In this document: in pieces, positions 1 through 64,000 of the stretch
Layout: each line of letters opens with the position of its first letter
Position numbering within the stretch: position 1 is the first letter of the stretch
Assembly (NCBI GenBank): GCA_002730035.1
Contig: PBYU01000094.1
Coordinates: forward strand, 62,001 to 126,000
Length of the DNA: 64,000 bases
Direction of reading: 5' to 3'
From: Gammaproteobacteria bacterium
GTDB lineage: Bacteria > Pseudomonadota > Gammaproteobacteria > Pseudomonadales > Pseudohongiellaceae
Program-made: the position numbers and the translations under genes
Notes under the pieces: generated by a model
What the model was told of the DNA's origin: nothing
Databases searched by the model: none
What the model saw: only the letters and a program-made list of their open reading frames with translations

Positions 1-1662
1 AACTTACGTCCTGTAACAAATGATATGCTTAATAGCCCTCCTGCCGGTGACTGGATAAGCTGGCACTATAGCCATGACAGCCACGGATTCAGCCCGTTAG
101 ATCAGGTCGACCGAAACAGCGTCAGCCGCCTCGGCGAAGTGTGGCGCCTGTCGCTACCGGCAGGCAACAATAATCCGACTCCACTGATTCACGACGGCGT
201 GATGTTTTTCTATACCTTTCCCGATACCGTGATGGCCATAGATGCCGGCTCCGGCACTGTGCTGTGGCGTTACTCCCACGACAGTTCTATCCCATCGACC
301 AGAAAAATGGGCATCGCCCTGCATGAGAACAAGGTGATCGTGCCGACTTCCGACATGCGCATGCTGGCACTGAACGCGCAAACCGGCGGGCTGATCTGGA
401 ATAAATCCATCGACACTCAATTGGAAGTAGTGCGAGACGTGGCAGCCTATGACTTGCGTGCGGCACCACTCATAGCTGGCGATAAGATCATCCAGGGCGT
501 TACTGGAAGTATGGTATCCACCGGTGCTTTCATCGTCGCACTGCATGCGGAAACCGGTGAGGAAGCCTGGCGCTTCTACACCCTGGCCAGGCCTGGTGAA
601 CCAGGTGGCGATACCTGGAACGATCTGCCGCTGGAAGAACGCCGTGGTGGTTCAGTTTGGATTCACGGCAGTTACGATCCTGAACTGAATCTGGCCTATT
701 TCGGGATTGCACCCACCTATCATACCCAGTCGCTGACCTATTCAGTGAATATCGATGGCGTCAGCAACGATGCCCTCTATACCAATGCAACGGTGGCTTT
801 AAACGCCGATACTGGAGAGCTGGCCTGGCACTACCAGCATATGCCCAATGATCAATGGGATCTGGACTGGGTATTTGAGCGTCTGCTGGTAAACCTGGAT
901 ATCGATGGCGAGCCTCGCCGCGCCGTGATGAATGTGGGCAAGTCGGCTATCCTGGAAGCAAATGATGCAGCCACCGGTGAGTATCTGTTTTCAGTAGATA
1001 TGGGGCTACAGAACATCATCACCGCCATCGACCCGGTAACGGGAGAAAAAACAATTAATCCTGACACCTTCCCCAGGCGTGAGGGAGCCTACAACATCTG
1101 TCCCAACGCCGTCGGTGCAAGAAGCTGGCCACCGAGTGGCTATAATCCACAGAGTAAAAGACTGTACGTGCCTCTGGTAGAAGGCTGTTTCAAGGCTGGT
1201 TCCGAGGGCAATGAATTGCTACTCACCGGTATACCGGTGCAGTTACAGGCTCACCCGGCGAGTGATGATGGCAACATGGGCCGGCTGCAGGTAATCGACC
1301 TGGAAAGCAGGCAATTGGCCTGGCGTCATCGACAACAGACGCCAATCATCAGCTCGGTGCTTGCCACGGCCGGTGGGCTGGTCTTTACGGGCGATCTCGA
1401 CCCTTCATTGAAGGCTTTCGACGAAGCAACTGGCGATATTCTCTGGCAATCCCCGCTGAGTGATGCCCCCAGTGCTGGCATCGTTACCTTTGCGGTGGAG
1501 GGCAGACAATACATCGCCGTGGTTGTGGGGCAATCCAATAATCATGTGCGCGACTGGTCAGGGATGTCCCAGGCTTACGCCGCGATCGAAGGATGGGATG
1601 TAGAGACGCCACCGCCGGGTCAGGGAGCCGCTATTGTGGTTTTTGCGCTAAGGGCCCTCTGA
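1..1662 (+). CDS. PQQ-dependent dehydrogenase, 5'-truncated by window edge
   Basis: The frame is open from base 1, so start and N-terminus lie outside the window; an ATG at 25 is internal. What remains (about 553 residues) is a PQQ beta-propeller with repeated docking motifs such as GTVLWRY, GELAWHY and GDILWQS. A WDLDW motif (in NDQWDLDW) holds the likely catalytic Asp. It is closely related to the C-terminal part of the 711-residue cytochrome-c/PQQ fusion at 49756-51891, sharing the run PVTNDMLN, so the missing part may carry a haem domain; that is inference. The expected role is periplasmic oxidation of an alcohol or similar substrate with electrons passed to cytochromes. Substrate unknown. 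It is convergent with the acyl-CoA dehydrogenase, 13 bases away. Confidence 0.88.
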   Translation, partial: NLRPVTNDMLNSPPAGDWISWHYSHDSHGFSPLDQVDRNSVSRLGEVWRLSLPAGNNNPTPLIHDGVMFFYTFPDTVMAIDAGSGTVLWRYSHDSSIPSTRKMGIALHENKVIVPTSDMRMLALNAQTGGLIWNKSIDTQLEVVRDVAAYDLRAAPLIAGDKIIQGVTGSMVSTGAFIVALHAETGEEAWRFYTLARPGEPGGDTWNDLPLEERRGGSVWIHGSYDPELNLAYFGIAPTYHTQSLTYSVNIDGVSNDALYTNATVALNADTGELAWHYQHMPNDQWDLDWVFERLLVNLDIDGEPRRAVMNVGKSAILEANDAATGEYLFSVDMGLQNIITAIDPVTGEKTINPDTFPRREGAYNICPNAVGARSWPPSGYNPQSKRLYVPLVEGCFKAGSEGNELLLTGIPVQLQAHPASDDGNMGRLQVIDLESRQLAWRHRQQTPIISSVLATAGGLVFTGDLDPSLKAFDEATGDILWQSPLSDAPSAGIVTFAVEGRQYIAVVVGQSNNHVRDWSGMSQAYAAIEGWDVETPPPGQGAAIVVFALRAL

Positions 1663-1675
1663 ACGAGTACCCCTA

Positions 1676-2872
1676 TCAAAGATACTGCTTCAGGATTTGC
1701 TTCGCTGCACTAATCTTATGTACCTCATCTGCGCCATCATAGATGCGAGCGGCCCTTTCGCTACGGTAATAGCCCGAGATGGGGAAGTCATCCGTCATTC
1801 CCGCTGCGCCAAGAGATTGTAATGCCCGATCGATTACATTATTGAGGACATTGGCACAGAAGAATTTGATCAAACTGATTTCTGTTCGAGCCTGGGCCTT
1901 ACCAAGTGTGTCGATCTTCCAGGCAGCATCCAATACCATCAATCGGGCAGCATTAATCTCCGCTCTGCTTTCGGCAATCCAGCCCTGAACAAATTGCCTG
2001 GAACCCAGCGTTCTGCCGGGGGCAAGCTCTCTGCTGGCTACATGCTTGCACATGATGTCGAAGCAGCGTTCGCAAATTCCCATCCAGCGCATACAATGGT
2101 GGATACGACCGGGGCCAAGACGATCCTGTGCAATAGTGAACCCATGCCCAACTCCCCCCAGTGTATTACTGACTGGTACGCGTACATCGTCATAGTAAAT
2201 TTCTGCATGCCCTCCATACCCATCTCCTGCATGCCCCATCACCGATATGTTTCGCTCCAGCTTCACACCGTCAGTATCGCTCGGAACCAGGATCATGGAT
2301 GCTCGTGAATGAAGATTTGCATCGGGAGAAGTATCGGTCACTGCCATCACGATGAGAAAAGCCGCTCCGTCGGCAGCCGATGAAAACCATTTATGGCCGT
2401 TGATTACCCATTCATCTCCGTCTTTTACTGCTTTGGTACTCATGTAAACAGGATTTGAGCCCGCATGTTCCGGTTCAGTCATCGAAAAACTGCTGCGAGT
2501 CTCGCCAGCTAACAGTGGTTCCAGAAAGCGTTGCTTCTGAGCTTCTGTCCCGTGTTGAATCAGAATTTCCATATTGCCTGCATCCGGAGCCTGCGCATTC
2601 AGCAGGTACATACCAAATGGAGTCCTACCGATCTCCGCACACACCAGGCCATGCTCGACAACACTCAGTCCCATGCCACCGTGCTCTTTCTCAATCTGTG
2701 GAAGCCACCATCCCCTGTCCTTATTTTCCTGCCTCATCGGCGCAAGCTTTGGAGCCACTTCCCTCCAGGGCAAGCCCTTTAGCTCTTGCTCTCTAGGAAT
2801 TACTTCCTTATCGATATACTTATTAAGCTGACGAAGAAATTCTTGCATTTCAGTTGATGGTGTAAAATTCAT
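1676..2872 (-). CDS. acyl-CoA dehydrogenase
   Basis: 398 residues, the normal length for a FAD-dependent acyl-CoA dehydrogenase. Visible family features are the FAD/substrate-loop stretch FSMTEPEHAGSNP near residue 133, the mid-domain run VINGHKWFSSAADGA, and the C-terminal motif RIYDGADEVHKISAAKQIL, typical of the ACAD10/11-like branch. It should oxidise an acyl-CoA thioester to the 2-enoyl-CoA in the cytoplasm and pass electrons to ETF. The chain length or branching preference cannot be read from the sequence. It stands alone; no thiolase, hydratase or ETF genes adjoin. The start at 2872 is followed directly by a typical N-terminal helix (MNFTPSTEMQEFLRQL). No terminator is obvious. Confidence 0.93.
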   Translation of the reverse strand: MNFTPSTEMQEFLRQLNKYIDKEVIPREQELKGLPWREVAPKLAPMRQENKDRGWWLPQIEKEHGGMGLSVVEHGLVCAEIGRTPFGMYLLNAQAPDAGNMEILIQHGTEAQKQRFLEPLLAGETRSSFSMTEPEHAGSNPVYMSTKAVKDGDEWVINGHKWFSSAADGAAFLIVMAVTDTSPDANLHSRASMILVPSDTDGVKLERNISVMGHAGDGYGGHAEIYYDDVRVPVSNTLGGVGHGFTIAQDRLGPGRIHHCMRWMGICERCFDIMCKHVASRELAPGRTLGSRQFVQGWIAESRAEINAARLMVLDAAWKIDTLGKAQARTEISLIKFFCANVLNNVIDRALQSLGAAGMTDDFPISGYYRSERAARIYDGADEVHKISAAKQILKQYL

Positions 2873-3113
2873 CTCTCTACTCTTTTTTGATCATTGAATA
2901 AAAGACACCGCCATCCTTCCGGCTCGCGCTAGTCAAAATCGTGCGGCCAGGCGGTAAATAGCTGTATTTCGATACTCACTTATGGGAAGGAAGCATAACT
3001 CAGCAATTGAAGTCATGGTTTGAGCCAGATTAAGAAACTTCTGATCAATCCTACAATCGACCGAATTTTGAGCCTTCCACCTATTTTTTGTTCTCTTCAA
3101 GACAAGAGGTGAT

Positions 3114-4103
3114 TTACTTACCTCGTTCCTGAACTCTTGCGCCGGCCAGTATGGAAGGCGTGGAATAATTTCCCTCATGACAGGCATACTCAAACACCTG
3201 TTCTCCGGCGGCTCGCCGGGTTATGTTTTTCTCAACCGTCACCGGCTCTGTAAAAAGCTCAGTATCTGTAAAGGTATAGCTGTAAAATATTTCATTATCA
3301 TCAATCAGCGTAAAACGCTCGGTGACTCGAAGTTGATCTGACATGGGGAATGCAAACCAGGACTGTTCAGGACGAAAGTTAGCAGTGTTCACTACCAGAG
3401 TTTCGCCTTCCCAATATCCAACTGAATTACCCATCCATTGCGCGAACCCACTGTCTCTCGACTCGTCGGACAATGAAATGATGCGTGCATCGTGGTTCAT
3501 TTCTGCCAATATCATGACATAGTCTGAGGTCTGCACTATTTGCATATTGGCGTTGTAAAACCAACCTATCAGCGGCGCCATGGGACCACCGTTAGGACCG
3601 ACACAGCGCTCACTGGCGGGTCGAATTTCCGGGCCATCGAATTGTCCGTGCCCAGCGGCCAACCATTTCTGAAATATGTCCATGCCGCTTTCCTTTCGGG
3701 GCAACCTGCCGTTTTCGGGCTTAACTACCTGTGAGGTTCGATACTGTCCGTCAATTTTAGTGAGATTAGTGCGCATGGTTGAAAAATTGTCGTCTGCCTC
3801 CTGGGCAATTCTGGCCCCTGGCTCTGGAGCATCTCTGTCTGCGCTTAAGGGCTGTGATTTTTCCGTGTCTGCCGCGATTAAGGATTGCATCACTTGTTCA
3901 GCTTCGGCTGCCGTGTAGGATTTTTGATTGCCCAGGGCCTCGGGCCGCTCAAAAGCGGTACTGCTCCCATAGAACCAGACTCCCTGCATATCGGGCTGAC
4001 CGTGGGGAGTTCGGGGAGGTGTCCAGGGTTCCGCGGCAATGCTTGCTGCGGTGACGACCACAGCCAGAGAAATAGCAAACAATCTATTAGCAGTAACATT
4101 CAT
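3114..4103 (-). CDS. secreted DxQGVW-family protein of unknown function
   Basis: 329 residues with a signal peptide (hydrophobic stretch to about residue 24, ending SIAAEP). The mature protein begins with the motif PDMQGVW and ends with EYACHEGNY followed by GARVQE. Both motifs recur in the paralogue at 26830-27840 and, in decayed form, at 28575-28699. Central landmarks are GPPM-like 'GPNGGPMAPL', 'IVQTSDYVMILAEMNHDAR' and 'YWEGETLVVNTANF'. I recognise this as a widespread but uncharacterised family of exported proteins in environmental proteobacteria; no catalytic function is claimed. It sits alone between the acyl-CoA dehydrogenase and membrane-protein fragments. The two paralogues are diverged enough that recent duplication is unlikely. 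Confidence 0.8.
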   Translation of the reverse strand: MNVTANRLFAISLAVVVTAASIAAEPWTPPRTPHGQPDMQGVWFYGSSTAFERPEALGNQKSYTAAEAEQVMQSLIAADTEKSQPLSADRDAPEPGARIAQEADDNFSTMRTNLTKIDGQYRTSQVVKPENGRLPRKESGMDIFQKWLAAGHGQFDGPEIRPASERCVGPNGGPMAPLIGWFYNANMQIVQTSDYVMILAEMNHDARIISLSDESRDSGFAQWMGNSVGYWEGETLVVNTANFRPEQSWFAFPMSDQLRVTERFTLIDDNEIFYSYTFTDTELFTEPVTVEKNITRRAAGEQVFEYACHEGNYSTPSILAGARVQERGK

Positions 4104-4269
4104 GTCTCAACCCTTCTGAACTGTTTTCCGATAGCGCTTTTTGATCCATTTGAGCGTTCAACTCTGTGCTGGTCTGGCTATTCCGACAATAATGGAGATC
4201 CAATCCAGTCACAAATCTGGACCGTTTTTCCCTGTAAGTTCGTGATATTGTGCCTATGTCCCATAACTA

Positions 4270-4440
4270 TTATACAGGTAAATCCCTATGAATCATGGCG
4301 TTGGACAGTTCTGCCCCGAGGGGTATATGGAGCTCATCAAACCCGGAGAATAACGCTGGGGCCAGCAGTACTACGACTAAGCCGCCGAGCGCCCCACCGA
4401 AGGAAGTCATTAGAAAGAAAAATGTGAGCTGCTGGCTCAT
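4270..4440 (-). pseudogene. internal fragment of a fused MFS/spermidine-synthase-like membrane protein
   Basis: A 56-codon frame whose ATG overlaps the stop of the upstream gene in an ATGA arrangement. The product contains TSFGGALGGLVVVLLAPALF, which matches from memory the transmembrane segment SxGGALGGLFxxLxAPLxF of large fused MFS/spermidine-synthase-type proteins, then runs out after about 20 more residues at a TAA. Those proteins are many hundreds of residues long, so this is either a decayed remnant or, less likely, a real 56-residue membrane microprotein translationally coupled to its neighbour. A separate N-terminal remnant of the same broad family lies at 49285-49497. Confidence 0.5.
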
Positions 4441-4724
4441 GAATCTCCCGCTGTGTCGATTCCAATATCCAGCCGAACTACTCGCTCGGGCGAACCGCGC
4501 AGGTAATCGAGCAGTGCATAGATGAATACGATTACACCCAGCATCTCCATTCCCTCTTCAAGCGCGGTCCACATGTTGTAGTGCAACGAGTTCTCTTCGC
4601 TGTCAGTAAAGTGTTCGACTCCTACTGCGCCACCCCCATAGATAGCTCCAGCCAGCAGAAACAGCCGGAGAGCTTGAATTTCAATACCTGCGACCCTTTT
4701 ATCCCTACGGAGAGTTTCGTTCAT
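4437..4724 (-). CDS. small membrane protein, possibly the C-terminal remnant of a larger one
   Basis: 95 residues with two clear hydrophobic segments: ALRLFLLAGAIYGGGAVGVE (about 18-37) and EMLGVIVFIYALLDYL (about 60-75), joined by a region ending in TALEEGMEMLG. This pattern resembles the last two helices of a larger family of predicted multi-helix membrane proteins, so the gene may be the tail of something once longer. The frame stays open upstream to about 4820 but without a convincing alternative ATG. The stop overlaps the ATG of the 56-codon fragment at 4270-4440. No function can be assigned. Confidence 0.5.
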   Translation of the reverse strand: MNETLRRDKRVAGIEIQALRLFLLAGAIYGGGAVGVEHFTDSEENSLHYNMWTALEEGMEMLGVIVFIYALLDYLRGSPERVVRLDIGIDTAGDS

Positions 4725-4832
4725 CAGAGGATGTCGCTCAGGATTGCCTAGCGAAACAGCCCCGGTTCTCCGTACAAAATAGTTTATAATTCCGACCCTT
4801 TTACACCGTTTAACCTTTCAAGGAGCAACACG

Positions 4833-5210
4833 ATGTTCAGCCATATCATGCTGGGTGCCAACGACGTCCAGGAATCGAAAGCCTTTTATGATGCCGTACT
4901 CGGTAGCCTGGGTCATGATCCCGCAGTACTCGATGAGAAAGGGCGTTGCTTCTATCTCACGGAAAGCGGCATTTTCGCACTGACCCAGCCAATTGATGGA
5001 GAGCCGGCCTGCAACGGCAACGGCAGCACCATCGGTTTCGCGGCAGACAACACCGATGCAGTTGATGCATGGCACGCCGCAGGCGTGGCCAGTGGCGGAA
5101 CCACCTGTGAAGATCCACCGAGTGTACGTGAGAGCCGGGGCAATAAAATCTATTTGGCCTATTTACGCGATCCTGCCGGTAACAAGATCTGCGCTATGTA
5201 TCGCATGTAA
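4833..5210 (+). CDS. VOC (glyoxalase/bleomycin-resistance fold) family protein
   Basis: 125 residues, one VOC unit, beginning MFSHIMLGANDVQESKAFYD and ending with the strand YLRDPAGNKICAMYRM, both hallmark positions of the small stand-alone glyoxalase-like family. A strong ribosome site (AAGGAG) lies about 10 bases before the ATG and supports this start. These proteins bind a metal or small ligand in a dimer; most members of this branch have no known substrate. The second family Glu/His ligand is not obvious, since the C-terminal strand shows KICAMY where many enzymes have an acidic residue, so activity is uncertain. A short GGCTCC...GGGAGCC hairpin follows at 5219-5241 but without a T tract. 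The next 270 bases show nothing else. Confidence 0.85.
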   Translation: MFSHIMLGANDVQESKAFYDAVLGSLGHDPAVLDEKGRCFYLTESGIFALTQPIDGEPACNGNGSTIGFAADNTDAVDAWHAAGVASGGTTCEDPPSVRESRGNKIYLAYLRDPAGNKICAMYRM

Positions 5211-5484
5211 TCTAGTCTAGGCTCCTTACTGCTTGGGAGCCGAACAGAAACTACAGGGCTCTTTTCCCCATCCCGATGCTTAGAAATACGCAGATCTGTT
5301 AAGCAACCTCTGCTCTTCAGTGCATAAAGCCACTTGGTTGTGAAGCGAGTTCAAGCATAATCGCTTCTGGCACCGGTACATTTCTATTTGGCCGCAAACT
5401 ACTGTAGTTTTACCCTGATCCTGGCTAATCTACCCGACCGCTCCTGACCTCAGCTACTTACGTGGAACAAAAGGAACTTCTTTC

Positions 5485-7209
5485 ATGATAAAGATATTTC
5501 GATTTCTTAAGCCCTGGAATCGGTCTATTGCAATCCTCCTGGCATTGGTCTTCTTTCAAGTCCTGGCAGATTTATTCCTGCCGACCTTGATGGCCGACAT
5601 CATCGATCAGGGAGTCATGCTGGGGGACACCGCCTTTATTCTGCGCATTGGCGGCATCATGCTGCTCATTACCCTGTTCAGCATCACCTGCGCCGTAGTA
5701 GCGAGCTGGATATCGGCAACCGTCGCTGCCGGCTTTGGTCAGCACCTGCGCTCTGCTGTGTTCACCAAGGTCTCAAAATTTTCGCTGCACGAATTCGATC
5801 AATTCGGTGCATCCACGCTCATAACGCGTGCTACCAATGACATCACCCAGGTGCAGATGGTAGCGCTTGTAATCGCGCGCATGTTGTTGATGGCACCGAT
5901 GATGGCAATCGGTGGCGTCATCATGGCGTACTCTCAAGACCCACCGTTAACCTGGGTATTGGCTGTGGCGGTTCCGGTACTGATTACTCTGGTGGTACTG
6001 ATTGCCCGCAAGGCGATTCCGCTGTTTGCTTCGATACAAATCAAGATCGATCGCCTCAATGGAAATCTGCGGGAAGGGTTGAGCGGCGTACGGGTAATCC
6101 GCGCGTTCAATCGGGTGGATCATGAACAGGAGCGTTTCGAGAAGTCCAGCGTCGACCTTTCCGATACCTATATCGATGTTAATCGCCTGATGGCACTTAT
6201 GATGCCCGGGCTCATGTTAGTCATGAATCTAACCACGCTTGCAGTTTTGTGGTTTGGTTTCGCTCGTATCGAAGTGGGTAGTCTGCAATTGGGCAGCATG
6301 ATCGCCTTCACCCAATACGCCATGCAGATATTGTTCGCCTTTATGCTTATGGCCATGATGTTCAGCATCTTGCCGCGGGCGCAGGCAGCAGCCGTGAGAG
6401 TTGATGAGGTACTCAACACTGACCCCGGTATTGTCGATCCAGCGAATCCCCAGTCATCCACTACCTCAGCATCCATAGAATTCAAATCGGCCAATTTCCG
6501 TTACCCCGGCGCCGAGGCATTGGCACTTAAGAACGTTAGTTTTCGCGCCGAACCAGGCCAGGTAACTGCCATCATCGGGTCTACCGGTGCCGGCAAATCC
6601 ACGCTGCTGCGCATCATCCCGCGTTTCTATGATATCGAAAGTGGTCAGATAGAAGTTGGCGGCGTTGAAACCCGGGAATACTCACAACATGAGCTGCGCG
6701 GGCGTATTGCCTACGTCCCACAACAGGTGACACTGTTCAGTGGTTCGGTGAAGAGCAATCTGCTGGTAGCCAATCCCGCTGCCGATGCAGAGCGATTAAC
6801 CATCGCTACCACCACAGCACAGGCAACGCCATTTATCGAAGAGCTCGACGGCGGTCTGGATCACGAGCTACAACAGGGTGGTAAGAATTTATCCGGAGGA
6901 CAGAAACAACGTCTCGCGATCGCGCGCGCCCTTTCGCGCTCGGCCGAAGTGTATCTGTTCGATGACAGCTTTTCGGCATTGGACTTCACTACCGATGCCA
7001 AATTACGGGCAGCGCTTAAAACAGAAATATGTGATGCGACGGTAATCATCGTTGCCCAACGCATCGGTACGGTAATGGACGCCGACCAGATACTGGTAAT
7101 GGACGAGGGTGAAATTGTCGGCCGTGGCACTCACGCGCAACTGCTGGAGGATTGTCCCACCTATCAGGAAATAGTGGCCTCACAGTTGCGCGCGGAGGAC
7201 GTGGCATGA
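5485..7209 (+). CDS. ABC exporter subunit, permease-ATPase fusion (degenerate-site half)
   Basis: 574 residues: a six-helix exporter membrane domain (about 1-310) followed by a nucleotide-binding domain. Walker A is GSTGAGKST, the signature is LSGGQKQRLAIARAL, and Walker B reads YLFDDSFSALD, so the residue after the Walker B Asp is Asp instead of the catalytic Glu. That substitution is typical of one half of heterodimeric exporters such as TM287/288. Its partner is the next gene, whose ATG overlaps this stop (ATGA), giving translational coupling. The pair should export a drug, lipid or peptide across the inner membrane; substrate unknown. An AAGGAAC site precedes the ATG. Confidence 0.93.
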   Translation: MIKIFRFLKPWNRSIAILLALVFFQVLADLFLPTLMADIIDQGVMLGDTAFILRIGGIMLLITLFSITCAVVASWISATVAAGFGQHLRSAVFTKVSKFSLHEFDQFGASTLITRATNDITQVQMVALVIARMLLMAPMMAIGGVIMAYSQDPPLTWVLAVAVPVLITLVVLIARKAIPLFASIQIKIDRLNGNLREGLSGVRVIRAFNRVDHEQERFEKSSVDLSDTYIDVNRLMALMMPGLMLVMNLTTLAVLWFGFARIEVGSLQLGSMIAFTQYAMQILFAFMLMAMMFSILPRAQAAAVRVDEVLNTDPGIVDPANPQSSTTSASIEFKSANFRYPGAEALALKNVSFRAEPGQVTAIIGSTGAGKSTLLRIIPRFYDIESGQIEVGGVETREYSQHELRGRIAYVPQQVTLFSGSVKSNLLVANPAADAERLTIATTTAQATPFIEELDGGLDHELQQGGKNLSGGQKQRLAIARALSRSAEVYLFDDSFSALDFTTDAKLRAALKTEICDATVIIVAQRIGTVMDADQILVMDEGEIVGRGTHAQLLEDCPTYQEIVASQLRAEDVA

Positions 7210-9098
7210 GCGAGACTAAAGCTCAGACCAGACAATCCGCTGTACCCGTCGGTAGCCGCACCATGGCGGCAATGGGTCAGGCGCCACAGAAGGCAAAAAA
7301 TTTCGGCCTGACTTTCAAACGCCTGCTGACCTGGTTCCGCCCCTTCCGGCTGCATTTGTTCAGCGTATTGGTGCTGGCAATCCTCAGCACCTCGTTCACC
7401 ATCGTCAGTCCGAAACTGATGGGCAATGCGATCGACCTCATCACCTCGACATTGATGCTGCACCTGCAGGGTGGAACAGCCGAGTTCGATCACCCAGCCA
7501 TCAACCGGGTATTGCTGTTACTGTTAGCTTTTTATCTTTTTTCCTCGCTGTTTTTGTATTTTACTCAATGGATAATGGCCGGTGTTTCTCAACGAACCGT
7601 GCAATCAATGCGGGATGCAACGGCAGCCAAACTGCGTCGCCTGCCACTTTCCTACTATGACAGCCACTCCCACGGCGATATTTTATCCCGCGTAACTAAT
7701 GACCTGGACACTATTTCGACCACGCTTCAGCAGAGTGCAACTCAGGCCATAACGTCGGTTATACAGATAATCGGGTTTGTCATCATGATGCTCACCATCA
7801 GCCCGTCATTGACTCTAGTTGTACTTGCGACACTACCACTGTATGCGATTACCACGTTTTTTATCGCTAGAAAGTCGCAACCACATTTCGCGGCACAGCA
7901 AAAGCAGTTGGGTCTGCTGTCGAGTCACGTCGAAGAGATGTTCACCGGGCAGGTGGTTGTGAAGGCGTTCGGGCATGAAGAAAAATCCATCGACACCTTT
8001 AAGGCCATCAATGACGATTTTTCTCATGCCTATCAACGGGCAAACTTCATCTCAGGAATAATATTCCCGGCGATGAATTTCATCTCCAACTTAGGCTATG
8101 TATTAATTTCTGTTGTCGGTGGTCTGTGGATCACCAGCGGTCGACTCTCGGTTGGGGGCATCGTCGCCTTCATTCAATACTCACGCTCCTTCTCACAGCC
8201 CATCATGCAGACTGCGAGCATTGCCAACATACTGCAGAGCACCATCGCCTGTGCGGAGCGTGTATTTGAAGTGATGGATGAAGACGAAGAACAAGACCCG
8301 GTACTCAGCCGCTTTAAGCCGCCAGTGCATAATGAGAATGAATTAAGGGGCGCGGTGAAGCTGGATAACATTTCGTTTCGCTATGAAGCAGACCAGCCAC
8401 TCATCGAAGATCTGTCCCTCGATGTTGAACCACGGCATATTATTGCGATCGTTGGGCCCACCGGGGCCGGCAAGACTACGTTGGTAAATCTGCTGATGCG
8501 CTTCTATGAACTCGACGCTGGTGAGTATTCGATCGATGGTCAGTCTGCCCACTCCTTATCTCGCTCGGAATTACGCAGCCGCTTCGGCATGGTGTTGCAA
8601 GATACCTGGTTATTCGGTGGGACTATTTATGACAACATCGCCTTCGGCCGGCCGGACGCAACCCGGGATGAAGTTTTCGCCGCCGCAACAGCCGCCCATG
8701 CCGATCACTTCGTTCGTACCCTGCCGGAGGGTTATGACACTGTACTCAATGAAGAGGTGAATAATATCTCCCAGGGGCAGAAACAACTCCTGACTATCGC
8801 CCGGGCCATTCTGGCAAACCCGGATATCCTGATTCTGGACGAGGCGACCTCAAACGTCGATACGCGCACCGAGATGCAGATTCAGCAGGCCATGAAGAAA
8901 CTGATGAAGAACCGCACCAGTTTTGTGATCGCGCATCGCCTGTCAACTATTCAGGACGCCGAGAAAATTCTGGTGATGGATAAAGGCAGCATCGTTGAGC
9001 AGGGAACTCATTCGGAGCTGATGGGGCAGAAAGGCTTTTATTATGACTTGTTTTTATCGCAGTTCTCGGCTGAGCCGGAAACCGCCCTGGAGAGTTAA
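7206..9098 (+). CDS. ABC exporter subunit, permease-ATPase fusion (catalytic-Glu half)
   Basis: 630 residues from the ATG at 7206, which overlaps the previous gene's TGA; an upstream in-frame start at 7152 would put 18 odd residues in front and is less likely. After a short polar N-terminus come the exporter membrane domain and an ATPase domain with Walker A GPTGAGKTT, a divergent signature NISQGQKQLLTIARAI, and Walker B LILDEATSNVD with the catalytic Glu present. A deviant signature here combined with the missing Glu in the partner is the expected complementary pattern of a heterodimer with one active and one degenerate site. Homologues in this class transport drugs or lipids. No regulator adjoins directly; the LiaF-like operon starts 460 bases downstream. 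Confidence 0.93.
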   Translation: MSETKAQTRQSAVPVGSRTMAAMGQAPQKAKNFGLTFKRLLTWFRPFRLHLFSVLVLAILSTSFTIVSPKLMGNAIDLITSTLMLHLQGGTAEFDHPAINRVLLLLLAFYLFSSLFLYFTQWIMAGVSQRTVQSMRDATAAKLRRLPLSYYDSHSHGDILSRVTNDLDTISTTLQQSATQAITSVIQIIGFVIMMLTISPSLTLVVLATLPLYAITTFFIARKSQPHFAAQQKQLGLLSSHVEEMFTGQVVVKAFGHEEKSIDTFKAINDDFSHAYQRANFISGIIFPAMNFISNLGYVLISVVGGLWITSGRLSVGGIVAFIQYSRSFSQPIMQTASIANILQSTIACAERVFEVMDEDEEQDPVLSRFKPPVHNENELRGAVKLDNISFRYEADQPLIEDLSLDVEPRHIIAIVGPTGAGKTTLVNLLMRFYELDAGEYSIDGQSAHSLSRSELRSRFGMVLQDTWLFGGTIYDNIAFGRPDATRDEVFAAATAAHADHFVRTLPEGYDTVLNEEVNNISQGQKQLLTIARAILANPDILILDEATSNVDTRTEMQIQQAMKKLMKNRTSFVIAHRLSTIQDAEKILVMDKGSIVEQGTHSELMGQKGFYYDLFLSQFSAEPETALES

Positions 9099-9165
9099 GC
9101 CTGCTCTTGGGATTCTCACCCGCTAAGACCCGACCTCGCTAAAACCCTCGCATGACTCCTATTTT

Positions 9166-9315
9166 TTACAGAAGATTAGTGAAGTGAGCTAATTCGAATC
9201 CTATCAACGTCAAGATCAGACTTGTTTTAGCTAACAATAACAACATCTGCGTCTCAGCGGGTAGCGAGCGAAAAAATCTAGCCATGGGTTGGTAAAGATA
9301 ACGATGCAGTTTCAT
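9166..9315 (-). CDS. 49-residue membrane microprotein
   Basis: Short frame inside an otherwise empty 460-base gap. A GAGGAG-type ribosome site lies about 6 bases before the ATG (read on the minus strand as atgaGGAGTcaccATG). The product starts with a basic stretch (MKLHRYLYQPMARFFRSLP) and contains one hydrophobic segment, MLLLLAKTSLILTLIGFELA, ending LAHFTNLL. It is divergent from the LiaF-like gene at 9558. I do not recognise the family. The good ribosome site and positive-inside topology favour a real small inner-membrane protein, but a chance frame cannot be excluded. Confidence 0.5.
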   Translation of the reverse strand: MKLHRYLYQPMARFFRSLPAETQMLLLLAKTSLILTLIGFELAHFTNLL

Positions 9316-9557
9316 GGTGACTCCTCATGAGTCTCGATCACAGAGCGAATTCAGATATGACCATCCTAGCTGCACCCAAAAGTAGTTGCAGCAGCTTTTC
9401 CGTGAGCGAAGACTGAGACTCGGTAAACACCGAATCGCGAGTGAAGTCGACGCTTTCGTTGAAAACCGAGGAATATGCGCCATTCACGGAATAAGCTGAG
9501 ATCAGCGGGCCGATAATCTGTAGTCTTCAGTAATGATTCGAAAGCGAAGGATTTAGC

Positions 9558-10307
9558 ATGACTGAACATGACCATGAGGACGGCAGAAGAACCACTGCCA
9601 TCGTACTGCTGGCGGTGGCCGCTTATATTGTGCTCTCCAGAATCGGTGTCCTGGATTTTTTCGGTTTAGGTAGTCTTTTCGATTGGGCATTTCGTACCGT
9701 CTGGAATCTTGTACCCGCAGCGATACTGGTAATGGGTGTGCTGTGGCTGGTTCGATCAAACCAGGATGAGAAACCAATTATCGCCTGGTTTGTCACGCTG
9801 TTCGGTCTGGTGCTGCTGATATCCCAATTCGATCTGTTCGGTCTCTCCTTCGGCGATATGTTTTTACCAATCTGGCTGGTCATTATTGCCTTCATGCTCA
9901 TGAATCCCAGGAAATTGCTGCCCCGCTTTCTTAATACCCAGAACGATGAGATCGGGGAAGATAGCGCTACTATCAAATTGGTTGCCTTCATGGGTGGGGG
10001 CGAACTCAATTACACCTGCCGTGATTTAGTGGGCGGTGAGATTATTACCGTCTGGGGTGGTTACAAGGTTGATTTCTCCGAAGCCGACATGGAAGATGAC
10101 TCGATGGAACTGAATCTATGCTGCATTATCGGCGGGGTTGAGATTGTAATTCCACCGAATTGGGAGGTTGAGAAACGCGGCGCTGTTTGCATCATGGGAG
10201 GATTCAGCAATAAGACGAAATGTCTCGCTGAAAAACTGGAATTACCCAGGAAAAAGCTGATTGTTTCGAGACTCGCGTTAATGGGTGGTGGCGAGATCAA
10301 GAACTAG
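9558..10307 (+). CDS. LiaF-like membrane protein
   Basis: 249 residues. The first 115 hold about four hydrophobic segments with the pattern of LiaI/LiaF-type transmembrane regions; the rest is a beta-rich cytoplasmic domain with repeated glycine turns FMGGGELNY, VWGGYKVDF, IIGGVEIVIPPNWEV and IMGGFSNKT, the signature of the LiaF C-terminal domain family. In Firmicutes, LiaF holds the LiaRS envelope-stress system inactive. Here it directly precedes a LytS-type kinase and a LytTR regulator (gap 37 bases), so by analogy it may modulate that pair. The regulator frame is interrupted, so the pathway may not work. The gene ends in TAG, showing that amber is an ordinary stop in this genome. Confidence 0.82.
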   Translation: MTEHDHEDGRRTTAIVLLAVAAYIVLSRIGVLDFFGLGSLFDWAFRTVWNLVPAAILVMGVLWLVRSNQDEKPIIAWFVTLFGLVLLISQFDLFGLSFGDMFLPIWLVIIAFMLMNPRKLLPRFLNTQNDEIGEDSATIKLVAFMGGGELNYTCRDLVGGEIITVWGGYKVDFSEADMEDDSMELNLCCIIGGVEIVIPPNWEVEKRGAVCIMGGFSNKTKCLAEKLELPRKKLIVSRLALMGGGEIKN

Positions 10308-10344
10308 CCGCAGATAATCCATTGATCATTTTCAGTTTGAATCC

Positions 10345-11427
10345 ATGCCCCCATTTTTCAGCTCAATAAACAGAATATTTGTCCTGCTCGCTGTCTGGTC
10401 AGCACTGGCCTTCAGTATCTGCATGCTGCTAAGTGTTACGACCTCGGTTCTTCTGAGAGATTGCCTGTTGCTTTTCGGGCCGCTCTATTTCCTGTGTTTG
10501 CTATTCGTTCTGCCGAATTACTATATCTGTCGAGGCCTGCCTCTCGGTCAGACGGCATGGGCTACCATGCTGGCAAGTCACATGCTGACCCTGTTGGCGA
10601 TCGCGGCTATGTGGGTGCTTGCCGGTCGTGCCTATGCTGGTTTTCTGGATTCGATTAGTCAGCAGCTACTGTTCAATCCGTTATTCGATGAGAGCCTGAC
10701 CATAAACCTGGCGATTGTAGTCATTCAGTTCGAAGCTATCGTGTTAATACATTACCTGTATTTCGCCATGGAGAAGACCCGGGACATTGAGCAGGCAGCA
10801 CTGCAGCAGAAGCTGTTGATTAGCCAGGCAGAGCTGCAAGCGCTAAAAGCCACTGTGCATCCGCACTTTCTATTCAATTCTCTCAACACCCTGTCAAATA
10901 TCGCGCTATCCTCTGGTGAGAAGGCTCACAGATTCTGTTTATTGATCGCGGAATTCTTACGTTACAGCGTTGCATACAGCGACAAGAGTACGGCGACTCT
11001 AAGCGATGAACTGGAGCATATACAAAACTATCTGGGAATCGAGAGAGAGCGTTTCGGTGAACGCCTGCAAACCAGCTTCGAAATAGACGACGGTTTGCTG
11101 GATACCGTAGTGCCTCCATTGAATTTGTTTCCCGTAGTTGAAAACGCCGTAAAGCACGGCATAGATAGTTGCCTGGAAGGAGGAATGCTATCGATAGTGG
11201 TGCGCAGGGGAGAGGAGACGTTGATAATCGAAGTATCTAATCCCGTGGACGAGCTGGGAAGGAAACTCAAAGGAACAGGACATGGCTTATCATCTGTTGA
11301 GCACAGACTCAAAAACCTTTACGGTGGGCAGGCACGTCTGAATATCCGAAGAGAAACCGGCCAGTTTACAGTTCAGATTTACATACCGATTGAGAAAGAA
11401 GCAAATCCTGAGGACCAGGCAGAGTAA
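10345..11427 (+). CDS. LytS/YehU-type sensor histidine kinase
   Basis: 360 residues. Four or so membrane helices fill residues 10-145, followed by a short coiled linker (IEQAALQQKLLISQAELQAL), the phospho-acceptor region HPHFLFNSLNTLSNIA with His at 172 and 174, and an ATP-binding domain ending with the GTGHGLSSVEHRL glycine box. This is the PF06580-type kinase that works with LytTR regulators. No extracellular sensor domain is evident, so it probably senses within the membrane or through the LiaF-like neighbour. The regulator ATG lies 2 bases after its stop, indicating an operon. Confidence 0.93.
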   Translation: MPPFFSSINRIFVLLAVWSALAFSICMLLSVTTSVLLRDCLLLFGPLYFLCLLFVLPNYYICRGLPLGQTAWATMLASHMLTLLAIAAMWVLAGRAYAGFLDSISQQLLFNPLFDESLTINLAIVVIQFEAIVLIHYLYFAMEKTRDIEQAALQQKLLISQAELQALKATVHPHFLFNSLNTLSNIALSSGEKAHRFCLLIAEFLRYSVAYSDKSTATLSDELEHIQNYLGIERERFGERLQTSFEIDDGLLDTVVPPLNLFPVVENAVKHGIDSCLEGGMLSIVVRRGEETLIIEVSNPVDELGRKLKGTGHGLSSVEHRLKNLYGGQARLNIRRETGQFTVQIYIPIEKEANPEDQAE

Positions 11428-11429
11428 CA

Positions 11430-12182
11430 ATGCAAAATTCAGAAAAAATTACTACGGTCATCGTCGACGACGAACCTCATGCCAGGTAGGGATTGCAGCT
11501 GGCTTTGGAAAAATTTGCTGAGTTGGAAGTAATAGAGGTCTGTGAGAATGGCCTGCAGGCGGTAAAAGCAGTCAATGAACTAAAACCACAATTGCTGTTT
11601 CTGGATATTCAAATGCCCAAGCTCGATGGTTTCGATGTGCTGGAGTTGCTAGGAGACCAGGCGCCTTTCGTAATCTTCGTAACAGCTTACGACGAATACG
11701 CCGTCCAGGCCTTCAAAGCCAACGCGGTGGATTATCTGATGAAACCACTAGATCCTGAGCGTCTCGAACAAACGGTTCAGAAGATCATTCAGAGGATCGC
11801 AACAGAGCACCCTGCTCCGACAAGTGAGTGGATTTCAAAATCGGTGCGAGAGAACGAATTACTGCAACGTATACTGGTAAGAGACGGCAGCGATGTGCAC
11901 GTGCTAGCGGTCAATTCCGTTTGTTACATAGAATCAGCGGATGACTATGTTGCTATTCAAACTGAGGACGCAACTCATATCAAATTGGATCGGCTCAACA
12001 AATTGGAAGAGAAGCTGAATCCTCCCCAGTTTTGTCGGATTCACCGATCCTACATCCTCAATATCAATTACCTTTCCCGCATTGAGGCTGAAACCAAAGA
12101 CAGCAAGCTTGCGATTCTTACCAATGGTAAGGTGCTTCCCATTAGCCGCAGTGGGTACGGATTACTAAAAAAATTACTCTGA
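11430..12182 (+). pseudogene. LytTR-family response regulator interrupted by an in-frame amber codon
   Basis: The natural start is the ATG at 11430, two bases after the kinase stop. It encodes MQNSEKITTVIVDDEPHAR, then TAG at 11487-11489 (codon 20), then continues in the same frame with GLQLALEKFAELEV to 12182. The receiver domain needs the acidic pair DDE encoded before the stop; the phospho-acceptor Asp is at codon 59 in LLFLDIQMP. The LytTR DNA-binding domain is intact (RIHRSYILNINYL, ISRSGYGLLKKLL). A restart at the TTG of codon 22 would give 229 residues lacking the first receiver strand and acidic pocket, hence probably no phospho-control. Either a nonsense mutation (for example CAG to TAG) or a sequence error. 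Confidence 0.85.
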
Positions 12183-12206
12183 GGTCAAAGCGTGGTCAGG
12201 TCTTTG

Positions 12207-14816
12207 CTATAGCAAACGCACGCTTCCGCTGTTGCCGTTTACTTCCACCATTTGCCCATCCACGAGATCATGGGTCACGTTCACGATACCCGCGACACAG
12301 GGCTTGCCGTATTCTCGAGCTACCAGCGCGCCGTGTTGCAGTTCGCCGCCCACTTCCAACAACACCGCCGCGGCATTGATAAACAGCGGTGTCCAACCCG
12401 GATCGGTGGTATAGGCAACCAGAATTTCTCCCTTCTCCAGTTCCTTCTCAAACGGATCATGCATTATCTTGACTGGTCCTGTGACAATGCCTGAAGAAAC
12501 CGGAGAACCCGTCAACTGACCAGGCACCTGTTCCACCACTGGCCGCAGAATTCTGCCCCTGGAATCGATGGCATGAGGAAAATGGCGAACCCGTTTAGCC
12601 CTCTCTACATAAGGCTCCCTGCTTGCCAGCACATTCCGTAAGTCAAATTTCGTATCCTGCTGCGCACTTAGAATTTCATCCACCGCAAAATCGAAAATGT
12701 CATCAACCGAGTCCAGTCGGTCCTGCTCCACCCATGACTGTGCCTGCAAAAGCAGATATTCCCTGAGGCGTTTCTGAACGGTGACAAGATGGTCCTTGGG
12801 AATCTCCCGGGAGTGTTCGAAATCACACAAGTACTGGTAAGCCTTAACCAGCTTCTTCTGCTTCTTCTTGGGCAACAGTTCCATGAGTTCCTCATAGGCC
12901 TCATGGCGTTTTTCCTTAAGCAATTTGTGACTCTCGCGAGGGTCGAATTCATGCTCACTTTTCGCCAGCGGGGCGACTTGTCTTAGCAGTACCAGGGGAT
13001 CATCGGCATATTTTGGCTGCACCAGATCCATTTCCAGCGGACCTCTGCAGCCGAAGTCCTCCATGAACTTGTCCCAGCAGGCAAGAAACTCAGCGTTAAC
13101 CGAACGACTTTCTATTTGTTCCGCCAGACTTTTCAGGTCATCAAACGCGACAGGTTCCAACAGCGTCGATAGCTCGTAGATCTTAAGGCCCATGATCATG
13201 ACGATATCGTCCGAACCCGATTTGATCATTTCGATCAGTTGCTTCTGCTGATCTGACTTGTCATCTATCAGCTTGTTCAGACCACCGGTTCCACGGTAAA
13301 CATAAAGTAACAACGCCGGTGCTGAAGTGGCCTGGGAGACTGCAGCCAGCGGAATGAAATAGTGCTTAATGAAATCACTAATATTCAGTTCAACCGGAAG
13401 CGGCTCATTCAGAAATTTATCGAAGACTGAGAGCCGCTCTTCATAGTGCTCTTGAAACTGCTTTGAACGAAATATTGCCTTGATGGTAGAAGTAATCGTA
13501 AGTCTTAGTTTCCAGATTATTTTGCTGAATAGCGGAACCAGTTTGAGTTTTTCCCACACACTGGCCTTAGGAATCAAGTAAGGCTCCAGGTCACACGTAT
13601 CCAAGATATCGGCATAGGTGATGTCGATCATTCGTTTGTTTTCAGCGATGGTTGCCGGCTTCTGCCAGCGCAGCATATTGGTCATATTCACGTTAATTCG
13701 AATATTGGTACTGAAGGTCAGGGCTTCTTTGGGAGATCGAACTATCGTCAAATTTTTGTCGAAATGCTGAAAAAGCAGTTCGCCGATGTACATGAAATAA
13801 TTGTTTGTGATGGTAGAGACGGGGCTGCTCATTGTAATGCCATCTGCGAGACTCTCATCCATATAGAGAATGCGTTTCTCTCCCGGTTTGGTCATCATGC
13901 TATCGGTGATCGGAATAAATGTTGTGATTGGGCGCGCCTGTAACAAATACAACACATCTCGATAGAAAGCCCATTCGATATCCATGGGCTGCTGATAATG
14001 CGCTTCGACACGACTTGTGGTTTCGCTCAGCAGCTTTACCTGCGCATCGTTCAGACTGGCGGTATCTGACTGCTTGCCTCCCTTATCACCCAGCTTGAAC
14101 TTGATCACCTCATGATTGACCTTGTTCACGGTCCAGCTATCCGGTGTTATCTCACCGGATACCAGCGCCTCACCCAGGCCGAAGGCGGCATTGATTACCG
14201 TTTCGTCGTAGTCGTTGTTGATGGGATTCAGCGAAAACGCGACTCCCGCCACGTCGCTTTGCACCAATTCCTGTATCACGACCGCTATGTGGGGAGTATC
14301 AATGCTCATGTCCAATTTGTGTTTGTAAACAAACACTCTGGCATCGAGACAGGACAGATAACAGCGTTGGATGGCATCTGTCAGCTCATCGAATGTGACA
14401 TCGAGCAAGGTTTCATAGAGTCCGGCAAAAGAACTGCCAGCCAGGTCTTCTTCAGGAGAAGAGGACCGCACGGCATATGAATTGCGCTGATCGGCAGATT
14501 GCTTAATGTGGTCGAGTTGTTCTTCTGAAAAACGCAGCGATGCGGCGTAATCCTTCAGCGCATCACAGCGCTGGGTAATCGCTTCGAGATCATCCGGGGA
14601 GGTCTGCAGCATCTGCTGCCATAAATCAGATTCTGCCAGAGTGTGGTTCCACTCCCTGAAAAAATCCACTTTGAGCACGAAGCCCGGGGGAACATTGAAT
14701 CCCGCCTGGCTAAGCCGGATTAGCGACGCCCCCTTACCACCGACTTCCGACAGATCAGGCGCCGCTTCGGAAGATATGGCTACTGAATAGTTATTACTGG
14801 GCAATCTGGCATCCAT
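12207..14816 (-). CDS. PEP synthase / rifampicin phosphotransferase-like enzyme
   Basis: 869 residues with the three-part layout of the dikinase family: an N-terminal ATP-grasp domain starting EVGGKGASLIRLSQAGFNVP (about 1-310), a helical middle, and a C-terminal swivelling phospho-histidine domain. The catalytic His is His828 in LQHGALVAREYGKPC. Length and motif match rifampicin phosphotransferase (about 867 residues) better than PpsA, but they also fit pyruvate-phosphate-dikinase-like proteins of unknown substrate. The middle region is divergent and lacks a recognisable PEP-binding TIM barrel of classical PpsA, so gluconeogenic PEP synthesis is unlikely. Expected chemistry is ATP-dependent phosphoryl transfer through His. 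It is convergent with the LytTR gene, 24 bases away, and shows no operon partner. Confidence 0.8.
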   Translation of the reverse strand: MDARLPSNNYSVAISSEAAPDLSEVGGKGASLIRLSQAGFNVPPGFVLKVDFFREWNHTLAESDLWQQMLQTSPDDLEAITQRCDALKDYAASLRFSEEQLDHIKQSADQRNSYAVRSSSPEEDLAGSSFAGLYETLLDVTFDELTDAIQRCYLSCLDARVFVYKHKLDMSIDTPHIAVVIQELVQSDVAGVAFSLNPINNDYDETVINAAFGLGEALVSGEITPDSWTVNKVNHEVIKFKLGDKGGKQSDTASLNDAQVKLLSETTSRVEAHYQQPMDIEWAFYRDVLYLLQARPITTFIPITDSMMTKPGEKRILYMDESLADGITMSSPVSTITNNYFMYIGELLFQHFDKNLTIVRSPKEALTFSTNIRINVNMTNMLRWQKPATIAENKRMIDITYADILDTCDLEPYLIPKASVWEKLKLVPLFSKIIWKLRLTITSTIKAIFRSKQFQEHYEERLSVFDKFLNEPLPVELNISDFIKHYFIPLAAVSQATSAPALLLYVYRGTGGLNKLIDDKSDQQKQLIEMIKSGSDDIVMIMGLKIYELSTLLEPVAFDDLKSLAEQIESRSVNAEFLACWDKFMEDFGCRGPLEMDLVQPKYADDPLVLLRQVAPLAKSEHEFDPRESHKLLKEKRHEAYEELMELLPKKKQKKLVKAYQYLCDFEHSREIPKDHLVTVQKRLREYLLLQAQSWVEQDRLDSVDDIFDFAVDEILSAQQDTKFDLRNVLASREPYVERAKRVRHFPHAIDSRGRILRPVVEQVPGQLTGSPVSSGIVTGPVKIMHDPFEKELEKGEILVAYTTDPGWTPLFINAAAVLLEVGGELQHGALVAREYGKPCVAGIVNVTHDLVDGQMVEVNGNSGSVRLL

Positions 14817-15052
14817 ATTTGTTGGGGGTCAGAGTAACACTCGTTGCTTGGGGATATCTGGCTCAAACCCACCACACAAGATTGGAAGCACGGGGGTGAA
14901 TGAACAGCGGTCAATTTAGCAGCTCAATACCCATGGTCAAGCTGTATTTGATTGTCCTGTGGCAATAAAGGATGAGTGACTTACTGTGAAAAGATGTTTA
15001 TTCTTCAAATACTTTGTCGAAAACCACATTGAATCACAAACACCATTTCCCG

Positions 15053-15337
15053 ATGAACAAGCTCTCGATAATCATCCTCAGTATCTTCTTGCTAGCCTGT
15101 GACGGCGAAAGCCCTTCTGCCCCTTCAAGAGAATCCGTTACTGCAGACCCTAATGCCGTAACCAGTTTCAACCTCCGAAGTGGTGGGATGCGCGAGCAGT
15201 TGCTGGCTGAGGCTGAAAAGAGGAACGTAGAGCTCTGGATTAATGACGATGGATCGATTGGTCACTACGTCGCTGACGACAAACAAATTAACGATATCTT
15301 TACCTACATCCGTGCCGTTATCTGGGTAAATAACTAA
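15053..15337 (+). CDS. small lipoprotein of unknown function
   Basis: 94 residues from the ATG at 15053, chosen because it starts a proper lipoprotein signal (MNKLSIIILSIFLLAC) with lipobox LLAC; an ATG 39 bases upstream would add a hydrophilic lead. The mature part is short and polar, containing SGGMREQLLAEAEKRNVELW and ending YIRAVIWVNN. The lack of Asp at +2 that would force inner-membrane retention cannot be claimed, because the residue after Cys is in fact Asp (CDGE), which suggests inner-membrane anchoring in Enterobacteria-type Lol sorting. No family recognised. The preceding 230 bases are gene-free. Confidence 0.7.
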   Translation: MNKLSIIILSIFLLACDGESPSAPSRESVTADPNAVTSFNLRSGGMREQLLAEAEKRNVELWINDDGSIGHYVADDKQINDIFTYIRAVIWVNN

Positions 15338-15420
15338 TTTCATTTCCAGCTCTCAGGGCTACTGCTGATTTTTTTCGCTAGTGCGATAACTGTCACGTGC
15401 GTAAAGATTGGGGTATTACG

Positions 15421-15786
15421 ATGACACGCTTCCCGGGCATCATGGCGATGATGGCTATTTCTGCGCTATTGATTGGCTGTGATATAGAACCGGTCAGTGT
15501 TGGAACCTGGGATATTGAAGTAGCAACAGACTCAGGTATGCAGTTCTCAGTCTGGACCATTACCGCCGACGCAATCATCACTGTGGCCGGTGATCCTGAA
15601 AGATCCTTGAATGAGGTCGTCCTGGCAGGCAGCAGGATTATGTGGTCGGCGGAACTACCCAATCCCAATGATTCCTCGGGTGAATTGCTGAACATGAATT
15701 TCCGAGGAACCGTCGATGGCAACAACCTGCAGGGAACCCTGTTCTCCACACTTAGCAATTTCTCGGTTTCCGGTACACGGCAGTAG
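15421..15786 (+). CDS. small lipoprotein of unknown function
   Basis: 121 residues from the ATG at 15421; a GTG at 15397 would add eight residues before the signal. The signal ends in the lipobox ALLIGC and, like the neighbour, Asp follows the Cys. The mature domain is beta-rich (GTWDIEVATDSGMQFSVWTI, GNNLQGTLFSTLSNFSVSGTR) and looks like a small lipocalin-like or single beta-sheet domain that ends immediately at TAG. Such patterns occur in small secreted domains that compare a 'wild' and modified state, but no function is assigned. It probably forms a pair with the lipoprotein 84 bases upstream. Confidence 0.72.
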   Translation: MTRFPGIMAMMAISALLIGCDIEPVSVGTWDIEVATDSGMQFSVWTITADAIITVAGDPERSLNEVVLAGSRIMWSAELPNPNDSSGELLNMNFRGTVDGNNLQGTLFSTLSNFSVSGTRQ

Positions 15787-15939
15787 CCCGGAAAGGAAGG
15801 AAGAAAACGGCAAGATGCGTCGCGAGGGCGATGAGACCAGCTTTGCCAGATTCCCTGCTATTGCTACGGCGTTTGCCAGGGCTGCATGACACTCTGGCAC
15901 ATCGTACGGTGTAGAACAGAACTGCAGCCGTTCGCAGCG

Positions 15940-16869
15940 CTAAATAAAATCCAGGTGCTGCAGTAAAAGCCTCTTGAATGCTGCTGGATCCTTAATCACC
16001 TGCTGGGCACCCTGTTGAGCCCGCACCAACGATTCCTGCCGCGACAACCAGAAGCTCGTTGCCGCGAGTTGTTGAGCAGCCTGCCAGTGCTCTTGTTCTA
16101 AACTCGTGAACTTGCGGCGGCTTTCATAAGCCTCCAAAAATTCCCCTCTCATTTCGCTGTCAACGAGACCTTCGTCATTGAGACACCAGTCATTTACCGC
16201 AATTGCGATATCCAATATCAGGGCTTCTGTTCCAGCATAATAAAAATCTATCACAGCTGATACTTCACCTTCATCGAACAGTATATTGTCTCTGAATAAA
16301 TCTCGATGTATTACCGCTCTGGGTATATTCAAACCTTGAACTTTGTCTTGCAGGACTAACATATCTTCGACTATTTGGTTCTCGTCGTCAGATAGAGAGG
16401 GTTTAACATAATTCCAGGAGCGCCTCATCCAATCTATATCTCCAGGGCAGGAATTTCGCAGTGGCAATGTCAAACTCTGCTGATGAATATTCACCAAGAA
16501 CAGAGCGACCTTTCTAACTTCTTCACAATTCGGGTGTTCAATGTGTTTTCCCATAACGAATGGGTATAACAGTACCGGTTTATCAGCAATCATCTGCATT
16601 TCTGAACCATCGGTATCTTGCATGGGGCAGGGTACTGGCAGGCCTCTAGCGTTAAGGGCACTGGTTAACTCGATGTAAAACGGTAGTTCTGCGCTGCTGA
16701 AGGATTCAAAGAGCGTAAGCACCAGCTGTTCTCCGTTTTCGAGAACCAGAAAATAGGTGGTATTCTCAATTCCGTCCTCAGCACCTCTAAAACTTTGCAA
16801 AGCGCCTAAATCATAGCGTGTAAGCAATTCTCCAATTTGCATCTTCGTGAGTTTGGTATAGACAGCCAT
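15940..16869 (-). CDS. thrB: homoserine kinase, type II
   Basis: 309 residues, typical for the aminoglycoside-phosphotransferase-like homoserine kinase of many proteobacteria. Landmarks are the start MAVYTKLTKMQIGELLTRYD, the nucleotide-loop region RGAEDGIENTTYFL, the catalytic loop IHRDLFRDNILFDEG and the metal-binding VIDFYYAG. It phosphorylates homoserine with ATP in threonine synthesis. No thrA or thrC adjoins, which is usual for this type. A long hairpin at 16900-16947 separates it from the upstream selenoprotein gene, so it probably has its own promoter in the 100-base gap. Confidence 0.93.
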   Translation of the reverse strand: MAVYTKLTKMQIGELLTRYDLGALQSFRGAEDGIENTTYFLVLENGEQLVLTLFESFSSAELPFYIELTSALNARGLPVPCPMQDTDGSEMQMIADKPVLLYPFVMGKHIEHPNCEEVRKVALFLVNIHQQSLTLPLRNSCPGDIDWMRRSWNYVKPSLSDDENQIVEDMLVLQDKVQGLNIPRAVIHRDLFRDNILFDEGEVSAVIDFYYAGTEALILDIAIAVNDWCLNDEGLVDSEMRGEFLEAYESRRKFTSLEQEHWQAAQQLAATSFWLSRQESLVRAQQGAQQVIKDPAAFKRLLLQHLDFI

Positions 16870-16899
16870 AATTAATTCAACAATCCAGGCCCAATCAAA

Positions 16900-16947
16900 A
16901 TGGGGCTAGAGAATCTATGCAGCGCGGCATAAATACTCTGGCCCCAA
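16900..16947 (-). terminator. hairpin terminator after the selenoprotein gene
   Basis: A long imperfect inverted repeat of about 21 bases per arm with a 4-6 base loop (plus-strand arms TGGGGCTAGAG... and ...CTCTGGCCCCA). Read on the minus strand it follows the stop of the GrdB-like gene by 25 bases and is trailed by CATTTTGATT, a short U-rich tail. It lies 30 bases upstream of thrB, so it likely insulates the two genes. Confidence 0.55.
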
Positions 16948-16972
16948 TCACTATTCGGTAGCACAGAGGCTA

Positions 16973-18118
16973 CTATCGATCGCCCGGTGCCATATAGAAC
17001 CAGATCGGTCGCTTCTCACCCGACGCCTGCATCGCAGCCCTTGCAGCCAGCAGAATTTCACCGACTTCGGTCTCACCGAAGAACCAGTTCGTGCCGGCCC
17101 ACGCTGCCGGTATATGATCGCTTAAACCGAGGGCAGCAAGCTCATAATAGCCGCGAATGTCCTGTGCAACTCTAGACGGGATTCCTGGAATACCCGCCTG
17201 CTTCCACGGCGTGCCATCCACTACCCTTATCAGCGCTTCGATGGCGCGTTCCAGTTCATCGACACTAATTACCCGACCCGTGCCAGCGCGATTACCATAC
17301 CTGGCTATGCCGCGGTCATAGGCGGGTCGCAGTCCGCGGAATTCGTCGATAACCGCAGGCAGCTCCTCGTTTGAGCGAGGCGGTAACGGGCAAGCCAGCC
17401 CTTCCGCGCCGCCCTCTTCGACGGACTCCGCAAATTCTTCCAGCACCGGCTGTTGCGCTTGCAGTAGTGAAAATGCATGACTCAGAACTCGGTGTTGAAA
17501 TTCTGCATCATCGGGTTTTCCTAACGGGCGTCCCAGGGGAAAATCGCATAGCAAACCACGCGGTGGTGCCGTGCTCTCGATTTGTTTCCGCACCGAACCC
17601 AGTGCAACAGTGGCTATACCTGCAGTCTCGAATATGTGCGCTAGCGTACTCACGGTACGCGTGCAAAGAGGTCAGACCGGGGTGAAGATTACAACGTCGA
17701 CACCGGATTCCTTCAAAAATTTGGCACCGGCCGGCCCGCTGTCCGTGCGTATGGCACTGAGGTCGAACTGGTTGCCCGCATAGGACAGGTGGATATCCGA
17801 CACCTTGCCAATCTTGCCGACGGCTTCGAGTTCATCGAGGCGATCCAATGGAATCACCGTATTGAAATCCGCGGCGAAACCAATAGCGTCGAAATTCGGG
17901 CTCCAGTGACCGGTCTGATAATCCCGCTTGCGGTTATCCAGCACCCGGTAACCGACATCGGCCGGCGCAAAATCTTCCTGTCCTTCATGGTGTAGCGAAG
18001 CGGTACTTACGATAGCGACCGTAGCCTCGCTCAGCTCCGGCGGCTGTGTGAAGGCGACCTGTTCGAATACCGGCGCCTCCATGTCTTCCGCCATGGCTTT
18101 CACTTGCGTATCTGACAT
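16973..18118 (-). CDS. probable selenoprotein: glycine/sarcosine/proline reductase B (GrdB/PrdB)-like protein
   Basis: One continuous frame of 381 residues if UGA at 17672-17674 is read as selenocysteine (Sec149). The sequence across it is GVDVVIFTPV-U-PLCTRTVST, i.e. a UxxC redox motif at the place where GrdB/PrdB-family proteins carry Sec or Cys. Upstream half: ATVAIVSTASLHHEGQEDF, RDYQTGHW, DFNTVIPLDRLDEL and LSYAG, matching the family order. Downstream half: HIFETAGIATVALGSVRKQI and LCDFPLGRPLG. Homology therefore spans the UGA without gap. A SECIS-like hairpin follows (next entry). GAGGG precedes the ATG at 18118. No GrdA/GrdC partner is nearby, so the substrate is unknown; aerobic relatives are uncharacterised. 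Without Sec machinery it would be a nonsense-split gene. Confidence 0.8.
17644..17674 (-). promoter_or_regulatory. UGA selenocysteine codon with bacterial SECIS-like hairpin
   Basis: On the minus strand the UGA (17674-17672) is followed after 11 bases by GCGUAC-CGUGA-GUACGC: a perfect six-pair stem with a five-base loop. Counting U of UGA as 1, the loop occupies 21-25 with G22 and U23, close to the essential loop G/U at 23-24 in E. coli fdhF. The loop-to-UGA distance and a G within the first two loop bases meet the published rules for bacterial SECIS elements. A weak lower helix (UGC/GCA) can extend it. Confidence 0.72.
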
Positions 18119-18218
18119 GTTAACCCTCGCTTAACTAATTCTTATGCTCTATTCGTACTGTGGCCTATACTACCTTGCTTGCTGGAGTGTTCCTATTCAT
18201 TAGCCACGTAGAGATATT

Positions 18219-18641
18219 ATGAAAGTAGAAAACAAGCTACATCCAGACAGTGATCAAATGCAGGGATTTCAGGAAGGGGATCTGGATACGCCGATCTTCA
18301 TGGTGAACCTGCTCAAGTTCAAGGACAAGGCCGAGTATGGGGACGGTCGTGAAACCGAGGCCAGCGGTGCGGAGGCTTATGGCATCTACGGCAAAGAAGT
18401 GCAGGCCCACATCGAGAAAGTCGGCGGCAAGAGAGTCTTCGGTGGTAACGTAAGTCGCCTGATGCTGGGCGAAGTGGAAGAGTTGTGGGACATGGTGGCT
18501 ATCGTCATGCACCCCAGCAGGAAAGCCATGCTTGCCATGATTCAGGATGCGGCCTACCAGGCGAGTGCGATCCACCGCACGGCAGGTCTTGCCGGGCAGC
18601 TGAATATCGAAGTCAAGGGATGTTCTTTCTTTGAGGAATAA
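18219..18641 (+). CDS. DUF1330-type small alpha/beta-barrel protein
   Basis: 140 residues. The core FMVNLLKFKDKAEYGDG, with AYGIYGKEVQAHIEKVGGKRVFGG after it, is the standard start of DUF1330-like dimeric alpha/beta-barrel domains; the later run VAIVMHPSRKAMLAMIQDAAYQ is the usual fourth strand and helix. Cytoplasmic, no signal peptide. Function of the family is unknown. It is divergent from the selenoprotein gene, 100 bases away, and could share its regulatory region. The start ATG at 18219 is the only reasonable one. Confidence 0.85.
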   Translation: MKVENKLHPDSDQMQGFQEGDLDTPIFMVNLLKFKDKAEYGDGRETEASGAEAYGIYGKEVQAHIEKVGGKRVFGGNVSRLMLGEVEELWDMVAIVMHPSRKAMLAMIQDAAYQASAIHRTAGLAGQLNIEVKGCSFFEE

Positions 18642-18724
18642 AAGCCTGGCTAGACTCCGGTCAGATCAAGCAGATTGCTTAACGCATTGAGCGCCGGTGG
18701 ATAGTGTGCCAGTTTGGCCGGGGC

Positions 18725-18776
18725 CAAAAAGAAAAGGGGCCCAGAGCAGTGATACTTCCCTGCTCTTGGCCCCTTT
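18725..18776 (-). terminator. strong intrinsic terminator
   Basis: Near-perfect stem: AAAGGGGCC-AGAGCAG at 18733-18749 pairs with CTGCTCT-GGCCCCTTT at 18760-18776, with a ten-base loop and one mismatch. Read on the minus strand it follows the NIPSNAP gene stop (18793) by 17 bases and runs into TTTTCTTTTT, so it terminates that gene; the stem could also slow plus-strand transcription from the DUF1330 gene. Confidence 0.88.
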
Positions 18777-18792
18777 GTTGATCTCGAGTTGA

Positions 18793-19251
18793 CTACTTCA
18801 GATTGGAATAGTTCGTCGAGCTCATCATATAAGATTCGATAGAGATGCGAACGGCGTACTTCTGTCGCAAGGCTTCCCAGGCTGGATCCGCGGCGAATCC
18901 TGCCCACACCTGCTGCCTGTGTGCCCGGTCGCGATACGCCAGCATCCACACCAGTGTGTTGGGATCATCTAGCCGCTGCCATACGGCAACAACTTCAGCA
19001 CCGTGTTTTTCAAAGATCGCCACTTCCTCTTCTCTGAAGCGCTGATGCAGGTCATCGATGCCACCCTTGCCATCGACCGCAGCCTGGGCAGTGTACATGC
19101 GAAGCTCGAAGCAGCGAGCATCAGTACCTACATTCTTCGAAAACTCGGCGGACAAGTCTCCAGCTGGACCACAGGGTTGTGGTGCTTCTCCGGCATTGGC
19201 AAATCCAATAAGCCCGAAACTCATGATGATTGTTAGAATTATTTTTTTCAT
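18793..19251 (-). CDS. secreted NIPSNAP-family protein
   Basis: 152 residues with a signal peptide (MKKIILTIIMSFGLIGFANAGE). The mature part carries the NIPSNAP pattern: FELRMYTAQAAVDGKGGIDDL, FREEEVAIFEKHGAEVVAVW, NTLVWMLAYRDRAHRQQVWA. NIPSNAP domains are small dimeric ferredoxin-like barrels; bacterial exported members have no established role. A relative is at 28027-28455 and a wrecked one at 36123-36356. It is followed by a strong terminator and appears to be a single-gene unit, with the exported methyltransferase-like gene 62 bases upstream on the same strand. Confidence 0.88.
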   Translation of the reverse strand: MKKIILTIIMSFGLIGFANAGEAPQPCGPAGDLSAEFSKNVGTDARCFELRMYTAQAAVDGKGGIDDLHQRFREEEVAIFEKHGAEVVAVWQRLDDPNTLVWMLAYRDRAHRQQVWAGFAADPAWEALRQKYAVRISIESYMMSSTNYSNLK

Positions 19252-19313
19252 ATTTCTCTCCTGTATGTTTTGCGCTATCCAACGCGGCCAAATTAATCTA
19301 TTCGTACGAAAAC

Positions 19314-20081
19314 CTATTTTCGATATAAAACTACAAACTTACTCGTCTGACCCTGTATCGAAGGATCAAACACGCTGTTGTCCAGTGGGTCGTCAGCATT
19401 CTTGTGCAAATTGGAGCTTCTAGTCACACTCAGCCCTGCCCTTCCAGCAAGGTTGGCTACAACCCCTTCGCCGATACGGTGCAATGTCCCACCCACTTCA
19501 GGGCCGGCGCTCGTCTCTGCAATATGGTCTACCACCAGAAATACACCGCCCGGTTTTAGCACTCTGGCGATTTCCTGGAAAGATCCTGCGGGGTCGCCCA
19601 AGGTTACATTCTCACCAGGCGCGAACCAGAGTTCATGGGGACCCATAATCCAGGTCACCATATCGACAGAATTGTCTGGGGCATCCAGCGCATCGAAATT
19701 AGTCTTACTCAGCCTGACATTGGGCAAGCGATTCCCTGCCACTCGATTGTCTGCTGCTTCGCCGAAGAAGCCATCGAACGCACCCGGGTTCTGCATGATG
19801 ACACTGCCGGCCGCACCCACTGTACGACTCAGTATTTCAGTGTAATAACCCCCACCGGCCTCCATCTCGAGTACCGTCATGCCTGCTTCGATACCGGCGA
19901 ACGCGAGTACCTCTAATGGCATGCGCCTGCCGTCATCGGCAGCATCTTCACTCGGCCGATCGCCATGAATCAGCGCATTGGCTACCAAATCGGCAGAAGT
20001 CCCGTCTGCCAGTGTGAATGAGCTAAAGACCAGCAGGCTGCTTCCAGCCAGGGTGATAAGTAGCTGTCTGAATTTGTTCAT
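19314..20081 (-). CDS. exported class I SAM-methyltransferase-like protein
   Basis: 255 residues. A clear signal peptide (ITLAGSSLLVFSSFTLADG) precedes a Rossmann methyltransferase domain: motif I appears as VLEMEAGGGYYTEILSRTVG, the middle strand as DMVTWIMGPHE, and motif IV/V as ARVLKPGGVFLVVDH. Motif I has an extra Ala in EAGGGY where many have EIGxGxG. SAM is not expected in the periplasm, so the protein may use another ligand or be a non-catalytic descendant; that is inference. Homologues with signal peptides are common in marine proteobacteria and annotated as predicted methyltransferases. It may be co-transcribed with the NIPSNAP gene downstream. Confidence 0.85.
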   Translation of the reverse strand: MNKFRQLLITLAGSSLLVFSSFTLADGTSADLVANALIHGDRPSEDAADDGRRMPLEVLAFAGIEAGMTVLEMEAGGGYYTEILSRTVGAAGSVIMQNPGAFDGFFGEAADNRVAGNRLPNVRLSKTNFDALDAPDNSVDMVTWIMGPHELWFAPGENVTLGDPAGSFQEIARVLKPGGVFLVVDHIAETSAGPEVGGTLHRIGEGVVANLAGRAGLSVTRSSNLHKNADDPLDNSVFDPSIQGQTSKFVVLYRK

Positions 20082-20197
20082 GAGTTACTCCTGTCTCGAT
20101 TTGCTTTTAACGAACCGCAGATTCTTATTGATCGCGGAGGCATCCCTCCGGTTAAGTCCAGGGAGCCACTGATTAAAGGACAAATTCGAAGAAATAG

Positions 20198-20497
20198 CTA
20201 TAGCTGTTCCGGCCAAAGCAGGTCCGAGGGGTGGGGTACGCGGGAGACCAGCGGGATCACCCTGGGAATATAAAGCTCTGTAAAAGCCTTCGCCTCGCGG
20301 TGTCTGTCCAGGTGTTCCTGGGTCTCCCATTGTTCGACTAGAAGAAATTGTTGCTGGTCTGCCTGAGAATGGTAAACCTCGAAGCGCATACAACCCTGCT
20401 CATCGCTTGAGAGCCTGGCCTGTTCTTGTAACAGTATCTTCACTTCATCCACGTCACTTGCTTTGGTGACGGTTAACATTACATTGTTGTAAATCAT
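20198..20497 (-). CDS. ABM-domain (antibiotic biosynthesis monooxygenase-like) protein
   Basis: 99 residues: VTKASDVDEVKILLQEQARL, GCMRFEVYHSQADQQQFLLV and EQWETQEHLDRHREAKAF, the ordered motifs of the YgiN/ABM small monooxygenase fold. Members oxidise quinols or aromatic compounds without a cofactor, or act as ligand-binding dimers. The gene starts 4 bases after the stop of the XRE-type regulator, so the two are translationally linked. The start ATG at 20497 lacks a strong ribosome site of its own, consistent with coupling. Confidence 0.86.
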   Translation of the reverse strand: MIYNNVMLTVTKASDVDEVKILLQEQARLSSDEQGCMRFEVYHSQADQQQFLLVEQWETQEHLDRHREAKAFTELYIPRVIPLVSRVPHPSDLLWPEQL

Positions 20498-20501
20498 AGT
20501 C

Positions 20502-21242
20502 TCATTTGTTGTCGCGTCTTAGCGCTTTAAAAACTTTGGTTTCCCAGGGCCGAAGCGACAATAACATGCTCATGCCACGCTTCTTGTCGAGTGACAACTT
20601 CTCATCTTCCAGGTGCAGATCGTTGAGTTCGTTCGCCAGCTTATTAAGCTTGACCTTGATTATGTCAATCGATTTGTCAGACAGTGTGGAAGTAGCAAAG
20701 AGGCGGACTTCATGCTGCTTATCGAACTTGGAATCGAAAAATTCTGATTGCAATTGTTTTTCGAAGAAATTCTCAATTGGCCCAGATGTTATCCAGCTGA
20801 ATTTTCTGGAGATGAGTAGCGTGTAGCGATTGCCAGGCAACATATTGATCAATTTCATTCGGTCCAGCTTTGCCATCATGTTGATGCCTTCATGTTCCGA
20901 GATGTCATAAGTCTGAATAATTTCTTCAAAACTCCAACCGTTTAGCAGGCAATGAGCAAAACACAGCAGCTTGGCGTCATTGGCAAATTCTTGCTCCTGT
21001 TCTAAGCTAAGCTGGTCGATCTTCTCCGACCGTTGTTCAATCAGGGTGACCAGTCCAACCAGGTCTATCCCAAGGTAGTCACAGATTTTTTCGATTCGCT
21101 CCAGTGTGAAGTTGCCCTCCGCAAACAAACGCTTCACGCTGGAGTGTGAGAGTGAAAGCACCTCTTCCAGATCCTCATAGGTCTTGCCCTGGTGTTTCAG
21201 TTCCAGTTTAAGTGCGTCTACCAGTTGATCGCTCTGCGTCAT
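20502..21242 (-). CDS. XRE-type transcriptional regulator
   Basis: 246 residues from the ATG at 21242; a longer frame to 21383 would add 47 residues of low-complexity lead before the helix-turn-helix and is not favoured. The HTH is at about 5-60: LVDALKLELKHQGKTYEDLE, SHSSVKRLFAEGNFTLERIE, CDYLGIDLVGL. The remaining 185 residues form a helical region with no recognised ligand domain. Proteins of this build are single-copy regulators of unknown signal in marine gammaproteobacteria. It heads a two-gene unit with the ABM protein, which may be its target or effector partner. Intergenic space to the divergent PPOX-type gene is about 200 bases. Confidence 0.85.
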   Translation of the reverse strand: MTQSDQLVDALKLELKHQGKTYEDLEEVLSLSHSSVKRLFAEGNFTLERIEKICDYLGIDLVGLVTLIEQRSEKIDQLSLEQEQEFANDAKLLCFAHCLLNGWSFEEIIQTYDISEHEGINMMAKLDRMKLINMLPGNRYTLLISRKFSWITSGPIENFFEKQLQSEFFDSKFDKQHEVRLFATSTLSDKSIDIIKVKLNKLANELNDLHLEDEKLSLDKKRGMSMLLSLRPWETKVFKALRRDNK

Positions 21243-21445
21243 GCTGAAGTCTCTACTTGAATAACAGGCGGGGCGTGCCAGTTGCGCTGAACCACTAGGG
21301 AGCCTATGCACAAGTAGTAGCTCCCTGGTAAGACTATCCGGCTCGGCAGCAATTTGCCATAAGAAGCGCTGTAAAGCTGCCAAAGCATAGTAAACTCAGC
21401 GCTTCGTATTTCTATGATGGCCTCTTACGCCCACGGATATCCACT

Positions 21446-22111
21446 ATGCCCCCGATAGCACCAGCCACAAGAACCCGCATCGTACGCGGTGACAAACGCG
21501 CAGACTATGACGCCAAGAGTATAGAGGCGGTGCTCGATAGCAGCTTTCTCTGCCACGTAGGCTTCACCATCGACGCCGAAGCACGAGTCCTTCCCACAGC
21601 CTACGTACGCATCGGCGATGCAATCTATCTGCACGGGCACTTAAAAAATCAGATGTTGAATGCATTGCTAGACGGGCAAACCGTTTGTGTCTGCGTCACT
21701 CTGCTGGACGACCTGGTACTGGCGCGCTCCGGATTCCATCATTCGGTTAACTATCGCTCGGTTACATTGTTCGGCACGGCAGAACAAATCATCGGCGACG
21801 AAAAAGTTGAAAAATTGGATCTGCTCCTGAACCACATGGTACCGGACCGTGCTGGCCACTTGCGAGTGCATACTCAAAAAGAACTGAATGCCACTCTGGT
21901 AGTCAAGATACCAATCGATGAGGCAGCTGCCAAAATTCGTACAGGACCACCCATCGACGCCGAGAAAGACTATGAGACCGATATCTGGGCCGGGGTTATC
22001 CCCATCGACACTGTCATGGGAAACATCGAAAGATGCCCTCGACTGGATGAGTCTGTACCGACCCCGGAACACGTGCTGCAATTCCTGGAGAAGGGCAAGC
22101 TATTCGTTTAA
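21446..22111 (+). CDS. pyridoxamine 5'-phosphate oxidase-like flavin-binding protein
   Basis: 221 residues. Starts TRTRIVRGDKRADYDAKSIE, then FLCHVGFTIDAEARVLPTAY, IYLHGHLKNQMLNALLDGQT and VCVCVTLLDDLVLARSGFHH: the NimA/Pyridox_oxase_2 branch of the split-barrel fold, which binds FMN or haem. The order and length are normal for this family, whose members are usually annotated as nitroimidazole-resistance-like or hypothetical. Cytoplasmic. A small membrane-anchored gene follows after 48 bases on the same strand and may form an operon. Confidence 0.88.
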   Translation: MPPIAPATRTRIVRGDKRADYDAKSIEAVLDSSFLCHVGFTIDAEARVLPTAYVRIGDAIYLHGHLKNQMLNALLDGQTVCVCVTLLDDLVLARSGFHHSVNYRSVTLFGTAEQIIGDEKVEKLDLLLNHMVPDRAGHLRVHTQKELNATLVVKIPIDEAAAKIRTGPPIDAEKDYETDIWAGVIPIDTVMGNIERCPRLDESVPTPEHVLQFLEKGKLFV

Positions 22112-22159
22112 GGTAATCAGCAGCAAGCAAATCAGAACAACAAGAGCAGAAACAAGAAT

Positions 22160-22690
22160 ATGATAAGAAGCATTCTGAAGTGGCTCAGCATAGGATTCGG
22201 ATCGATCGTGGTGGCGATGGGTCTATTCTATAGCTACATGCGGCTGCACGATGGCCCTGTCGAGTTTGTCCCTCGGTTTACCATCAGCGTCGGTGGGCCG
22301 TTTCGTAGCGGCGAAATAGCCGCCTCCCCCACCGACTGGACCTTTCTGAAAGACCGTGAAGAGATCGAGATGGAAACCCTCAACTTGGGCACCTCGAAAA
22401 CCATCTGGATCTCCGTGGTAGACGGGCGCATGTTTATTGCCAGCGGTCGCCGTAACACCTGGATCGGTCAGCTGTGGAAGCAATGGCCGCAACGCGTCAG
22501 TGAGGACGACCGAATTATCCTGCGCGTAGATGACACGCTCTATGAACAACGCCTCAAACCCATTACCGAAGGGCCGGACGTCATCGCGGCAATGACCGAG
22601 AGCAGCCGCAAGTACGGCAGAGGCGGTGCGCCCCGCGATGATTCTATCGCCAGGGAATTCGTGTGGCTGTTTGAAGTAATGCCCAGGTAA
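22160..22690 (+). CDS. membrane-anchored protein of unknown function
   Basis: 176 residues. One N-terminal hydrophobic segment (LSIGFGSIVVAMGLFYSYM) anchors a periplasmic domain with GEIAASPTDWTFLKDREEIE, TLNLGTSKTIWISVVDGRMF and ARGRRN-like 'IASGRRNTWIGQLWKQWPQR'. The last pattern, with DRIILRVDDTLYEQRLKPIT, resembles small split-barrel domains related to nitroreductase/PPOX proteins, but I cannot assign a named family. It follows the PPOX-type gene by 48 bases, which fits a functional pair. It ends 5 bases before a fragment on the other strand. Confidence 0.7.
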   Translation: MIRSILKWLSIGFGSIVVAMGLFYSYMRLHDGPVEFVPRFTISVGGPFRSGEIAASPTDWTFLKDREEIEMETLNLGTSKTIWISVVDGRMFIASGRRNTWIGQLWKQWPQRVSEDDRIILRVDDTLYEQRLKPITEGPDVIAAMTESSRKYGRGGAPRDDSIAREFVWLFEVMPR

Positions 22691-22694
22691 CACG

Positions 22695-22883
22695 TTACTG
22701 CGTAGGCTTAGGTGAGCTTCTTAGCAGCAATAAGAAGGGAGCCGAAGCGATAATTATCAACATCATGAGTTTAAAGTCGTTGACGTAGGCTATCGTTGCC
22801 GCCTGCCGATTAATCTCTGCATCGAGTACACCCAACACACTTGAGGTGGTGGTAAGCAGGGCATCGGCTAATTCGTTTCTATC
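22695..22883 (-). pseudogene. C-terminal scrap of an EmrB/QacA-type MFS transporter
   Basis: A 62-codon frame without a start, ending at TAA 22695-22697. It reads SVLGVLDAEINRQAATIAYV then NDFKLMMLIIIASAPFLLLL: the last loop and last helix of DHA2-family drug exporters, whose C-termini have the pattern DxEVxxQAxxIAYxNDFxxM. Nothing of the other 450 residues is present; the upstream haem gene overlaps it by a few codons. A 3'-end remnant left after deletion. Confidence 0.6.
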
Positions 22884-24157
22884 TCAAAATCTGCCGTGGC
22901 TGAGAGGATCTCCCTGATTGCCCGCCGGTCTTCTGCATTGAGATGAGCAAAGTCCCAGCTACTATCCCTACCCAGTAGTACATCGTTTATGCGTTCGAAC
23001 AACACATCCTCAACCGGGCCAGGCAGACCTGCGAATGCTTCGGAATAAATCAGGTAACTTAAAGGGTATTCAAACAAACGGGTGTCCAGATTCAATTCAC
23101 GCAGGGATCGTCCACGGTCGTCCATTGGACCGAGACTCTCAAACATCTCCGTGAATCCAGACTCTCCAGAAATCGGGCTGGTGAGGCCCTCCTGTCCGAC
23201 CATGAACATGGAACGCAGCAATTCTTCGCTTAGAGATTCGATCTCGCGCTGTACCTGAGCGGGTTCACGCTGTTCGTCAGCCAATGCCTCCCTGGCATTA
23301 AAATTTACTCGGGAGATCAGGTTCTGCACCTCGACCTGGTGCTCGATCAGCAACAAGGCCACGATGTCGCTTTTCCCGGTGATGTAAGGCCCGGTATCGA
23401 GCAGGTCATCCAGATATGTACGATTGCCAGCCTTTGCCAGATTCTGCGGTTCCAGATCGGTAGCACTGTCTACGATGACATTACCCAGATGCAGTTGATC
23501 GCCGTGGTTGCCTGTCACATACCAGCCTCCCCAGCGACTGCTCAGGGGTGTACGACTGGTGGTCATGATATGGCCCTCGTGTGAGATTAACTGCCCCATA
23601 CGGCCGGTGTAACTTGAACTCATCATGAAGCGCGGCGTGCCGCCACCGGTCATGCTGAAGCTGTCATGGCAGCGCAAACACAGATGCATCTGGCGTTCGA
23701 TAATCAGTTGATCAGTTTCCTGTTGCTGCAGCGTATATAGTACAGGGCCCAGGTTTGGATCCATGGCCGCGAACTCGAGAGCTGGCGCGCCGGGTATCCA
23801 GGCGACGTAGGCCTCGTCGTTAAAATAGATTGCCCGCGGAGTCGCGGCAGATATCAGATCCACCTGCAGGCTGGTCTTGGAGAAAACCAGCAGCTGCGTC
23901 GAGCTGTCGATTTCCAGCGCTTCCAACACAGAATCCAGATAGCCTCTTTCTGCATCAAACTGAAGTGCCAGGTCTCCCCTATTGAGACGCTCTTGTAGTT
24001 GAGAGACCGCATCGCTTGTGTGTGCCGACCCATACCCGATGACCGGAAACTCCTGGTCATATAAAAGGGAAGACTGGCCATGGACTGGGCTGACCAGTAG
24101 CAGCAGCCATGCGCCAACAACTAATCGGAGTCTGAATATTTGATGGCCGGAGAACAT
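22868..24157 (-). CDS. secreted single-haem c-type protein of unknown function
   Basis: 429 residues from the ATG at 24157, chosen because it begins directly with a signal peptide (MFSGHQIFRLRLVVGAWLLL...VHGQ) and clears the quinoprotein stop by 19 bases; GTG/ATG at 24208/24202 would overlap that gene and bury the signal. One haem-binding motif, CLRCHDSFSMTGGG (Cys160, Cys163, His164), with later conserved-looking runs GRMGQLISHEGHIMTTSRTP and RWGGWYVTGNHGDQLHLGN. This layout matches a family of large exported mono-haem proteins seen beside quinoproteins and called cytochrome c-like; function untested. Being in an operon with gcd it may take its electrons, which is inference. Confidence 0.8.
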   Translation of the reverse strand: MFSGHQIFRLRLVVGAWLLLLVSPVHGQSSLLYDQEFPVIGYGSAHTSDAVSQLQERLNRGDLALQFDAERGYLDSVLEALEIDSSTQLLVFSKTSLQVDLISAATPRAIYFNDEAYVAWIPGAPALEFAAMDPNLGPVLYTLQQQETDQLIIERQMHLCLRCHDSFSMTGGGTPRFMMSSSYTGRMGQLISHEGHIMTTSRTPLSSRWGGWYVTGNHGDQLHLGNVIVDSATDLEPQNLAKAGNRTYLDDLLDTGPYITGKSDIVALLLIEHQVEVQNLISRVNFNAREALADEQREPAQVQREIESLSEELLRSMFMVGQEGLTSPISGESGFTEMFESLGPMDDRGRSLRELNLDTRLFEYPLSYLIYSEAFAGLPGPVEDVLFERINDVLLGRDSSWDFAHLNAEDRRAIREILSATADFEIETN

Positions 24158-24176
24158 GGGACTGATAATCAGCAAA

Positions 24177-26525
24177 TCAGGGCAGGCGATAGGCGAATAC
24201 ATAGCCACCCAGCGGATCTTCCTCTTCGGCTTGTAGCGGTTCGTATCCAGAACCCTGGGTTGAGTTAAATACGGGAACGACCACGATGACAGTCTGCTTT
24301 CCTGTAGGAGACAGGTAGCTCATAGGTGTTCCCTGGGCAGTATAGGGAATAGGCTGACTCCATAATTCCCTACCGTCACGAATATTAGTCGCACGCACCG
24401 TATTGTCAAACGCGCCAGCACTGAATATCAGCCCTCCGGCGGTCGTGACCGTGCCTCCGGTCTGCGGGGTGCCAACGGTTAGTGGAAGTCGTGTCGGGAT
24501 GCCTAGTGGACCGGTGTGCTTGGCAGTACCAATGGGTTTTTCCCACAACAATTCTCGAGTTTCCAGGTCCACTACACCGAGAATACCGTAGGGTGGTTGC
24601 ATGCATGGGACGTGTAATGGCGACATGAAGCGCTGGGTGTTATGACTGTAAGGCGTTCCCAATTGGCTGCCGGCAACACCCTCGGGTAGTTCATCTCGAG
24701 GGATGAGTGTTAATTGATTCGCCATAAACAGCGGATTCACGATCATGAGGTTGTTCACCTCATCCACGCTCACACTGCCCCAGTTGAATCCACCGGTTGC
24801 GCCGGGATTTTGTAAAATTGTGCCCACGCCCGGCACCGTAAAATGACCCTCGTGACGCATCTTCTGATACTCGATACGACACCACAGCTGGTCCAGGGGT
24901 GTTATGCCCCACATCTTCGCCTCGCTAAGCTGCATGCGAAAATCCGGCAGATCCATCGTGAAGGGCTGGGTTGCAGCCACATAGTCTTCCGGAACACCGC
25001 CAGTTTGCGGAACCGGCAGCTCCTGAATATCAAAAAGTGGTTCTCCGGTTTCACGGTTTAATACGAATACTTCACCACGTTTGGTGGGTTGTAGGACTGC
25101 CTTAACTTTTTCGCCATTGTCACCGGGCAAATCGATCAGCGTGGGTTGCGAGGGAACATCGTAATCCCAGATATCGTGATGCACGGTTTGGTAAGACCAG
25201 CGCACATTGCCCGTGTCACCCTCAATCGCAACAACCGAACTGGCATATTGATCGCTTACCTCAAGGCGATAGCCGCCGAAGTAATCGGGAGTCTCATTGC
25301 CGGTAGGTGCATAGATAAGTCCCAGCTCTTCATCGACACTGAACAGACTCCACACATTGGGAGTCCCTCGTGTGTAGACTTCACCCCGCAGCGGCTCGCT
25401 GGAATTACCGGGCCGACCCATATCCCAAGCCCAGGCGAATTCCCCCGTGATCGCATTGAACGCCCGCACTACTCCTGAAGGCGGCCCCACCGAGCGGTTA
25501 TCGATTACCCAGCCACCTACCACGGCATTGCCGCTTACGATTCCCGGTGGCGAGGTTTGAAAATTGGCGATACGTGGATCGTTGCCCATGCCGATGGTCA
25601 GGTTTATTTCACCCTGGTCACCAAACAACGAACAGCGCTCACCTGTCAGGGCATCTACAGCGATCAGCCTGGCGTCAGTTGTATTGCTAAGAATGCGTTG
25701 CTGGCATTCACCATCATAGTCAGGCGGGGCCTGGTAGTAGGACACACCTCGGCAACCCGTTGTAAAGTAACGCGCGGCGGCCAGGTGGGCAGGATCAATC
25801 AGTGGATCAAATTGCCAGCGCAGGTCTCCACTTTCTGCGTCCAGTGCGATGATGATGTTGCCACCGGTGCACATATAGAGCAGCTCACCCACCTGCAGTG
25901 GCGTTCCCTTGAATGCACCGCCCGCTCCGGTGCGATGGGTCCAGGCCAGTTCCAGGTCGGCCACATTGCCGCTATTGATCTGCTGCAGAGGTGAGTAACG
26001 CGTCCCTTTCAGACTATTGCCATAACTCGGCCAATCGGTTGCCGTGTTGACAGTATTAATACCACTGCGGGACGACATCTCTGTGACTTCATAGCCGGTA
26101 CCATCGTCGAATACGAATACCGTGATTACCAGTGACAGCGCAACACAGGCTTTGGCGATCGGTGAGGCAAACAGCGGTGGCGGATTACCCTGGTACAGTG
26201 GCCTGCGCAACCAGGGTGTCAGGAACCAGATTCCAATAGCGCCGAAGGGTAGAATGCGCGGCGCCAGTGCCCACAGATTGGTGCCGGACTCCGTGAATGA
26301 CCAGGCAATGGTGAAGAATAGCCAACCACCGTAGATAAGCGATCCCTGGGGATAGCTGTTCCATAAACACCATGCGCAGGCGCCCAGTGTAATTCCTGCC
26401 AACAGGTAATAAAACGAACCTCCCAGAAACACCAACTGTAGACCACCCAATCCAAGAGGAATAGCGATCAGGATAAGAAGTATGGGGAATAGGCGTGGGG
26501 GTTGAATTTCGATGCTGCCAGTCAT
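24177..26525 (-). CDS. gcd: membrane-bound PQQ-dependent glucose-dehydrogenase-type quinoprotein
   Basis: 782 residues, close to E. coli Gcd (796). Residues 10-115 form about five membrane helices that bind ubiquinone in this family; after a linker the periplasmic eight-blade PQQ propeller starts at about 165 (DWPSYGNSLKGTRYSPLQQI). Residues that match E. coli active-site landmarks are TGCRGVSYYQAP (PQQ-contacting His region), HHDIWDYDVPSQPTLID (catalytic Asp) and AVLQPTKRGEVFVLNRETG (Lys near PQQ). It should oxidise an aldose, quinate, shikimate or polyol outward-facing and reduce ubiquinone; exact substrate unclear, and position 'gcd' is given in the broad sense. The haem protein follows 19 bases later. 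A tandem repeat lies just upstream. Confidence 0.9.
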   Translation of the reverse strand: MTGSIEIQPPRLFPILLILIAIPLGLGGLQLVFLGGSFYYLLAGITLGACAWCLWNSYPQGSLIYGGWLFFTIAWSFTESGTNLWALAPRILPFGAIGIWFLTPWLRRPLYQGNPPPLFASPIAKACVALSLVITVFVFDDGTGYEVTEMSSRSGINTVNTATDWPSYGNSLKGTRYSPLQQINSGNVADLELAWTHRTGAGGAFKGTPLQVGELLYMCTGGNIIIALDAESGDLRWQFDPLIDPAHLAAARYFTTGCRGVSYYQAPPDYDGECQQRILSNTTDARLIAVDALTGERCSLFGDQGEINLTIGMGNDPRIANFQTSPPGIVSGNAVVGGWVIDNRSVGPPSGVVRAFNAITGEFAWAWDMGRPGNSSEPLRGEVYTRGTPNVWSLFSVDEELGLIYAPTGNETPDYFGGYRLEVSDQYASSVVAIEGDTGNVRWSYQTVHHDIWDYDVPSQPTLIDLPGDNGEKVKAVLQPTKRGEVFVLNRETGEPLFDIQELPVPQTGGVPEDYVAATQPFTMDLPDFRMQLSEAKMWGITPLDQLWCRIEYQKMRHEGHFTVPGVGTILQNPGATGGFNWGSVSVDEVNNLMIVNPLFMANQLTLIPRDELPEGVAGSQLGTPYSHNTQRFMSPLHVPCMQPPYGILGVVDLETRELLWEKPIGTAKHTGPLGIPTRLPLTVGTPQTGGTVTTAGGLIFSAGAFDNTVRATNIRDGRELWSQPIPYTAQGTPMSYLSPTGKQTVIVVVPVFNSTQGSGYEPLQAEEEDPLGGYVFAYRLP

Positions 26526-26573
26526 GCTGCAGGCTTCCTCTTTCAGTAGTCTTATTCTTATCAGGATTGCACG

Positions 26574-26653
26574 TAACTCGTCGGCAGGAAATTACTATAT
26601 CCCATTAACCTAACTCGTCGGCAGGAAATTACTATATCCCATTAACCTAACTC
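26574..26653. repeat. 37-base tandem direct repeat (2 copies plus a start of a third)
   Basis: Two identical units at 26574-26610 and 26611-26647, followed by the first six bases of a third (TAACTC) at 26648-26653. Each unit begins TAACTCGTCGGCAGG and ends TATATCCCATTAACC. It is 49 bases upstream of the gcd start and so may touch that promoter; read on the minus strand each unit contains GGGATATAGTAATTT, A/T-rich enough for a -10-like element. The rest of the roughly 300-base gap up to 26829 shows no gene. Confidence 0.92.
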
Positions 26654-26829
26654 TAGCCATTGACATGCAGTGACTTGCATAAATCTGGCACTGAAATTTT
26701 CAACTAGCGCGGGAGCGGAAGAGTGGCGAGATTATCCTATCCGATATAGAGGGCGGATCAGGGAATCACCAAAAGGAAGGGGCTATCCTACGATCAGAGA
26801 GCAGCAATGATTGGGAACCATGATTAATG

Positions 26830-27840
26830 CTACAACAAGCCTTCCGCTTCGAGCCGTTCCTGCACCCGCGCACCGCGCAGAATATTCACCATGCCATAGT
26901 TGCCTTCGTGGCAGGCATACTCATAAAGCAGGCCATCCACCTTGGTCATTGAAACGATGCCCGTGAATATGTCTGAATAGGTAGACGGGTCGTCGACGGT
27001 GAACTCGTAGTCGACAGTATAGGGCCCTACACGGGTCAACTTTTCTGTGAGAACTTTGTCATAGGAAGTACCGGTTGATCCGAAGCTCGGCGACAGGTCG
27101 TTGAAGTTTTTGGTTACTATTACGAGCGTATCGCCATCCCAGTAGCCACGTGAATCACCCGTGTAAAGTCTCACTATGTCATCGAGTTCAGCCAGTTCCG
27201 CTGCGGAGTCATAAAGTGGAACCACGCGGGCATCGTGAATCATTTCTGTCATCAGTACAACGGTGTCTTTACTTTGAACGATCTGTACATTGTTGTTATA
27301 CAGGCTTGGTACAAACGGCGGGCCAGCATTGAAGCCGATGATGCATCTCTCGGATAGACCTCGGTCTTCGGGGCCATCCGTACCGATTCCACCGGCACCT
27401 AATCGCACGGGGCGCGTACCGCTGGTAGTTCCTCCACCATAAACACCTTGCGCGGTTACCGCACCTTCGGCCAGCTCCGGCATCCTACCATCGGTCGGAT
27501 AGACGATATGCGAAGTACGTACATTGCCACCAATACCGGCATTCTCAATCCAGAAATCATTATAGGACTCATCGACACCCCGGATTGGCAGAGCCGAGTC
27601 TGAATTAGCATCGGCTTCAGTACGGCGAGCCTGAGCATCCGCGATTTCTTCCTCGGTGAGGAATTGTCGTTCCCCAAATCGACTCGGGCGCTGCATGGGT
27701 ACGTTAGATGAAAAATTCCAAACCCCCTGCAGATCAGCCTGATCCCACTCAGTGCGCGGCGCCTCGAAGTCCTGGGCAGATAGGGCCAGCGAGTAGGTGG
27801 CGGCAAAACCCAGCAGAATCAATGAGCTTATTGTTTTCAT
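26830..27840 (-). CDS. secreted DxQGVW-family protein of unknown function
   Basis: 336 residues with a signal peptide (ISSLILLGFAATYSLALSAQ). Paralogue of 3114-4103: the mature start has DQADLQGVWNFSSNVPMQRP and the end LLYEYACHEGNYGMVNILRG then ARVQERLEAEGLL. The middle has IVQSKDTVVLMTEMIHDARV and GYWDGDTLVIVTKNFNDLSP, matching the same positions in the other copy. Family function unknown. It has its own short upstream region with a GGGAGC-type ribosome site. A NIPSNAP gene lies 186 bases further upstream, so the two may be independently expressed. Confidence 0.82.
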   Translation of the reverse strand: MKTISSLILLGFAATYSLALSAQDFEAPRTEWDQADLQGVWNFSSNVPMQRPSRFGERQFLTEEEIADAQARRTEADANSDSALPIRGVDESYNDFWIENAGIGGNVRTSHIVYPTDGRMPELAEGAVTAQGVYGGGTTSGTRPVRLGAGGIGTDGPEDRGLSERCIIGFNAGPPFVPSLYNNNVQIVQSKDTVVLMTEMIHDARVVPLYDSAAELAELDDIVRLYTGDSRGYWDGDTLVIVTKNFNDLSPSFGSTGTSYDKVLTEKLTRVGPYTVDYEFTVDDPSTYSDIFTGIVSMTKVDGLLYEYACHEGNYGMVNILRGARVQERLEAEGLL

Positions 27841-28026
27841 GGCGTGCTCCCAGAAGACCTTAAAAAGCAGTTTATTTAGCTGACAGACGATAGCCTATTC
27901 GTGCTACGAACACAATTCAGTTGGCAGCCGGTATACGCCACAGACTGACCACAGGCAGTGTTCGGTTCTCCCGCCGGGTTCTGCGTGCCCGCGTGGCACA
28001 AGCTGATCCGCAGTGCGCTGACAGTG

Positions 28027-28455
28027 CTACTTAAGTGGAGAGAAAACAGTTGGATCCAGGAACTGGTTAACCACATTGATCACGATCGGCCCATCTGCTA
28101 TCGACGCGTCCCACATTTCTGTCCACTGCGGGTCTGCACCGAATGCCTGCCAGGAAGCTACAGCGGATTCACGACTCTCGTGAGCCACCATATAGACCAT
28201 GGTGTTGTTCGACAGCTCCTCATCATCGGGAATCCAATAGCCAACACTGGTCATGCCGTGCTTGATGAACAGATCGATTTCACCTCCACCGAAGCGCTGC
28301 AGCAGCGCCGGTAGCTGGCCCTCGGCAGTGGTATAGGTGCGCAGCTCGTAGACTAACTGGTTCTGCGCCAGCACCGTAGTTTGTGTTTGAAAAATAATGC
28401 CAGCAGCGAAGGCGATGGCAATCGTAATGGCAATAGTAGCAAATTTTTTCAGCAT
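28027..28455 (-). CDS. exported NIPSNAP-family protein
   Basis: 142 residues from the ATG at 28455, selected for a GAGGATCT ribosome site and because it starts the signal/anchor MLKKFATIAITIAIAFAAGI; the frame remains open to 28563 but without these features. NIPSNAP motifs: VYELRTYTTAEGQLPALLQ, GEIDLFIKHGMTSVGYWIP, NNTMVYMVAHESRESAVASW. Function unknown. A truncated close relative is at 36123-36356, with which it even shares upstream sequence (GCCTAG...GTAAAT/GTAATT...GTACAAA). Paralogue of the NIPSNAP at 18793. Confidence 0.85.
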   Translation of the reverse strand: MLKKFATIAITIAIAFAAGIIFQTQTTVLAQNQLVYELRTYTTAEGQLPALLQRFGGGEIDLFIKHGMTSVGYWIPDDEELSNNTMVYMVAHESRESAVASWQAFGADPQWTEMWDASIADGPIVINVVNQFLDPTVFSPLK

Positions 28456-28574
28456 GCTGAGATCCTCAGATTTGTTATTCTCATTCCAGCCTAGAGTAAA
28501 TCGGCAAAGAGTACAAACCGCTTCGAAGGCGTACCACAGCAAGCGACGTGAGCTGATCGGCAAGACTACCGATA

Positions 28575-28699
28575 CGCCGTATCGAAGACCTGCTTTTTGA
28601 ATACGCCTGTCATGAGAGCAATCACGGCCTGGCTGGTATTCTGACTGGCGACGCTACGAGTCCATGGGCATGGACGGTGACGGCACGCCTAAGGAATAA
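28575..28699 (+). pseudogene. frameshifted C-terminal fragment of a DxQGVW-family gene
   Basis: On the plus strand the frame at 28584 reads EDLLFEYACHESNHGLAGIL then TGDA, which is the C-terminal signature EYACHEGNY...GAR of the family at 3114 and 26830. A +1 shift just after it gives YESMGMDGDGTPKE and a TAA at 28697-28699, the kind of acidic tail the family has; the unshifted frame runs to TAG at 28703. Nothing upstream of the motif is left. It lies convergent with the MFS gene. Confidence 0.6.
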
Positions 28700-28720
28700 T
28701 TAGTGGGTTACAAGGGATAC

Positions 28721-30055
28721 TCAATCCGGCGCCGTCGCCAGATCATCCTTTATTGATCGTGCAGCATAATAAAAGTGCCATGTTGACCATAACATGATCG
28801 CAGGAAGCAATATCACCATGGCATAACGTAAAGATTCTGATCCAAATGAAGGCTCAAGAGAATCACTTAAAACCCCAACCAAAAATGGTCCCAGACCGAG
28901 ACCGATGACATTTATGACCAGCAGAAAAATCGCTGAGGCGGTGGCGCGCATACGCAGACCAACCAGTCCGTGAGTGGTAGCAATAGAGCAACCCAGATAG
29001 ACGTTGTGAAATAGCCCAGGAAGAAATGCGAAAATCAGCGCGACGTATTGATTGCCTGCAAGATAAACTACGAACATGGGGGGCACACACAGTAGAGTAG
29101 CTATCGCCGGCAGCCACAAATACCAGCGTTTATCACGAATGGCTAACTTATCAGCAAGTAGGCCTCCGGCAAAAACACCGATTGCGGCACATAAGCCCGA
29201 TGATATAGCCAGCCAGGTGCCAAGCTCTCCAGTAGTCATCTCATGGCTGCGGATAAAGAAAGAAGTTGCCCAGGTGACGTGTCCATATCCAGCGAATGCG
29301 TTAAGCCCACCGGCCAGCGCCATATGCCGGAAGGTTCGCCGCTTCCAAAGCAGAGACACTACCTCCACAAAAGATGCCTGAGCATCGGAGACTTTTTTAT
29401 TCTCAAGCAAACCACGAATTGGATCTTTAATGGTGCCGCGAACCAGAAATGCCAACAGAATACCCGGCACTCCTACCACCATGAATGCAACTCGCCAACC
29501 GAAAAATTCGTTAAGCCATCCTCCCAGGAGAAACCCGAAGAGAATACCTATATTGACGCCCATCGAATAAAATGCCAGCGCACTAGCACGCTTAGCGGGT
29601 GGGAAAATATCGGAGACGATCGAATGAGACGGCGGGCTGCCACCCGCTTCCCCTATACCGACACCTATCCTGGCTGCCAGGAGCTGCGTGTAGTTTTGCG
29701 CAAGACCGCTGATAGCGGTCATGAAACTCCATATTCCGACCGACATGGCAACGATATTTCTGCGGTTCCCTCTATCCGCCCAGCGAGCAATAGGAATCCC
29801 TGCTGTGACATAGAACATTGCAAATGCAAAACCGGTTAGCAGACCAAGCTGGCTGTCTGACAAGGAAAGATCGACCTTAATGGATTCCTGCAATACGGAG
29901 AGCAACTGCCGGTCTATAAAATTGAAGGCATACACAATGGTGAGCAATACCAGTGCATAGTTTCTGGTGGCACTGCTATCGTAAGGGTTGTCAACAGGTG
30001 CTGTATAAACAGGGCTGACTTCACCGCTTTCTTCAGTATCAGTTAATTCCGCCAT
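28721..30055 (-). CDS. MFS transporter, spinster-like
   Basis: 444 residues with 12 predicted membrane helices. After a 40-residue acidic N-terminus comes YALVLLTIVYAFNFIDRQLL, then GLLTGFAFAMFYVTAGIPIA, RWADRGNRRNIVAMSVGIWS and GIGEAGGSPPSHSIVSDIFP: the diagnostic pattern of the spinster-like branch, common in sphingomonads and marine gammaproteobacteria near catabolic genes. Substrate unknown, probably an organic acid or lipid. It is monocistronic, with an inverted-repeat element immediately upstream. Confidence 0.9.
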   Translation of the reverse strand: MAELTDTEESGEVSPVYTAPVDNPYDSSATRNYALVLLTIVYAFNFIDRQLLSVLQESIKVDLSLSDSQLGLLTGFAFAMFYVTAGIPIARWADRGNRRNIVAMSVGIWSFMTAISGLAQNYTQLLAARIGVGIGEAGGSPPSHSIVSDIFPPAKRASALAFYSMGVNIGILFGFLLGGWLNEFFGWRVAFMVVGVPGILLAFLVRGTIKDPIRGLLENKKVSDAQASFVEVVSLLWKRRTFRHMALAGGLNAFAGYGHVTWATSFFIRSHEMTTGELGTWLAISSGLCAAIGVFAGGLLADKLAIRDKRWYLWLPAIATLLCVPPMFVVYLAGNQYVALIFAFLPGLFHNVYLGCSIATTHGLVGLRMRATASAIFLLVINVIGLGLGPFLVGVLSDSLEPSFGSESLRYAMVILLPAIMLWSTWHFYYAARSIKDDLATAPD

Positions 30056-30120
30056 GACAATTCCTGCTTATAATTATTTGACCGACTGTTTTATTTGAAT
30101 CAATTCTACATCACGGGGAC

Positions 30121-30337
30121 AGGGGACACCCATAAAATAGCAAATTAGGAGCCGTAAAAGGAAATTTCCTTTGTGCTCGGCATCACTAAAGTTATACCAC
30201 CAATCGAGACTGCGCCAGATGCCATGGTAATATCGCCCTGCTAGACGAAGTCGACCCCGCCCGAGCATGTATTCAATGTAGTAGTTATTTGGTAGGAGCG
30301 CACATGCCGCCAATCCATAATTTTATTGGTGTCCCCT
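30121..30337. mobile_element. 217-base inverted-repeat element, perhaps a decayed IS200/REP-type unit
   Basis: Ends are 18-base inverted repeats with one mismatch: AGGGGACACCCATAAAAT at 30121-30138 and ATTTTATTGGTGTCCCCT at 30320-30337. The outer right end abuts the stop codon of the sensor pseudogene. The interior has a minus-strand frame of 79 codons with GRGRLRLAGRYYHG and FSDAEHKGNFLLRLL, faintly like the start of Y1 (REP-associated) transposases, which start with xRLRxxGxxYHV and continue FxDxEHRxxFLxLL. GGTGTCCCC-type ends are familiar from such elements. The identification is tentative; the repeat itself is certain. Confidence 0.5.
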
Positions 30338-31162
30338 TTAATCCTTAGAATTTAAACGCAGTTGTGGATAGAGGGTACGGATGCATTCAGGACAAAGCCC
30401 ATGGGAGAACTCGGCTTCGGAATGCTGCGTGATTTAGAGCTCGATCTGTTGATAGTAACCCTGGTCATCACGAATTTTCTTACAGCTGGCGCAGATTGGA
30501 AGCAGCCCGGAAAGCATCTTCACCTTGCGCATGGCCTGGAAAGACTGATATCGGGCTCGATGATGATGAGCCGATGCAGTGACGCTCATAAGCGTGGCGA
30601 ACACGGCTGCCACTACCATTACAGCTCGATTGGTAATAATTTCTTCATTAGCAGATGAGAAAATAACAAAGCCTTCACCAAATATCATGATCAGCGCGGG
30701 CACAAGCGTCCAGACACCATAGCTAGGGAAGGCAATGTGGGCGGCGAAGATGAAAACAGTCATCACGGTGACAATGCGTATCCCTGAAACATCGCTGGTT
30801 GCATGAAAGGTAACCACTGCAATCGCAACACACGTCGCAAAAATAGTGGGACTCCAATCCAGGACCGTGGCGCTTCGGTATGTCCTCACGACTCATATCA
30901 GAAACGCTCCCAGAATCATGAGCCCGGTTCTTAGCAAGAAACCAAATTGAAATTCGGCACTGCTCGCCAACACGGGAATATCAATCACAGAAAACGCAAA
31001 CAAAAACCCCACTGAAGCGAGCATGATGGCGATGATCTGCCGCATATCGTCTTCAAGATAATGGTCGCGATAGGCCGATTCTTCTTCGAGTGCGCCGCTG
31101 GGGAACATGACGTGCCATAGGGGTATGACAGGCGTTCGTTTTGGACCGGCGTCAAGTATCAT
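30338..31162 (-). pseudogene. membrane sensor-type protein broken by two in-frame stops
   Basis: A 275-codon frame that shows homology throughout but has TGA at 30893-30895 and TAA at 30434-30436. Piece 1 (codons 1-89): EEESAYRDHYLEDDMRQIIA and LASVGFLFAFSVIDIPVLA. Piece 2: VVRTYRSATVLDW, several helices, KMLSGLLPICASCKKIRDDQ. Piece 3: ITQHSEAEFSHGLCPECIRT. The last two join into the cysteine motif CASCKKIRDD...CPEC that normally follows sensor modules in GGDEF and kinase proteins; QIEL-stop-ITQHSE shows the second stop replacing a residue in an otherwise perfect motif. The protein would be a six-helix sensor plus Cys motif without output domain. Confidence 0.8.
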
Positions 31163-31194
31163 TAATTCAAGCCTTTAGTCATGATCCTAATTTT

Positions 31195-31827
31195 TTACAA
31201 GTCCTTCATAGAGGGGAGGCTCATCATGAGAAAGCCGGTAAAGGCGGCGCTGTTTACTGACAGGCTAGGATCAACTTTGGTTTTCATATCGTTAATAATG
31301 GATCGGAACTCCTGGTAAAATTCCCAGTAAGGTTGTGGCCTGTACAACAAAGAGTGCAGCTCGAAATGTGCAATTACGCCTTTGGCGGTTGTGGGCTTTA
31401 CAAAAACCTCGTCTTGCGGTCGAAAATAAACTGGACAGATGCTAATCAGTGACCATTTAGCGATTTTTCCAATCTTCATTATATCCAGTATTTTTTCAAA
31501 GCCTTTTTGTTCATCGCCATGCAATTGTTGCTTCAGCCCAGCTACCAATGCATTCTTTTCTTTTGGTTCGAGACCATTGGCAAAGTCTCTAAATTTCGGC
31601 TTTTCAAAAACGGAGACCATAGAGGATCGGCTAACGATTTTTATCATATTCTCGATAATATTCGACGTGTCCCGGAAATTTTTCTTAGCAAAACTTTCCT
31701 GGGTTAACGTAATCATCTTTTCCATCTTGTGCTTCTTGCCGATTGCCGCCATTTCAGGATCGAGGAAGCCGGCGGGGTAGCGGTTCAGAAACCAGAATTC
31801 CGCCTGTTTTAGTTTTTCAAGATTCAT
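31195..31827 (-). CDS. conserved protein of unknown function
   Basis: 210 residues, cytoplasmic, rich in Lys. Starts MNLEKLKQAEFWFLNRYPAG, continues FLDPEMAAIGKKHKMEKMIT, and has the run ISICPVYFRPQDEVFVKPTT followed by HSLLYRPQPYWEFYQEFRSI. I recognise the general outline from uncharacterised proteins in gammaproteobacteria but no domain name. It follows the M49 peptidase on the same strand after 20 bases and is probably co-transcribed with it. Codon use looks like its neighbours. Confidence 0.75.
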   Translation of the reverse strand: MNLEKLKQAEFWFLNRYPAGFLDPEMAAIGKKHKMEKMITLTQESFAKKNFRDTSNIIENMIKIVSRSSMVSVFEKPKFRDFANGLEPKEKNALVAGLKQQLHGDEQKGFEKILDIMKIGKIAKWSLISICPVYFRPQDEVFVKPTTAKGVIAHFELHSLLYRPQPYWEFYQEFRSIINDMKTKVDPSLSVNSAAFTGFLMMSLPSMKDL

Positions 31828-31847
31828 GCTGACTCGCCAGAAAGTGT

Positions 31848-34007
31848 CTAATTATCGCTCGGTAAAAATGAATAATTAGCAGAATACTCTAGCATCTGAG
31901 CCATGAAATCATCCGGGTATTCAATTCGTACATCGCTTACTTCGCCATTTATGTCTGTTGCTACAACCCGCGGATTGATAAAGCCTGAATAGGGTGCTAC
32001 ATCGAGAGTGGCATAGCGCTGCAAGACCTCGGCGTGCAATTCCTCGTCTACCTGGGTGCCGTAATTCTCCACCAGGTCTCTGGCTGCCTCAAAATCGCCT
32101 TCAGATTTGATGCGTTGGATTTCCTGCAGCAGGCGGCCGAATATGACGCGCAGTTTCTCGTAGTCATTGATTACAAAGTAAGTCTCGCCATCGCGTTCAA
32201 CACGCTCTATCACGTTTTCTTCAAGCCCCTGCTCGTAAGACCACAGCGCCACTAGTTGACGGTTTCGCATGTGGGCTTCTTCGACTAGCTCGCCCGGTTG
32301 CAATCGATACAGCTGTGTCATCGCGCCGCTACGAATATAGCCATCGTATTCGGATCGGCCTACATCCAGACTATCCATGACCCCGATCTCGATTAGCATT
32401 GGATCGAGAATATAGTACAGCGCAACCAAATCGGCGCGGCCTTCTTCCAATGTGCTGGCATATTGCCTTAGGGTTTCCCGCGTGGTGCCCACGCCTTCAT
32501 TGATCTGGCCGGAGGCATGGCCGATGACCTCATGCATATCCGTATGCAAGTCTCCCGCTTGTTCCGAGTGAGCGCGACTGCGGCTGATCTCTTCCGGGGA
32601 ATAGGCAAATTCTTCGAGCGTCTTACTCGGCGATGCGTTATAGGCACCAACGATGTTGGAAAGGCTAACGGACTTCGAACCATGCTCTGCCCGGATCCAA
32701 CTCGAGTTGGGCAGGTTTATACCGATTGGTGTTGCGGGCGAAGAGTCTCCCGATTCCATCACTACGGTAATGGCCTTGCCATCGATTCCGGTGACGTCTG
32801 CTTTCTTATGCAGACCCAGAATCGGTGAGTTGTCTTCGAACCATTGAGCACGTTCGCCAATAGCAGAAATTCTGCGAGTCGCTGCTTCATCCCGAAATGC
32901 CACAACCGATTCAAATGACCCTCGGTAGCCCAGGGGGTCGTTGTACACTTCGATAAAGCCATTAATTACATCGATGAGTGATTCTGTATCCTGCACCCAG
33001 GCAATATTGTAGGCATCGAAATCTTCAAGATCTCCGCTGCGGTAATACTTGACGAGCAATTCAAGCGCTGTTTTTTGCTTGTCATTTTCAGCGACAGTGA
33101 TTGCTCTTTCCAGCCAGTACACAACTTGTTCCAATGCCGCGCTATACATGCCACCAACGCGCCAAACTTGTTCCGTAACTTCCCCATCCACTTTAATCAA
33201 TTTCGAATTCAATCCATGCGATACAGGATTTTCATCACTTGAATCTGACCTGGCGGCATAAAAGTCAATCACCTCTTGTTCGGTTACACCTTCATAAAAA
33301 TTAACCGCTGAAGTAACAACCTTATCTACACCATTGGCGGTATTGACTTTTTTCGCGTCCAGCGTCGGATCGAACAGAATCGGTGTTAATTCAGCAATTA
33401 GCTGGTCGACATCCTGGTTTTCCCGCAACGGGTAATTTGCCGAAGCGGCGCTATTGGTGACTAATTCGGCGAAAAACTGCTGATCGAATAACGGAGTAAA
33501 TTTTGCGCTGGAATAATGATGATGAATGCCATTGGCAAACCACATTTGCTTGGCGTAGGTAATAAAATTATTGAAGCTCTCGGTGTTTCTATCGCCGTTG
33601 TAATGCTGGATTACTTCTTCGATGGTACGACGAATTCGCAGATTATGTTTATAGTTCTGGTCATACATAATATCTCGTCCCGACAGGGCGGCCTGAGACA
33701 GGTAGTACAGTAATTCCTTCTGGCTAGTGCTTAGGGCGTCGAAACCTGCTACCTGGTAACGCAACATCCGTATATCGGCGAAGCGATCGGCTTCGTAGGC
33801 GAAACTGTTCTCATCCACTGGCTCAATGAGTTCGCTTGGGGTAGCTTCGAAGTTTTCGGCGACTTGCGGCATTTCCACTTCAGTAGATGAGGCTGTGCTG
33901 CTATCGCTCGCGTCCCCGCATGTCACTAACACGCTGGCACAGAGAATGGCGCCTAGTAGTCGAATCAGGTATTGGAAATACTCGTTGTGCATCATTTTGT
34001 TTTTCAT
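31848..34007 (-). CDS. dipeptidyl-peptidase III-like lipoprotein (peptidase family M49)
   Basis: 719 residues. N-terminal lipoprotein-like signal with Cys30 in VLVTCGD (a Thr before Cys is unusual). The zinc motif is HEVIGH at 492-497, the six-residue HExxGH form specific to family M49, with the third ligand in EEGRADLVAL about 35 residues later. Typical surrounding runs: GINLPNSSWIRAEHGSKSVS, NIVGAYNAS and INEGVGTTRETLRQYASTLE. It should remove dipeptides from peptides at the periplasmic or outer-membrane face. Members of this bacterial branch are often mis-named dihydrofolate reductase. The downstream gene at 31195 is probably in the same transcript; a peptide transporter gene (now broken) lies upstream on the same strand. 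Confidence 0.92.
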   Translation of the reverse strand: MKNKMMHNEYFQYLIRLLGAILCASVLVTCGDASDSSTASSTEVEMPQVAENFEATPSELIEPVDENSFAYEADRFADIRMLRYQVAGFDALSTSQKELLYYLSQAALSGRDIMYDQNYKHNLRIRRTIEEVIQHYNGDRNTESFNNFITYAKQMWFANGIHHHYSSAKFTPLFDQQFFAELVTNSAASANYPLRENQDVDQLIAELTPILFDPTLDAKKVNTANGVDKVVTSAVNFYEGVTEQEVIDFYAARSDSSDENPVSHGLNSKLIKVDGEVTEQVWRVGGMYSAALEQVVYWLERAITVAENDKQKTALELLVKYYRSGDLEDFDAYNIAWVQDTESLIDVINGFIEVYNDPLGYRGSFESVVAFRDEAATRRISAIGERAQWFEDNSPILGLHKKADVTGIDGKAITVVMESGDSSPATPIGINLPNSSWIRAEHGSKSVSLSNIVGAYNASPSKTLEEFAYSPEEISRSRAHSEQAGDLHTDMHEVIGHASGQINEGVGTTRETLRQYASTLEEGRADLVALYYILDPMLIEIGVMDSLDVGRSEYDGYIRSGAMTQLYRLQPGELVEEAHMRNRQLVALWSYEQGLEENVIERVERDGETYFVINDYEKLRVIFGRLLQEIQRIKSEGDFEAARDLVENYGTQVDEELHAEVLQRYATLDVAPYSGFINPRVVATDINGEVSDVRIEYPDDFMAQMLEYSANYSFLPSDN

Positions 34008-34206
34008 TTGCTCAGTCCCGAAAGTGTAAGTGGCCGTTTAGCCTGGAGTTTCTGTGAGGGTATACGTAGAATAAAAACTATCTACTTCTAAGTCTACGAC
34101 TTCTTTATCAGAAGTAACTCTCCTGCCTGCCCCAGTACTCCTTGGAAATCTCTCTAAATGACCACCACATTAGGCAATCTAAGCTGGTCATCGGTTTGGT
34201 TTCAAT

Positions 34207-36118
34207 CTACTGCTGTGGTTTCGTCTGTCTAAAGAAACAGATAACGATTGCTATGGCCGTGAGTACAGACAGCATCGTGACCGCGGCCGTTGATAAGCCG
34301 AGATCCAGGGATTGAATACCCAGCGCAGCCAGGCCGGCCAGCCCCACCGACATCAGCGCCTCGCCGGCGATGACTCCCGAAGAGAACAGCATGCCTCGAT
34401 GCAGGACGCGGTCATGGTCGGCGACCGGCTTATCTTTTGAATATAGATGCGCCATGATGCCACCGATTAGAATTGGTGTAGCTAATCCGAATGGAAGGTA
34501 CATGCCCACCGCGATGGGCATCAGGTGTGCACGGAATTTGTACTTGTTCTTTTTTAGATACCAGTCGATAGCAAGAATGATAATACCGACCAACACGCCG
34601 TAGCCGATCATGTTCCAGGGGAGTTCACTCTCGCCGGAAAAGCCTCTGGCCAGAGAGGCGAACAGGCTGGCTTGTGGTGCAGATAACTCCCGTCCACCGA
34701 TGCCGCCCTCGATATTGTTATGCAGCAGATTTAGCACCGGCGGCATGACGAAGGCGGCGACACAGACACCGGCAATCTGCATCATCTGTTGTCGAAACGG
34801 TGCTGCACCGACCATGGAACCAGTCTTCAGATCATTACACACGTCACCGGCGGTAGCGGCGACGCAACAGACGATGGCGGCGATGCCGAGAGTGGCCACC
34901 ATGGCCTCCGTACCGCTGTAGTTAAACAACCACAACATACCACCGGCTACCAAAACAGCGGTGATGGTCATGCCAGAAACCGGGCTGTTTGAATTGCCTA
35001 CCAGTCCGACGATGTAGCTGGCCACGGCAGTAAAGAAGAATCCCATCACTATCATCACCACGGTAGAGAGCAGAGTAATTCCGAATCCGCCGGTGAAGCG
35101 CCAGTTGACGAAGGCCAGCACCGCCATACAAGCCAGGCAGATTGCAAGAATTGCGGAGCTGGGAATATCGCACTCCAGATCGTGTTGCACTAAGGCGCCG
35201 CTTGACAAGTTTTTTCTGAGTTCATCGACTGCAGCAACCAGGCCATGTCACACCGATACCAGCGAGGCAAAACCACCCAACACCATGGCGCCCACTCCCA
35301 CGTACTGAATTTGGGAGCTCCAGATCTCGTAAGCGCCATCGACGGCACCGCTAAACTGATCACCATTTCCATATAATGGAAGCGCGATCAACCAGGAGAT
35401 GGCTCCGCCGATAAACACCATCGCGGCAACGTTCAGCCGCACAATAAAACCGATGGCTACCAGCATGGGCGACATGTCGCCGCCAATATAAAAGATACGC
35501 GAGCCGATTACGGTTGCTCCTTCCAGTGTGCCGCTGATCAAGCCGAACAGTTTACCAGCCAAGGCAACAACCACACCTAATAGACCGCCCATTACCAGGT
35601 CGCGTCCGCCAGCTTCGGCATTCTCCTCGGCGCCTGCTTGCAGCACTGCCGCACAGGCCGCCCCTTCCGGGTAGGCCAACTCTTTGTTATTGAGAATAAA
35701 GACCTTGCGCATGGGAATCATAAAGAGGATGCCAAGCAGGCCACCGGTCAGCGGTCAGCGCGATGATAGTCACCGACCAGAAATCGAACTGATTCCAGAA
35801 GCCAATTAATATCATGGCGGGCATGGTAAAGATGATGCCTGACGCCAGTGACTCGCCCGCTGAAGCACAGGTCTGCACCTGGTTCGCTTCCAGTATCGTG
35901 GAGTTTTTGAAAAACAGGCGGAACAGTAGCATTGCCATCACCGCCGCCGGGATAGAGGCGGACACAGTCATGCCAGCCCGCAGTCCTACGTAGACATTGG
36001 CCGCACCCATGATCACCGCCAGCAGCAGTCCTAAAACTATTACTCTCAGGGTGATCTCTCGGCGGGGTATAGCCGGGGCCTGGGTTGAGGCAGCGGTATC
36101 GATCGTGGAGTCACTCAT
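34207..36118 (-). pseudogene. OPT-family oligopeptide transporter with a 7-base duplication and a nonsense codon
   Basis: Three pieces in order make one OPT transporter of about 635 residues: ITLRVIVLGLLLAVIMGAAN and NVYVGLRAGMTVSASIPAAV; MRKVFILNNKELAYPEGAAC and AAVLQAGAE; later SGMTITAVLVAGGMLWLFNY and YLPFGLATPILIGGIMAHLY. Break 1 is a tandem 7-base duplication at 35745-35758 that turns ALTGGLLGILFMIP into ALTADRW. Break 2 is TGA at 35248-35250 between ASLVSV and HGLVAAVDELR, same frame on both sides, most simply CGA (Arg) to TGA. The product would have imported peptides, complementing the M49 peptidase. Start at 36118 gives MSDSTIDTAASTQAP. Confidence 0.9.
35745..35758. repeat. 7-base tandem duplication causing a frameshift
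   Basis: Plus strand CGGTCAG-CGGTCAG. Removing one copy restores the OPT frame exactly (ACC GGT GGC CTG CTT on the minus strand reads TGGLL). This is a classic replication-slippage or template-duplication insertion. Confidence 0.88.
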
Positions 36119-36122
36119 GGGT

Positions 36123-36356
36123 TCAATTAAACCAGACAAAATTAGTAGTTAGAAGCAATTGCCCGTAAGTAGCGCGATATCTGATTTGCCCGAGCTTTGG
36201 GCCTACCATGTACACCAGAGTATTTGGAGACAATTTATCATCACCGGGAATCCAGTCGCCGACGCTAGTCATGCCATGCTTGATAAATAGATCAATCTCG
36301 CCACGACCGAATCTATCTAACAACGCAGGCAGCTTGCCATTGACCCTCTGAATTAT
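36123..36356 (-). pseudogene. internally deleted, truncated NIPSNAP gene
   Basis: Reads GKLPALLDRFGRGEIDLFIK then HGMTSVGDWIPGDDKLSPN and NTLVYMVGPK before diverging. It is a close relative of the intact gene at 28027-28455 (QLPALLQRFGGGEIDLFIKH). The signal peptide and first strand are missing, and the bases immediately upstream (36360-36400) resemble the 5' flank of that gene, so about 45 codons were deleted between promoter region and residue 50. The C-terminal half is also lost. It could translate a 66-residue product from ATG/TTG at 36323 but is unlikely to be functional. Confidence 0.75.
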
Positions 36357-36466
36357 TGTTCTCAGAGAAGCCTAGTGTAATTTGGAAGGAAGTACAAATT
36401 GCCCCATGGTCTAAACAGGGCGGTCAGCGGTTCAGTTGTTTATCGCAACCGAATGCAACATTCAAG

Positions 36467-37594
36467 CTAGTCCCAATCCAGACCGCCCGTCTGATACTCG
36501 GTGACCCGAGTTTCGAAGAAGTTTTTCTCTTTGCGAATATTGGCCTGTTCATCGAGCCAGGGTAAGGCGCAGGTAGCATTGGGGAAGGGTTCCACCAAAC
36601 CCAGTTGCCGTGCGCGGCGGTTCGCGATAAAGCGGAACTGTTCGATATGATCATTCGCGGTGTATCCCAGCACGGGCTTTTTTAGGATGTAGTGAGCATA
36701 ACTTGCTTCAGCCGCTTCGGCTTCTTCCCACATATCTTTTATCGCTTTAAGATCCAGAGTAATTCTGTTCTCAACCAGAATTTGTTGAATAACGCGAATG
36801 CCAAACCCACAATGCATCACTTCGTCACGCATGATGTATTGAAATTGTTCAGCCGTGCCTTTCATCAACCCGCGCCGCTGCAATGAAAAGATCGGACTAA
36901 ATCCATTGTAAAACCAGACGCCCTCAAAAACTGCCGCAAAGAACATGTAGGCCAGGATAAAATTGTGCAGCTCATCGGAGTTGGATAAATCGATGTCGTT
37001 ACGCAATATGGATGAAATTCGCGTGTTCGCCATCTGAATTTTTCTATTGATCTCAGGCACAACGCGATAACGATTATAGACTTCCCCCTGATTAAGACCG
37101 AGGCTCTCAATGCAATGCTGATAGGTCCAGGTGTGCAGTGACTCTTCGTACACTTGTCGTGCCTGGTAGATCTGCAACTCTGGAGCCGTCATCTTCTCCA
37201 TCACTGCCAATCCGATATTTCGCATCGCCAGAATGTCCGAGGTGGTCAGATATGAGAGTACATTCTCATACAAGTGAATTTCAGCCTCGGTGAGCTTGTG
37301 CTTATAGTCATAGATATCCTGCGCCATGTTGATGTCTAGTGGCGTCCAGTGGTTCTTGTTGGCATTGATGAAATATTTCCATGCCCATGGATATTTGAAT
37401 GGCGCGAGTTGATTGATATCAGAGCACCCATTGACCACCCGTTTATCTTCCGCCCGAACCGGTTGAGTGGAGTCGATTAAATCTGGATTTCCCCCTATTT
37501 CAGCCTGCTGTTCAGGCTGAAAATCCGTTGCTACTGCTGCCCCGGCTTGCTTGCTGGGACTGTTATTTTCAGTTATCTGCTCCCAACTTATCAC
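36467..37594 (-). CDS. nrdB: ribonucleoside-diphosphate reductase, beta subunit (class Ia)
   Basis: 375 residues. All iron and radical residues are in place: Asp120 (TTSDILAM), Glu151 and His154 (ESLHTWTY), the radical Tyr158 in the same motif, Glu in FEGVWFYNGF, and Glu/His in RDEVMHCGFG, corresponding to E. coli D84, E115, H118, Y122, E204, E238, H241. It makes the diferric-tyrosyl radical used by NrdA to reduce NDPs. No nrdA adjoins in this window, which is uncommon because most nrdA and nrdB are adjacent. Two NrdR boxes upstream imply repression by NrdR-dATP. Confidence 0.95.
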   Translation of the reverse strand: MISWEQITENNSPSKQAGAAVATDFQPEQQAEIGGNPDLIDSTQPVRAEDKRVVNGCSDINQLAPFKYPWAWKYFINANKNHWTPLDINMAQDIYDYKHKLTEAEIHLYENVLSYLTTSDILAMRNIGLAVMEKMTAPELQIYQARQVYEESLHTWTYQHCIESLGLNQGEVYNRYRVVPEINRKIQMANTRISSILRNDIDLSNSDELHNFILAYMFFAAVFEGVWFYNGFSPIFSLQRRGLMKGTAEQFQYIMRDEVMHCGFGIRVIQQILVENRITLDLKAIKDMWEEAEAAEASYAHYILKKPVLGYTANDHIEQFRFIANRRARQLGLVEPFPNATCALPWLDEQANIRKEKNFFETRVTEYQTGGLDWD

Positions 37595-37616
37595 TGCTTA
37601 CCCCCAGTTCTTCTAA

Positions 37617-37663
37617 TTACTATATCTGCGGCAAAGTCTTACATTGAACACTATATGTAGTGG
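37617..37663 (-). promoter_or_regulatory. paired NrdR boxes upstream of nrdB
   Basis: Box 1 at 37648-37663 is ACACTATATGTAGTGG, nearly the palindromic consensus ACACWATATATWGTGT. Box 2 at 37617-37632 is TTACTATATCTGCGGC, a weaker match sharing the TACTATAT core. Starts are 31 bases apart, three helical turns, the spacing usual for NrdR pairs. They lie 23-70 bases before the nrdB ATG, where the promoter should be. Confidence 0.8.
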
Positions 37664-37843
37664 TTTCAGCCAGAACCAAATCGAAGAATCCGGGCACATA
37701 TTGACCCAGATCATTAAATATTTGCAGGGCAAGATCCCGGAAGGTTTAGAGCTGAGAAGCAGCTGCCGATATCCTGAGGAACCATGCTGTGGCATGTCAT
37801 ATTCATGGCCGCTGGAAGAATGGAATTCTGCCAGTTTGAGACA

Positions 37844-37879
37844 GAAAAAAGGCCGATTTGAACTAATTAAACTGGCCTT
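37844..37879 (-). terminator. candidate terminator in the nrdB-sulfatase intergenic region
   Basis: AAGGCC (37849-37854) pairs with GGCCTT (37874-37879) around a 19-base A/T-rich loop; read on the minus strand it is followed by TTTTTT. It lies upstream of both divergent genes and could block antisense transcription toward nrdB. The rest of the 420-base gap (37664-38015) contains no convincing gene; a 111-codon plus-strand frame there looks random. A GAGGAG ribosome site lies just before the sulfatase ATG. Confidence 0.4.
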
Positions 37880-38015
37880 CCAATTCTTACCAAGGCTTTC
37901 TCTGTTTATTTCTCCTGATTCAGGGCAGAATCGGAAAACGTTCTCGTGGCCAAATCTCGCGCTTGGCTACGCCGAATAACGGGCTGACTAACACTATAAA
38001 AGCAGAGGAGCCTGC

Positions 38016-39563
38016 ATGCCTCCTATAAAAAGGCGTGATTTTCTGAAATCGATGGGTGCGGCTACCGCCAGTGTAGCGATGCCTGGTGCGCTACAGGCTG
38101 CTGCCGGTGGGGAAAAGCCGAATATCGTATTCATCCTCGCCGATGACATGGGTTACGGCGACCTGAGTTACCTGAATGAGAATTCCCAAATTCCGACACC
38201 GAATATCGATCGGATTGGTGCAGAAGGTATTTTTTTCAGCGACGCCCATTCACCTTCGGCGCTGTGTACTCCTACCCGGTACGGAATCATCACCGGTCGC
38301 TATTGCTGGCGCACTCGCATCAAGAGTGGTGTGTGCTGGGGCTACAGCAAACACTTAATCGAGCCGGAGCGCATGACGGTTGCTTCCCTGCTGAAGAGCC
38401 AGGGCTACAAAACCGCTTGTATTGGCAAGTGGCACCTTGGAATGGACATGCCGACCAGGGCAGGTGGCATCATCCAGGAAGGCCACGCGGCAGTAGATCA
38501 ACGCGCCTATCTGGGTGATATCGACTGGAACGGCCGGATAGAAAATGGGCCGCTGGCATTAGGTTTCGATCATTTCTACGGCATCTCGGCCTCGCTGGAT
38601 ATGCATCCCTACATCTATATAGAAGATGACCGCTTCGTCGGTGAATGCACCACTGAACAGGATCTGCTCTTCATTACTAGAGACTATCGCCCAGAGCGCT
38701 ATGGGGACAACAGCGGGCCGGCTCATGCCGACTTCGTTGCTGAGGAAGTGCTCCCTGTCATTACCCGAAATACCGTGGACTATATTGACGAACAAAGCCA
38801 TGACTCACCATTTTTTGCGTGTATGTCACTGACCGCACCACACATACCAATAGTTCCATCAAGCGCCTACCAGGGAATAAGTGATTTGGGTCCCTACGGC
38901 GATTTCTGTATCGAAGTTGATGATTCGATAGGTAAGGTGCTGGATGCATTGGACAGAAACGGATTCGCTGAGAATACCTTGGTGATCTTCACCGCCGATA
39001 ATGGTTGTGCCCCATATATCGGAGTTGAGGATATGAATGCTCAGGGCCACTACCCAAGTTTCATTTATCGGGGCTATAAGTCCGACATCTATGAGGGTGG
39101 GCATCGCATTCCTTTTCTGGCGCGCTGGCCGTCAACAATAAGTGCTGGCAACGATTCCACTGAGACGATCTGTCTTACAGACCTGTTGGCAACCCTTGGT
39201 GCTATCCTCGAAGTAGAAATCCCGGCAGACGCTGGCGAGGACAGTTACAACATTCTACCGGCACTGCTCGGCCAATCCCTGGATACTCCGATTCGTGAGG
39301 CGACGATTTCAACCGCCGGAAGCGGTGCCTTCTCGATTCGACAGGGGCGCTGGAAACTGGAAATGACACCCAGTTCGGGCGGCTATGGCAATCTTTCCGC
39401 CGCAGAGGCTGAACAGCAGAATCTGCCACCAATTCAATTATATGATCTACAAAATGATATCGGTGAAACCACCAACGTGTATGCCGATCATCCGGAAATT
39501 ATCGCCGGGCTAAATGCCCTGCTCGAGCGTTATCAAAGCACCGGGCGCAGTACACCGGGCTAG
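38016..39563 (+). CDS. secreted (Tat) type I sulfatase
   Basis: 515 residues. A Tat signal (KRRDFLKSMGAATASVAMPG) leads to the sulfatase fold: metal-binding NIVFILADDMGYGDLSYL, and the formylglycine motif SALCTPTRYGIITGRYCWRT with Cys84 in CxPxR, followed by ACIGKWHLGM. It also carries AGDDSYN-like late motifs and LYDLQNDIGETTN near the C-terminus, usual in arylsulfatase-A-type enzymes. It needs a formylglycine-generating enzyme to oxidise Cys84, not present here. It removes sulfate from an ester, probably a sulfated sugar. The quinoprotein starts 36 bases after its TAG with a good GAGGA site, so the two look co-transcribed. Confidence 0.94.
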   Translation: MPPIKRRDFLKSMGAATASVAMPGALQAAAGGEKPNIVFILADDMGYGDLSYLNENSQIPTPNIDRIGAEGIFFSDAHSPSALCTPTRYGIITGRYCWRTRIKSGVCWGYSKHLIEPERMTVASLLKSQGYKTACIGKWHLGMDMPTRAGGIIQEGHAAVDQRAYLGDIDWNGRIENGPLALGFDHFYGISASLDMHPYIYIEDDRFVGECTTEQDLLFITRDYRPERYGDNSGPAHADFVAEEVLPVITRNTVDYIDEQSHDSPFFACMSLTAPHIPIVPSSAYQGISDLGPYGDFCIEVDDSIGKVLDALDRNGFAENTLVIFTADNGCAPYIGVEDMNAQGHYPSFIYRGYKSDIYEGGHRIPFLARWPSTISAGNDSTETICLTDLLATLGAILEVEIPADAGEDSYNILPALLGQSLDTPIREATISTAGSGAFSIRQGRWKLEMTPSSGGYGNLSAAEAEQQNLPPIQLYDLQNDIGETTNVYADHPEIIAGLNALLERYQSTGRSTPG

Positions 39564-39599
39564 CCATTAGTAGAGACCTTATCCTGTGAGGAATTCACG

Positions 39600-41396
39600 A
39601 TGAGTTATAAAGAAGAAACACCGGTGTATAGGCATTTCCATTTCCCCGCTGTGCTGAATCATTGCATGTTGCTTTTACTCACAATGACTGCAACTCAGCT
39701 AGGCGCTCAGTCAGATTCTTATGACTGGCCCAGCCAGAACCTCAATATCCGTAACAGCCGTTATGCGGAACTGGAGCAGATCAACAGAGATAATGTAGCT
39801 CGTTTAACAGAACAGTGGACCTATTCACCGGGACCACAGGACGTTATCACCCAGGTTACGCCATTGGTTGTGGATGGCGTGATGTATTTGCATTCCCGTC
39901 TGAATATGTTTGCACTGAATGCGCGCACGGGTGAAGAACTCTGGCGCAGACCGCTGGATGCCGGACCTGCCGGGGGTCCGGTACGCGGTTCCACCTATGC
40001 AGAGGGTCGCGTCTATGCCTATCGCGGTGCCGACCTGTACGCCTTCGATGCCAGAAACGGCGAAGCACTGCGCTCATTCGGCGATACCGGCGTTCTAAAG
40101 GTAGTTGCCGAAGCCCTGCATCACCAGTACCCCGATGTCTATCCCACCAACATCGATCCCGTCACCATAGGCTACCGTTTAACCACACCTCCATCGATTC
40201 ATGATGGCAAGATGTACGTGGCCGCCGCGCTTTCAGAAGGGCACATCCCGGGTGGTCTGGTCATAAAGATAGATGCTTTAAGCGGTGTTGTTGAGTGGGT
40301 ATTTAATACCATTCCTCAGACCCCCAGCGATTCCGGTTGGGAGATAGCGAGTGAAACCTGGGGTACCGGTCAGCGCGCCGGGGGCGGCGTGTGGACACCA
40401 CCGGCCATCGATACGGTCGCGGGGCTGGTATACGTCAATGCTGGCAATCCATCACCGGACTATGACGGCTCGGCGCGAGTGGGAGAAAACCTCTTTACCA
40501 ATGCCACTATCGCGCTCGATATGAATAGCGGAGAACTGGCCTGGTATTTTCAGGCCGTGCATCATGACCTGTGGGATTGGGACCACGTTACCGGACCACT
40601 GCTGTTCGACGTCACCAATGACGCTGGTGAGCTAATAAGGGGAGTGGCAGCAGGCGGCAAGAACTGCCTGTTTTACCTGTGGGATCGAGTAAGCGGCGCA
40701 CCACTCTTTCCCATGGTGGAGACTGTGGTACCCACCGCAACTGACGTGCCGGGCGAGGTGGTCTATCCTACCCAACCGATTCCGCACACCGCCCGTGGTA
40801 TTCCCATGGATCCATTATGCGCAACCTTTATCGAATTCTCTGATCCGGAATTGGCGGCACGCAGCAAGCAGCTCTATACGCCCTACTCTGTGACCGAACC
40901 CTATATCGTTTCACATGGTGGCTCCAGTTTCGGGTCTGCATCGTTCAGCCCGAAGACCGAACTGGTGTATATCACTGGCAAGAACGGCGCCATCTCTCTC
41001 AATGTTGAACCATTGGGGGATTCGCTGAGACCGGGTCCCGGAGGACAGGGTCACGATGAAAATTTTTCCACACTGGATCGCATCTCTGAAGACTACGCCC
41101 CTGCCCTGACTGTCTCGGCTTACCGCCCGGCCGATGGAGAGCAGGTCTGGCAAGCCGAGCTGCCGGCCCAGTCTTCGATTGGTGCCAGCGGGAATCTGGT
41201 TACTGCCGGAAATCTGGTCTTCCAGGGGATAGAAGATGGTGGCTTCTACGCCCTCGATGCGGAGGATGGGGAGACCCTATTCCGCTTCCAGACACCGCGA
41301 CAGATTCGAGCCAGTCCGCTAAGCTATGCGGTCGAGGGCAAACAGTATGTGGCGGTGGTCTCCACCAATACTGTCGTTACGCTGGCGCTGCCCTGA
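39600..41396 (+). CDS. exported PQQ-dependent alcohol-dehydrogenase-type quinoprotein
   Basis: 598 residues. Signal peptide with a hydrophilic lead (VLNHCMLLLLTMTATQLGAQ), then the propeller start DSYDWPSQNLNIRNSRYAEL. Docking repeats include TGEELWRRPL, SGELAWYFQA and DGEQVWQAEL. Active-site landmarks are HHDLWDWDHVTGPLLFDVT (catalytic Asp) and AAGGKNCLFYLWDRVSG (Lys near PQQ). It has no haem motif, so a separate cytochrome must accept electrons. It follows the sulfatase, so it may oxidise the alcohol or sugar the sulfatase releases; that is inference. It is only distantly related to the other quinoproteins here. Confidence 0.92.
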   Translation: MSYKEETPVYRHFHFPAVLNHCMLLLLTMTATQLGAQSDSYDWPSQNLNIRNSRYAELEQINRDNVARLTEQWTYSPGPQDVITQVTPLVVDGVMYLHSRLNMFALNARTGEELWRRPLDAGPAGGPVRGSTYAEGRVYAYRGADLYAFDARNGEALRSFGDTGVLKVVAEALHHQYPDVYPTNIDPVTIGYRLTTPPSIHDGKMYVAAALSEGHIPGGLVIKIDALSGVVEWVFNTIPQTPSDSGWEIASETWGTGQRAGGGVWTPPAIDTVAGLVYVNAGNPSPDYDGSARVGENLFTNATIALDMNSGELAWYFQAVHHDLWDWDHVTGPLLFDVTNDAGELIRGVAAGGKNCLFYLWDRVSGAPLFPMVETVVPTATDVPGEVVYPTQPIPHTARGIPMDPLCATFIEFSDPELAARSKQLYTPYSVTEPYIVSHGGSSFGSASFSPKTELVYITGKNGAISLNVEPLGDSLRPGPGGQGHDENFSTLDRISEDYAPALTVSAYRPADGEQVWQAELPAQSSIGASGNLVTAGNLVFQGIEDGGFYALDAEDGETLFRFQTPRQIRASPLSYAVEGKQYVAVVSTNTVVTLALP

Positions 41397-41475
41397 TCGG
41401 CAGACGGGCTTACCGTATTCCTTAGCGCCTATTGATTTCTGTACAAACCTCCTGGCTGCTGGCAAGGACTCGAGC

Positions 41476-42285
41476 TTAACTTCGCTCATCCATTCGCAAG
41501 GCGTGGTCGAGAAGCTGTTGCAACTTCACCGCATTATTGCTGAATATCCATTCCACACCACGGTTGAGTTCCCGATACAGGCAATTGCGTGATCCGATGA
41601 ATCCGGTGCCTATCTGTTGGCCCGCCTGTTCATGGCGCTGTTTCAATTGCTTATTAAGCAACAGATAGTGCCCTGTCAGGCCGCCGTAGCCACCCGCTAA
41701 ACTGGCCTTACTTATTATCCTGGTATTGGTCTCTGCCACTGGCAGACAGAATTTCCTCGGAAGAAAATCCACCAGTTCGAAACGACCTGGATCGAGTGCC
41801 AGCAGGTGGTAGTCCTCTCCTGGTGTTAGCGAAGCTAAATGTTCGAGAAGTATTTGCTTTTGTCGTTGTTTGTGCGGAAAAGCCTCCGCCTTAATCTCGA
41901 TCATCAAATGGGTATTACCACCAAACTCTTCAACTAACTCTGCCAGCGAAGGAATCAGTGGAACTGCATCGCGCAGCTCGGCAAAATTCACTTCGCCAAT
42001 AGTCATTGAATTGCCGAAGACGCGGCGGCAATCGGGGTCGTGACAGACTACCGGCACCAGGTCCCTGGTCCAGCGAATGTCAGTCTCTATACCCCACACG
42101 CCGTTTGTTCTTGCAATCTCATAGGCGCGCAGGGTATTTTCCATGACCTCTGTATTGTCATGTTCGCCACGGTGGGAAATGAGTTTGCAGCTTTGTAGCA
42201 CCGCTTTGTTTGGCACTTGCCGTGGCAGTACCGCCATCACCCAATCGACTACTTTGCTCGCTATGTCAGTTACGGTGTCATTCAA
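41476..42285 (-). CDS. glycerophosphodiester phosphodiesterase-like protein
   Basis: 269 residues. The first strand LISHRGEHDNTEVMENTLRA holds the HR..ENT motif, GIETDIRWTRDLVPVVCHDP the ExD and HD positions: the catalytic set of the GDPD family (His, Glu, Asp, His). The later TIM-barrel strand THLMIEIKAEAFP is also present. It would cleave a glycerophosphodiester to an alcohol and glycerol-3-phosphate. No signal peptide is seen, so cytoplasmic. The C-terminal part is divergent and no close family name is assigned. It is a single gene convergent with the quinoprotein. Confidence 0.85.
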   Translation of the reverse strand: MNDTVTDIASKVVDWVMAVLPRQVPNKAVLQSCKLISHRGEHDNTEVMENTLRAYEIARTNGVWGIETDIRWTRDLVPVVCHDPDCRRVFGNSMTIGEVNFAELRDAVPLIPSLAELVEEFGGNTHLMIEIKAEAFPHKQRQKQILLEHLASLTPGEDYHLLALDPGRFELVDFLPRKFCLPVAETNTRIISKASLAGGYGGLTGHYLLLNKQLKQRHEQAGQQIGTGFIGSRNCLYRELNRGVEWIFSNNAVKLQQLLDHALRMDERS

Positions 42286-42374
42286 CGACTATTGTTCCTA
42301 CGGATTTTCCAGGAGAGGATAATAGTATGCAATGTCGCGTGATGTGTCAGGTTTAATAAAAGGAAACGTACTAG

Positions 42375-43709
42375 ATGAGTGAGGCAAGTAATAAATTGTC
42401 AGCACAGGGGACTGTTAATCCCAGCACCCGACGGGAGATACTGGCCTGGGCATTTTATGATTTCGCCAATTCCGGATATACCACTGTCGTATTGACTGCA
42501 ATCTACAGCGCCTACTTCGTCGGCGTGGTCGCGGCCCAACTCGACCAGCAATCTCCCGGCACCGGTACACTGCTGTGGACAGTCTCAGTTGGCATCGCCA
42601 ATTTCTGCGTGCTCATCAGCGGACCGGTGATCGGAGCCATCGCCGATTATCGGGCGTCGAAAAAATCCTTCCTGTTGCTGACCACCATAGCCTGTGTGTT
42701 ATCGACTGGGCTGCTGGGTATCGCAGGACCGGGTGCGGTACTTTTAGCAATGATACTGGCGGTAGTTTCCGCCATAGCCTTCGCCAGTGGCGAAAACCTC
42801 ATCGCGGCATTCCTGCCGGAGATAGCTCATTCTGACAACATGGGCCGTGTCTCCGGTTACGGCTGGAGCCTGGGTTATTTCGGTGGTCTGCTCACTCTGG
42901 GAATCTGCCTGGCTTATATAAGTTGGGCGGAAGGCCAAGGTCTGGGAGCGACCCATTACGTGCCGATGTCCCTGCTTTTCACAGCCATAATCTTCGCTGT
43001 GACGGCAGCTCCAACTTTTCTCTGGCTAAACGAACGTGCCATCTCCAAACCACTGCCGGTTGGATTGACCTACTTACAGGCAGGCTTCGCCGAGGTGCGC
43101 AATACCCTGGTTCACACCACTCAATTGCCAGACCTGTTTCGCTTCCTGCTGTGTCTTACACTGTTCCAGGCTGGTGTTGCCACGGTAATCGTCGTGGCCG
43201 CCATCTATGCCCAGGAAGTCATGGGTTTCGACAGCCAGCAGTTAATCATTCTCATCATGGTGGTTAATTTTACCGCTGCCGCCGGTGCCTTCGTGTTTGG
43301 TTTCGCCCAGGACCACTGGGGCTCGGTGCCGAGTCTGGCGGCAGGGCTGTTGGTGTGGATCGTGGCTATCGTATTGACTCTGCTGGCGGATCAGGAACGG
43401 GATGTGTGGATCGCCGCCAACCTGATCGGCCTGGCAATGGGAGCCACCCAGGCCGGAGGCCGCGCCCTGATAGGCCGGCTCACCCCCGAGGCGCGTAATG
43501 CCGAGTTCTTCGGTTTGTGGGGACTGGCCACAAGAGCGGCGGCAATACTGGGGCCGGTCAGTTACGGAATCACCAACCGTCTCACCGACGGTAACCACCA
43601 GGTAGCTCTGCTCTCCACCCTGGCTTTCTTTATACTCGGTCTGCTGGTGTTGTTCACCGTCAATGAGGAGCGCGGGGTACAGGCTGGTCAGTCTTACGGA
43701 AATCCGTAA
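42375..43709 (+). CDS. MFS transporter, UMF1/Atg22-like
   Basis: 444 residues, 12 helices. The N-terminal run REILAWAFYDFANSGYTTVV and then LTAIYSAYFV is the signature of the UMF1 family. Later landmarks are GENLIAAFLPEIAHSDNMGR and VSGYGWSLGYFGG, and ATQAGGRALIGRLTPEARNA then EFFGLWGL, both diagnostic. Substrate is unknown for bacterial members. The start ATG at 42375 follows a purine-rich AAAGGAAACG site. Probably monocistronic. Confidence 0.92.
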   Translation: MSEASNKLSAQGTVNPSTRREILAWAFYDFANSGYTTVVLTAIYSAYFVGVVAAQLDQQSPGTGTLLWTVSVGIANFCVLISGPVIGAIADYRASKKSFLLLTTIACVLSTGLLGIAGPGAVLLAMILAVVSAIAFASGENLIAAFLPEIAHSDNMGRVSGYGWSLGYFGGLLTLGICLAYISWAEGQGLGATHYVPMSLLFTAIIFAVTAAPTFLWLNERAISKPLPVGLTYLQAGFAEVRNTLVHTTQLPDLFRFLLCLTLFQAGVATVIVVAAIYAQEVMGFDSQQLIILIMVVNFTAAAGAFVFGFAQDHWGSVPSLAAGLLVWIVAIVLTLLADQERDVWIAANLIGLAMGATQAGGRALIGRLTPEARNAEFFGLWGLATRAAAILGPVSYGITNRLTDGNHQVALLSTLAFFILGLLVLFTVNEERGVQAGQSYGNP

Positions 43710-43733
43710 CGAGGGAGATGACCTGATCAGGAT

Positions 43734-44600
43734 TCAGCGCGGCTGGCTACTTCCCAGTTCGGCCATTAACTGACTGGATTGCTTTAATTTCCTACCCGGA
43801 AACAGCGTCAGACTACTCATACGTTCAAGCTGATCGAGCTCTGCGGTTTGTTCACAGAATGATTCGTGGGGTTGCAGCTCCGCTGAAAACACGAACACGG
43901 CATAGTCGGATCGATCCACAACCACCTTGAAAAACGCCGCCGGGTCCTGCCTAGCAGAGACACCGGTGCTAAGTGGCTCGGTGATCAGAAACAGCGGCCC
44001 GGTCACTACATGCAGCGTCTCTTTGCTTCGCACCAGGCTATTCAGGGCCTGCTCCAGCTGCAACCAGCTACCGAGCCTTAATGAGGAAGGCATGATGGCC
44101 ATGTTGCTGAGCTTATTCAGATCCGGCCAGTAGGTTGTGTTGGCAAAACTGGTCATGGGTGCCAGCCGGGCGCCGTCTTCCTGGGGCAAGCCGGGTGCAC
44201 TCAGGCCAGAGTAGGGATTACTACTGACGCTGATCTCCGCCAGTGTCAGGCCCTGATCACCCAACTCTAACCTGTCCTCGGCGGGGGAGAATTCGATCAG
44301 TTCGTCGGCTTGCCAGAGTCGAGGCAATAATGAAGCGACACCGACGGCTTCGCCGGTCAACTGATAGGCAACCCAGTCGGCGAGGCCTGTATAGCCATTG
44401 AGCCCGGCTGCGTAGAGGTGATGAATGACGACATTGGCCTGTCTGGCAGACAGCTTCGACTGGTATTGCGGGCATACACCCTGGCAGTGTGTAACAGCTA
44501 CATCCTGTGCCTGTACTGACGGGGTCAGAATGGCAGCAAATAGAAGGGCTGCGGGAGCGAGACGCTACCAGGCTGTGTCTATGTGTCGATATAATGTCAT
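43734..44600 (-). pseudogene. DNA/RNA non-specific endonuclease-like gene with an amber codon in the signal peptide
   Basis: From the ATG at 44600 the frame reads MTLYRHIDTAW, TAG at 44565-44567 (codon 12), then RLAPAALLFAAILTPSVQAQ, which completes an export signal, then DVAVTHCQGVCPQYQSKLSA, ADWVAYQLTGEAVGVASLLP and the nuclease core GARLAPMTSFANTTYWPDL then NKLSNMAIMP and VTGPLFLI. The family motif DRGH is DGAR here, so the general-base His is missing as well. No good start is available after the stop except a rare codon such as TTG at 44360, which would lose the signal. The gene thus carries a translation block and an altered active site. Confidence 0.72.
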
Positions 44601-44685
44601 TAGATTCACTATCAGGAATATTTTCGAGCCGTAGAGTAGCATAGTCTTCAGAATTGCATTTGCGGTGGAACAAGAATTCCAGCTA

Positions 44686-45078
44686 ATGACTGAAAACCTC
44701 AAACCTTGCCCCTGCACATCGGGTAAAGCCTATAACAAGTGCTGCGGTCCATTTCTCGAACGCCGGGCGACACCGCGAACCGTAAAGCAGCTCATGCGAT
44801 CGAGGTACACGGCTTTCGCGCTGGGTAACCATGGCGATTATCTGCTGGATACCTGGCACCCTACACAATCAGGAGACTTAACCGCCGATTCCTTGTCGGT
44901 AAAGGCGACGCAGTGGCTGGGACTCAAGATCCTGGATTACAGCCAGCAGGGCGATGCGGGTATGGTCGAGTTCGAGGCAAGCTATTCCGACAAAGAAGGA
45001 AATACGGGAGTGCACCATGAAAAATCCCAGTTCGTCCGTGAGGGTGGAAAATGGCTCTATCTGCGGTATGAAACTTGA
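44686..45078 (+). CDS. YchJ-family (UPF0225) zinc-motif protein
   Basis: 130 residues from the ATG at 44686; a GTG 21 bases upstream is less likely. SEC-C motif PCPCTSGKAYNKCCGPF, then ATPRTVKQLMRSRYTAFALG and DYLLDTWHPTQ, and VEFEASYSDKEGNTGVHHEK near the end: the YchJ pattern with an N-terminal zinc-binding SEC-C and an NTF2-like fold. The function is not established. It is divergent from the damaged nuclease and independent of the methyltransferase downstream. Confidence 0.93.
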   Translation: MTENLKPCPCTSGKAYNKCCGPFLERRATPRTVKQLMRSRYTAFALGNHGDYLLDTWHPTQSGDLTADSLSVKATQWLGLKILDYSQQGDAGMVEFEASYSDKEGNTGVHHEKSQFVREGGKWLYLRYET

Positions 45079-45208
45079 TGCTATCCATGGGGTGAAACCT
45101 GAGGTTCTGCCCGCTCCCCTGCACTAGATCTTATTTTCGATAGATTGAACCTGTATAGTCCCTGTCACGGCATAGAATCGATGCCAGACAATTCACAAGG
45201 AATAATAG

Positions 45209-46198
45209 ATGCGCCTGCTGCTGTTCATCCTCATCTCGATCATCCTCTCGCCCCTGGTGATCATTGGATTGATCGTCTATACGTATCGGTTGCGTCGATT
45301 TTCAATTCCGCAGAAGATCTCCGGCACTGCCAACGAGGCCTATGGTGGCCGGCTGTGTATGCACATAGCCGGCACACGAAATGATCCGGCTGCCTATGCA
45401 CTCTCCGGGCATCTGCCACTGTTTAACAAAGTCATCGATTTCTGCATGATCAAGACCATGAAACTGGCCTGTCGATTGAGCGGCTACCAGGGTTCCATGT
45501 TTTCCTATCCAGGACCACGCCCATCCAACCTGACGACGATGCAGTCTCATCGCGCGGCATTCTTCGATGATGCTATCAACAGCGCTCTGACCAGAGCCGA
45601 CAACCCAGCCAGACAGTTCGTCGTGCTGGGTGCCGGTTGGGACACGCGCTGCTACGACCTTCCAGTCGGAGCGGATGTGAAATGTTTCGAAGTGGATATG
45701 GCGCCGACGCTCAATGCAAAGATTGCGGGTCTTAAATCGGCGGGCATTCCTCACGATCATGTGACCTTCGTGGAAACCGATTTCAATCAACAGACCTGGC
45801 TCGACGCCCTGACCGAAGCCGGATTCGATACCAGCCTCACCACGTTTATCCTATGGGAAGGCGTTAGCATGTATCTCAACGAGGACGCTGTACTCGATAC
45901 TCTCAAGCTCGCCGCGCATTTTCCTACGGGCAGCCAGATCGTGTTCGACTATTTCAGCGGAGAATTGATCAATACCGAACCACCCTTCGAAAAAAATGGC
46001 TCGCGTATGATGAAGCAAAGTATGAAGTATTACGAAGAAAAGCTTAGCTTTGGAATTACTACACGAAAACCCGCGCGGGATGGGGTGGAAAAAGTAGTCA
46101 ACGATTGTGGGCTTCAGCTGGACGCCTTCGAGCACACACATACCGAAGAGCCGCCCGAAATCCCGATGTATTGTTTTGCACTGGCCTATAAGAGTTAG
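45209..46198 (+). CDS. SAM-dependent methyltransferase of the leucine carboxyl methyltransferase (LCM) family
   Basis: 329 residues. An N-terminal hydrophobic helix (LLLFILISIILSPLVIIGLI) anchors it to the inner membrane. The methyltransferase core shows QFVVLGAGWDTRCYDLP (motif I), VDMAPTLNAK and the later ILWEGVSMYLNEDAVLDTL, the standard LCM/PPM-type sequence blocks. Bacterial members methylate carboxyl groups or unknown substrates in secondary metabolism. The anchor is uncommon for this family. It is followed by an opposite-strand FtsX scrap. Start at 45209 has an ACAAGGAATAAT site. Confidence 0.88.
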   Translation: MRLLLFILISIILSPLVIIGLIVYTYRLRRFSIPQKISGTANEAYGGRLCMHIAGTRNDPAAYALSGHLPLFNKVIDFCMIKTMKLACRLSGYQGSMFSYPGPRPSNLTTMQSHRAAFFDDAINSALTRADNPARQFVVLGAGWDTRCYDLPVGADVKCFEVDMAPTLNAKIAGLKSAGIPHDHVTFVETDFNQQTWLDALTEAGFDTSLTTFILWEGVSMYLNEDAVLDTLKLAAHFPTGSQIVFDYFSGELINTEPPFEKNGSRMMKQSMKYYEEKLSFGITTRKPARDGVEKVVNDCGLQLDAFEHTHTEEPPEIPMYCFALAYKS

Positions 46199-46224
46199 GA
46201 AACAGATCTATCCCCTTTTCTCTC

Positions 46225-46389
46225 TTACTCGGTGCGAATCGACTCGATGGGATTGGACTGGGCAGCTTTCAATGCCTGCCCGGCTACAGTCGCCAGCGCA
46301 ACAAGAAATGCCAGCACAACCGCGATGTCGATCACGACCACGACCACGACAAATTCGATTCCGGCCTGTCGAGAATTAAACTTGATCAT
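46225..46389 (-). pseudogene. C-terminal scrap of an FtsX-like ABC permease
   Basis: A 55-codon frame whose ATG overlaps the SDR stop in ATGA form. Reads MIKFNSRQAGIEFVVVVVV, then IDIAVVLAFLVALATVAGQA and LKAAQSNPIESIRTE-stop. The end LxALxTVxxQAxKAAxxNPIxSIRxE is the standard C-terminus of MacB/FtsX-type permeases. Nothing else of the roughly 400-800 residue protein remains. It may be translated as a 54-residue membrane peptide coupled to the SDR gene, but remnant status is more likely. Its arrangement mirrors the fragment at 4270-4440. Confidence 0.6.
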
Positions 46390-47165
46390 CTGCGCTTCCA
46401 TTGGTTGCCGCCATCCACGGTCAGCTCAGCGCCCGACACATATTTTCCCGCATCGGAAGACAAATAGACCACCGCGTTGGCGATGTCTTCACCTTCACCG
46501 AAGGTGCCAAGTGGAATACTTTCCAGTGCTTCCTGCGCTTTACCCTGAGCGATGATCAATCGGTCGACGCCTTCGGTGCCTTCGATCGGCCCGGGAGAAA
46601 TCCAGTTGGCTCGAATGCCATAACCACCCCACTCTACCGCCAGCGATTTCATCAGGTTCTGAACTCCTGACTTGGCAGCGCCAGCGTGGGCGGCGCCGGG
46701 CCAGCCGAAGTTGGCGGCCGTTGCGCTTATGGAGATGATGCGACCGCCATCACTTGCTTCCTTTAAAAAGGGTAGCGCCGCCTGGCAACTGTTAAACGTA
46801 CCATTCAGGTCGATGTCGATGACGGTGCGCCAGCCGTTGGGGGACAGCTCTTCGGTGGGACAGATGAAATTGCCGGCGGCGTTGCAGACCAGGATGTCCA
46901 GACCTCCCAGCTCATTGGCGAGTTCGGCAACGACTTCGTTCATTAACTGCGGCACACGGACGTCGCCAATCCGCCACTGTACATCGATGCCATCGTCTGA
47001 CTCGAATGCGGCAACCGCCGCCTGCAGGTTTTCTTCCTTGCGGCTGACTATGCCCACCCTCGCACCCAATTTACCCAGCTTGCGAACGATGTGAGCACCG
47101 ATGCCGGTGGCACCGCCAGTGACGAGGACCGCTTTTCCCTTAAGAATCCCCGGTGCGAAACTCAT
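46386..47165 (-). CDS. SDR oxidoreductase, 2,4-dienoyl-CoA-reductase-like
   Basis: 259 residues. Cofactor motif VLVTGGATGIGAHIVRKLGK, NAAGNFICPTEELSPNGWRT (NAAGNF is specific for the peroxisomal/bacterial dienoyl-CoA-reductase branch), IISISATAANFGWPGAAHAG and AAKSGVQNLMKSLAVEWGGY, RANWISPGPIEGTEGVDRL and the C-terminal VSGAELTVDGGNQWK. The Tyr of the usual YxxxK is replaced by His (HAGAAK), normal for this branch. It would reduce 2,4-dienoyl-CoA with NADPH during unsaturated-fatty-acid oxidation. Its stop overlaps the FtsX scrap. Confidence 0.9.
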   Translation of the reverse strand: MSFAPGILKGKAVLVTGGATGIGAHIVRKLGKLGARVGIVSRKEENLQAAVAAFESDDGIDVQWRIGDVRVPQLMNEVVAELANELGGLDILVCNAAGNFICPTEELSPNGWRTVIDIDLNGTFNSCQAALPFLKEASDGGRIISISATAANFGWPGAAHAGAAKSGVQNLMKSLAVEWGGYGIRANWISPGPIEGTEGVDRLIIAQGKAQEALESIPLGTFGEGEDIANAVVYLSSDAGKYVSGAELTVDGGNQWKRR

Positions 47166-47259
47166 TCAGCGCTTCTCCTTGAATACGAAGGGGGACAAGA
47201 TCATTATTCTGTCCTAAAATAATTCCGACTCTAATCGACCGGAATCGACTCTTCCTGGC

Positions 47260-47886
47260 ATGACCCTATCTACAAAATTTATTGGCGCCTACGGTAGCTG
47301 CTGCCTTATCTATCTGCTTGTCAGTGCGTCCCTGGCGCCAGAGTTATCTGCCGTCCTTAAAATTCTACCACTCGTTCTACTCGGTCTGCTGACCCTGGGT
47401 ATTGCAATAAATTCAGTTTCCACACATCTGTGCCTAGCACTGCTGTTCAGCATGGGTGGTGATGTACTACTGGATCTCGACTACTTCGTTCCAGGCTTGC
47501 TTTCATTCCTGGTCGCCCAGATTATCTACTCCACACTATTCATCCGGTATTTCGCTGCATGGAACCAGCGGATCGTGGTTAGCCTGCTGCTAATCGCCTT
47601 CAGTCTGGCGATGAGTATCCTGCTCTGGAACACAGCGGGTGAGATGCGCCTCCCCGTTCTCGTTTATCTCGTGGTCATTACAACGATGGGACTCACCGCC
47701 AATGCATCTACGATTCAGGGTGTATTGGCAGGTGCGGTCATTTTCATGATTTCTGATTCCCTGATCGCCATTAATCGATTCGTCGTTCCCTTACCTGCAT
47801 CCGATTGGCTGATCATGATCAGCTACTATCTCGCTCAGTTCTATCTGGTCTCCAGCGTAAACCAACGAATCGATATCAGCAAATAG
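47260..47886 (+). CDS. YhhN-family membrane protein (lysoplasmalogenase-like)
   Basis: 208 residues with about eight helices. Diagnostic runs: ALLFSMGGDVLLDLDYFVPG and LLSFLVAQIIYSTLFI, then GVLAGAVIFMISDSLIAINR and LIMISYYLAQFYL. These match the YhhN/TMEM86 family, whose eukaryotic members cleave the vinyl-ether bond of lysoplasmalogen; bacterial specificity is not established. Conserved Asp residues in GGDxLLD and SDSLIA are present. It ends in TAG and is convergent with the NHL gene. Confidence 0.9.
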   Translation: MTLSTKFIGAYGSCCLIYLLVSASLAPELSAVLKILPLVLLGLLTLGIAINSVSTHLCLALLFSMGGDVLLDLDYFVPGLLSFLVAQIIYSTLFIRYFAAWNQRIVVSLLLIAFSLAMSILLWNTAGEMRLPVLVYLVVITTMGLTANASTIQGVLAGAVIFMISDSLIAINRFVVPLPASDWLIMISYYLAQFYLVSSVNQRIDISK

Positions 47887-47924
47887 AGACGGCGCCGACG
47901 ATCCTAAGTCAATTTCTGCCCCGT

Positions 47925-49004
47925 TCAGGGCCTTACCCGCACATACTTCTCGAACCGCTGCCGTCCTACCTGCCCGGCATAGATATTTCCTTCCGCATCG
48001 GAGGCCAGAAACTCGATGCCGCTGCCAGTGGGCACCTCGTAGTCGGGAATAAATTCAGTCACGTACCCGGAACTCACATCGCCGATACGAATGCCTCGCT
48101 CCCAGCCGCGATTCCATTGTTCGCCAGACATGCCGTCGGCAACATAGATCGTACCGTTATCGTCAATCCAGATTCCACTGGGTCGACCGAACTGGGTCCA
48201 GATATCCAGGAGTTCACCGTCCTGGTTAAAGATCTGAATGCGGTTGTTGCCACGATCGGCGACAAACAGGCGTCCTTGTGAATCCATCTTCAGGTCATGG
48301 GGGTCGTTAAAGCGCCCGCTTTCACGGCTGGTGTCCTGCACACCGCCCCCGAGCTGCAACAGCAATTCGCCACCGGCAGAGAATTTCATGACGCGGTTAT
48401 TGCCGCCGCGATGTCCGTCAGCCACCCAAATTTCGCCATTCGGCGCCACTAATACTGCCGCCGGTCCATTGAAATGGGTGGCATCGTCCCCGGATTCGCC
48501 AGCCTCACCCAGCCGCATGAGAACCTCGCCATCGGTGTTCATCTTAATCACCTGGTGACCCATACCCCTTTCCATACCGGGCTCTCCCCGCGCATCGTCG
48601 GCCGGAGCGCCTTCGGTTATCCAGAAGTTGCCATCGGCATCCATGTCGAAGCCATGGGGCCAGGCAAACACCCCGGCACCGATGCTCTTCACCGTGTTGC
48701 CTTCCTTATCCAGCTTATGGAGGGGGTTGAGATCTGATCCGGCACACTGATTGGTGCCACAACGCTCCAGTACCCAGATGTGCTGACCATCGGGATCGGG
48801 TTGCACGCCGGTTACCACGCCCATGGCGCGACCGCCGGGAAGTTCGCCCCAGTCGTAGATTACCTGGTAGGGATTTTCCTGGGCTGACACGGGAATGGCT
48901 AAACCCCAGGTGACTAAAGAGCTGACTACAATGGCAAGCAGCGAGTCGCGTAAATGGCCAAAATGAGAGCCAGATCGGCGTGTATTAGATGGATTACGAA
49001 GCAT
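47925..49004 (-). CDS. secreted NHL-repeat (six-blade propeller) protein
   Basis: 359 residues with an N-terminal basic region and signal (AIVVSSLVTWGLAIPVSAQE). NHL repeats: FAWPHGFDMDADGNFWITEG, FNGPAAVLVAPNGEIWVADG, FNDPHDLKMDSQGRLFVADR, and ASDAEGNIYAGQVGRQRFEK at the end. The layout resembles peptidylglycine-lyase-like or SMP-30-like proteins that are often annotated 'peptidyl-alpha-hydroxyglycine alpha-amidating lyase family', but catalytic residues were not verified. A partial paralogue occurs at 63485-64000. It stands near a PQQ/cytochrome gene and may be a periplasmic accessory. Confidence 0.85.
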   Translation of the reverse strand: MLRNPSNTRRSGSHFGHLRDSLLAIVVSSLVTWGLAIPVSAQENPYQVIYDWGELPGGRAMGVVTGVQPDPDGQHIWVLERCGTNQCAGSDLNPLHKLDKEGNTVKSIGAGVFAWPHGFDMDADGNFWITEGAPADDARGEPGMERGMGHQVIKMNTDGEVLMRLGEAGESGDDATHFNGPAAVLVAPNGEIWVADGHRGGNNRVMKFSAGGELLLQLGGGVQDTSRESGRFNDPHDLKMDSQGRLFVADRGNNRIQIFNQDGELLDIWTQFGRPSGIWIDDNGTIYVADGMSGEQWNRGWERGIRIGDVSSGYVTEFIPDYEVPTGSGIEFLASDAEGNIYAGQVGRQRFEKYVRVRP

Positions 49005-49284
49005 AATGCGCTCCTGTTCTTGTTTGGCTGGATTTGAGTTAAGAATACATCAAGCGTGTACAAATGCTACTCAGATTAAATTGGGAATTCATCAATCATG
49101 TAAACAGGCCACCCAGGATAAAGCTTTGGGAGACTCGATTGTGTACGCCGTACCAGGAATTAAGGAAATTCAGTGACCTGAAAATTGATACACTAGCGCT
49201 GAAGCCGCTTTCGCCTGACCAGCCTCTGCGGAAAAGTTGGGAATCATAGCGCTGCAGACTCTCAAAACGAACAGGGAAATCTAA

Positions 49285-49497
49285 ATGTCCCGCAACCCTC
49301 AAAATTCGATCAAGCTATTCCTGTTCGCCATTTTTGCGCTATCGGGTTTTTGTGGATTGATCTATGAATCCATCTGGACTCATTTTACACAAAAATATTT
49401 ACTCTCAATCCAATCAAGATCACAAAAACCACACTCAATTGGCCCTTTGGCAATCCAGAGAGTCCAAAAGCATATGAATTACCAGCCCGACGCCTAG
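49285..49497 (+). pseudogene. N-terminal fragment of a fused MFS/spermidine-synthase-like protein
   Basis: Frame from an ATG with AGGGAA upstream. The first 35 residues contain FLFAIFALSGFCGLIYESIW-THF, the standard N-terminus of membrane-type spermidine-synthase-like proteins (SGFxGLIYExxW). After that the sequence becomes unrelated (KYLLSIQSRSQKPHS) and stops after 70 residues. The 280 bases between it and the NHL gene show nothing else. Confidence 0.65.
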
Positions 49498-49752
49498 TTA
49501 GCGTATTTTGGGGAAAAAGCAGAGTACGGCATAAGGAGCTAGAAACAACGGTTCATGTAGCGAATGGGTACCAATGCTACAGCGACTCGAATCATAAATC
49601 GGATCTGCCAACAGATGATCGATATCCACCAACATCGTGGCAATCATCAACAGCTAAGCCTTCTGCCAATGCTTCCGAAAGAAAGCGAGGATCGCCGCCG
49701 CAGGCGCAAGAAAATGTAGCGTAAAATGAAGGGATAGTATGCCAGTCTCGCG
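49498..49752 (-). pseudogene. DUF6122-family membrane protein with an in-frame amber codon
   Basis: The minus frame reads HFTLHFLAPAAAILAFFRKH, WQKA, TAG at 49654-49656, then LLMIATMLVDIDHLLADPIY, DSSRCSIGTHSLHEPLFLAP and YAVLCFFPKIR-stop. The core MLVDxDHLLAxPIxDxxRCSIG is the diagnostic block of DUF6122, a small (about 120-residue) metal-dependent-hydrolase-like membrane family. The start codon is missing (ATA in the expected place) and the last helix is cut short. It is overlapped at one end by the spermidine-synthase-like scrap and sits 4 bases after the stop of the cytochrome/PQQ gene. Confidence 0.75.
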
Positions 49753-49755
49753 CTA

Positions 49756-51891
49756 CTATTGCTGCAATGTAAAAACCCAAATAGCCCCTCCACCTTTCGG
49801 TGAATCATTGACTGGCATGCCTTCCTGCTCGGCGAAAATATCATACATGCGGCTCCAGTCGTTAACATGGTAGCCGGTTTGACCGACAACTATGGCCAGG
49901 TATTGAATCCCTTCCACCGCATAGCTGACGATCGTCGAACTCGGCACATCGTCGAGCGCGGTTTCCCAGAGAACCTCGCCAGTGTTCTCGTCGAGGGCTT
50001 TTAGCACCCGGTTCAGGTCGCCCGCAAATACCAGCCCACCTGCCGTTGCCAGAATGGAACTGATGACTGGACTGGGTTGCCGGTGTAGCCAGTCGAACTC
50101 CTGCTTCCCCAGATCCAGGGCCTGGATACGTCCCATATTGCCATTGCTGTCCGGGTTCAGGGCTTCTCTGAACTGCATCCCTGTGGTCAGAACCTGGTAA
50201 CGCCCGTCCGGGCCCGCTTCGATACAGCCTTCGTTGAGGGGCAAATAAAGACGTTTGGTATTGGGGTTGAATGCTGCAGGCGGCCAACTCTTGGTGCCGT
50301 AATGGGTGGAACATATCAGCCGGGTTTCTTCCAATTGAGGGTCGGTATAGGCATTGATCGTCTTGTATCCGGTTTCCGAGTCGATGGCAGTGACGATGTT
50401 CTGCAAACCCACATCCATCGAAAACAGGTATTCGCCGGTTGCGGCATCCACGGCGTCAAGAATGCCCAGCTTGCCCATGTTGACCACCGCCTTACGCGAT
50501 TCGCCCTCGAATGGAATGGAGACAATCTGCCTCTCGAATGCCCAATCCAGGTCCCACTGGTCATTCTCCAGGTGCTGGTAATACCACACCAATTCTCCAC
50601 TGTCGGGATTCAGGGCAATGGTGGCATTGGTATACAGCGCATCATTATTTATACCGTCGATATTAACCGGGTATTGCAGCGGCGCCGTATCGTAGCTAGG
50701 CGCTACGCCAAAATACACCAGGTTCAACTCTTCGTCATAGGCTCCGGCATTCCAGACTGAGCCGCCGCTGCGCTCCTCGATAGGCAGTCCATTCCAGGTA
50801 TTCTCGCCAGGTTCACCAGGTCTTGGGATGGTGTTGAAGCGCCACTTTTGTGCTCCGGTCTCACTGTCCAGGCCAAGTATCCAGCCTCCCTTTGCTATGC
50901 GTAGTGAAGTAATGCCCTGGATAACCGTGTCGCCAACGATAAAGGGTGCCATCCTGAGGTGATAGCCTTCCAGTCCTGGCTCGGTCTCGATTTCATGATC
51001 CCAGATCAGCTCACCGCTAACGGCTTCCAGGGCCAGCACGTGGAGATCGGAGGTAGGCACGTAGACCTTATCACCATGCAGTGCGATACCTTTCTTCTGG
51101 CTGGGGCGAACTTCAGACTCATGCTGATAGCGCCACAGCAGTGAGCCGTTTGTAGCATCGATTGCCAGTACCGTATCGGGAAAGGTGAAGAGGAACATGA
51201 TGCCATCATGGATGATGGGACCTGGATTGTTGTCGCCCGACTGTAGTGGCATGCGCCAACTCAGTGCCAAATCGGAGACTGTCTCCCGGTTAATTTGATC
51301 CAGTGAACTGTATCCCTGGTTATCGTAACTGCGCTGCCATAACAACCAGTCTTCGGCAGGTGGATTATTGAGCATATCATTCGTAACAGGGGTCAATCTT
51401 TCCAGAACTTCGACCGCACCGCTAGCGATGTTGGCTAGCTGTGCAGTCGTTGCTCCATCAGTCATGTCGGGCAACGAGGCTGCAGATTGAAGACTGAGAG
51501 CATTGCCTGCTGTATTCGGAGCGGCGGCTATTCCGCTAAACGATAGAATATAGGCAGCAAGCGCTGCGTAGTCCTGCTCATCCAGCCCGCTCGCGTTACC
51601 GGGAGGCATTTGTCGAAGTTCGGTCGCAAATTCGTTGAGCGGTGCGCCGCTCCACTTGGAGGCGAAGCTGTCTCCGGACAGATTCGGAATTACCCCTGCG
51701 CCTTCCAGGCTTACCCCATGACAGGAAGCACAGTTTATGTCGAAAGTGAGTTTACCCTCGCTCGCCTGGGCCTCGGTAAAGCTAGCGGTTTCTACCGCGT
51801 CTTGGGCGTTGCCTGCGATCGGCATTAACAAGACCGATAGAGTCAGAGCTGCTATCGATGGCAGGGAGAGTTTATTGGGCCGGTCGATCAT
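49756..51891 (-). CDS. quinohaemoprotein dehydrogenase: N-terminal cytochrome c plus PQQ propeller
   Basis: 711 residues. Signal (ALTLSVLLMPIAGNAQ), then a cytochrome-c domain with CASCH at Cys54, Cys57, His58 and Met ligand in LRQMPPGNASGLD; then the PQQ propeller from about residue 170 (NPPAEDWLLWQRSYDNQGYS). Docking repeats: NGSLLWRYQH, SGELVWYYQH, TGEVLWETAL. Active-site landmarks: ENDQWDLDWAFERQIVSI and VVNMGKLGILDA. The haem-first order is inverted with respect to type II alcohol dehydrogenases but known from other environmental quinohaemoproteins. It is the full-length equivalent of the fragment at 1-1662. Substrate unknown, electrons go to its own haem. Confidence 0.93.
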   Translation of the reverse strand: MIDRPNKLSLPSIAALTLSVLLMPIAGNAQDAVETASFTEAQASEGKLTFDINCASCHGVSLEGAGVIPNLSGDSFASKWSGAPLNEFATELRQMPPGNASGLDEQDYAALAAYILSFSGIAAAPNTAGNALSLQSAASLPDMTDGATTAQLANIASGAVEVLERLTPVTNDMLNNPPAEDWLLWQRSYDNQGYSSLDQINRETVSDLALSWRMPLQSGDNNPGPIIHDGIMFLFTFPDTVLAIDATNGSLLWRYQHESEVRPSQKKGIALHGDKVYVPTSDLHVLALEAVSGELIWDHEIETEPGLEGYHLRMAPFIVGDTVIQGITSLRIAKGGWILGLDSETGAQKWRFNTIPRPGEPGENTWNGLPIEERSGGSVWNAGAYDEELNLVYFGVAPSYDTAPLQYPVNIDGINNDALYTNATIALNPDSGELVWYYQHLENDQWDLDWAFERQIVSIPFEGESRKAVVNMGKLGILDAVDAATGEYLFSMDVGLQNIVTAIDSETGYKTINAYTDPQLEETRLICSTHYGTKSWPPAAFNPNTKRLYLPLNEGCIEAGPDGRYQVLTTGMQFREALNPDSNGNMGRIQALDLGKQEFDWLHRQPSPVISSILATAGGLVFAGDLNRVLKALDENTGEVLWETALDDVPSSTIVSYAVEGIQYLAIVVGQTGYHVNDWSRMYDIFAEQEGMPVNDSPKGGGAIWVFTLQQ

Positions 51892-52086
51892 CCGCTTCGT
51901 GAATCCTTTTCGTCGCTCCTTCCAAGTACGCGCTATATATAATATGGATCGGGCTATATTGCTACTCTCGTGCTCATGGCTTGGGTATTATTAATGCTCT
52001 ACCGACTCACCGTGTAGAAAAGAACAGCAATGTGCGCCCTACCCCTGTAGTGAGAACAGGGAATATGAAGAGTTTGGAGGCAGAAA

Positions 52087-53112
52087 ATGAAACACAGGGC
52101 CACAGCCGGCACCTATTTACGGCAGCATGCTATAAGCAAATTCTGCGCTACAGCCGCAGCAGGCTTACTCTGGTCTAGCCTCGCCCTGGGACAGAATCCG
52201 GTATCATGGCAGGCACTAGCGGATATGCCGGTCGGGAAATGGGAGCCGGGCACGGTCGTGCTGGATGACAAACTGTACGTCTTTGGCGGCTACACCGATG
52301 GCGTGGTCTCCAGCAAGCGCTCGGAGATTTTCGATCCTTCCGACAATAGCTGGACCCTGATACAGGAACTTCCCAGCGCCATCACCCACATGAACATGGT
52401 TCTCGATGGCAGAACCGTGTGGTTTGCTGGTGGCTTCAAGGATGGCTACCGGGGCCACGCCATCGCCGAGGTATGGAGCTACGATATCGATATCGATCGC
52501 TATACGGCGGCACCTTTACTTCCCGGACCGCGTGCCGGCGGTGGACTGGCGGTGCTTGATGGCAAGCTGCACTATTTCGGCGGACTCATGGCCGACCGGG
52601 ACACCGATTCCGGTGATCACTGGGTACTCGACATGGAAGACTGGGCTCAAGGCTCGGCCAGTTGGTCCCACGCCGCTCCCATGCCGGTGCCCCGCAATCA
52701 GTTCTCCACCGTAGTCTTCGACAATAAAATCTATGCCATCGGCGGGCAGTTTCATCACGACAGCGAGCAACTCGATCAGCCACGAACCGATATCTATGAC
52801 CCGCAAACTGATTCCTGGAGCAGCGGTCCCGCCCTTCCCAAGGGACATTCCCATGCCGAGGGCGCTACCTTCGTACACGATGGAAAGATCTACATGATCG
52901 GCGGCCATACCACTCCGGCCGGAGGAAGCAAATCCCAGGACCCGGACATCCTCAGTCTGGCCAGGGGCGGACAATGGCAGAAAGTCGGCGAATTACCGGG
53001 GCCGCTCTCCTCACCGGCTGCGGCCATCATCAGAGGCAAGCTCTATGTAGCGGGCGGAGCGCAAGGCGGCAGTGTCGTGCAGTCAAAGATGTGGGTGAGC
53101 CCAGCCCCGTAA
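52087..53112 (+). CDS. secreted Kelch-repeat protein
   Basis: 341 residues with a signal peptide (ATAAAGLLWSSLALGQ) after a 17-residue lead; GGAGG lies 8 bases before the ATG. Kelch repeats appear with their GG doublets: KLYVFGGYTDG, TVWFAGGFKDG, KLHYFGGLMAD, KIYAIGGQFHH, KIYMIGGHTTP, KLYVAGGAQGG, i.e. six blades. Relatives are N-acetylneuraminate-epimerase-like or galactose-oxidase-like propellers; no copper-site Tyr/Cys/His signature was found, so binding or isomerisation is more likely. It is divergent from the cytochrome/PQQ gene and convergent with the next quinoprotein. Confidence 0.9.
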   Translation: MKHRATAGTYLRQHAISKFCATAAAGLLWSSLALGQNPVSWQALADMPVGKWEPGTVVLDDKLYVFGGYTDGVVSSKRSEIFDPSDNSWTLIQELPSAITHMNMVLDGRTVWFAGGFKDGYRGHAIAEVWSYDIDIDRYTAAPLLPGPRAGGGLAVLDGKLHYFGGLMADRDTDSGDHWVLDMEDWAQGSASWSHAAPMPVPRNQFSTVVFDNKIYAIGGQFHHDSEQLDQPRTDIYDPQTDSWSSGPALPKGHSHAEGATFVHDGKIYMIGGHTTPAGGSKSQDPDILSLARGGQWQKVGELPGPLSSPAAAIIRGKLYVAGGAQGGSVVQSKMWVSPAP

Positions 53113-53154
53113 TCAAAGAGAGCAAGTACACTTGATTCCTGCTGATTCTGGCAT

Positions 53155-55101
53155 TTAGTCGGGCAAGGCGAAGACAATGAGTTCGGCATCGTCATTCCTG
53201 CCGCCACCGGCCACCGCGATATATTGCCGACCTTCGTGCAGATAACTCATTACTGGCCCGTGTAGGCGCCGGTCGAGCATGACTTCACCCACCTTCTCGC
53301 CGTTGGCCTTGCCCAGGGCCACCAGGATCGAGCCTTCTGCTTCGGGATCTATTTCATCCTTCTGTGCCAGATGCGAGATCACCAGCGATTTGGTAATCAG
53401 AATACCGCCTTCGGAAGATACATCGGAAAACACGCTGCCGAGATCCGGCAGATTCAGATGTGCCAGCGCCGGATGATTGGCCGGCCCCTTACCAAAGGGC
53501 ACCTGCCAGACATGCTCTCCCGTATCCAGATTGATTGCAGTTATACGGCGATACGGAGGTTTCACCAGAGGCAGGCCCATCGGACCGACATTGCGTTGTA
53601 CCTGAATAACATAGGGCCAAGCCGAGGTACCTTCCGGCGGTTGCACCAGTGACATCGCATAGGGTCGGGTATGGGAAGGCACATAGAGAATGTTAGTTTC
53701 CGGATCGATATTGGCACCTGGAAAATTTGCGCCGCCGCCAGCACCGGGAAGAAAAATGGTCGCCAGCTTACCATCGGTACCGGCGACGATCGGTGGCGTA
53801 AAGATCGGACCCATCACGAAGTCCTCGGCCATCTCCCGCGCCGCCGCATTGATCTCCGGCGTGAAATCGATCAGGTCATCTTCACTCATACCCTGTCGTT
53901 CGAATGGCAACGGCCAGCTTGGATGGGGCTGGGTGGGGTGGGTGCGCTCACCCGCCACATTACTCTGTGGAACCGGGAGCTCCTCGATGGGCCAGACCGG
54001 TTCACCGGTAATTCTATCGAATACATAGGTCCAGCCAGTCTTGGAAACCTGGGCAACTGCCTTGATCGACCTGCCGTCAACCACGATGTCCACCAGGTTG
54101 GGGGCGGACGCGATATCGTAATCCCACAGGCCATGATGCACGGTCTGAAAATGCCAGAGCCGCTCACCGGTTTCCGCATCAAGTGCCACCAGACTCTCGG
54201 CGTAGACATTCTCACCCAGCCGATAACCACCCCAGTAGTCATTGGTAGGAGTCGAGATCGGCAGGTAGACGATGCCTGCCTCATCGTCGGCAGACATGAA
54301 GGTCCACACGTTGGTATTACCGGCTACGCGCCATGATCCGTCTTCCCAGGTGTCGTTATACGCCTCTCCTTCCTGGGGAATCGTGTTGAAGCGCCACTTG
54401 AACTGACCGGTGTAGGCATCATAGGCACGCACATGACCCGGGGGGCTGCGGTTGTTCATGGTGTAGTCGTAAATCTTCGAACCGACGATGACAGAAGTGC
54501 CGACGGCAATGGGTGGGGCGCCGTGGGTAATGTTATTCATCTCGAACTCGAGCTTGCCGAAATTGTTCTTCAGATCGACGAAGCCATCGTCACCGAAGTT
54601 TGGATCGAGCTGCCCCGTCTCGATATCGATAGACACCAGTTGCTTACCCAGTGTAGCAATGAAGATTCGCTCGATCTCACCATCGGTCCAGTACTCGATA
54701 CCACGGGTCTGGGCTGGAGAAAACAGTGGCGGGCCGAGACGATAACTCTCCGGATCGAAGATCCAGAGCTCTTCACCGCTGGCCGGATCCAGCGCCACTA
54801 CCTGACCATGATTGGTATTGGTATACATCACCCCATCGATAAGCAGCGGTACAGCGCGGTAATCGCCAGTGGGAAAGTTCAATTCTTCCGGCAGACGCAA
54901 GTCGGTGGACTGCCAGCGCCAGGCTATTTCCAACTCAGTGAAATTACTCGCGTTGATCTGGTCCAGCGCCGTGTATTTTTGCGAAGCGTGGTTCGCCCCT
55001 GCGTGGTGCCATTCACCGCCTGCCTCGGAGACCTGCTCCGCTTCAGGAGTGCAGCTGATTAAGAGGACCATGCTCACGATGAGCAGACTTGCCTTATTCA
55101 T
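53155..55101 (-). CDS. PQQ-dependent dehydrogenase, lipoprotein (paralogue 1)
   Basis: 648 residues from the ATG at 55101; the start at 55155 would mask the lipoprotein signal MNKASLLIVSMVLLISC (lipobox LISC, Cys17). After GEWHHAGANHASQKYTALDQ comes an mGDH-type propeller: DYRAVPLLIDGVMYTNTNHG, TVHHGLWDYDIASAPNLVDI (catalytic Asp) and VAQVSKTGWTYVFDRITGEP (Lys near PQQ). No membrane helices, no haem. It is a close paralogue of 59333 and 61413. It probably sits at the outer face of a membrane and oxidises a sugar, polyol or alcohol. It lies downstream of the DUF1501/DUF1800 pair on the same strand and could be co-transcribed (116 bases). Confidence 0.92.
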   Translation of the reverse strand: MNKASLLIVSMVLLISCTPEAEQVSEAGGEWHHAGANHASQKYTALDQINASNFTELEIAWRWQSTDLRLPEELNFPTGDYRAVPLLIDGVMYTNTNHGQVVALDPASGEELWIFDPESYRLGPPLFSPAQTRGIEYWTDGEIERIFIATLGKQLVSIDIETGQLDPNFGDDGFVDLKNNFGKLEFEMNNITHGAPPIAVGTSVIVGSKIYDYTMNNRSPPGHVRAYDAYTGQFKWRFNTIPQEGEAYNDTWEDGSWRVAGNTNVWTFMSADDEAGIVYLPISTPTNDYWGGYRLGENVYAESLVALDAETGERLWHFQTVHHGLWDYDIASAPNLVDIVVDGRSIKAVAQVSKTGWTYVFDRITGEPVWPIEELPVPQSNVAGERTHPTQPHPSWPLPFERQGMSEDDLIDFTPEINAAAREMAEDFVMGPIFTPPIVAGTDGKLATIFLPGAGGGANFPGANIDPETNILYVPSHTRPYAMSLVQPPEGTSAWPYVIQVQRNVGPMGLPLVKPPYRRITAINLDTGEHVWQVPFGKGPANHPALAHLNLPDLGSVFSDVSSEGGILITKSLVISHLAQKDEIDPEAEGSILVALGKANGEKVGEVMLDRRLHGPVMSYLHEGRQYIAVAGGGRNDDAELIVFALPD

Positions 55102-55217
55102 GATTGCCTTACAGCTTAACAATGCGAATTGGAATAAGTATCCAGTGGTGGTCATGAAAACCTGGCCTGCAAACTTAACACCATTGGAGTCTTCCTATGG
55201 CCACGGGTTGCCGCTTG

Positions 55218-56468
55218 TCAGGAAAACATATCGAAGCTTTCGAAGTTGCCATTCAGCAATGCGCCGTCATCTGCATAGCCGAGCCACTCCCGGGTCATGG
55301 TCTGGTAGACCCGGCGAAAATCTGTCGTATAGTCGAGATTATCGCCGACCGCCAGATCGGTCAGGCTGGGCAATTCGCCATAGTGACCCCCCTTGACCTG
55401 ATTCCCTATCACGAACATGGCGTTGGCGGCGCCGTGATCCGTGCCCAGACTGACGTTTTCCGGAACCCGTCGGCCAAACTCAGAGAAGATCATCAGAGCG
55501 ACATCGTCGGCGCGACCGATGCGTTCCAGATCCTGTATAAAAGCAGCCACTGCATCGGAGGTATAGGTGAGCAGGCGGCGGTGCACATTGTTCTGAAACA
55601 CGTGGGTGTCGAAGGCATTGTTGCGGTAAGACACGTAATAGAGTTGGGTCGGCATCCCGGCCTCCAACAACGACACTACCTTGGGCAGATCCAGACTGTT
55701 GACGCCATAGTCTACCGGCGAGCTGTAATTCGACCAGGCCTGTCGCACCAGTGCCGAGGCATCGTTGGCGCTGCGGGCAATATCCAGCAGGTAGCGCCGT
55801 GACGGATTGTCTACCTGGCCTATATCGGGCGTGATTGCCAGCGCATCTTTTTCTTCGAAGAAGGCTTCCCGCATGAATCGGTTCGGTGCATCAAACACTA
55901 ATGGCACATGCCGTTCACTGCGCACAGCCAGCGATTGCCTGGAGGCGATATTAACCAGGAAGTTAGACGGTGCCGACGGCGCCATCGAATCGGCCAGGCG
56001 TCCCACCCAGCCATATTCTTCGCCGCTGTTGGGCGCAGCCGTGTGCCAATACGCCATGGAGGTGAAGTGGGAGTACGAAGGATTCTCGTAACCACAGCCA
56101 TGCACGATTGCCATCTTGCCGTCATTGTAGAGTCGCTCGAAACCAGCCATCCCCGGGTTAAATCCGAAATGGTCATCGATCACCCTGAGATCATTTTTCG
56201 GCAGACCAATACTGGGCCGATGGCGATAATAGGCATCGTCGCCATAGGGGACAACAGTGTTGAGTCCGTCGTTACCCCCGGACAACTCCAGGACCACCAA
56301 TATCTTGCCGTTCGCCGCAGCTGCTTCTGCTGCACGGCCTAACAGCGCCGGTGCCATGGCAGGACCGAGAAACACCCCTCCCAGCCCGGCGATACCCAGC
56401 CCGGTAGCAGTTGCGCGCAGTAATTCACGCCGGCCTATTTGATTTTGAATCTTTTTGTGGTTTTTCAT
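55218..56468 (-). CDS. DUF1501 protein, Tat-exported
   Basis: 416 residues with a Tat signal (NQIGRRELLRATATGLGIAG, RR at 13-14) followed by ILVVLELSGGNDGLNTVVPY, the DUF1501 hallmark (strand plus GGNDGLN), then HRPSIGLPKNDLRVIDDHFG, MAIVHGCGYENPSYSHFTSM and VALMIFSEFGRRVPENVSLG TDHGAANAMF. The motifs correspond to an alkaline-phosphatase-like metal fold (Asp in GGNDG, Asp/His in GTDHG). Function unknown. It follows its usual partner DUF1800 by 27 bases, a constant pairing in environmental proteobacteria. Confidence 0.93.
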   Translation of the reverse strand: MKNHKKIQNQIGRRELLRATATGLGIAGLGGVFLGPAMAPALLGRAAEAAAANGKILVVLELSGGNDGLNTVVPYGDDAYYRHRPSIGLPKNDLRVIDDHFGFNPGMAGFERLYNDGKMAIVHGCGYENPSYSHFTSMAYWHTAAPNSGEEYGWVGRLADSMAPSAPSNFLVNIASRQSLAVRSERHVPLVFDAPNRFMREAFFEEKDALAITPDIGQVDNPSRRYLLDIARSANDASALVRQAWSNYSSPVDYGVNSLDLPKVVSLLEAGMPTQLYYVSYRNNAFDTHVFQNNVHRRLLTYTSDAVAAFIQDLERIGRADDVALMIFSEFGRRVPENVSLGTDHGAANAMFVIGNQVKGGHYGELPSLTDLAVGDNLDYTTDFRRVYQTMTREWLGYADDGALLNGNFESFDMFS

Positions 56469-56495
56469 AACTTACCTTCTATTGATTTTAAAAGG

Positions 56496-58331
56496 CTAAC
56501 CTAATTGATATTCCGGTTGGCTCATCAGCAAGTGCAGTGTCATACGTAAGCCATCTTCCATATACGTCTGAGCTGCAATAATGTCCGATGTGCCTAACTC
56601 GCCTTCGAGGAATTCCACCAGAATTCGACGGGAATCTTCGCCCGGAGCCACACGCATGAAGCGCGCAATAAAATAATCCACGACATCATTGGTGCTACGC
56701 AGTCCTTCATTGATAACCAACTCGCTTAAATTCAGTCGCGCCGTATGACGAGAGATAGGTTTGACCCTTTCTATCGCCATCTGCCAGCCACGAAAGCTGC
56801 CGTAGCGAGTATTAAAATCTTCATCGCGATCGGCCAACACATTCGATTCCGCCATGATCTGCCCTTCACCCAGGGTAGAAGGCTGAGTTGCCGAGGTGAT
56901 ATCCAGCCCCTCCCGTATGCGCCGCGCCACGCTCTGAATTTCGCGACTGCCGTTGCGTCTGTCTGACGGAATGTAATTGATGTCGGGAAACAACACGTCC
57001 CGGGCGAAGTTACCCCGCTCCAGCAACAGACCCGGCGTTACCCAGCTGCGTCCACCTGCCCAGCCTGCGACCGTCGGCGGTCGAAACAGTGTCTGTCCCA
57101 GAGCGCCAGTCGACCGATTGAAGTCCGGCACACCCGGGGCGTTTTCCAGGCCGAGTTTTCGATAGGTGGACACTACCAGTTCCACGGGGCTCTTGATGTG
57201 GGTACCCACAGAGGCTGTACTGTAGAAATCCTTGGACAGAAATAGGGTTTCCAGCAACGTGGCCACATCGTAATCGGCATCCCGAAATAGCGTACCCAAG
57301 TGAGACTGAAATTCCGCACTGAGTTGCTGGCGCACAAAGAATCGATAGAGCTTACCAGCCATATAGTCCGCCGTTACCGGCTGCTCCATGATGATGTCGA
57401 TGATCTCCACACCATCAAAATTACCGCTGCGGCCGAGAAAGGATTTCTCGCCGCTGTCGTGCTGCTCCTCGTTAACTACGAAATCGACGTCAACGTAATT
57501 CCATCCGGTAAAGGCGCGGGCTGCTTCGCGGATATCGGTCTCACTGTAATTACCGACGCCCATGGTGAACAATTCCATGATCTCCCGGGCGAAATTCTCA
57601 TTCGGCGCGCCTCTGACGTTAACGCCGGCATCGAGGAAGGACAGCATCGCCGGATCCTGCGCCACGGCCACCATGAGATCGCGGAAACTACCGGTACCCA
57701 TTTCGTGGAACAGCTCCAGTTCCATTAACAGCTTGCGGTAATCCCGGACCTTGCTCTCGTTTATCGCGTAGTGGCCGTGCCAGAACAGTGCCATTTTTTC
57801 CTGAAGGGGATTGTTGGAGGCAACCATTCGATTGGCCCACCAGTAACCCACCCGATTGGTTTCCAGCACGCTGGCTCGGAGCCAGTAGAAGAACTTGTTG
57901 ACCACCGGTTGCAGGCGGCGATTACCCTCTGGTTTGACCTTGATACCCAGAGCTTCACCGGTTTCCTTGGCCAGGTCGGTCGTGGCCGGCCGGCTGGGAG
58001 GAAAGGGTTCCAGCCCGGGATCATGAATGTCTGAATGATCGAAGGGCGCGAGGTGGCGGTTATTGGCTTCGTTGAAATAGACCAGGCTGCGAACCGCCGC
58101 CGAGGGTGACATGGCGGCCAGTGCCTGAATCTGGTCCGGGGTACCCCCGAAGCCGGCGCGTTCCAATAAATGTGCCGCCGTATTGTAGTTCCAGTCGTTA
58201 CTGGAAATAGGCGTAAGATCGTCCTGCCAGGAAGCAAACCCGGTTTGCTGTGCACTGACCGATGTCGCCACCAGTAGCGCCGTGATACCGGCTATCGCGG
58301 CGGTATTCATCATTTTCAGTCTGCGAAACAT
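56496..58331 (-). CDS. DUF1800 protein, exported
   Basis: 611 residues with a signal peptide (AIAGITALLVATSVSAQQ). Core: AAHLLERAGFGGTPDQIQAL, MALFWHGHYAINESKVRDYR, NENFAREIMELFTMGVGNYS, EADIREAARAFTGWN-like TDIREAARAFTGWNYVDVDF, IDIIMEQPVTADYMAGKLYR, LFRPPTVAGWAGGRSWVTPG: all standard DUF1800 blocks. It always occurs with DUF1501; neither has an established function, though both are repeatedly found near exported redox enzymes. First gene of the two- (or three-) gene unit. Confidence 0.93.
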   Translation of the reverse strand: MFRRLKMMNTAAIAGITALLVATSVSAQQTGFASWQDDLTPISSNDWNYNTAAHLLERAGFGGTPDQIQALAAMSPSAAVRSLVYFNEANNRHLAPFDHSDIHDPGLEPFPPSRPATTDLAKETGEALGIKVKPEGNRRLQPVVNKFFYWLRASVLETNRVGYWWANRMVASNNPLQEKMALFWHGHYAINESKVRDYRKLLMELELFHEMGTGSFRDLMVAVAQDPAMLSFLDAGVNVRGAPNENFAREIMELFTMGVGNYSETDIREAARAFTGWNYVDVDFVVNEEQHDSGEKSFLGRSGNFDGVEIIDIIMEQPVTADYMAGKLYRFFVRQQLSAEFQSHLGTLFRDADYDVATLLETLFLSKDFYSTASVGTHIKSPVELVVSTYRKLGLENAPGVPDFNRSTGALGQTLFRPPTVAGWAGGRSWVTPGLLLERGNFARDVLFPDINYIPSDRRNGSREIQSVARRIREGLDITSATQPSTLGEGQIMAESNVLADRDEDFNTRYGSFRGWQMAIERVKPISRHTARLNLSELVINEGLRSTNDVVDYFIARFMRVAPGEDSRRILVEFLEGELGTSDIIAAQTYMEDGLRMTLHLLMSQPEYQLG

Positions 58332-58467
58332 GTGGCTGGTTCTCCTTGGTCTCTAGAGTGACACTTTATTCCATAATTGAACGCTTGTGAAAGGGTCAAA
58401 TTTGGGTTTAGAGTAGCAATTCGCGACTCTCAAGCTGCTCTTAACCAATTCTAGTGAGTATCAGACC

Positions 58468-59298
58468 ATGAAAATAATGAAGATTGCCCTGAATAGCCTG
58501 CTGCTAAATGGGCTAATCCTGCTAGCTAGCCCTTTGTACGGACAAGACGGCGAGACCTTCGATTCGCCTCATTTCATTTCGGCACCCAAGCTTATCGTAG
58601 ACGACCTGGGCCGGGCTGAAAATTTCTACAAGACTTTTCTTGGAGTCCAAGAGTTGCGGCGTATCGATACCAACCTGGAATCCTTCGATGAAACCATAAT
58701 GGGATATGGACAAGGTGCAAGCGTTGCCCTGTTCGAGCCAAATCCCAACGTCGAAACGGCCCTGCCGAAGAGCCAACATCCGGTGGTGCTATTCAATACC
58801 CCTCACCTGAGAGCGATAACCGACCGACTGGAAGCAACCGGTTATCCAGTACGCTATATCGGTAGCGAAACCAGTGAAGGGCTGTTTATCGGGATCACAG
58901 AAGATCCAGCGGGTAATGTCGTTGAGATCGTATCCCGAGGGGATACGCCCAACGTCGGCGGATCGAAGCTGATTGTGAGAGATCGGCAGGAGTCGGAAGA
59001 TTTTTACTCCAGCGTCTTCAGTGTACCACCACTGAGGTACTACAAATCCGATTCCTACGATGAGGTGCTGATGAATTTCGGCGATGGTCCGTTCCTCGCC
59101 CTGTTCGAATCAAAAATCGAACCACAACTGGCGAAGAGCCGCTTTCCCGTGGTTGCAATCAGGACATCTGACTATGATGGCGTCATCGCCCGACTGAAAC
59201 AGGAAGGTGTGGAGATGACGGAATTCACCTTCGGAAATTCAACCATCACCACAGCCCGGGATCCGAGCGGCAACATCATAGAGATAATCCAACAGTAG
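58468..59298 (+). CDS. exported protein with two VOC domains
   Basis: 276 residues. Signal peptide (IALNSLLLNGLILLASPLYG) and then two tandem VOC units: first APKLIVDDLGRAENFYKTFL ... GITEDPAGNVVEIVSRG, second GGSKLIVRDRQESEDFYSSV ... TARDPSGNIIEIIQQ. Each unit ends with GNVVEI or GNIIEI, in which the Glu is the usual metal ligand; the first-strand ligands are less clear (APKLIV, GSKLIV). Export of a VOC protein is uncommon, and its substrate would have to be periplasmic. It is divergent from DUF1800 and convergent with the second lipoprotein quinoprotein. Confidence 0.9.
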   Translation: MKIMKIALNSLLLNGLILLASPLYGQDGETFDSPHFISAPKLIVDDLGRAENFYKTFLGVQELRRIDTNLESFDETIMGYGQGASVALFEPNPNVETALPKSQHPVVLFNTPHLRAITDRLEATGYPVRYIGSETSEGLFIGITEDPAGNVVEIVSRGDTPNVGGSKLIVRDRQESEDFYSSVFSVPPLRYYKSDSYDEVLMNFGDGPFLALFESKIEPQLAKSRFPVVAIRTSDYDGVIARLKQEGVEMTEFTFGNSTITTARDPSGNIIEIIQQ

Positions 59299-59332
59299 CT
59301 GTGAATGTGCAGGACACCCTCATAGCTACGTT

Positions 59333-61294
59333 TTAGTCTGGTAAAGCAAAGGCGATCAACTCGTCATCGTTGTCTCGACCCCCACCGGCCACGGCTATGT
59401 ATTGCTTACCTTCGTGCATGAAGCTCATCGGTGGCCCGTGCAGGCGCTGCTCCACCATGACCTCGGCAATTTTTTCACCGGTCTGCTTATCCAGCGCTAC
59501 CAGAATCGAACCGTGGGCATCGGAATCGATCTCATCTTTCTGGGCGAGATAGGAAACCAGTAACGTCTTCGTTACGAGTACCCCCCCTTCGGCAACCACG
59601 TCATTATAGACACTGCCCATATCCGGTAGGTTCAGATGCTGCAGCATTGGATGATTAACCGGCCCTTTGCCAAAGGGAATTTGCCAGACATGCTCACCGG
59701 TATTCAGGTCGATGGCGGTAATGCGCCGGTAGGGAGGTTTCAACAGCGGCAGGCCAAACGGCCCGACCTGGCGCTCCATCTGAATCACGAAGGGCCAGTC
59801 CGAGCTGCCCTGCGAGGGAGCGATCAACGACATGCCATGGGGCCGAGTCGCCGAAGGGATATACAGAATACCGGTTTCCGGATCCACGGTGGCACCGGGG
59901 AAGTTCGCCCCGCCACCGGCTCCTGGCACCACGAAGGTTGCCAGCTTGTCGTTACTGCCACGCACAATCGGCGGTGTAAACAGTGGACCTAACACGAAGT
60001 TGCTAGCCAACTCGCGTGCCGCCTCGGCTATCTCCGGTGTGAAGTCGATAAGGTCATCTTCACTCACTCCCTGCCGGTCGAAAGGTGCAGGTTTGGTTGG
60101 AAATGGCTGAGTTGGGTTGGTCCGCTCACCGGGAACAGTGCTGGCTGCAACCGGGCGTTCTTCGATGGGCCAGACGGGCTCACCCGTAAGACGATCGAAG
60201 ACGTAGGTAAAGGCGGTCTTGGACACCTGCGCCACCGCCTTTATCGGTCTGCCATCCACCACGATATCCACCAGGTTCGGCGCCGAGGCGATGTCGTAAT
60301 CCCACAGTCCGTGATGCACGGTTTGAAAGTGCCAGATACGCTCGCCTGTGTCGGCGTTTAGTGCCACCAGCGATTCGGCAAACAGGTTCTCACCCAGCCG
60401 CATGCCGCCCCAGTAATCGTTGGTGGGTGTAGAAGTGGGTAGATAAACGATGCCAGCTTCATCGTCGGCAGACATGAAAGTCCAGACATTGGTATTACCA
60501 GCCTTGCGCCAGGAATCATCTTCCCAGGTCTCGTTATAGGGTTCTCCATCCTGAGGAACGGTATTGAATCGCCACTTGAAAGTTCCGGTGTAAGTGTCAT
60601 AGGCGCGCACATGACCCGGCGGGCTTCTGTTAAACATGCCATAGTCGAAGATCTTCGAGCCGACGATGACCGAACTGCCGACTGCAATCGGCGCAGCACC
60701 CGCGGTAAGGAAGTTTGTTTCGAATTCCAGTCGGCCCAGATCACTGCGCAAGTCAACGAATCCATTGTCACCGAAATTGGGATCTAGTTGGCCGGTATCG
60801 ATGTCGATGGAAATCAGCTGCTTGCCGAGAGTCGCGATAAACAGGCGTTGAATTTCTCCATCGGTCCAGAATTCAATCCCGCGGATCATGATGTTAGTTT
60901 GAATCGGCGAACCGGTCAGATAACTCTGCGGATCGAACATCCACAGCTCCTCGCCGCTGGCCGGATCCAGCGCTGACACCTGCCCATGATTGGAATTGAC
61001 ATACAGCGTGCCATCGATCACCAGCGGGACAGCCCTATAGTCCGCTGTCCCATAAGCCAGACCTTGGACAAGTCGCAGATCAGGGCTCTTGTAGCGCCAG
61101 GCAATTTCCAGGTCCGCAAAATTAGTCGTATCAATCTGATCCAACGCTGCATATTTTGCCGATGCATGGCCACCACCGGCATGACGCCAATCGGCAGTCA
61201 CATCTGCCGGCTCGTCCATCGGATCTGCTGAACATCCCAACAACAGAGGCAACAGCAATGAAGCGACAAAGCTATTCTTTGAAAAAGTAGTCAA
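59333..61294 (-). CDS. PQQ-dependent dehydrogenase, lipoprotein (paralogue 2), TTG start
   Basis: 653 residues. The start is TTG at 61294: the frame opens after a TAG a few codons upstream, the only nearby ATG is out of frame, and AGGGA lies 9 bases before the TTG. Lipoprotein signal SLLLPLLLGC (Cys21). Propeller: DWRHAGGGHASAKYAALDQI, TVHHGLWDYDIASAPNLVDI and VAQVSKTAFTYVFDRLTGEP, with the PQQ-contacting RGIEFWTDGEIQRLFIAT. It lies 118 bases after its paralogue at 61413, from which it probably arose by tandem duplication. Same role as the others: membrane-anchored PQQ oxidation of an unknown sugar/alcohol. Confidence 0.92.
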   Translation of the reverse strand: MTTFSKNSFVASLLLPLLLGCSADPMDEPADVTADWRHAGGGHASAKYAALDQIDTTNFADLEIAWRYKSPDLRLVQGLAYGTADYRAVPLVIDGTLYVNSNHGQVSALDPASGEELWMFDPQSYLTGSPIQTNIMIRGIEFWTDGEIQRLFIATLGKQLISIDIDTGQLDPNFGDNGFVDLRSDLGRLEFETNFLTAGAAPIAVGSSVIVGSKIFDYGMFNRSPPGHVRAYDTYTGTFKWRFNTVPQDGEPYNETWEDDSWRKAGNTNVWTFMSADDEAGIVYLPTSTPTNDYWGGMRLGENLFAESLVALNADTGERIWHFQTVHHGLWDYDIASAPNLVDIVVDGRPIKAVAQVSKTAFTYVFDRLTGEPVWPIEERPVAASTVPGERTNPTQPFPTKPAPFDRQGVSEDDLIDFTPEIAEAARELASNFVLGPLFTPPIVRGSNDKLATFVVPGAGGGANFPGATVDPETGILYIPSATRPHGMSLIAPSQGSSDWPFVIQMERQVGPFGLPLLKPPYRRITAIDLNTGEHVWQIPFGKGPVNHPMLQHLNLPDMGSVYNDVVAEGGVLVTKTLLVSYLAQKDEIDSDAHGSILVALDKQTGEKIAEVMVEQRLHGPPMSFMHEGKQYIAVAGGGRDNDDELIAFALPD

Positions 61295-61412
61295 TACATT
61301 CAGTCCCTAGTTTAAAAAGTACGGCCAGAAATTCTATGACATCTCTATCCTATGCAATCTCAAATAAACCGGTCCCTCTAAATGCTCACAGAAGCAACAC
61401 GCAGCTGTGTAA

Positions 61413-63359
61413 TTAAGGCAAGGCAAATACAAGCAGCTCATCGTCATTGTCGCGACCTCCGCCAGCCACTGCGATGTACTGTTTACCTTCATGCATGTAA
61501 CTCATGGGTGGCCCATGCAGTCGTTGATCCACTAAGACCTCGGCAATTAGCTCTCCGGTCATCTTATTGTGGGCAACCAGGATCGAACCGTGGGCCTCGG
61601 GATCGATCTCGTCTTTCTGAGCAAGATAGGAAATCAACAGCGTCTTGGTGAGCAGCACGCCGCCTTCGGTGACAACATCTGTAAGTGGGCTACCCAGCGG
61701 TGGCAGGTTCAGGTGTTCCAGCATGGGATGATTGGCCGGGCCTTTACCAAACGGTATCTGCCACACATGCTCCCCGGTGTTCAGATCGATGGCAGTAATG
61801 CGCCGATAAGGTGGCTTCAGCAAGGGCAAGCCAAACAGCCCGAGCGCCCGGTCCATCTGAATCACATAGGGCCAGTCCGAGGTGCCTGCGGGCGGCTCCA
61901 CCAGTGACATTCCGTTGGGCCGCGTGGCCGAAGGAACATACAGAATGCCTGTTTCCGGATCGACGGTAGCGCCGGGAAAGTTGGCTCCACCCCCGGCTCC
62001 GGGGACCACAAATGTAGCTCGTTTGCCATTGCTGCCACGCACGATCGGCGGGGTAAAGATCGGACCTAAGACAAATTCGCTGGCCATCTCCCGCGCTGCC
62101 TCGGCAATCTCCGGGGTAAAATCGATCAGGTCGTCCTCGCTTATGCCCTGTCTATCAAAGGGTGCCGGTTTGGTGGGAAAAGGCTGGGTCGGATGGGTGC
62201 GCTCACCGGGCACTGTACTGGCAGCTACGGGTCGTTCCTCTATCGGCCATACCGGTTCCCCGGTGATCCGATCAAACACATAGGTGAAGGCCGTCTTCGA
62301 TACTTGTGCCACCGCCTTGATCGGCCTGCCGTCGACGACGATGTCTACCAGGTTGGGAGCAGAGGCAATATCGTAATCCCATATGCCGTGATGCACGGTC
62401 TGAAAGTGCCAGAGCCGCTCTCCTGTCTCCACATCCAATGCCACCAGCGATTCTGCAAACAGGTTTTCGCCAAGCCGCCTGCCACCCCAGTAATCATTAG
62501 TAGGTGTTGAGATGGGAAGGTAAACGATTCCAGCCTCATCGTCGGCGGACATGTAGGTCCACACGTTGGTATTGCCGGCAGTCGCCCAGGAATCATCTTC
62601 CCAGGTCTCATTGAATTCCTCACCGGGTTGGGGAATCGTATTGAAACGCCACTTGAAGTCGCCAGTGTAGGCATCATAGGCACGCACATGTCCCGGTGGG
62701 CTACGATTACTCATGATGTAGTCGTAAATCTTGGAGCCCACGATCACGGTCGAGCCCACCGCAATAGGCGGCGCACCGTGAGTGATATTGTTCATCTCGA
62801 ATTCGAGCCTGCCAAGGTTCTGCTTGAGATCGACGAAACCGTTGTCACCGAAGTCAGGATCGGGTTGGCCGGTAGTAATATCGATAGATACCAGCTGCTT
62901 TCCTATGGTTGCAATAAAGATTCTTTCGATCTCGCCATCGGTCCAGTACTCGATACCGCGTGTCTGAATCGGTGAGAATAAGGGTGGACCTGCCAGATAA
63001 CTCTCGGGATCGAACAGCCATAGCTCTTCACCTGTCGCCGGATCGACTGCCACCACCTGGCCGTGATTGGTGTTCACGTACATGGTGCCGTCGATAACCA
63101 GCGGCACGGCACGGTAGTCGCCGGTGGGAAAGGAAAGCTCCTCCGGAATGCGCAGATCGGCGGATTGATAACGCCAGGCGATCTCCAGGTCGGCGAAATT
63201 GCTGGCATCGATCTGATCCAGTGGCGAGTATTTATCCGAGCTATGGTTGCCGCCATGGTGATACCAATCGCCCACTGATTCTGATACTGAATCTTCACTT
63301 TCCGGGGCACAGCCCATCAGAAAGAGTAATAAAATTCCTACTGCGGCTAGCTTATTCAT
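61413..63359 (-). CDS. PQQ-dependent dehydrogenase, lipoprotein (paralogue 3)
   Basis: 648 residues from the ATG at 63359, which starts a clean lipoprotein signal MNKLAAVGILLLFLMGC (Cys17); an ATG 18 bases upstream is possible, but GGAG sits within that extension. It has the same landmarks as paralogues 1 and 2: DWYHHGGNHSSDKYSPLDQI, TVHHGIWDYDIASAPNLVDI, VAQVSKTAFTYVFDRITGEP and FVVPGAGGGANFPGATVDPE. By eye it is closer to paralogue 1 in the N-terminal half (ITHGAPPIAVGSTVIVGSKI) and to paralogue 2 in the middle (AASTVPGERTHPTQPFPTKP). First gene in the pair with 59333. Confidence 0.92.
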   Translation of the reverse strand: MNKLAAVGILLLFLMGCAPESEDSVSESVGDWYHHGGNHSSDKYSPLDQIDASNFADLEIAWRYQSADLRIPEELSFPTGDYRAVPLVIDGTMYVNTNHGQVVAVDPATGEELWLFDPESYLAGPPLFSPIQTRGIEYWTDGEIERIFIATIGKQLVSIDITTGQPDPDFGDNGFVDLKQNLGRLEFEMNNITHGAPPIAVGSTVIVGSKIYDYIMSNRSPPGHVRAYDAYTGDFKWRFNTIPQPGEEFNETWEDDSWATAGNTNVWTYMSADDEAGIVYLPISTPTNDYWGGRRLGENLFAESLVALDVETGERLWHFQTVHHGIWDYDIASAPNLVDIVVDGRPIKAVAQVSKTAFTYVFDRITGEPVWPIEERPVAASTVPGERTHPTQPFPTKPAPFDRQGISEDDLIDFTPEIAEAAREMASEFVLGPIFTPPIVRGSNGKRATFVVPGAGGGANFPGATVDPETGILYVPSATRPNGMSLVEPPAGTSDWPYVIQMDRALGLFGLPLLKPPYRRITAIDLNTGEHVWQIPFGKGPANHPMLEHLNLPPLGSPLTDVVTEGGVLLTKTLLISYLAQKDEIDPEAHGSILVAHNKMTGELIAEVLVDQRLHGPPMSYMHEGKQYIAVAGGGRDNDDELLVFALP

Positions 63360-63484
63360 CTCTATCAGATTCTCCATGTGTCATAGGGCAATATTTATAT
63401 TCCAAAATCACACGTCAAAACCGCGTCAAAGCCTATACAGTTTTATTACTTCTCTGGCTTCCCTGAACACTGGCTACCCTCTGA

Positions 63485-64000
63485 TTACTTCCTTACCCAT
63501 TTCTGCAGGCAACCACCCGACGGACTGACATCACAGCCGCCTGTCAATCCGGCAAAAATATTGCCGCGATTGTCTGCCGCCATACCTTCCGGTCGCGTGC
63601 TGGGCACATAGTATTGCAGAGAGCCGTTGGTGCGCCCGACTCTAATACCAACCTGAAATCCAGGATTACGAGCCATGGCACCGGGCCCGCCTTCCGGTGC
63701 CATCACCGGTCCCGGCAGTCGCGCGCCAGACTCCGAATCGGCGACGACCAGTGTGCCATCATCGAGAACCGTTATCCCACTGGGCCGCCCGAAATGGCGC
63801 CAGTCATCGAGAAAATTCAGATTCTCATCTAGAATCTGCACGCGGTTATTGGAACGGTCTGCCACATACAGGCGGTTCTGCGCATCGTATGCCAATGAAT
63901 GTGGCCCCATGAATTCGCCCGGGCCAGCGCCCATCTTGCCCACCGCTCTAATGAACTCACCCTCCGGTGTGACTACAACCAGTCGGTCACCATCCTGCTG
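63485..64000 (-). CDS. NHL-repeat protein, truncated by window edge
   Basis: Open from 64000 in frame, so the 5' end is outside; a GTG at 63943 is internal. The visible 171 residues have NHL blades MGPHSLAYDAQNRLYVADRS, GRPSGITVLDDGTLVVADSE and GMAADNRGNIFAGLTGGCD, ending LQKWVRK. It resembles the C-terminal half of 47925-49004 (DPHDLKMDSQGRLFVADRGN, RPSGIWIDDNGTIYVADG). Secretion and role as for that paralogue are presumed. Its stop is 125 bases from the quinoprotein start, so they might form one transcript. Confidence 0.85.
   Translation of the reverse strand, partial: QQDGDRLVVVTPEGEFIRAVGKMGAGPGEFMGPHSLAYDAQNRLYVADRSNNRVQILDENLNFLDDWRHFGRPSGITVLDDGTLVVADSESGARLPGPVMAPEGGPGAMARNPGFQVGIRVGRTNGSLQYYVPSTRPEGMAADNRGNIFAGLTGGCDVSPSGGCLQKWVRK

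Follow-up and report, generated by a model that had tools for sequence, protein, structure and literature searches.

PrdB and GrdB function together with a pyruvoyl protein (PrdA and GrdE), and a pyruvoyl protein is named in the annotation of the prd cluster of Terrisporobacter. In the available text of two reviews, D-proline reductase corresponds to TIGR04483 with a UxxC motif (PMC13188914; PMC9312934), and five proline reductase selenoproteins are listed in the accessible part of a survey from 2006 (PMC1794560). The initial annotation of the locus described herein held that selenocysteine (Sec)-containing members of this family are best known from anaerobic Stickland fermenters and that the present gene lies in an aerobic setting. 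The aerobic setting fits, as described below, but Sec-containing PrdB has already been reported from seawater: the available text of the Sargasso Sea survey gives 42 Sec genes for PrdB with the motif UXXC (PMC1088965), and that of the GOS survey gives 235 PrdB sequences under pfam07355 with UxxC (PMC2398784). Thus, according to these texts, Sec-containing PrdB with UxxC has been known since 2005 and ranks among the selenoproteins with the highest abundance in seawater. These marine proteins share Sec and UxxC with the present gene, but in the available text of both surveys they are given without long and short subtypes, and no C-terminal domain is mentioned. Likewise, no description of a long form with such a domain was found in the accessible open-licence literature, and proline reductase is not mentioned in the available main text of the deep-Sep paper (PMC12013277). 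The new part is the long subfamily carrying this additional C-terminal domain. In addition, an operon with GrdB-like components has been proposed to encode a fluoroacetate reductase, according to the available text of that report (PMC10838667), and by analogy it is suggested that GrdB-like systems may be able to change substrate.

A reading frame across the UGA codon

The features of the locus are given below, with positions in the window, which is the whole stretch of 64,000 nucleotides that was analysed.

16973..18118, minus strand: complete gene, 381 codons long, containing one in-frame UGA (Sec149) and ending with the stop codon at 16973-16975
18124..18128, minus strand: Shine-Dalgarno-like GAGGG, 5 bases 5' of the ATG, read from the sequence
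17450..18118, minus strand: PrdB core, residues 1-223, aligning with nearly all of Terrisporobacter PrdB, Sec on Sec
17672..17674, minus strand: UGA at codon 149, predicted to encode the selenocysteine of the UxxC motif (U149-P-L-C152)
17644..17660, minus strand: SECIS-like hairpin with the six-pair stem GCGUAC/GUACGC, the loop CGUGA and G22-U23
16976..17446, minus strand: helical domain at the C-terminus (residues 225-381), without a Pfam match

Under the standard code, the locus is divided into one ORF of 148 aa (17672-18118) and another of 226 aa (16973-17653), which the initial annotation had taken for one frame split by UGA alone. First, the minus-strand reading from 18118 to 16973, with TGA counted as a residue, gave a frame of 381 aa whose only TGA is codon 149, and frame 1 of the plus strand over 16973-18118 contained many stops; the single frame and its coordinates were therefore correct, and the strand is minus. 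The same translation reproduced the proposed UxxC motif at the redox site, TPV-U-PLCTRT (in the longer stretch, VVIFTPV-U-PLCTRTVSTLAH). Second, a short-peptide pattern scan of the species genomes of genome_contigs revealed 11 near-full-length orthologues with 66-91% identity, whose record titles name nine Gammaproteobacteria or Pseudomonadales and two bins of Actinomycetes/Actinomycetota (labels as recorded). The TGA is the first in-frame stop at the site of codon 149 in 11 of 11 orthologues, and the frame continues beyond it; in the resulting 12 sequences, the part of the protein after the UGA is conserved nearly to the final residue. The proposed homology across the UGA thus held on both sides, and the alignment with PrdB spans the Sec. 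Third, Cys or U had been anticipated at column 149 of the homologues, and both were observed: a Sec codon in all 11 orthologues and Cys in the short Cys forms and in one long form (L095). As judged from these sequences, the locus is almost certainly a single gene in which the UGA "stop" is read as selenocysteine.

Another reading treats the UGA as a genuine stop codon with a switching role, in which case most of the product would be the 148-aa fragment and Sec would be inserted only rarely or under certain conditions. Termination at Sec codons under selenium shortage is known in bacteria, and the fragment contains the Pfam GRDB match at residues 10-146. However, a fragment without residues 149 and 152 is missing the redox site, and the conservation of the 12 sequences almost to the last residue after the UGA also argues against this reading, which we consider quite unlikely.

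Selenocysteine machinery and the hairpin behind the UGA

The genome comprises 3,957,445 bases in 107 contigs and is 93.46% complete. The selA, selB, selC and selD genes, which the initial annotation had recommended seeking, were all present above their cut-offs: selA at 559 bits, selB at 424 bits, selD at 285 bits in a long open frame, and selC (tRNA-Sec) at 65.7 bits, with a tRNA-Sec of anticodon tca also called by ARAGORN. In 14 control genomes, the selC, selB and selD searches gave matches throughout, so weak matches alone mean little; matches above the cut-off were obtained for selC in 5, for selB in 2 and for selD in 2 of these genomes, and selA matched in 4 and exceeded the cut-off in 1. 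The selD match (307 codons) is located inside a 755-aa open frame (L017, 1393-3660), and this SelD seems to be fused to another domain.

When numbered from the U of the UGA, nucleotides 15-20 (GCGUAC) pair with nucleotides 26-31 (GUACGC) around the loop CGUGA, with G22-U23 in the loop, exactly as had been described for the six-pair stem right after the UGA. The hairpin is present in the predicted fold, and the energy of the 61-nt stretch is unremarkable (z -1.18; 19 of 200 shuffles fold as well). Three observations nevertheless support its SECIS-like character. First, the codons are conserved beyond coding need. Across the 12 sequences (the window gene and 11 orthologues), codons +5 to +9, counted from the UGA, do not vary at all, and codon +4 is the same in 0.83 of the pairs, compared with an overall codon identity of 0.44 at position pairs with the same residue; agreement at the codons flanking the hairpin (+1 to +3, +10 and +11) ranges from 0.23 to 0.45. 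The top 10-codon window of the whole gene begins at the UGA codon (0.78 versus a mean of 0.44, sd 0.08). This synonymous freeze, restricted to the hairpin codons, indicates the footprint of an RNA element within the coding sequence.

Second, the stem covaries. In 18 sequences, hand-picked from 44 Sec sequences to cut near-copies, 95.4% of the cells are paired and 25 cells are changed on both sides, and neither value was reached in any of 500 shuffles; when the hairpin register was slid, 0 to 5 both-side-changed cells were obtained, compared with 25 in the true register. Two of five covariation measures in these sequences were not above the shuffles; pairs with a both-side change numbered 4 (equalled in 78 of 500 shuffles), and further pair types numbered 8 (equalled in 246 of 500).

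Third, the register is kept. All six pairs are formed in 58 of 73 Sec rows and five pairs in the other 15. These rows correspond to 69 loci and 62 distinct 45-mers, with four loci fetched twice (L020/L103, L027/L104, L026/L106 and L035/L107), and the Sec/Cys tally leaves out the partial L117, which has no motif, and the Cys form L085. G-U at 22-23 was observed in 71 of the 73 rows, and the two exceptions are full-length GrdB genes with the loop CGGUG. Among 20 Cys loci, none forms six pairs, 3 form five, 13 form four and 4 form three, and G-U at 22-23 occurs in five; the Cys forms retain this part of the pairing because the coding sequence is similar. In most long forms the stem is GCGUAC/GUACGC, and elsewhere CCAGAC/GUCUGG, CCAGUC/GACUGG, UCAAUC/GAUUGA and others are found in an unchanged register. 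Two long forms (L093 and L094) keep the stem GCGUAC/GUACGC with the loops AGUCU and GGUCU, and G-U at 22-23 is retained in both. A search of viral_contigs with a 32-base hairpin pattern gave no match. By every computational test applied, the locus is a selenoprotein gene.

A PrdB core with an additional domain

The initial annotation had described the protein as GrdB/PrdB-like. The PrdB part of this description stood. In comparison with PrdB from the annotated prd cluster on the Terrisporobacter petrolearius plasmid NZ_CP154617.1, residues 1-223 align at 31% identity with Sec on Sec, the UxxC motif is kept, and the HH and D-N-P-DRL-EL-G-IG patterns are in common; hhalign gave a probability of 99.5 over residues 1-215. 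The best NCBIfam match was PrdB (TIGR04483, residues 6-220), but its score of 105 bits is far from the cut-off of 300, and the gene has about 155 additional C-terminal residues. The broader TIGR01918 scored 51 against a cut-off of 65, and all five NCBIfam models that match the gene remain below cut-off. The GrdB part did not stand over the length of the protein. Pfam GRDB (PF07355) scored 33.9 bits against a gathering value of 22, and the UxxC motif is shared with GrdB of glycine reductase, but the match covers only profile positions 203-345 of 347 (residues 10-146 of the gene), the N-terminal half of GrdB being missing. Moreover, the NCBIfam profiles of full-length GrdB have 431-435 positions, and Sec lies near 350 in the full-length L115, in contrast to 381 aa and Sec149 here. 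Two full-length GrdB-type selenoproteins of the same order (L115 in G1100 and L116 in G979) have 432 aa, with the motif TSTUGTCT and 83 residues past the Sec; their hairpin is GCGUUG/CAACGC with the loop CGGUG, and G979 has a second match.

Residues 225-381 gave no match to Pfam even at E 10. When this domain alone was searched in the 398 genomes of the phylum sample, which included no other genome known to carry the long form, only its own genome matched. In the structural model (mean pLDDT 78), residues 225-381 are helical with mixed confidence, partly below 60, and Sec149 lies in the loop that joins strand 142-146 to helix 152-165, the first residue of which is Cys152. Foldseek returned no solved fold at E up to 0.001, so no function can be read from the fold. 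A search of solved structures by sequence yielded nothing usable: with E allowed up to 1, six chains were retrieved, led by 3t2l (E 0.0017, residues 25-75). The domain was also considered as a reduced PrdA and this was rejected, since hhalign against PrdA gave a probability of 0.1 and thus no sign of it.

A short "selenoprotein B family" of the same genus and of Alphaproteobacteria (e.g. L022) shares the core, the Sec/Cys site and, in its Sec forms, the hairpin register, but the short forms are mostly about 285-310 aa, are without the C-terminal domain and occupy a different side of the trees than the long forms; a Cys example is WP_207415257.1 of Roseomonas. Of 57 relatives searched in addition to the own genome, 28 match; each of their homologues contains one TGA, is about 285 aa long and shows 28-37% identity. 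Of these, 27 belong to the 36 genomes of the same genus, in which the short form was found in 27 and the long form in none, and therefore the long gene is patchy. Besides the own gene, the class sample (369 genomes, own included) contains two distant long forms, two short Sec forms and four Cys forms, and the phylum sample contains 15 Cys and two Sec short forms. The order sample (390 genomes) has long forms in at least eight genomes, own included, one of them a Cys form; this count is a lower bound, with ten matches without a locus left out. For two loci (L070 and L078), stops were reported within the matches; the genes themselves encode Cys and are free of stops up to their own end. In the tree, which was flagged for long branches, the 22 long rows fall on one side of a branch (100/99), and the Cys long form groups with three Sec long forms (98/98).

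Three genomes of family f288 in the order sample (G814, G936 and G1095) have three or four Sec homologues each, some of them long. With several Sec homologues per genome, long forms included, the long and short forms are likely paralogues with different tasks. Near the 28 loci of short Sec homologues (L020-L047), two gene clusters recur, in 18 and 16 loci, respectively; those members that were scanned encode alpha/beta hydrolases and HpcH/HpaI aldolases, which may hint at the pathway of the short form.

Partner, reaction and meaning of the long form

The initial annotation had suggested that partner and substrate may be new, and the idea of a new partner was strengthened by the present results. 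PF09338, the pyruvoyl protein of PrdA/GrdE, gave no match across the 93.46%-complete genome; an earlier genome search had no positive control, and in the control for the present search, the Terrisporobacter record gave three matches, one within prdA. No prd gene, GrdA (PF04723) or GrdC was found among nine neighbours scanned. Five COX1-family matches, all above cut-off, represent heme-copper oxidases in the genome, consistent with the aerobic setting.

The downstream neighbour is a predicted homoserine kinase, and the upstream neighbours at 18219-20497 of the window are DUF1330, NIPSNAP, a methyltransferase and an ABM-domain protein; the DUF1330, NIPSNAP and ABM-domain families are similar in fold. 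In a comparison of 11 orthologue loci with 20 proteins scanned, most neighbours of the window gene are also present in L048 (this record breaks off within the methyltransferase), and a NIPSNAP-type gene is also present in L049. Neighbours are shared by one clade (L051-L054 and L058), and one gene cluster, whose member in L057 is a luciferase-like monooxygenase, recurs in L055-L057. The other neighbours of the orthologues disagree, including TauD, PhyH, PQQ dehydrogenase, aminotransferases, SelO and acyl-CoA dehydrogenase. The neighbours thus agree little between lineages and provide no operon clue to the substrate. SelO, a protein adenylyltransferase, adjoins the long Sec gene in L049 (7152-8675) and, on a plasmid of Roseomonas, a short Cys form (L085, 6782-8254); this link was set aside as weak, the adjacency being seen only in these two loci and most other loci having short flanks.

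These results bear on the reading that the gene encodes a true subunit of D-proline (or glycine, sarcosine or betaine) reductase that works with a pyruvoyl protein of the PrdA/GrdE type from another locus. In its favour, no NCBIfam model matches better than PrdB, the alignment with PrdB extends over residues 1-223, and, with the genome 93.46% complete, PrdA could sit in the missing part. However, the score falls well below the cut-off, PF09338 was not found in either of two genome searches, the second with a matching positive control, the nine neighbours contain no prd gene, heme-copper oxidases are present, and the C-terminal domain is absent from PrdB. We therefore regard this reading as very improbable. 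A prdB gene on a plasmid of Peptoclostridium acidaminophilum (L089, 11923-12636) has no prdA annotated within 11 kb in an incomplete gene table, and orphan prdB genes may thus exist in an amino-acid fermenter as well. A pseudogene or sequencing error, with the UGA as a nonsense change or assembly fault between two ORFs separated by one stop, has a negligible chance and is, from the sequence comparison, in practice refuted by the orthologues, given the TGA at the same codon in all 11 further assemblies (66-91% identity), the conservation of the protein on both sides, the frozen hairpin codons and the full sel gene set.

Herein, we propose that the gene very probably encodes a genuine selenoprotein, consisting of a PrdB-derived redox subunit and a helical C-terminal domain common to the long subfamily, that acts without a pyruvoyl subunit; with no such subunit found in the genome, action without one is most likely. 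First, SelB on the hairpin just past UGA149 would deliver Sec-tRNA(Sec), resulting in the 381-aa protein. Sec149 would then attack or reduce an electrophilic substrate, either a small molecule or a protein disulfide, Cys152 would resolve the selenide intermediate, and a cellular thiol system would re-reduce the protein. The C-terminal domain would supply a substrate or partner site and, less certainly, might substitute for the partner. In other words, the protein is probably a stand-alone selenol/thiol reductase and not D-proline or glycine reductase; unlike for D-proline reductase, a PrdA-type partner was not found here. More tentatively, and with rather less than an even chance, the aerobic Gammaproteobacteria and the two bins labelled Actinomycetota might possess a PrdB-type selenol catalyst that has been freed of its pyruvoyl partner and equipped with a new helical domain, acting reductively on a substrate from outside amino-acid fermentation in a reaction beyond those of the known two-subunit enzymes.

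The abundant Sec-containing "PrdB" proteins of the ocean are still named after an anaerobic enzyme. Since no pyruvoyl partner was found in this genome and an extra domain is present, the name PrdB is probably wrong for the long subgroup, and the present locus provides an intact gene with which the real reaction of this subgroup may be tested.
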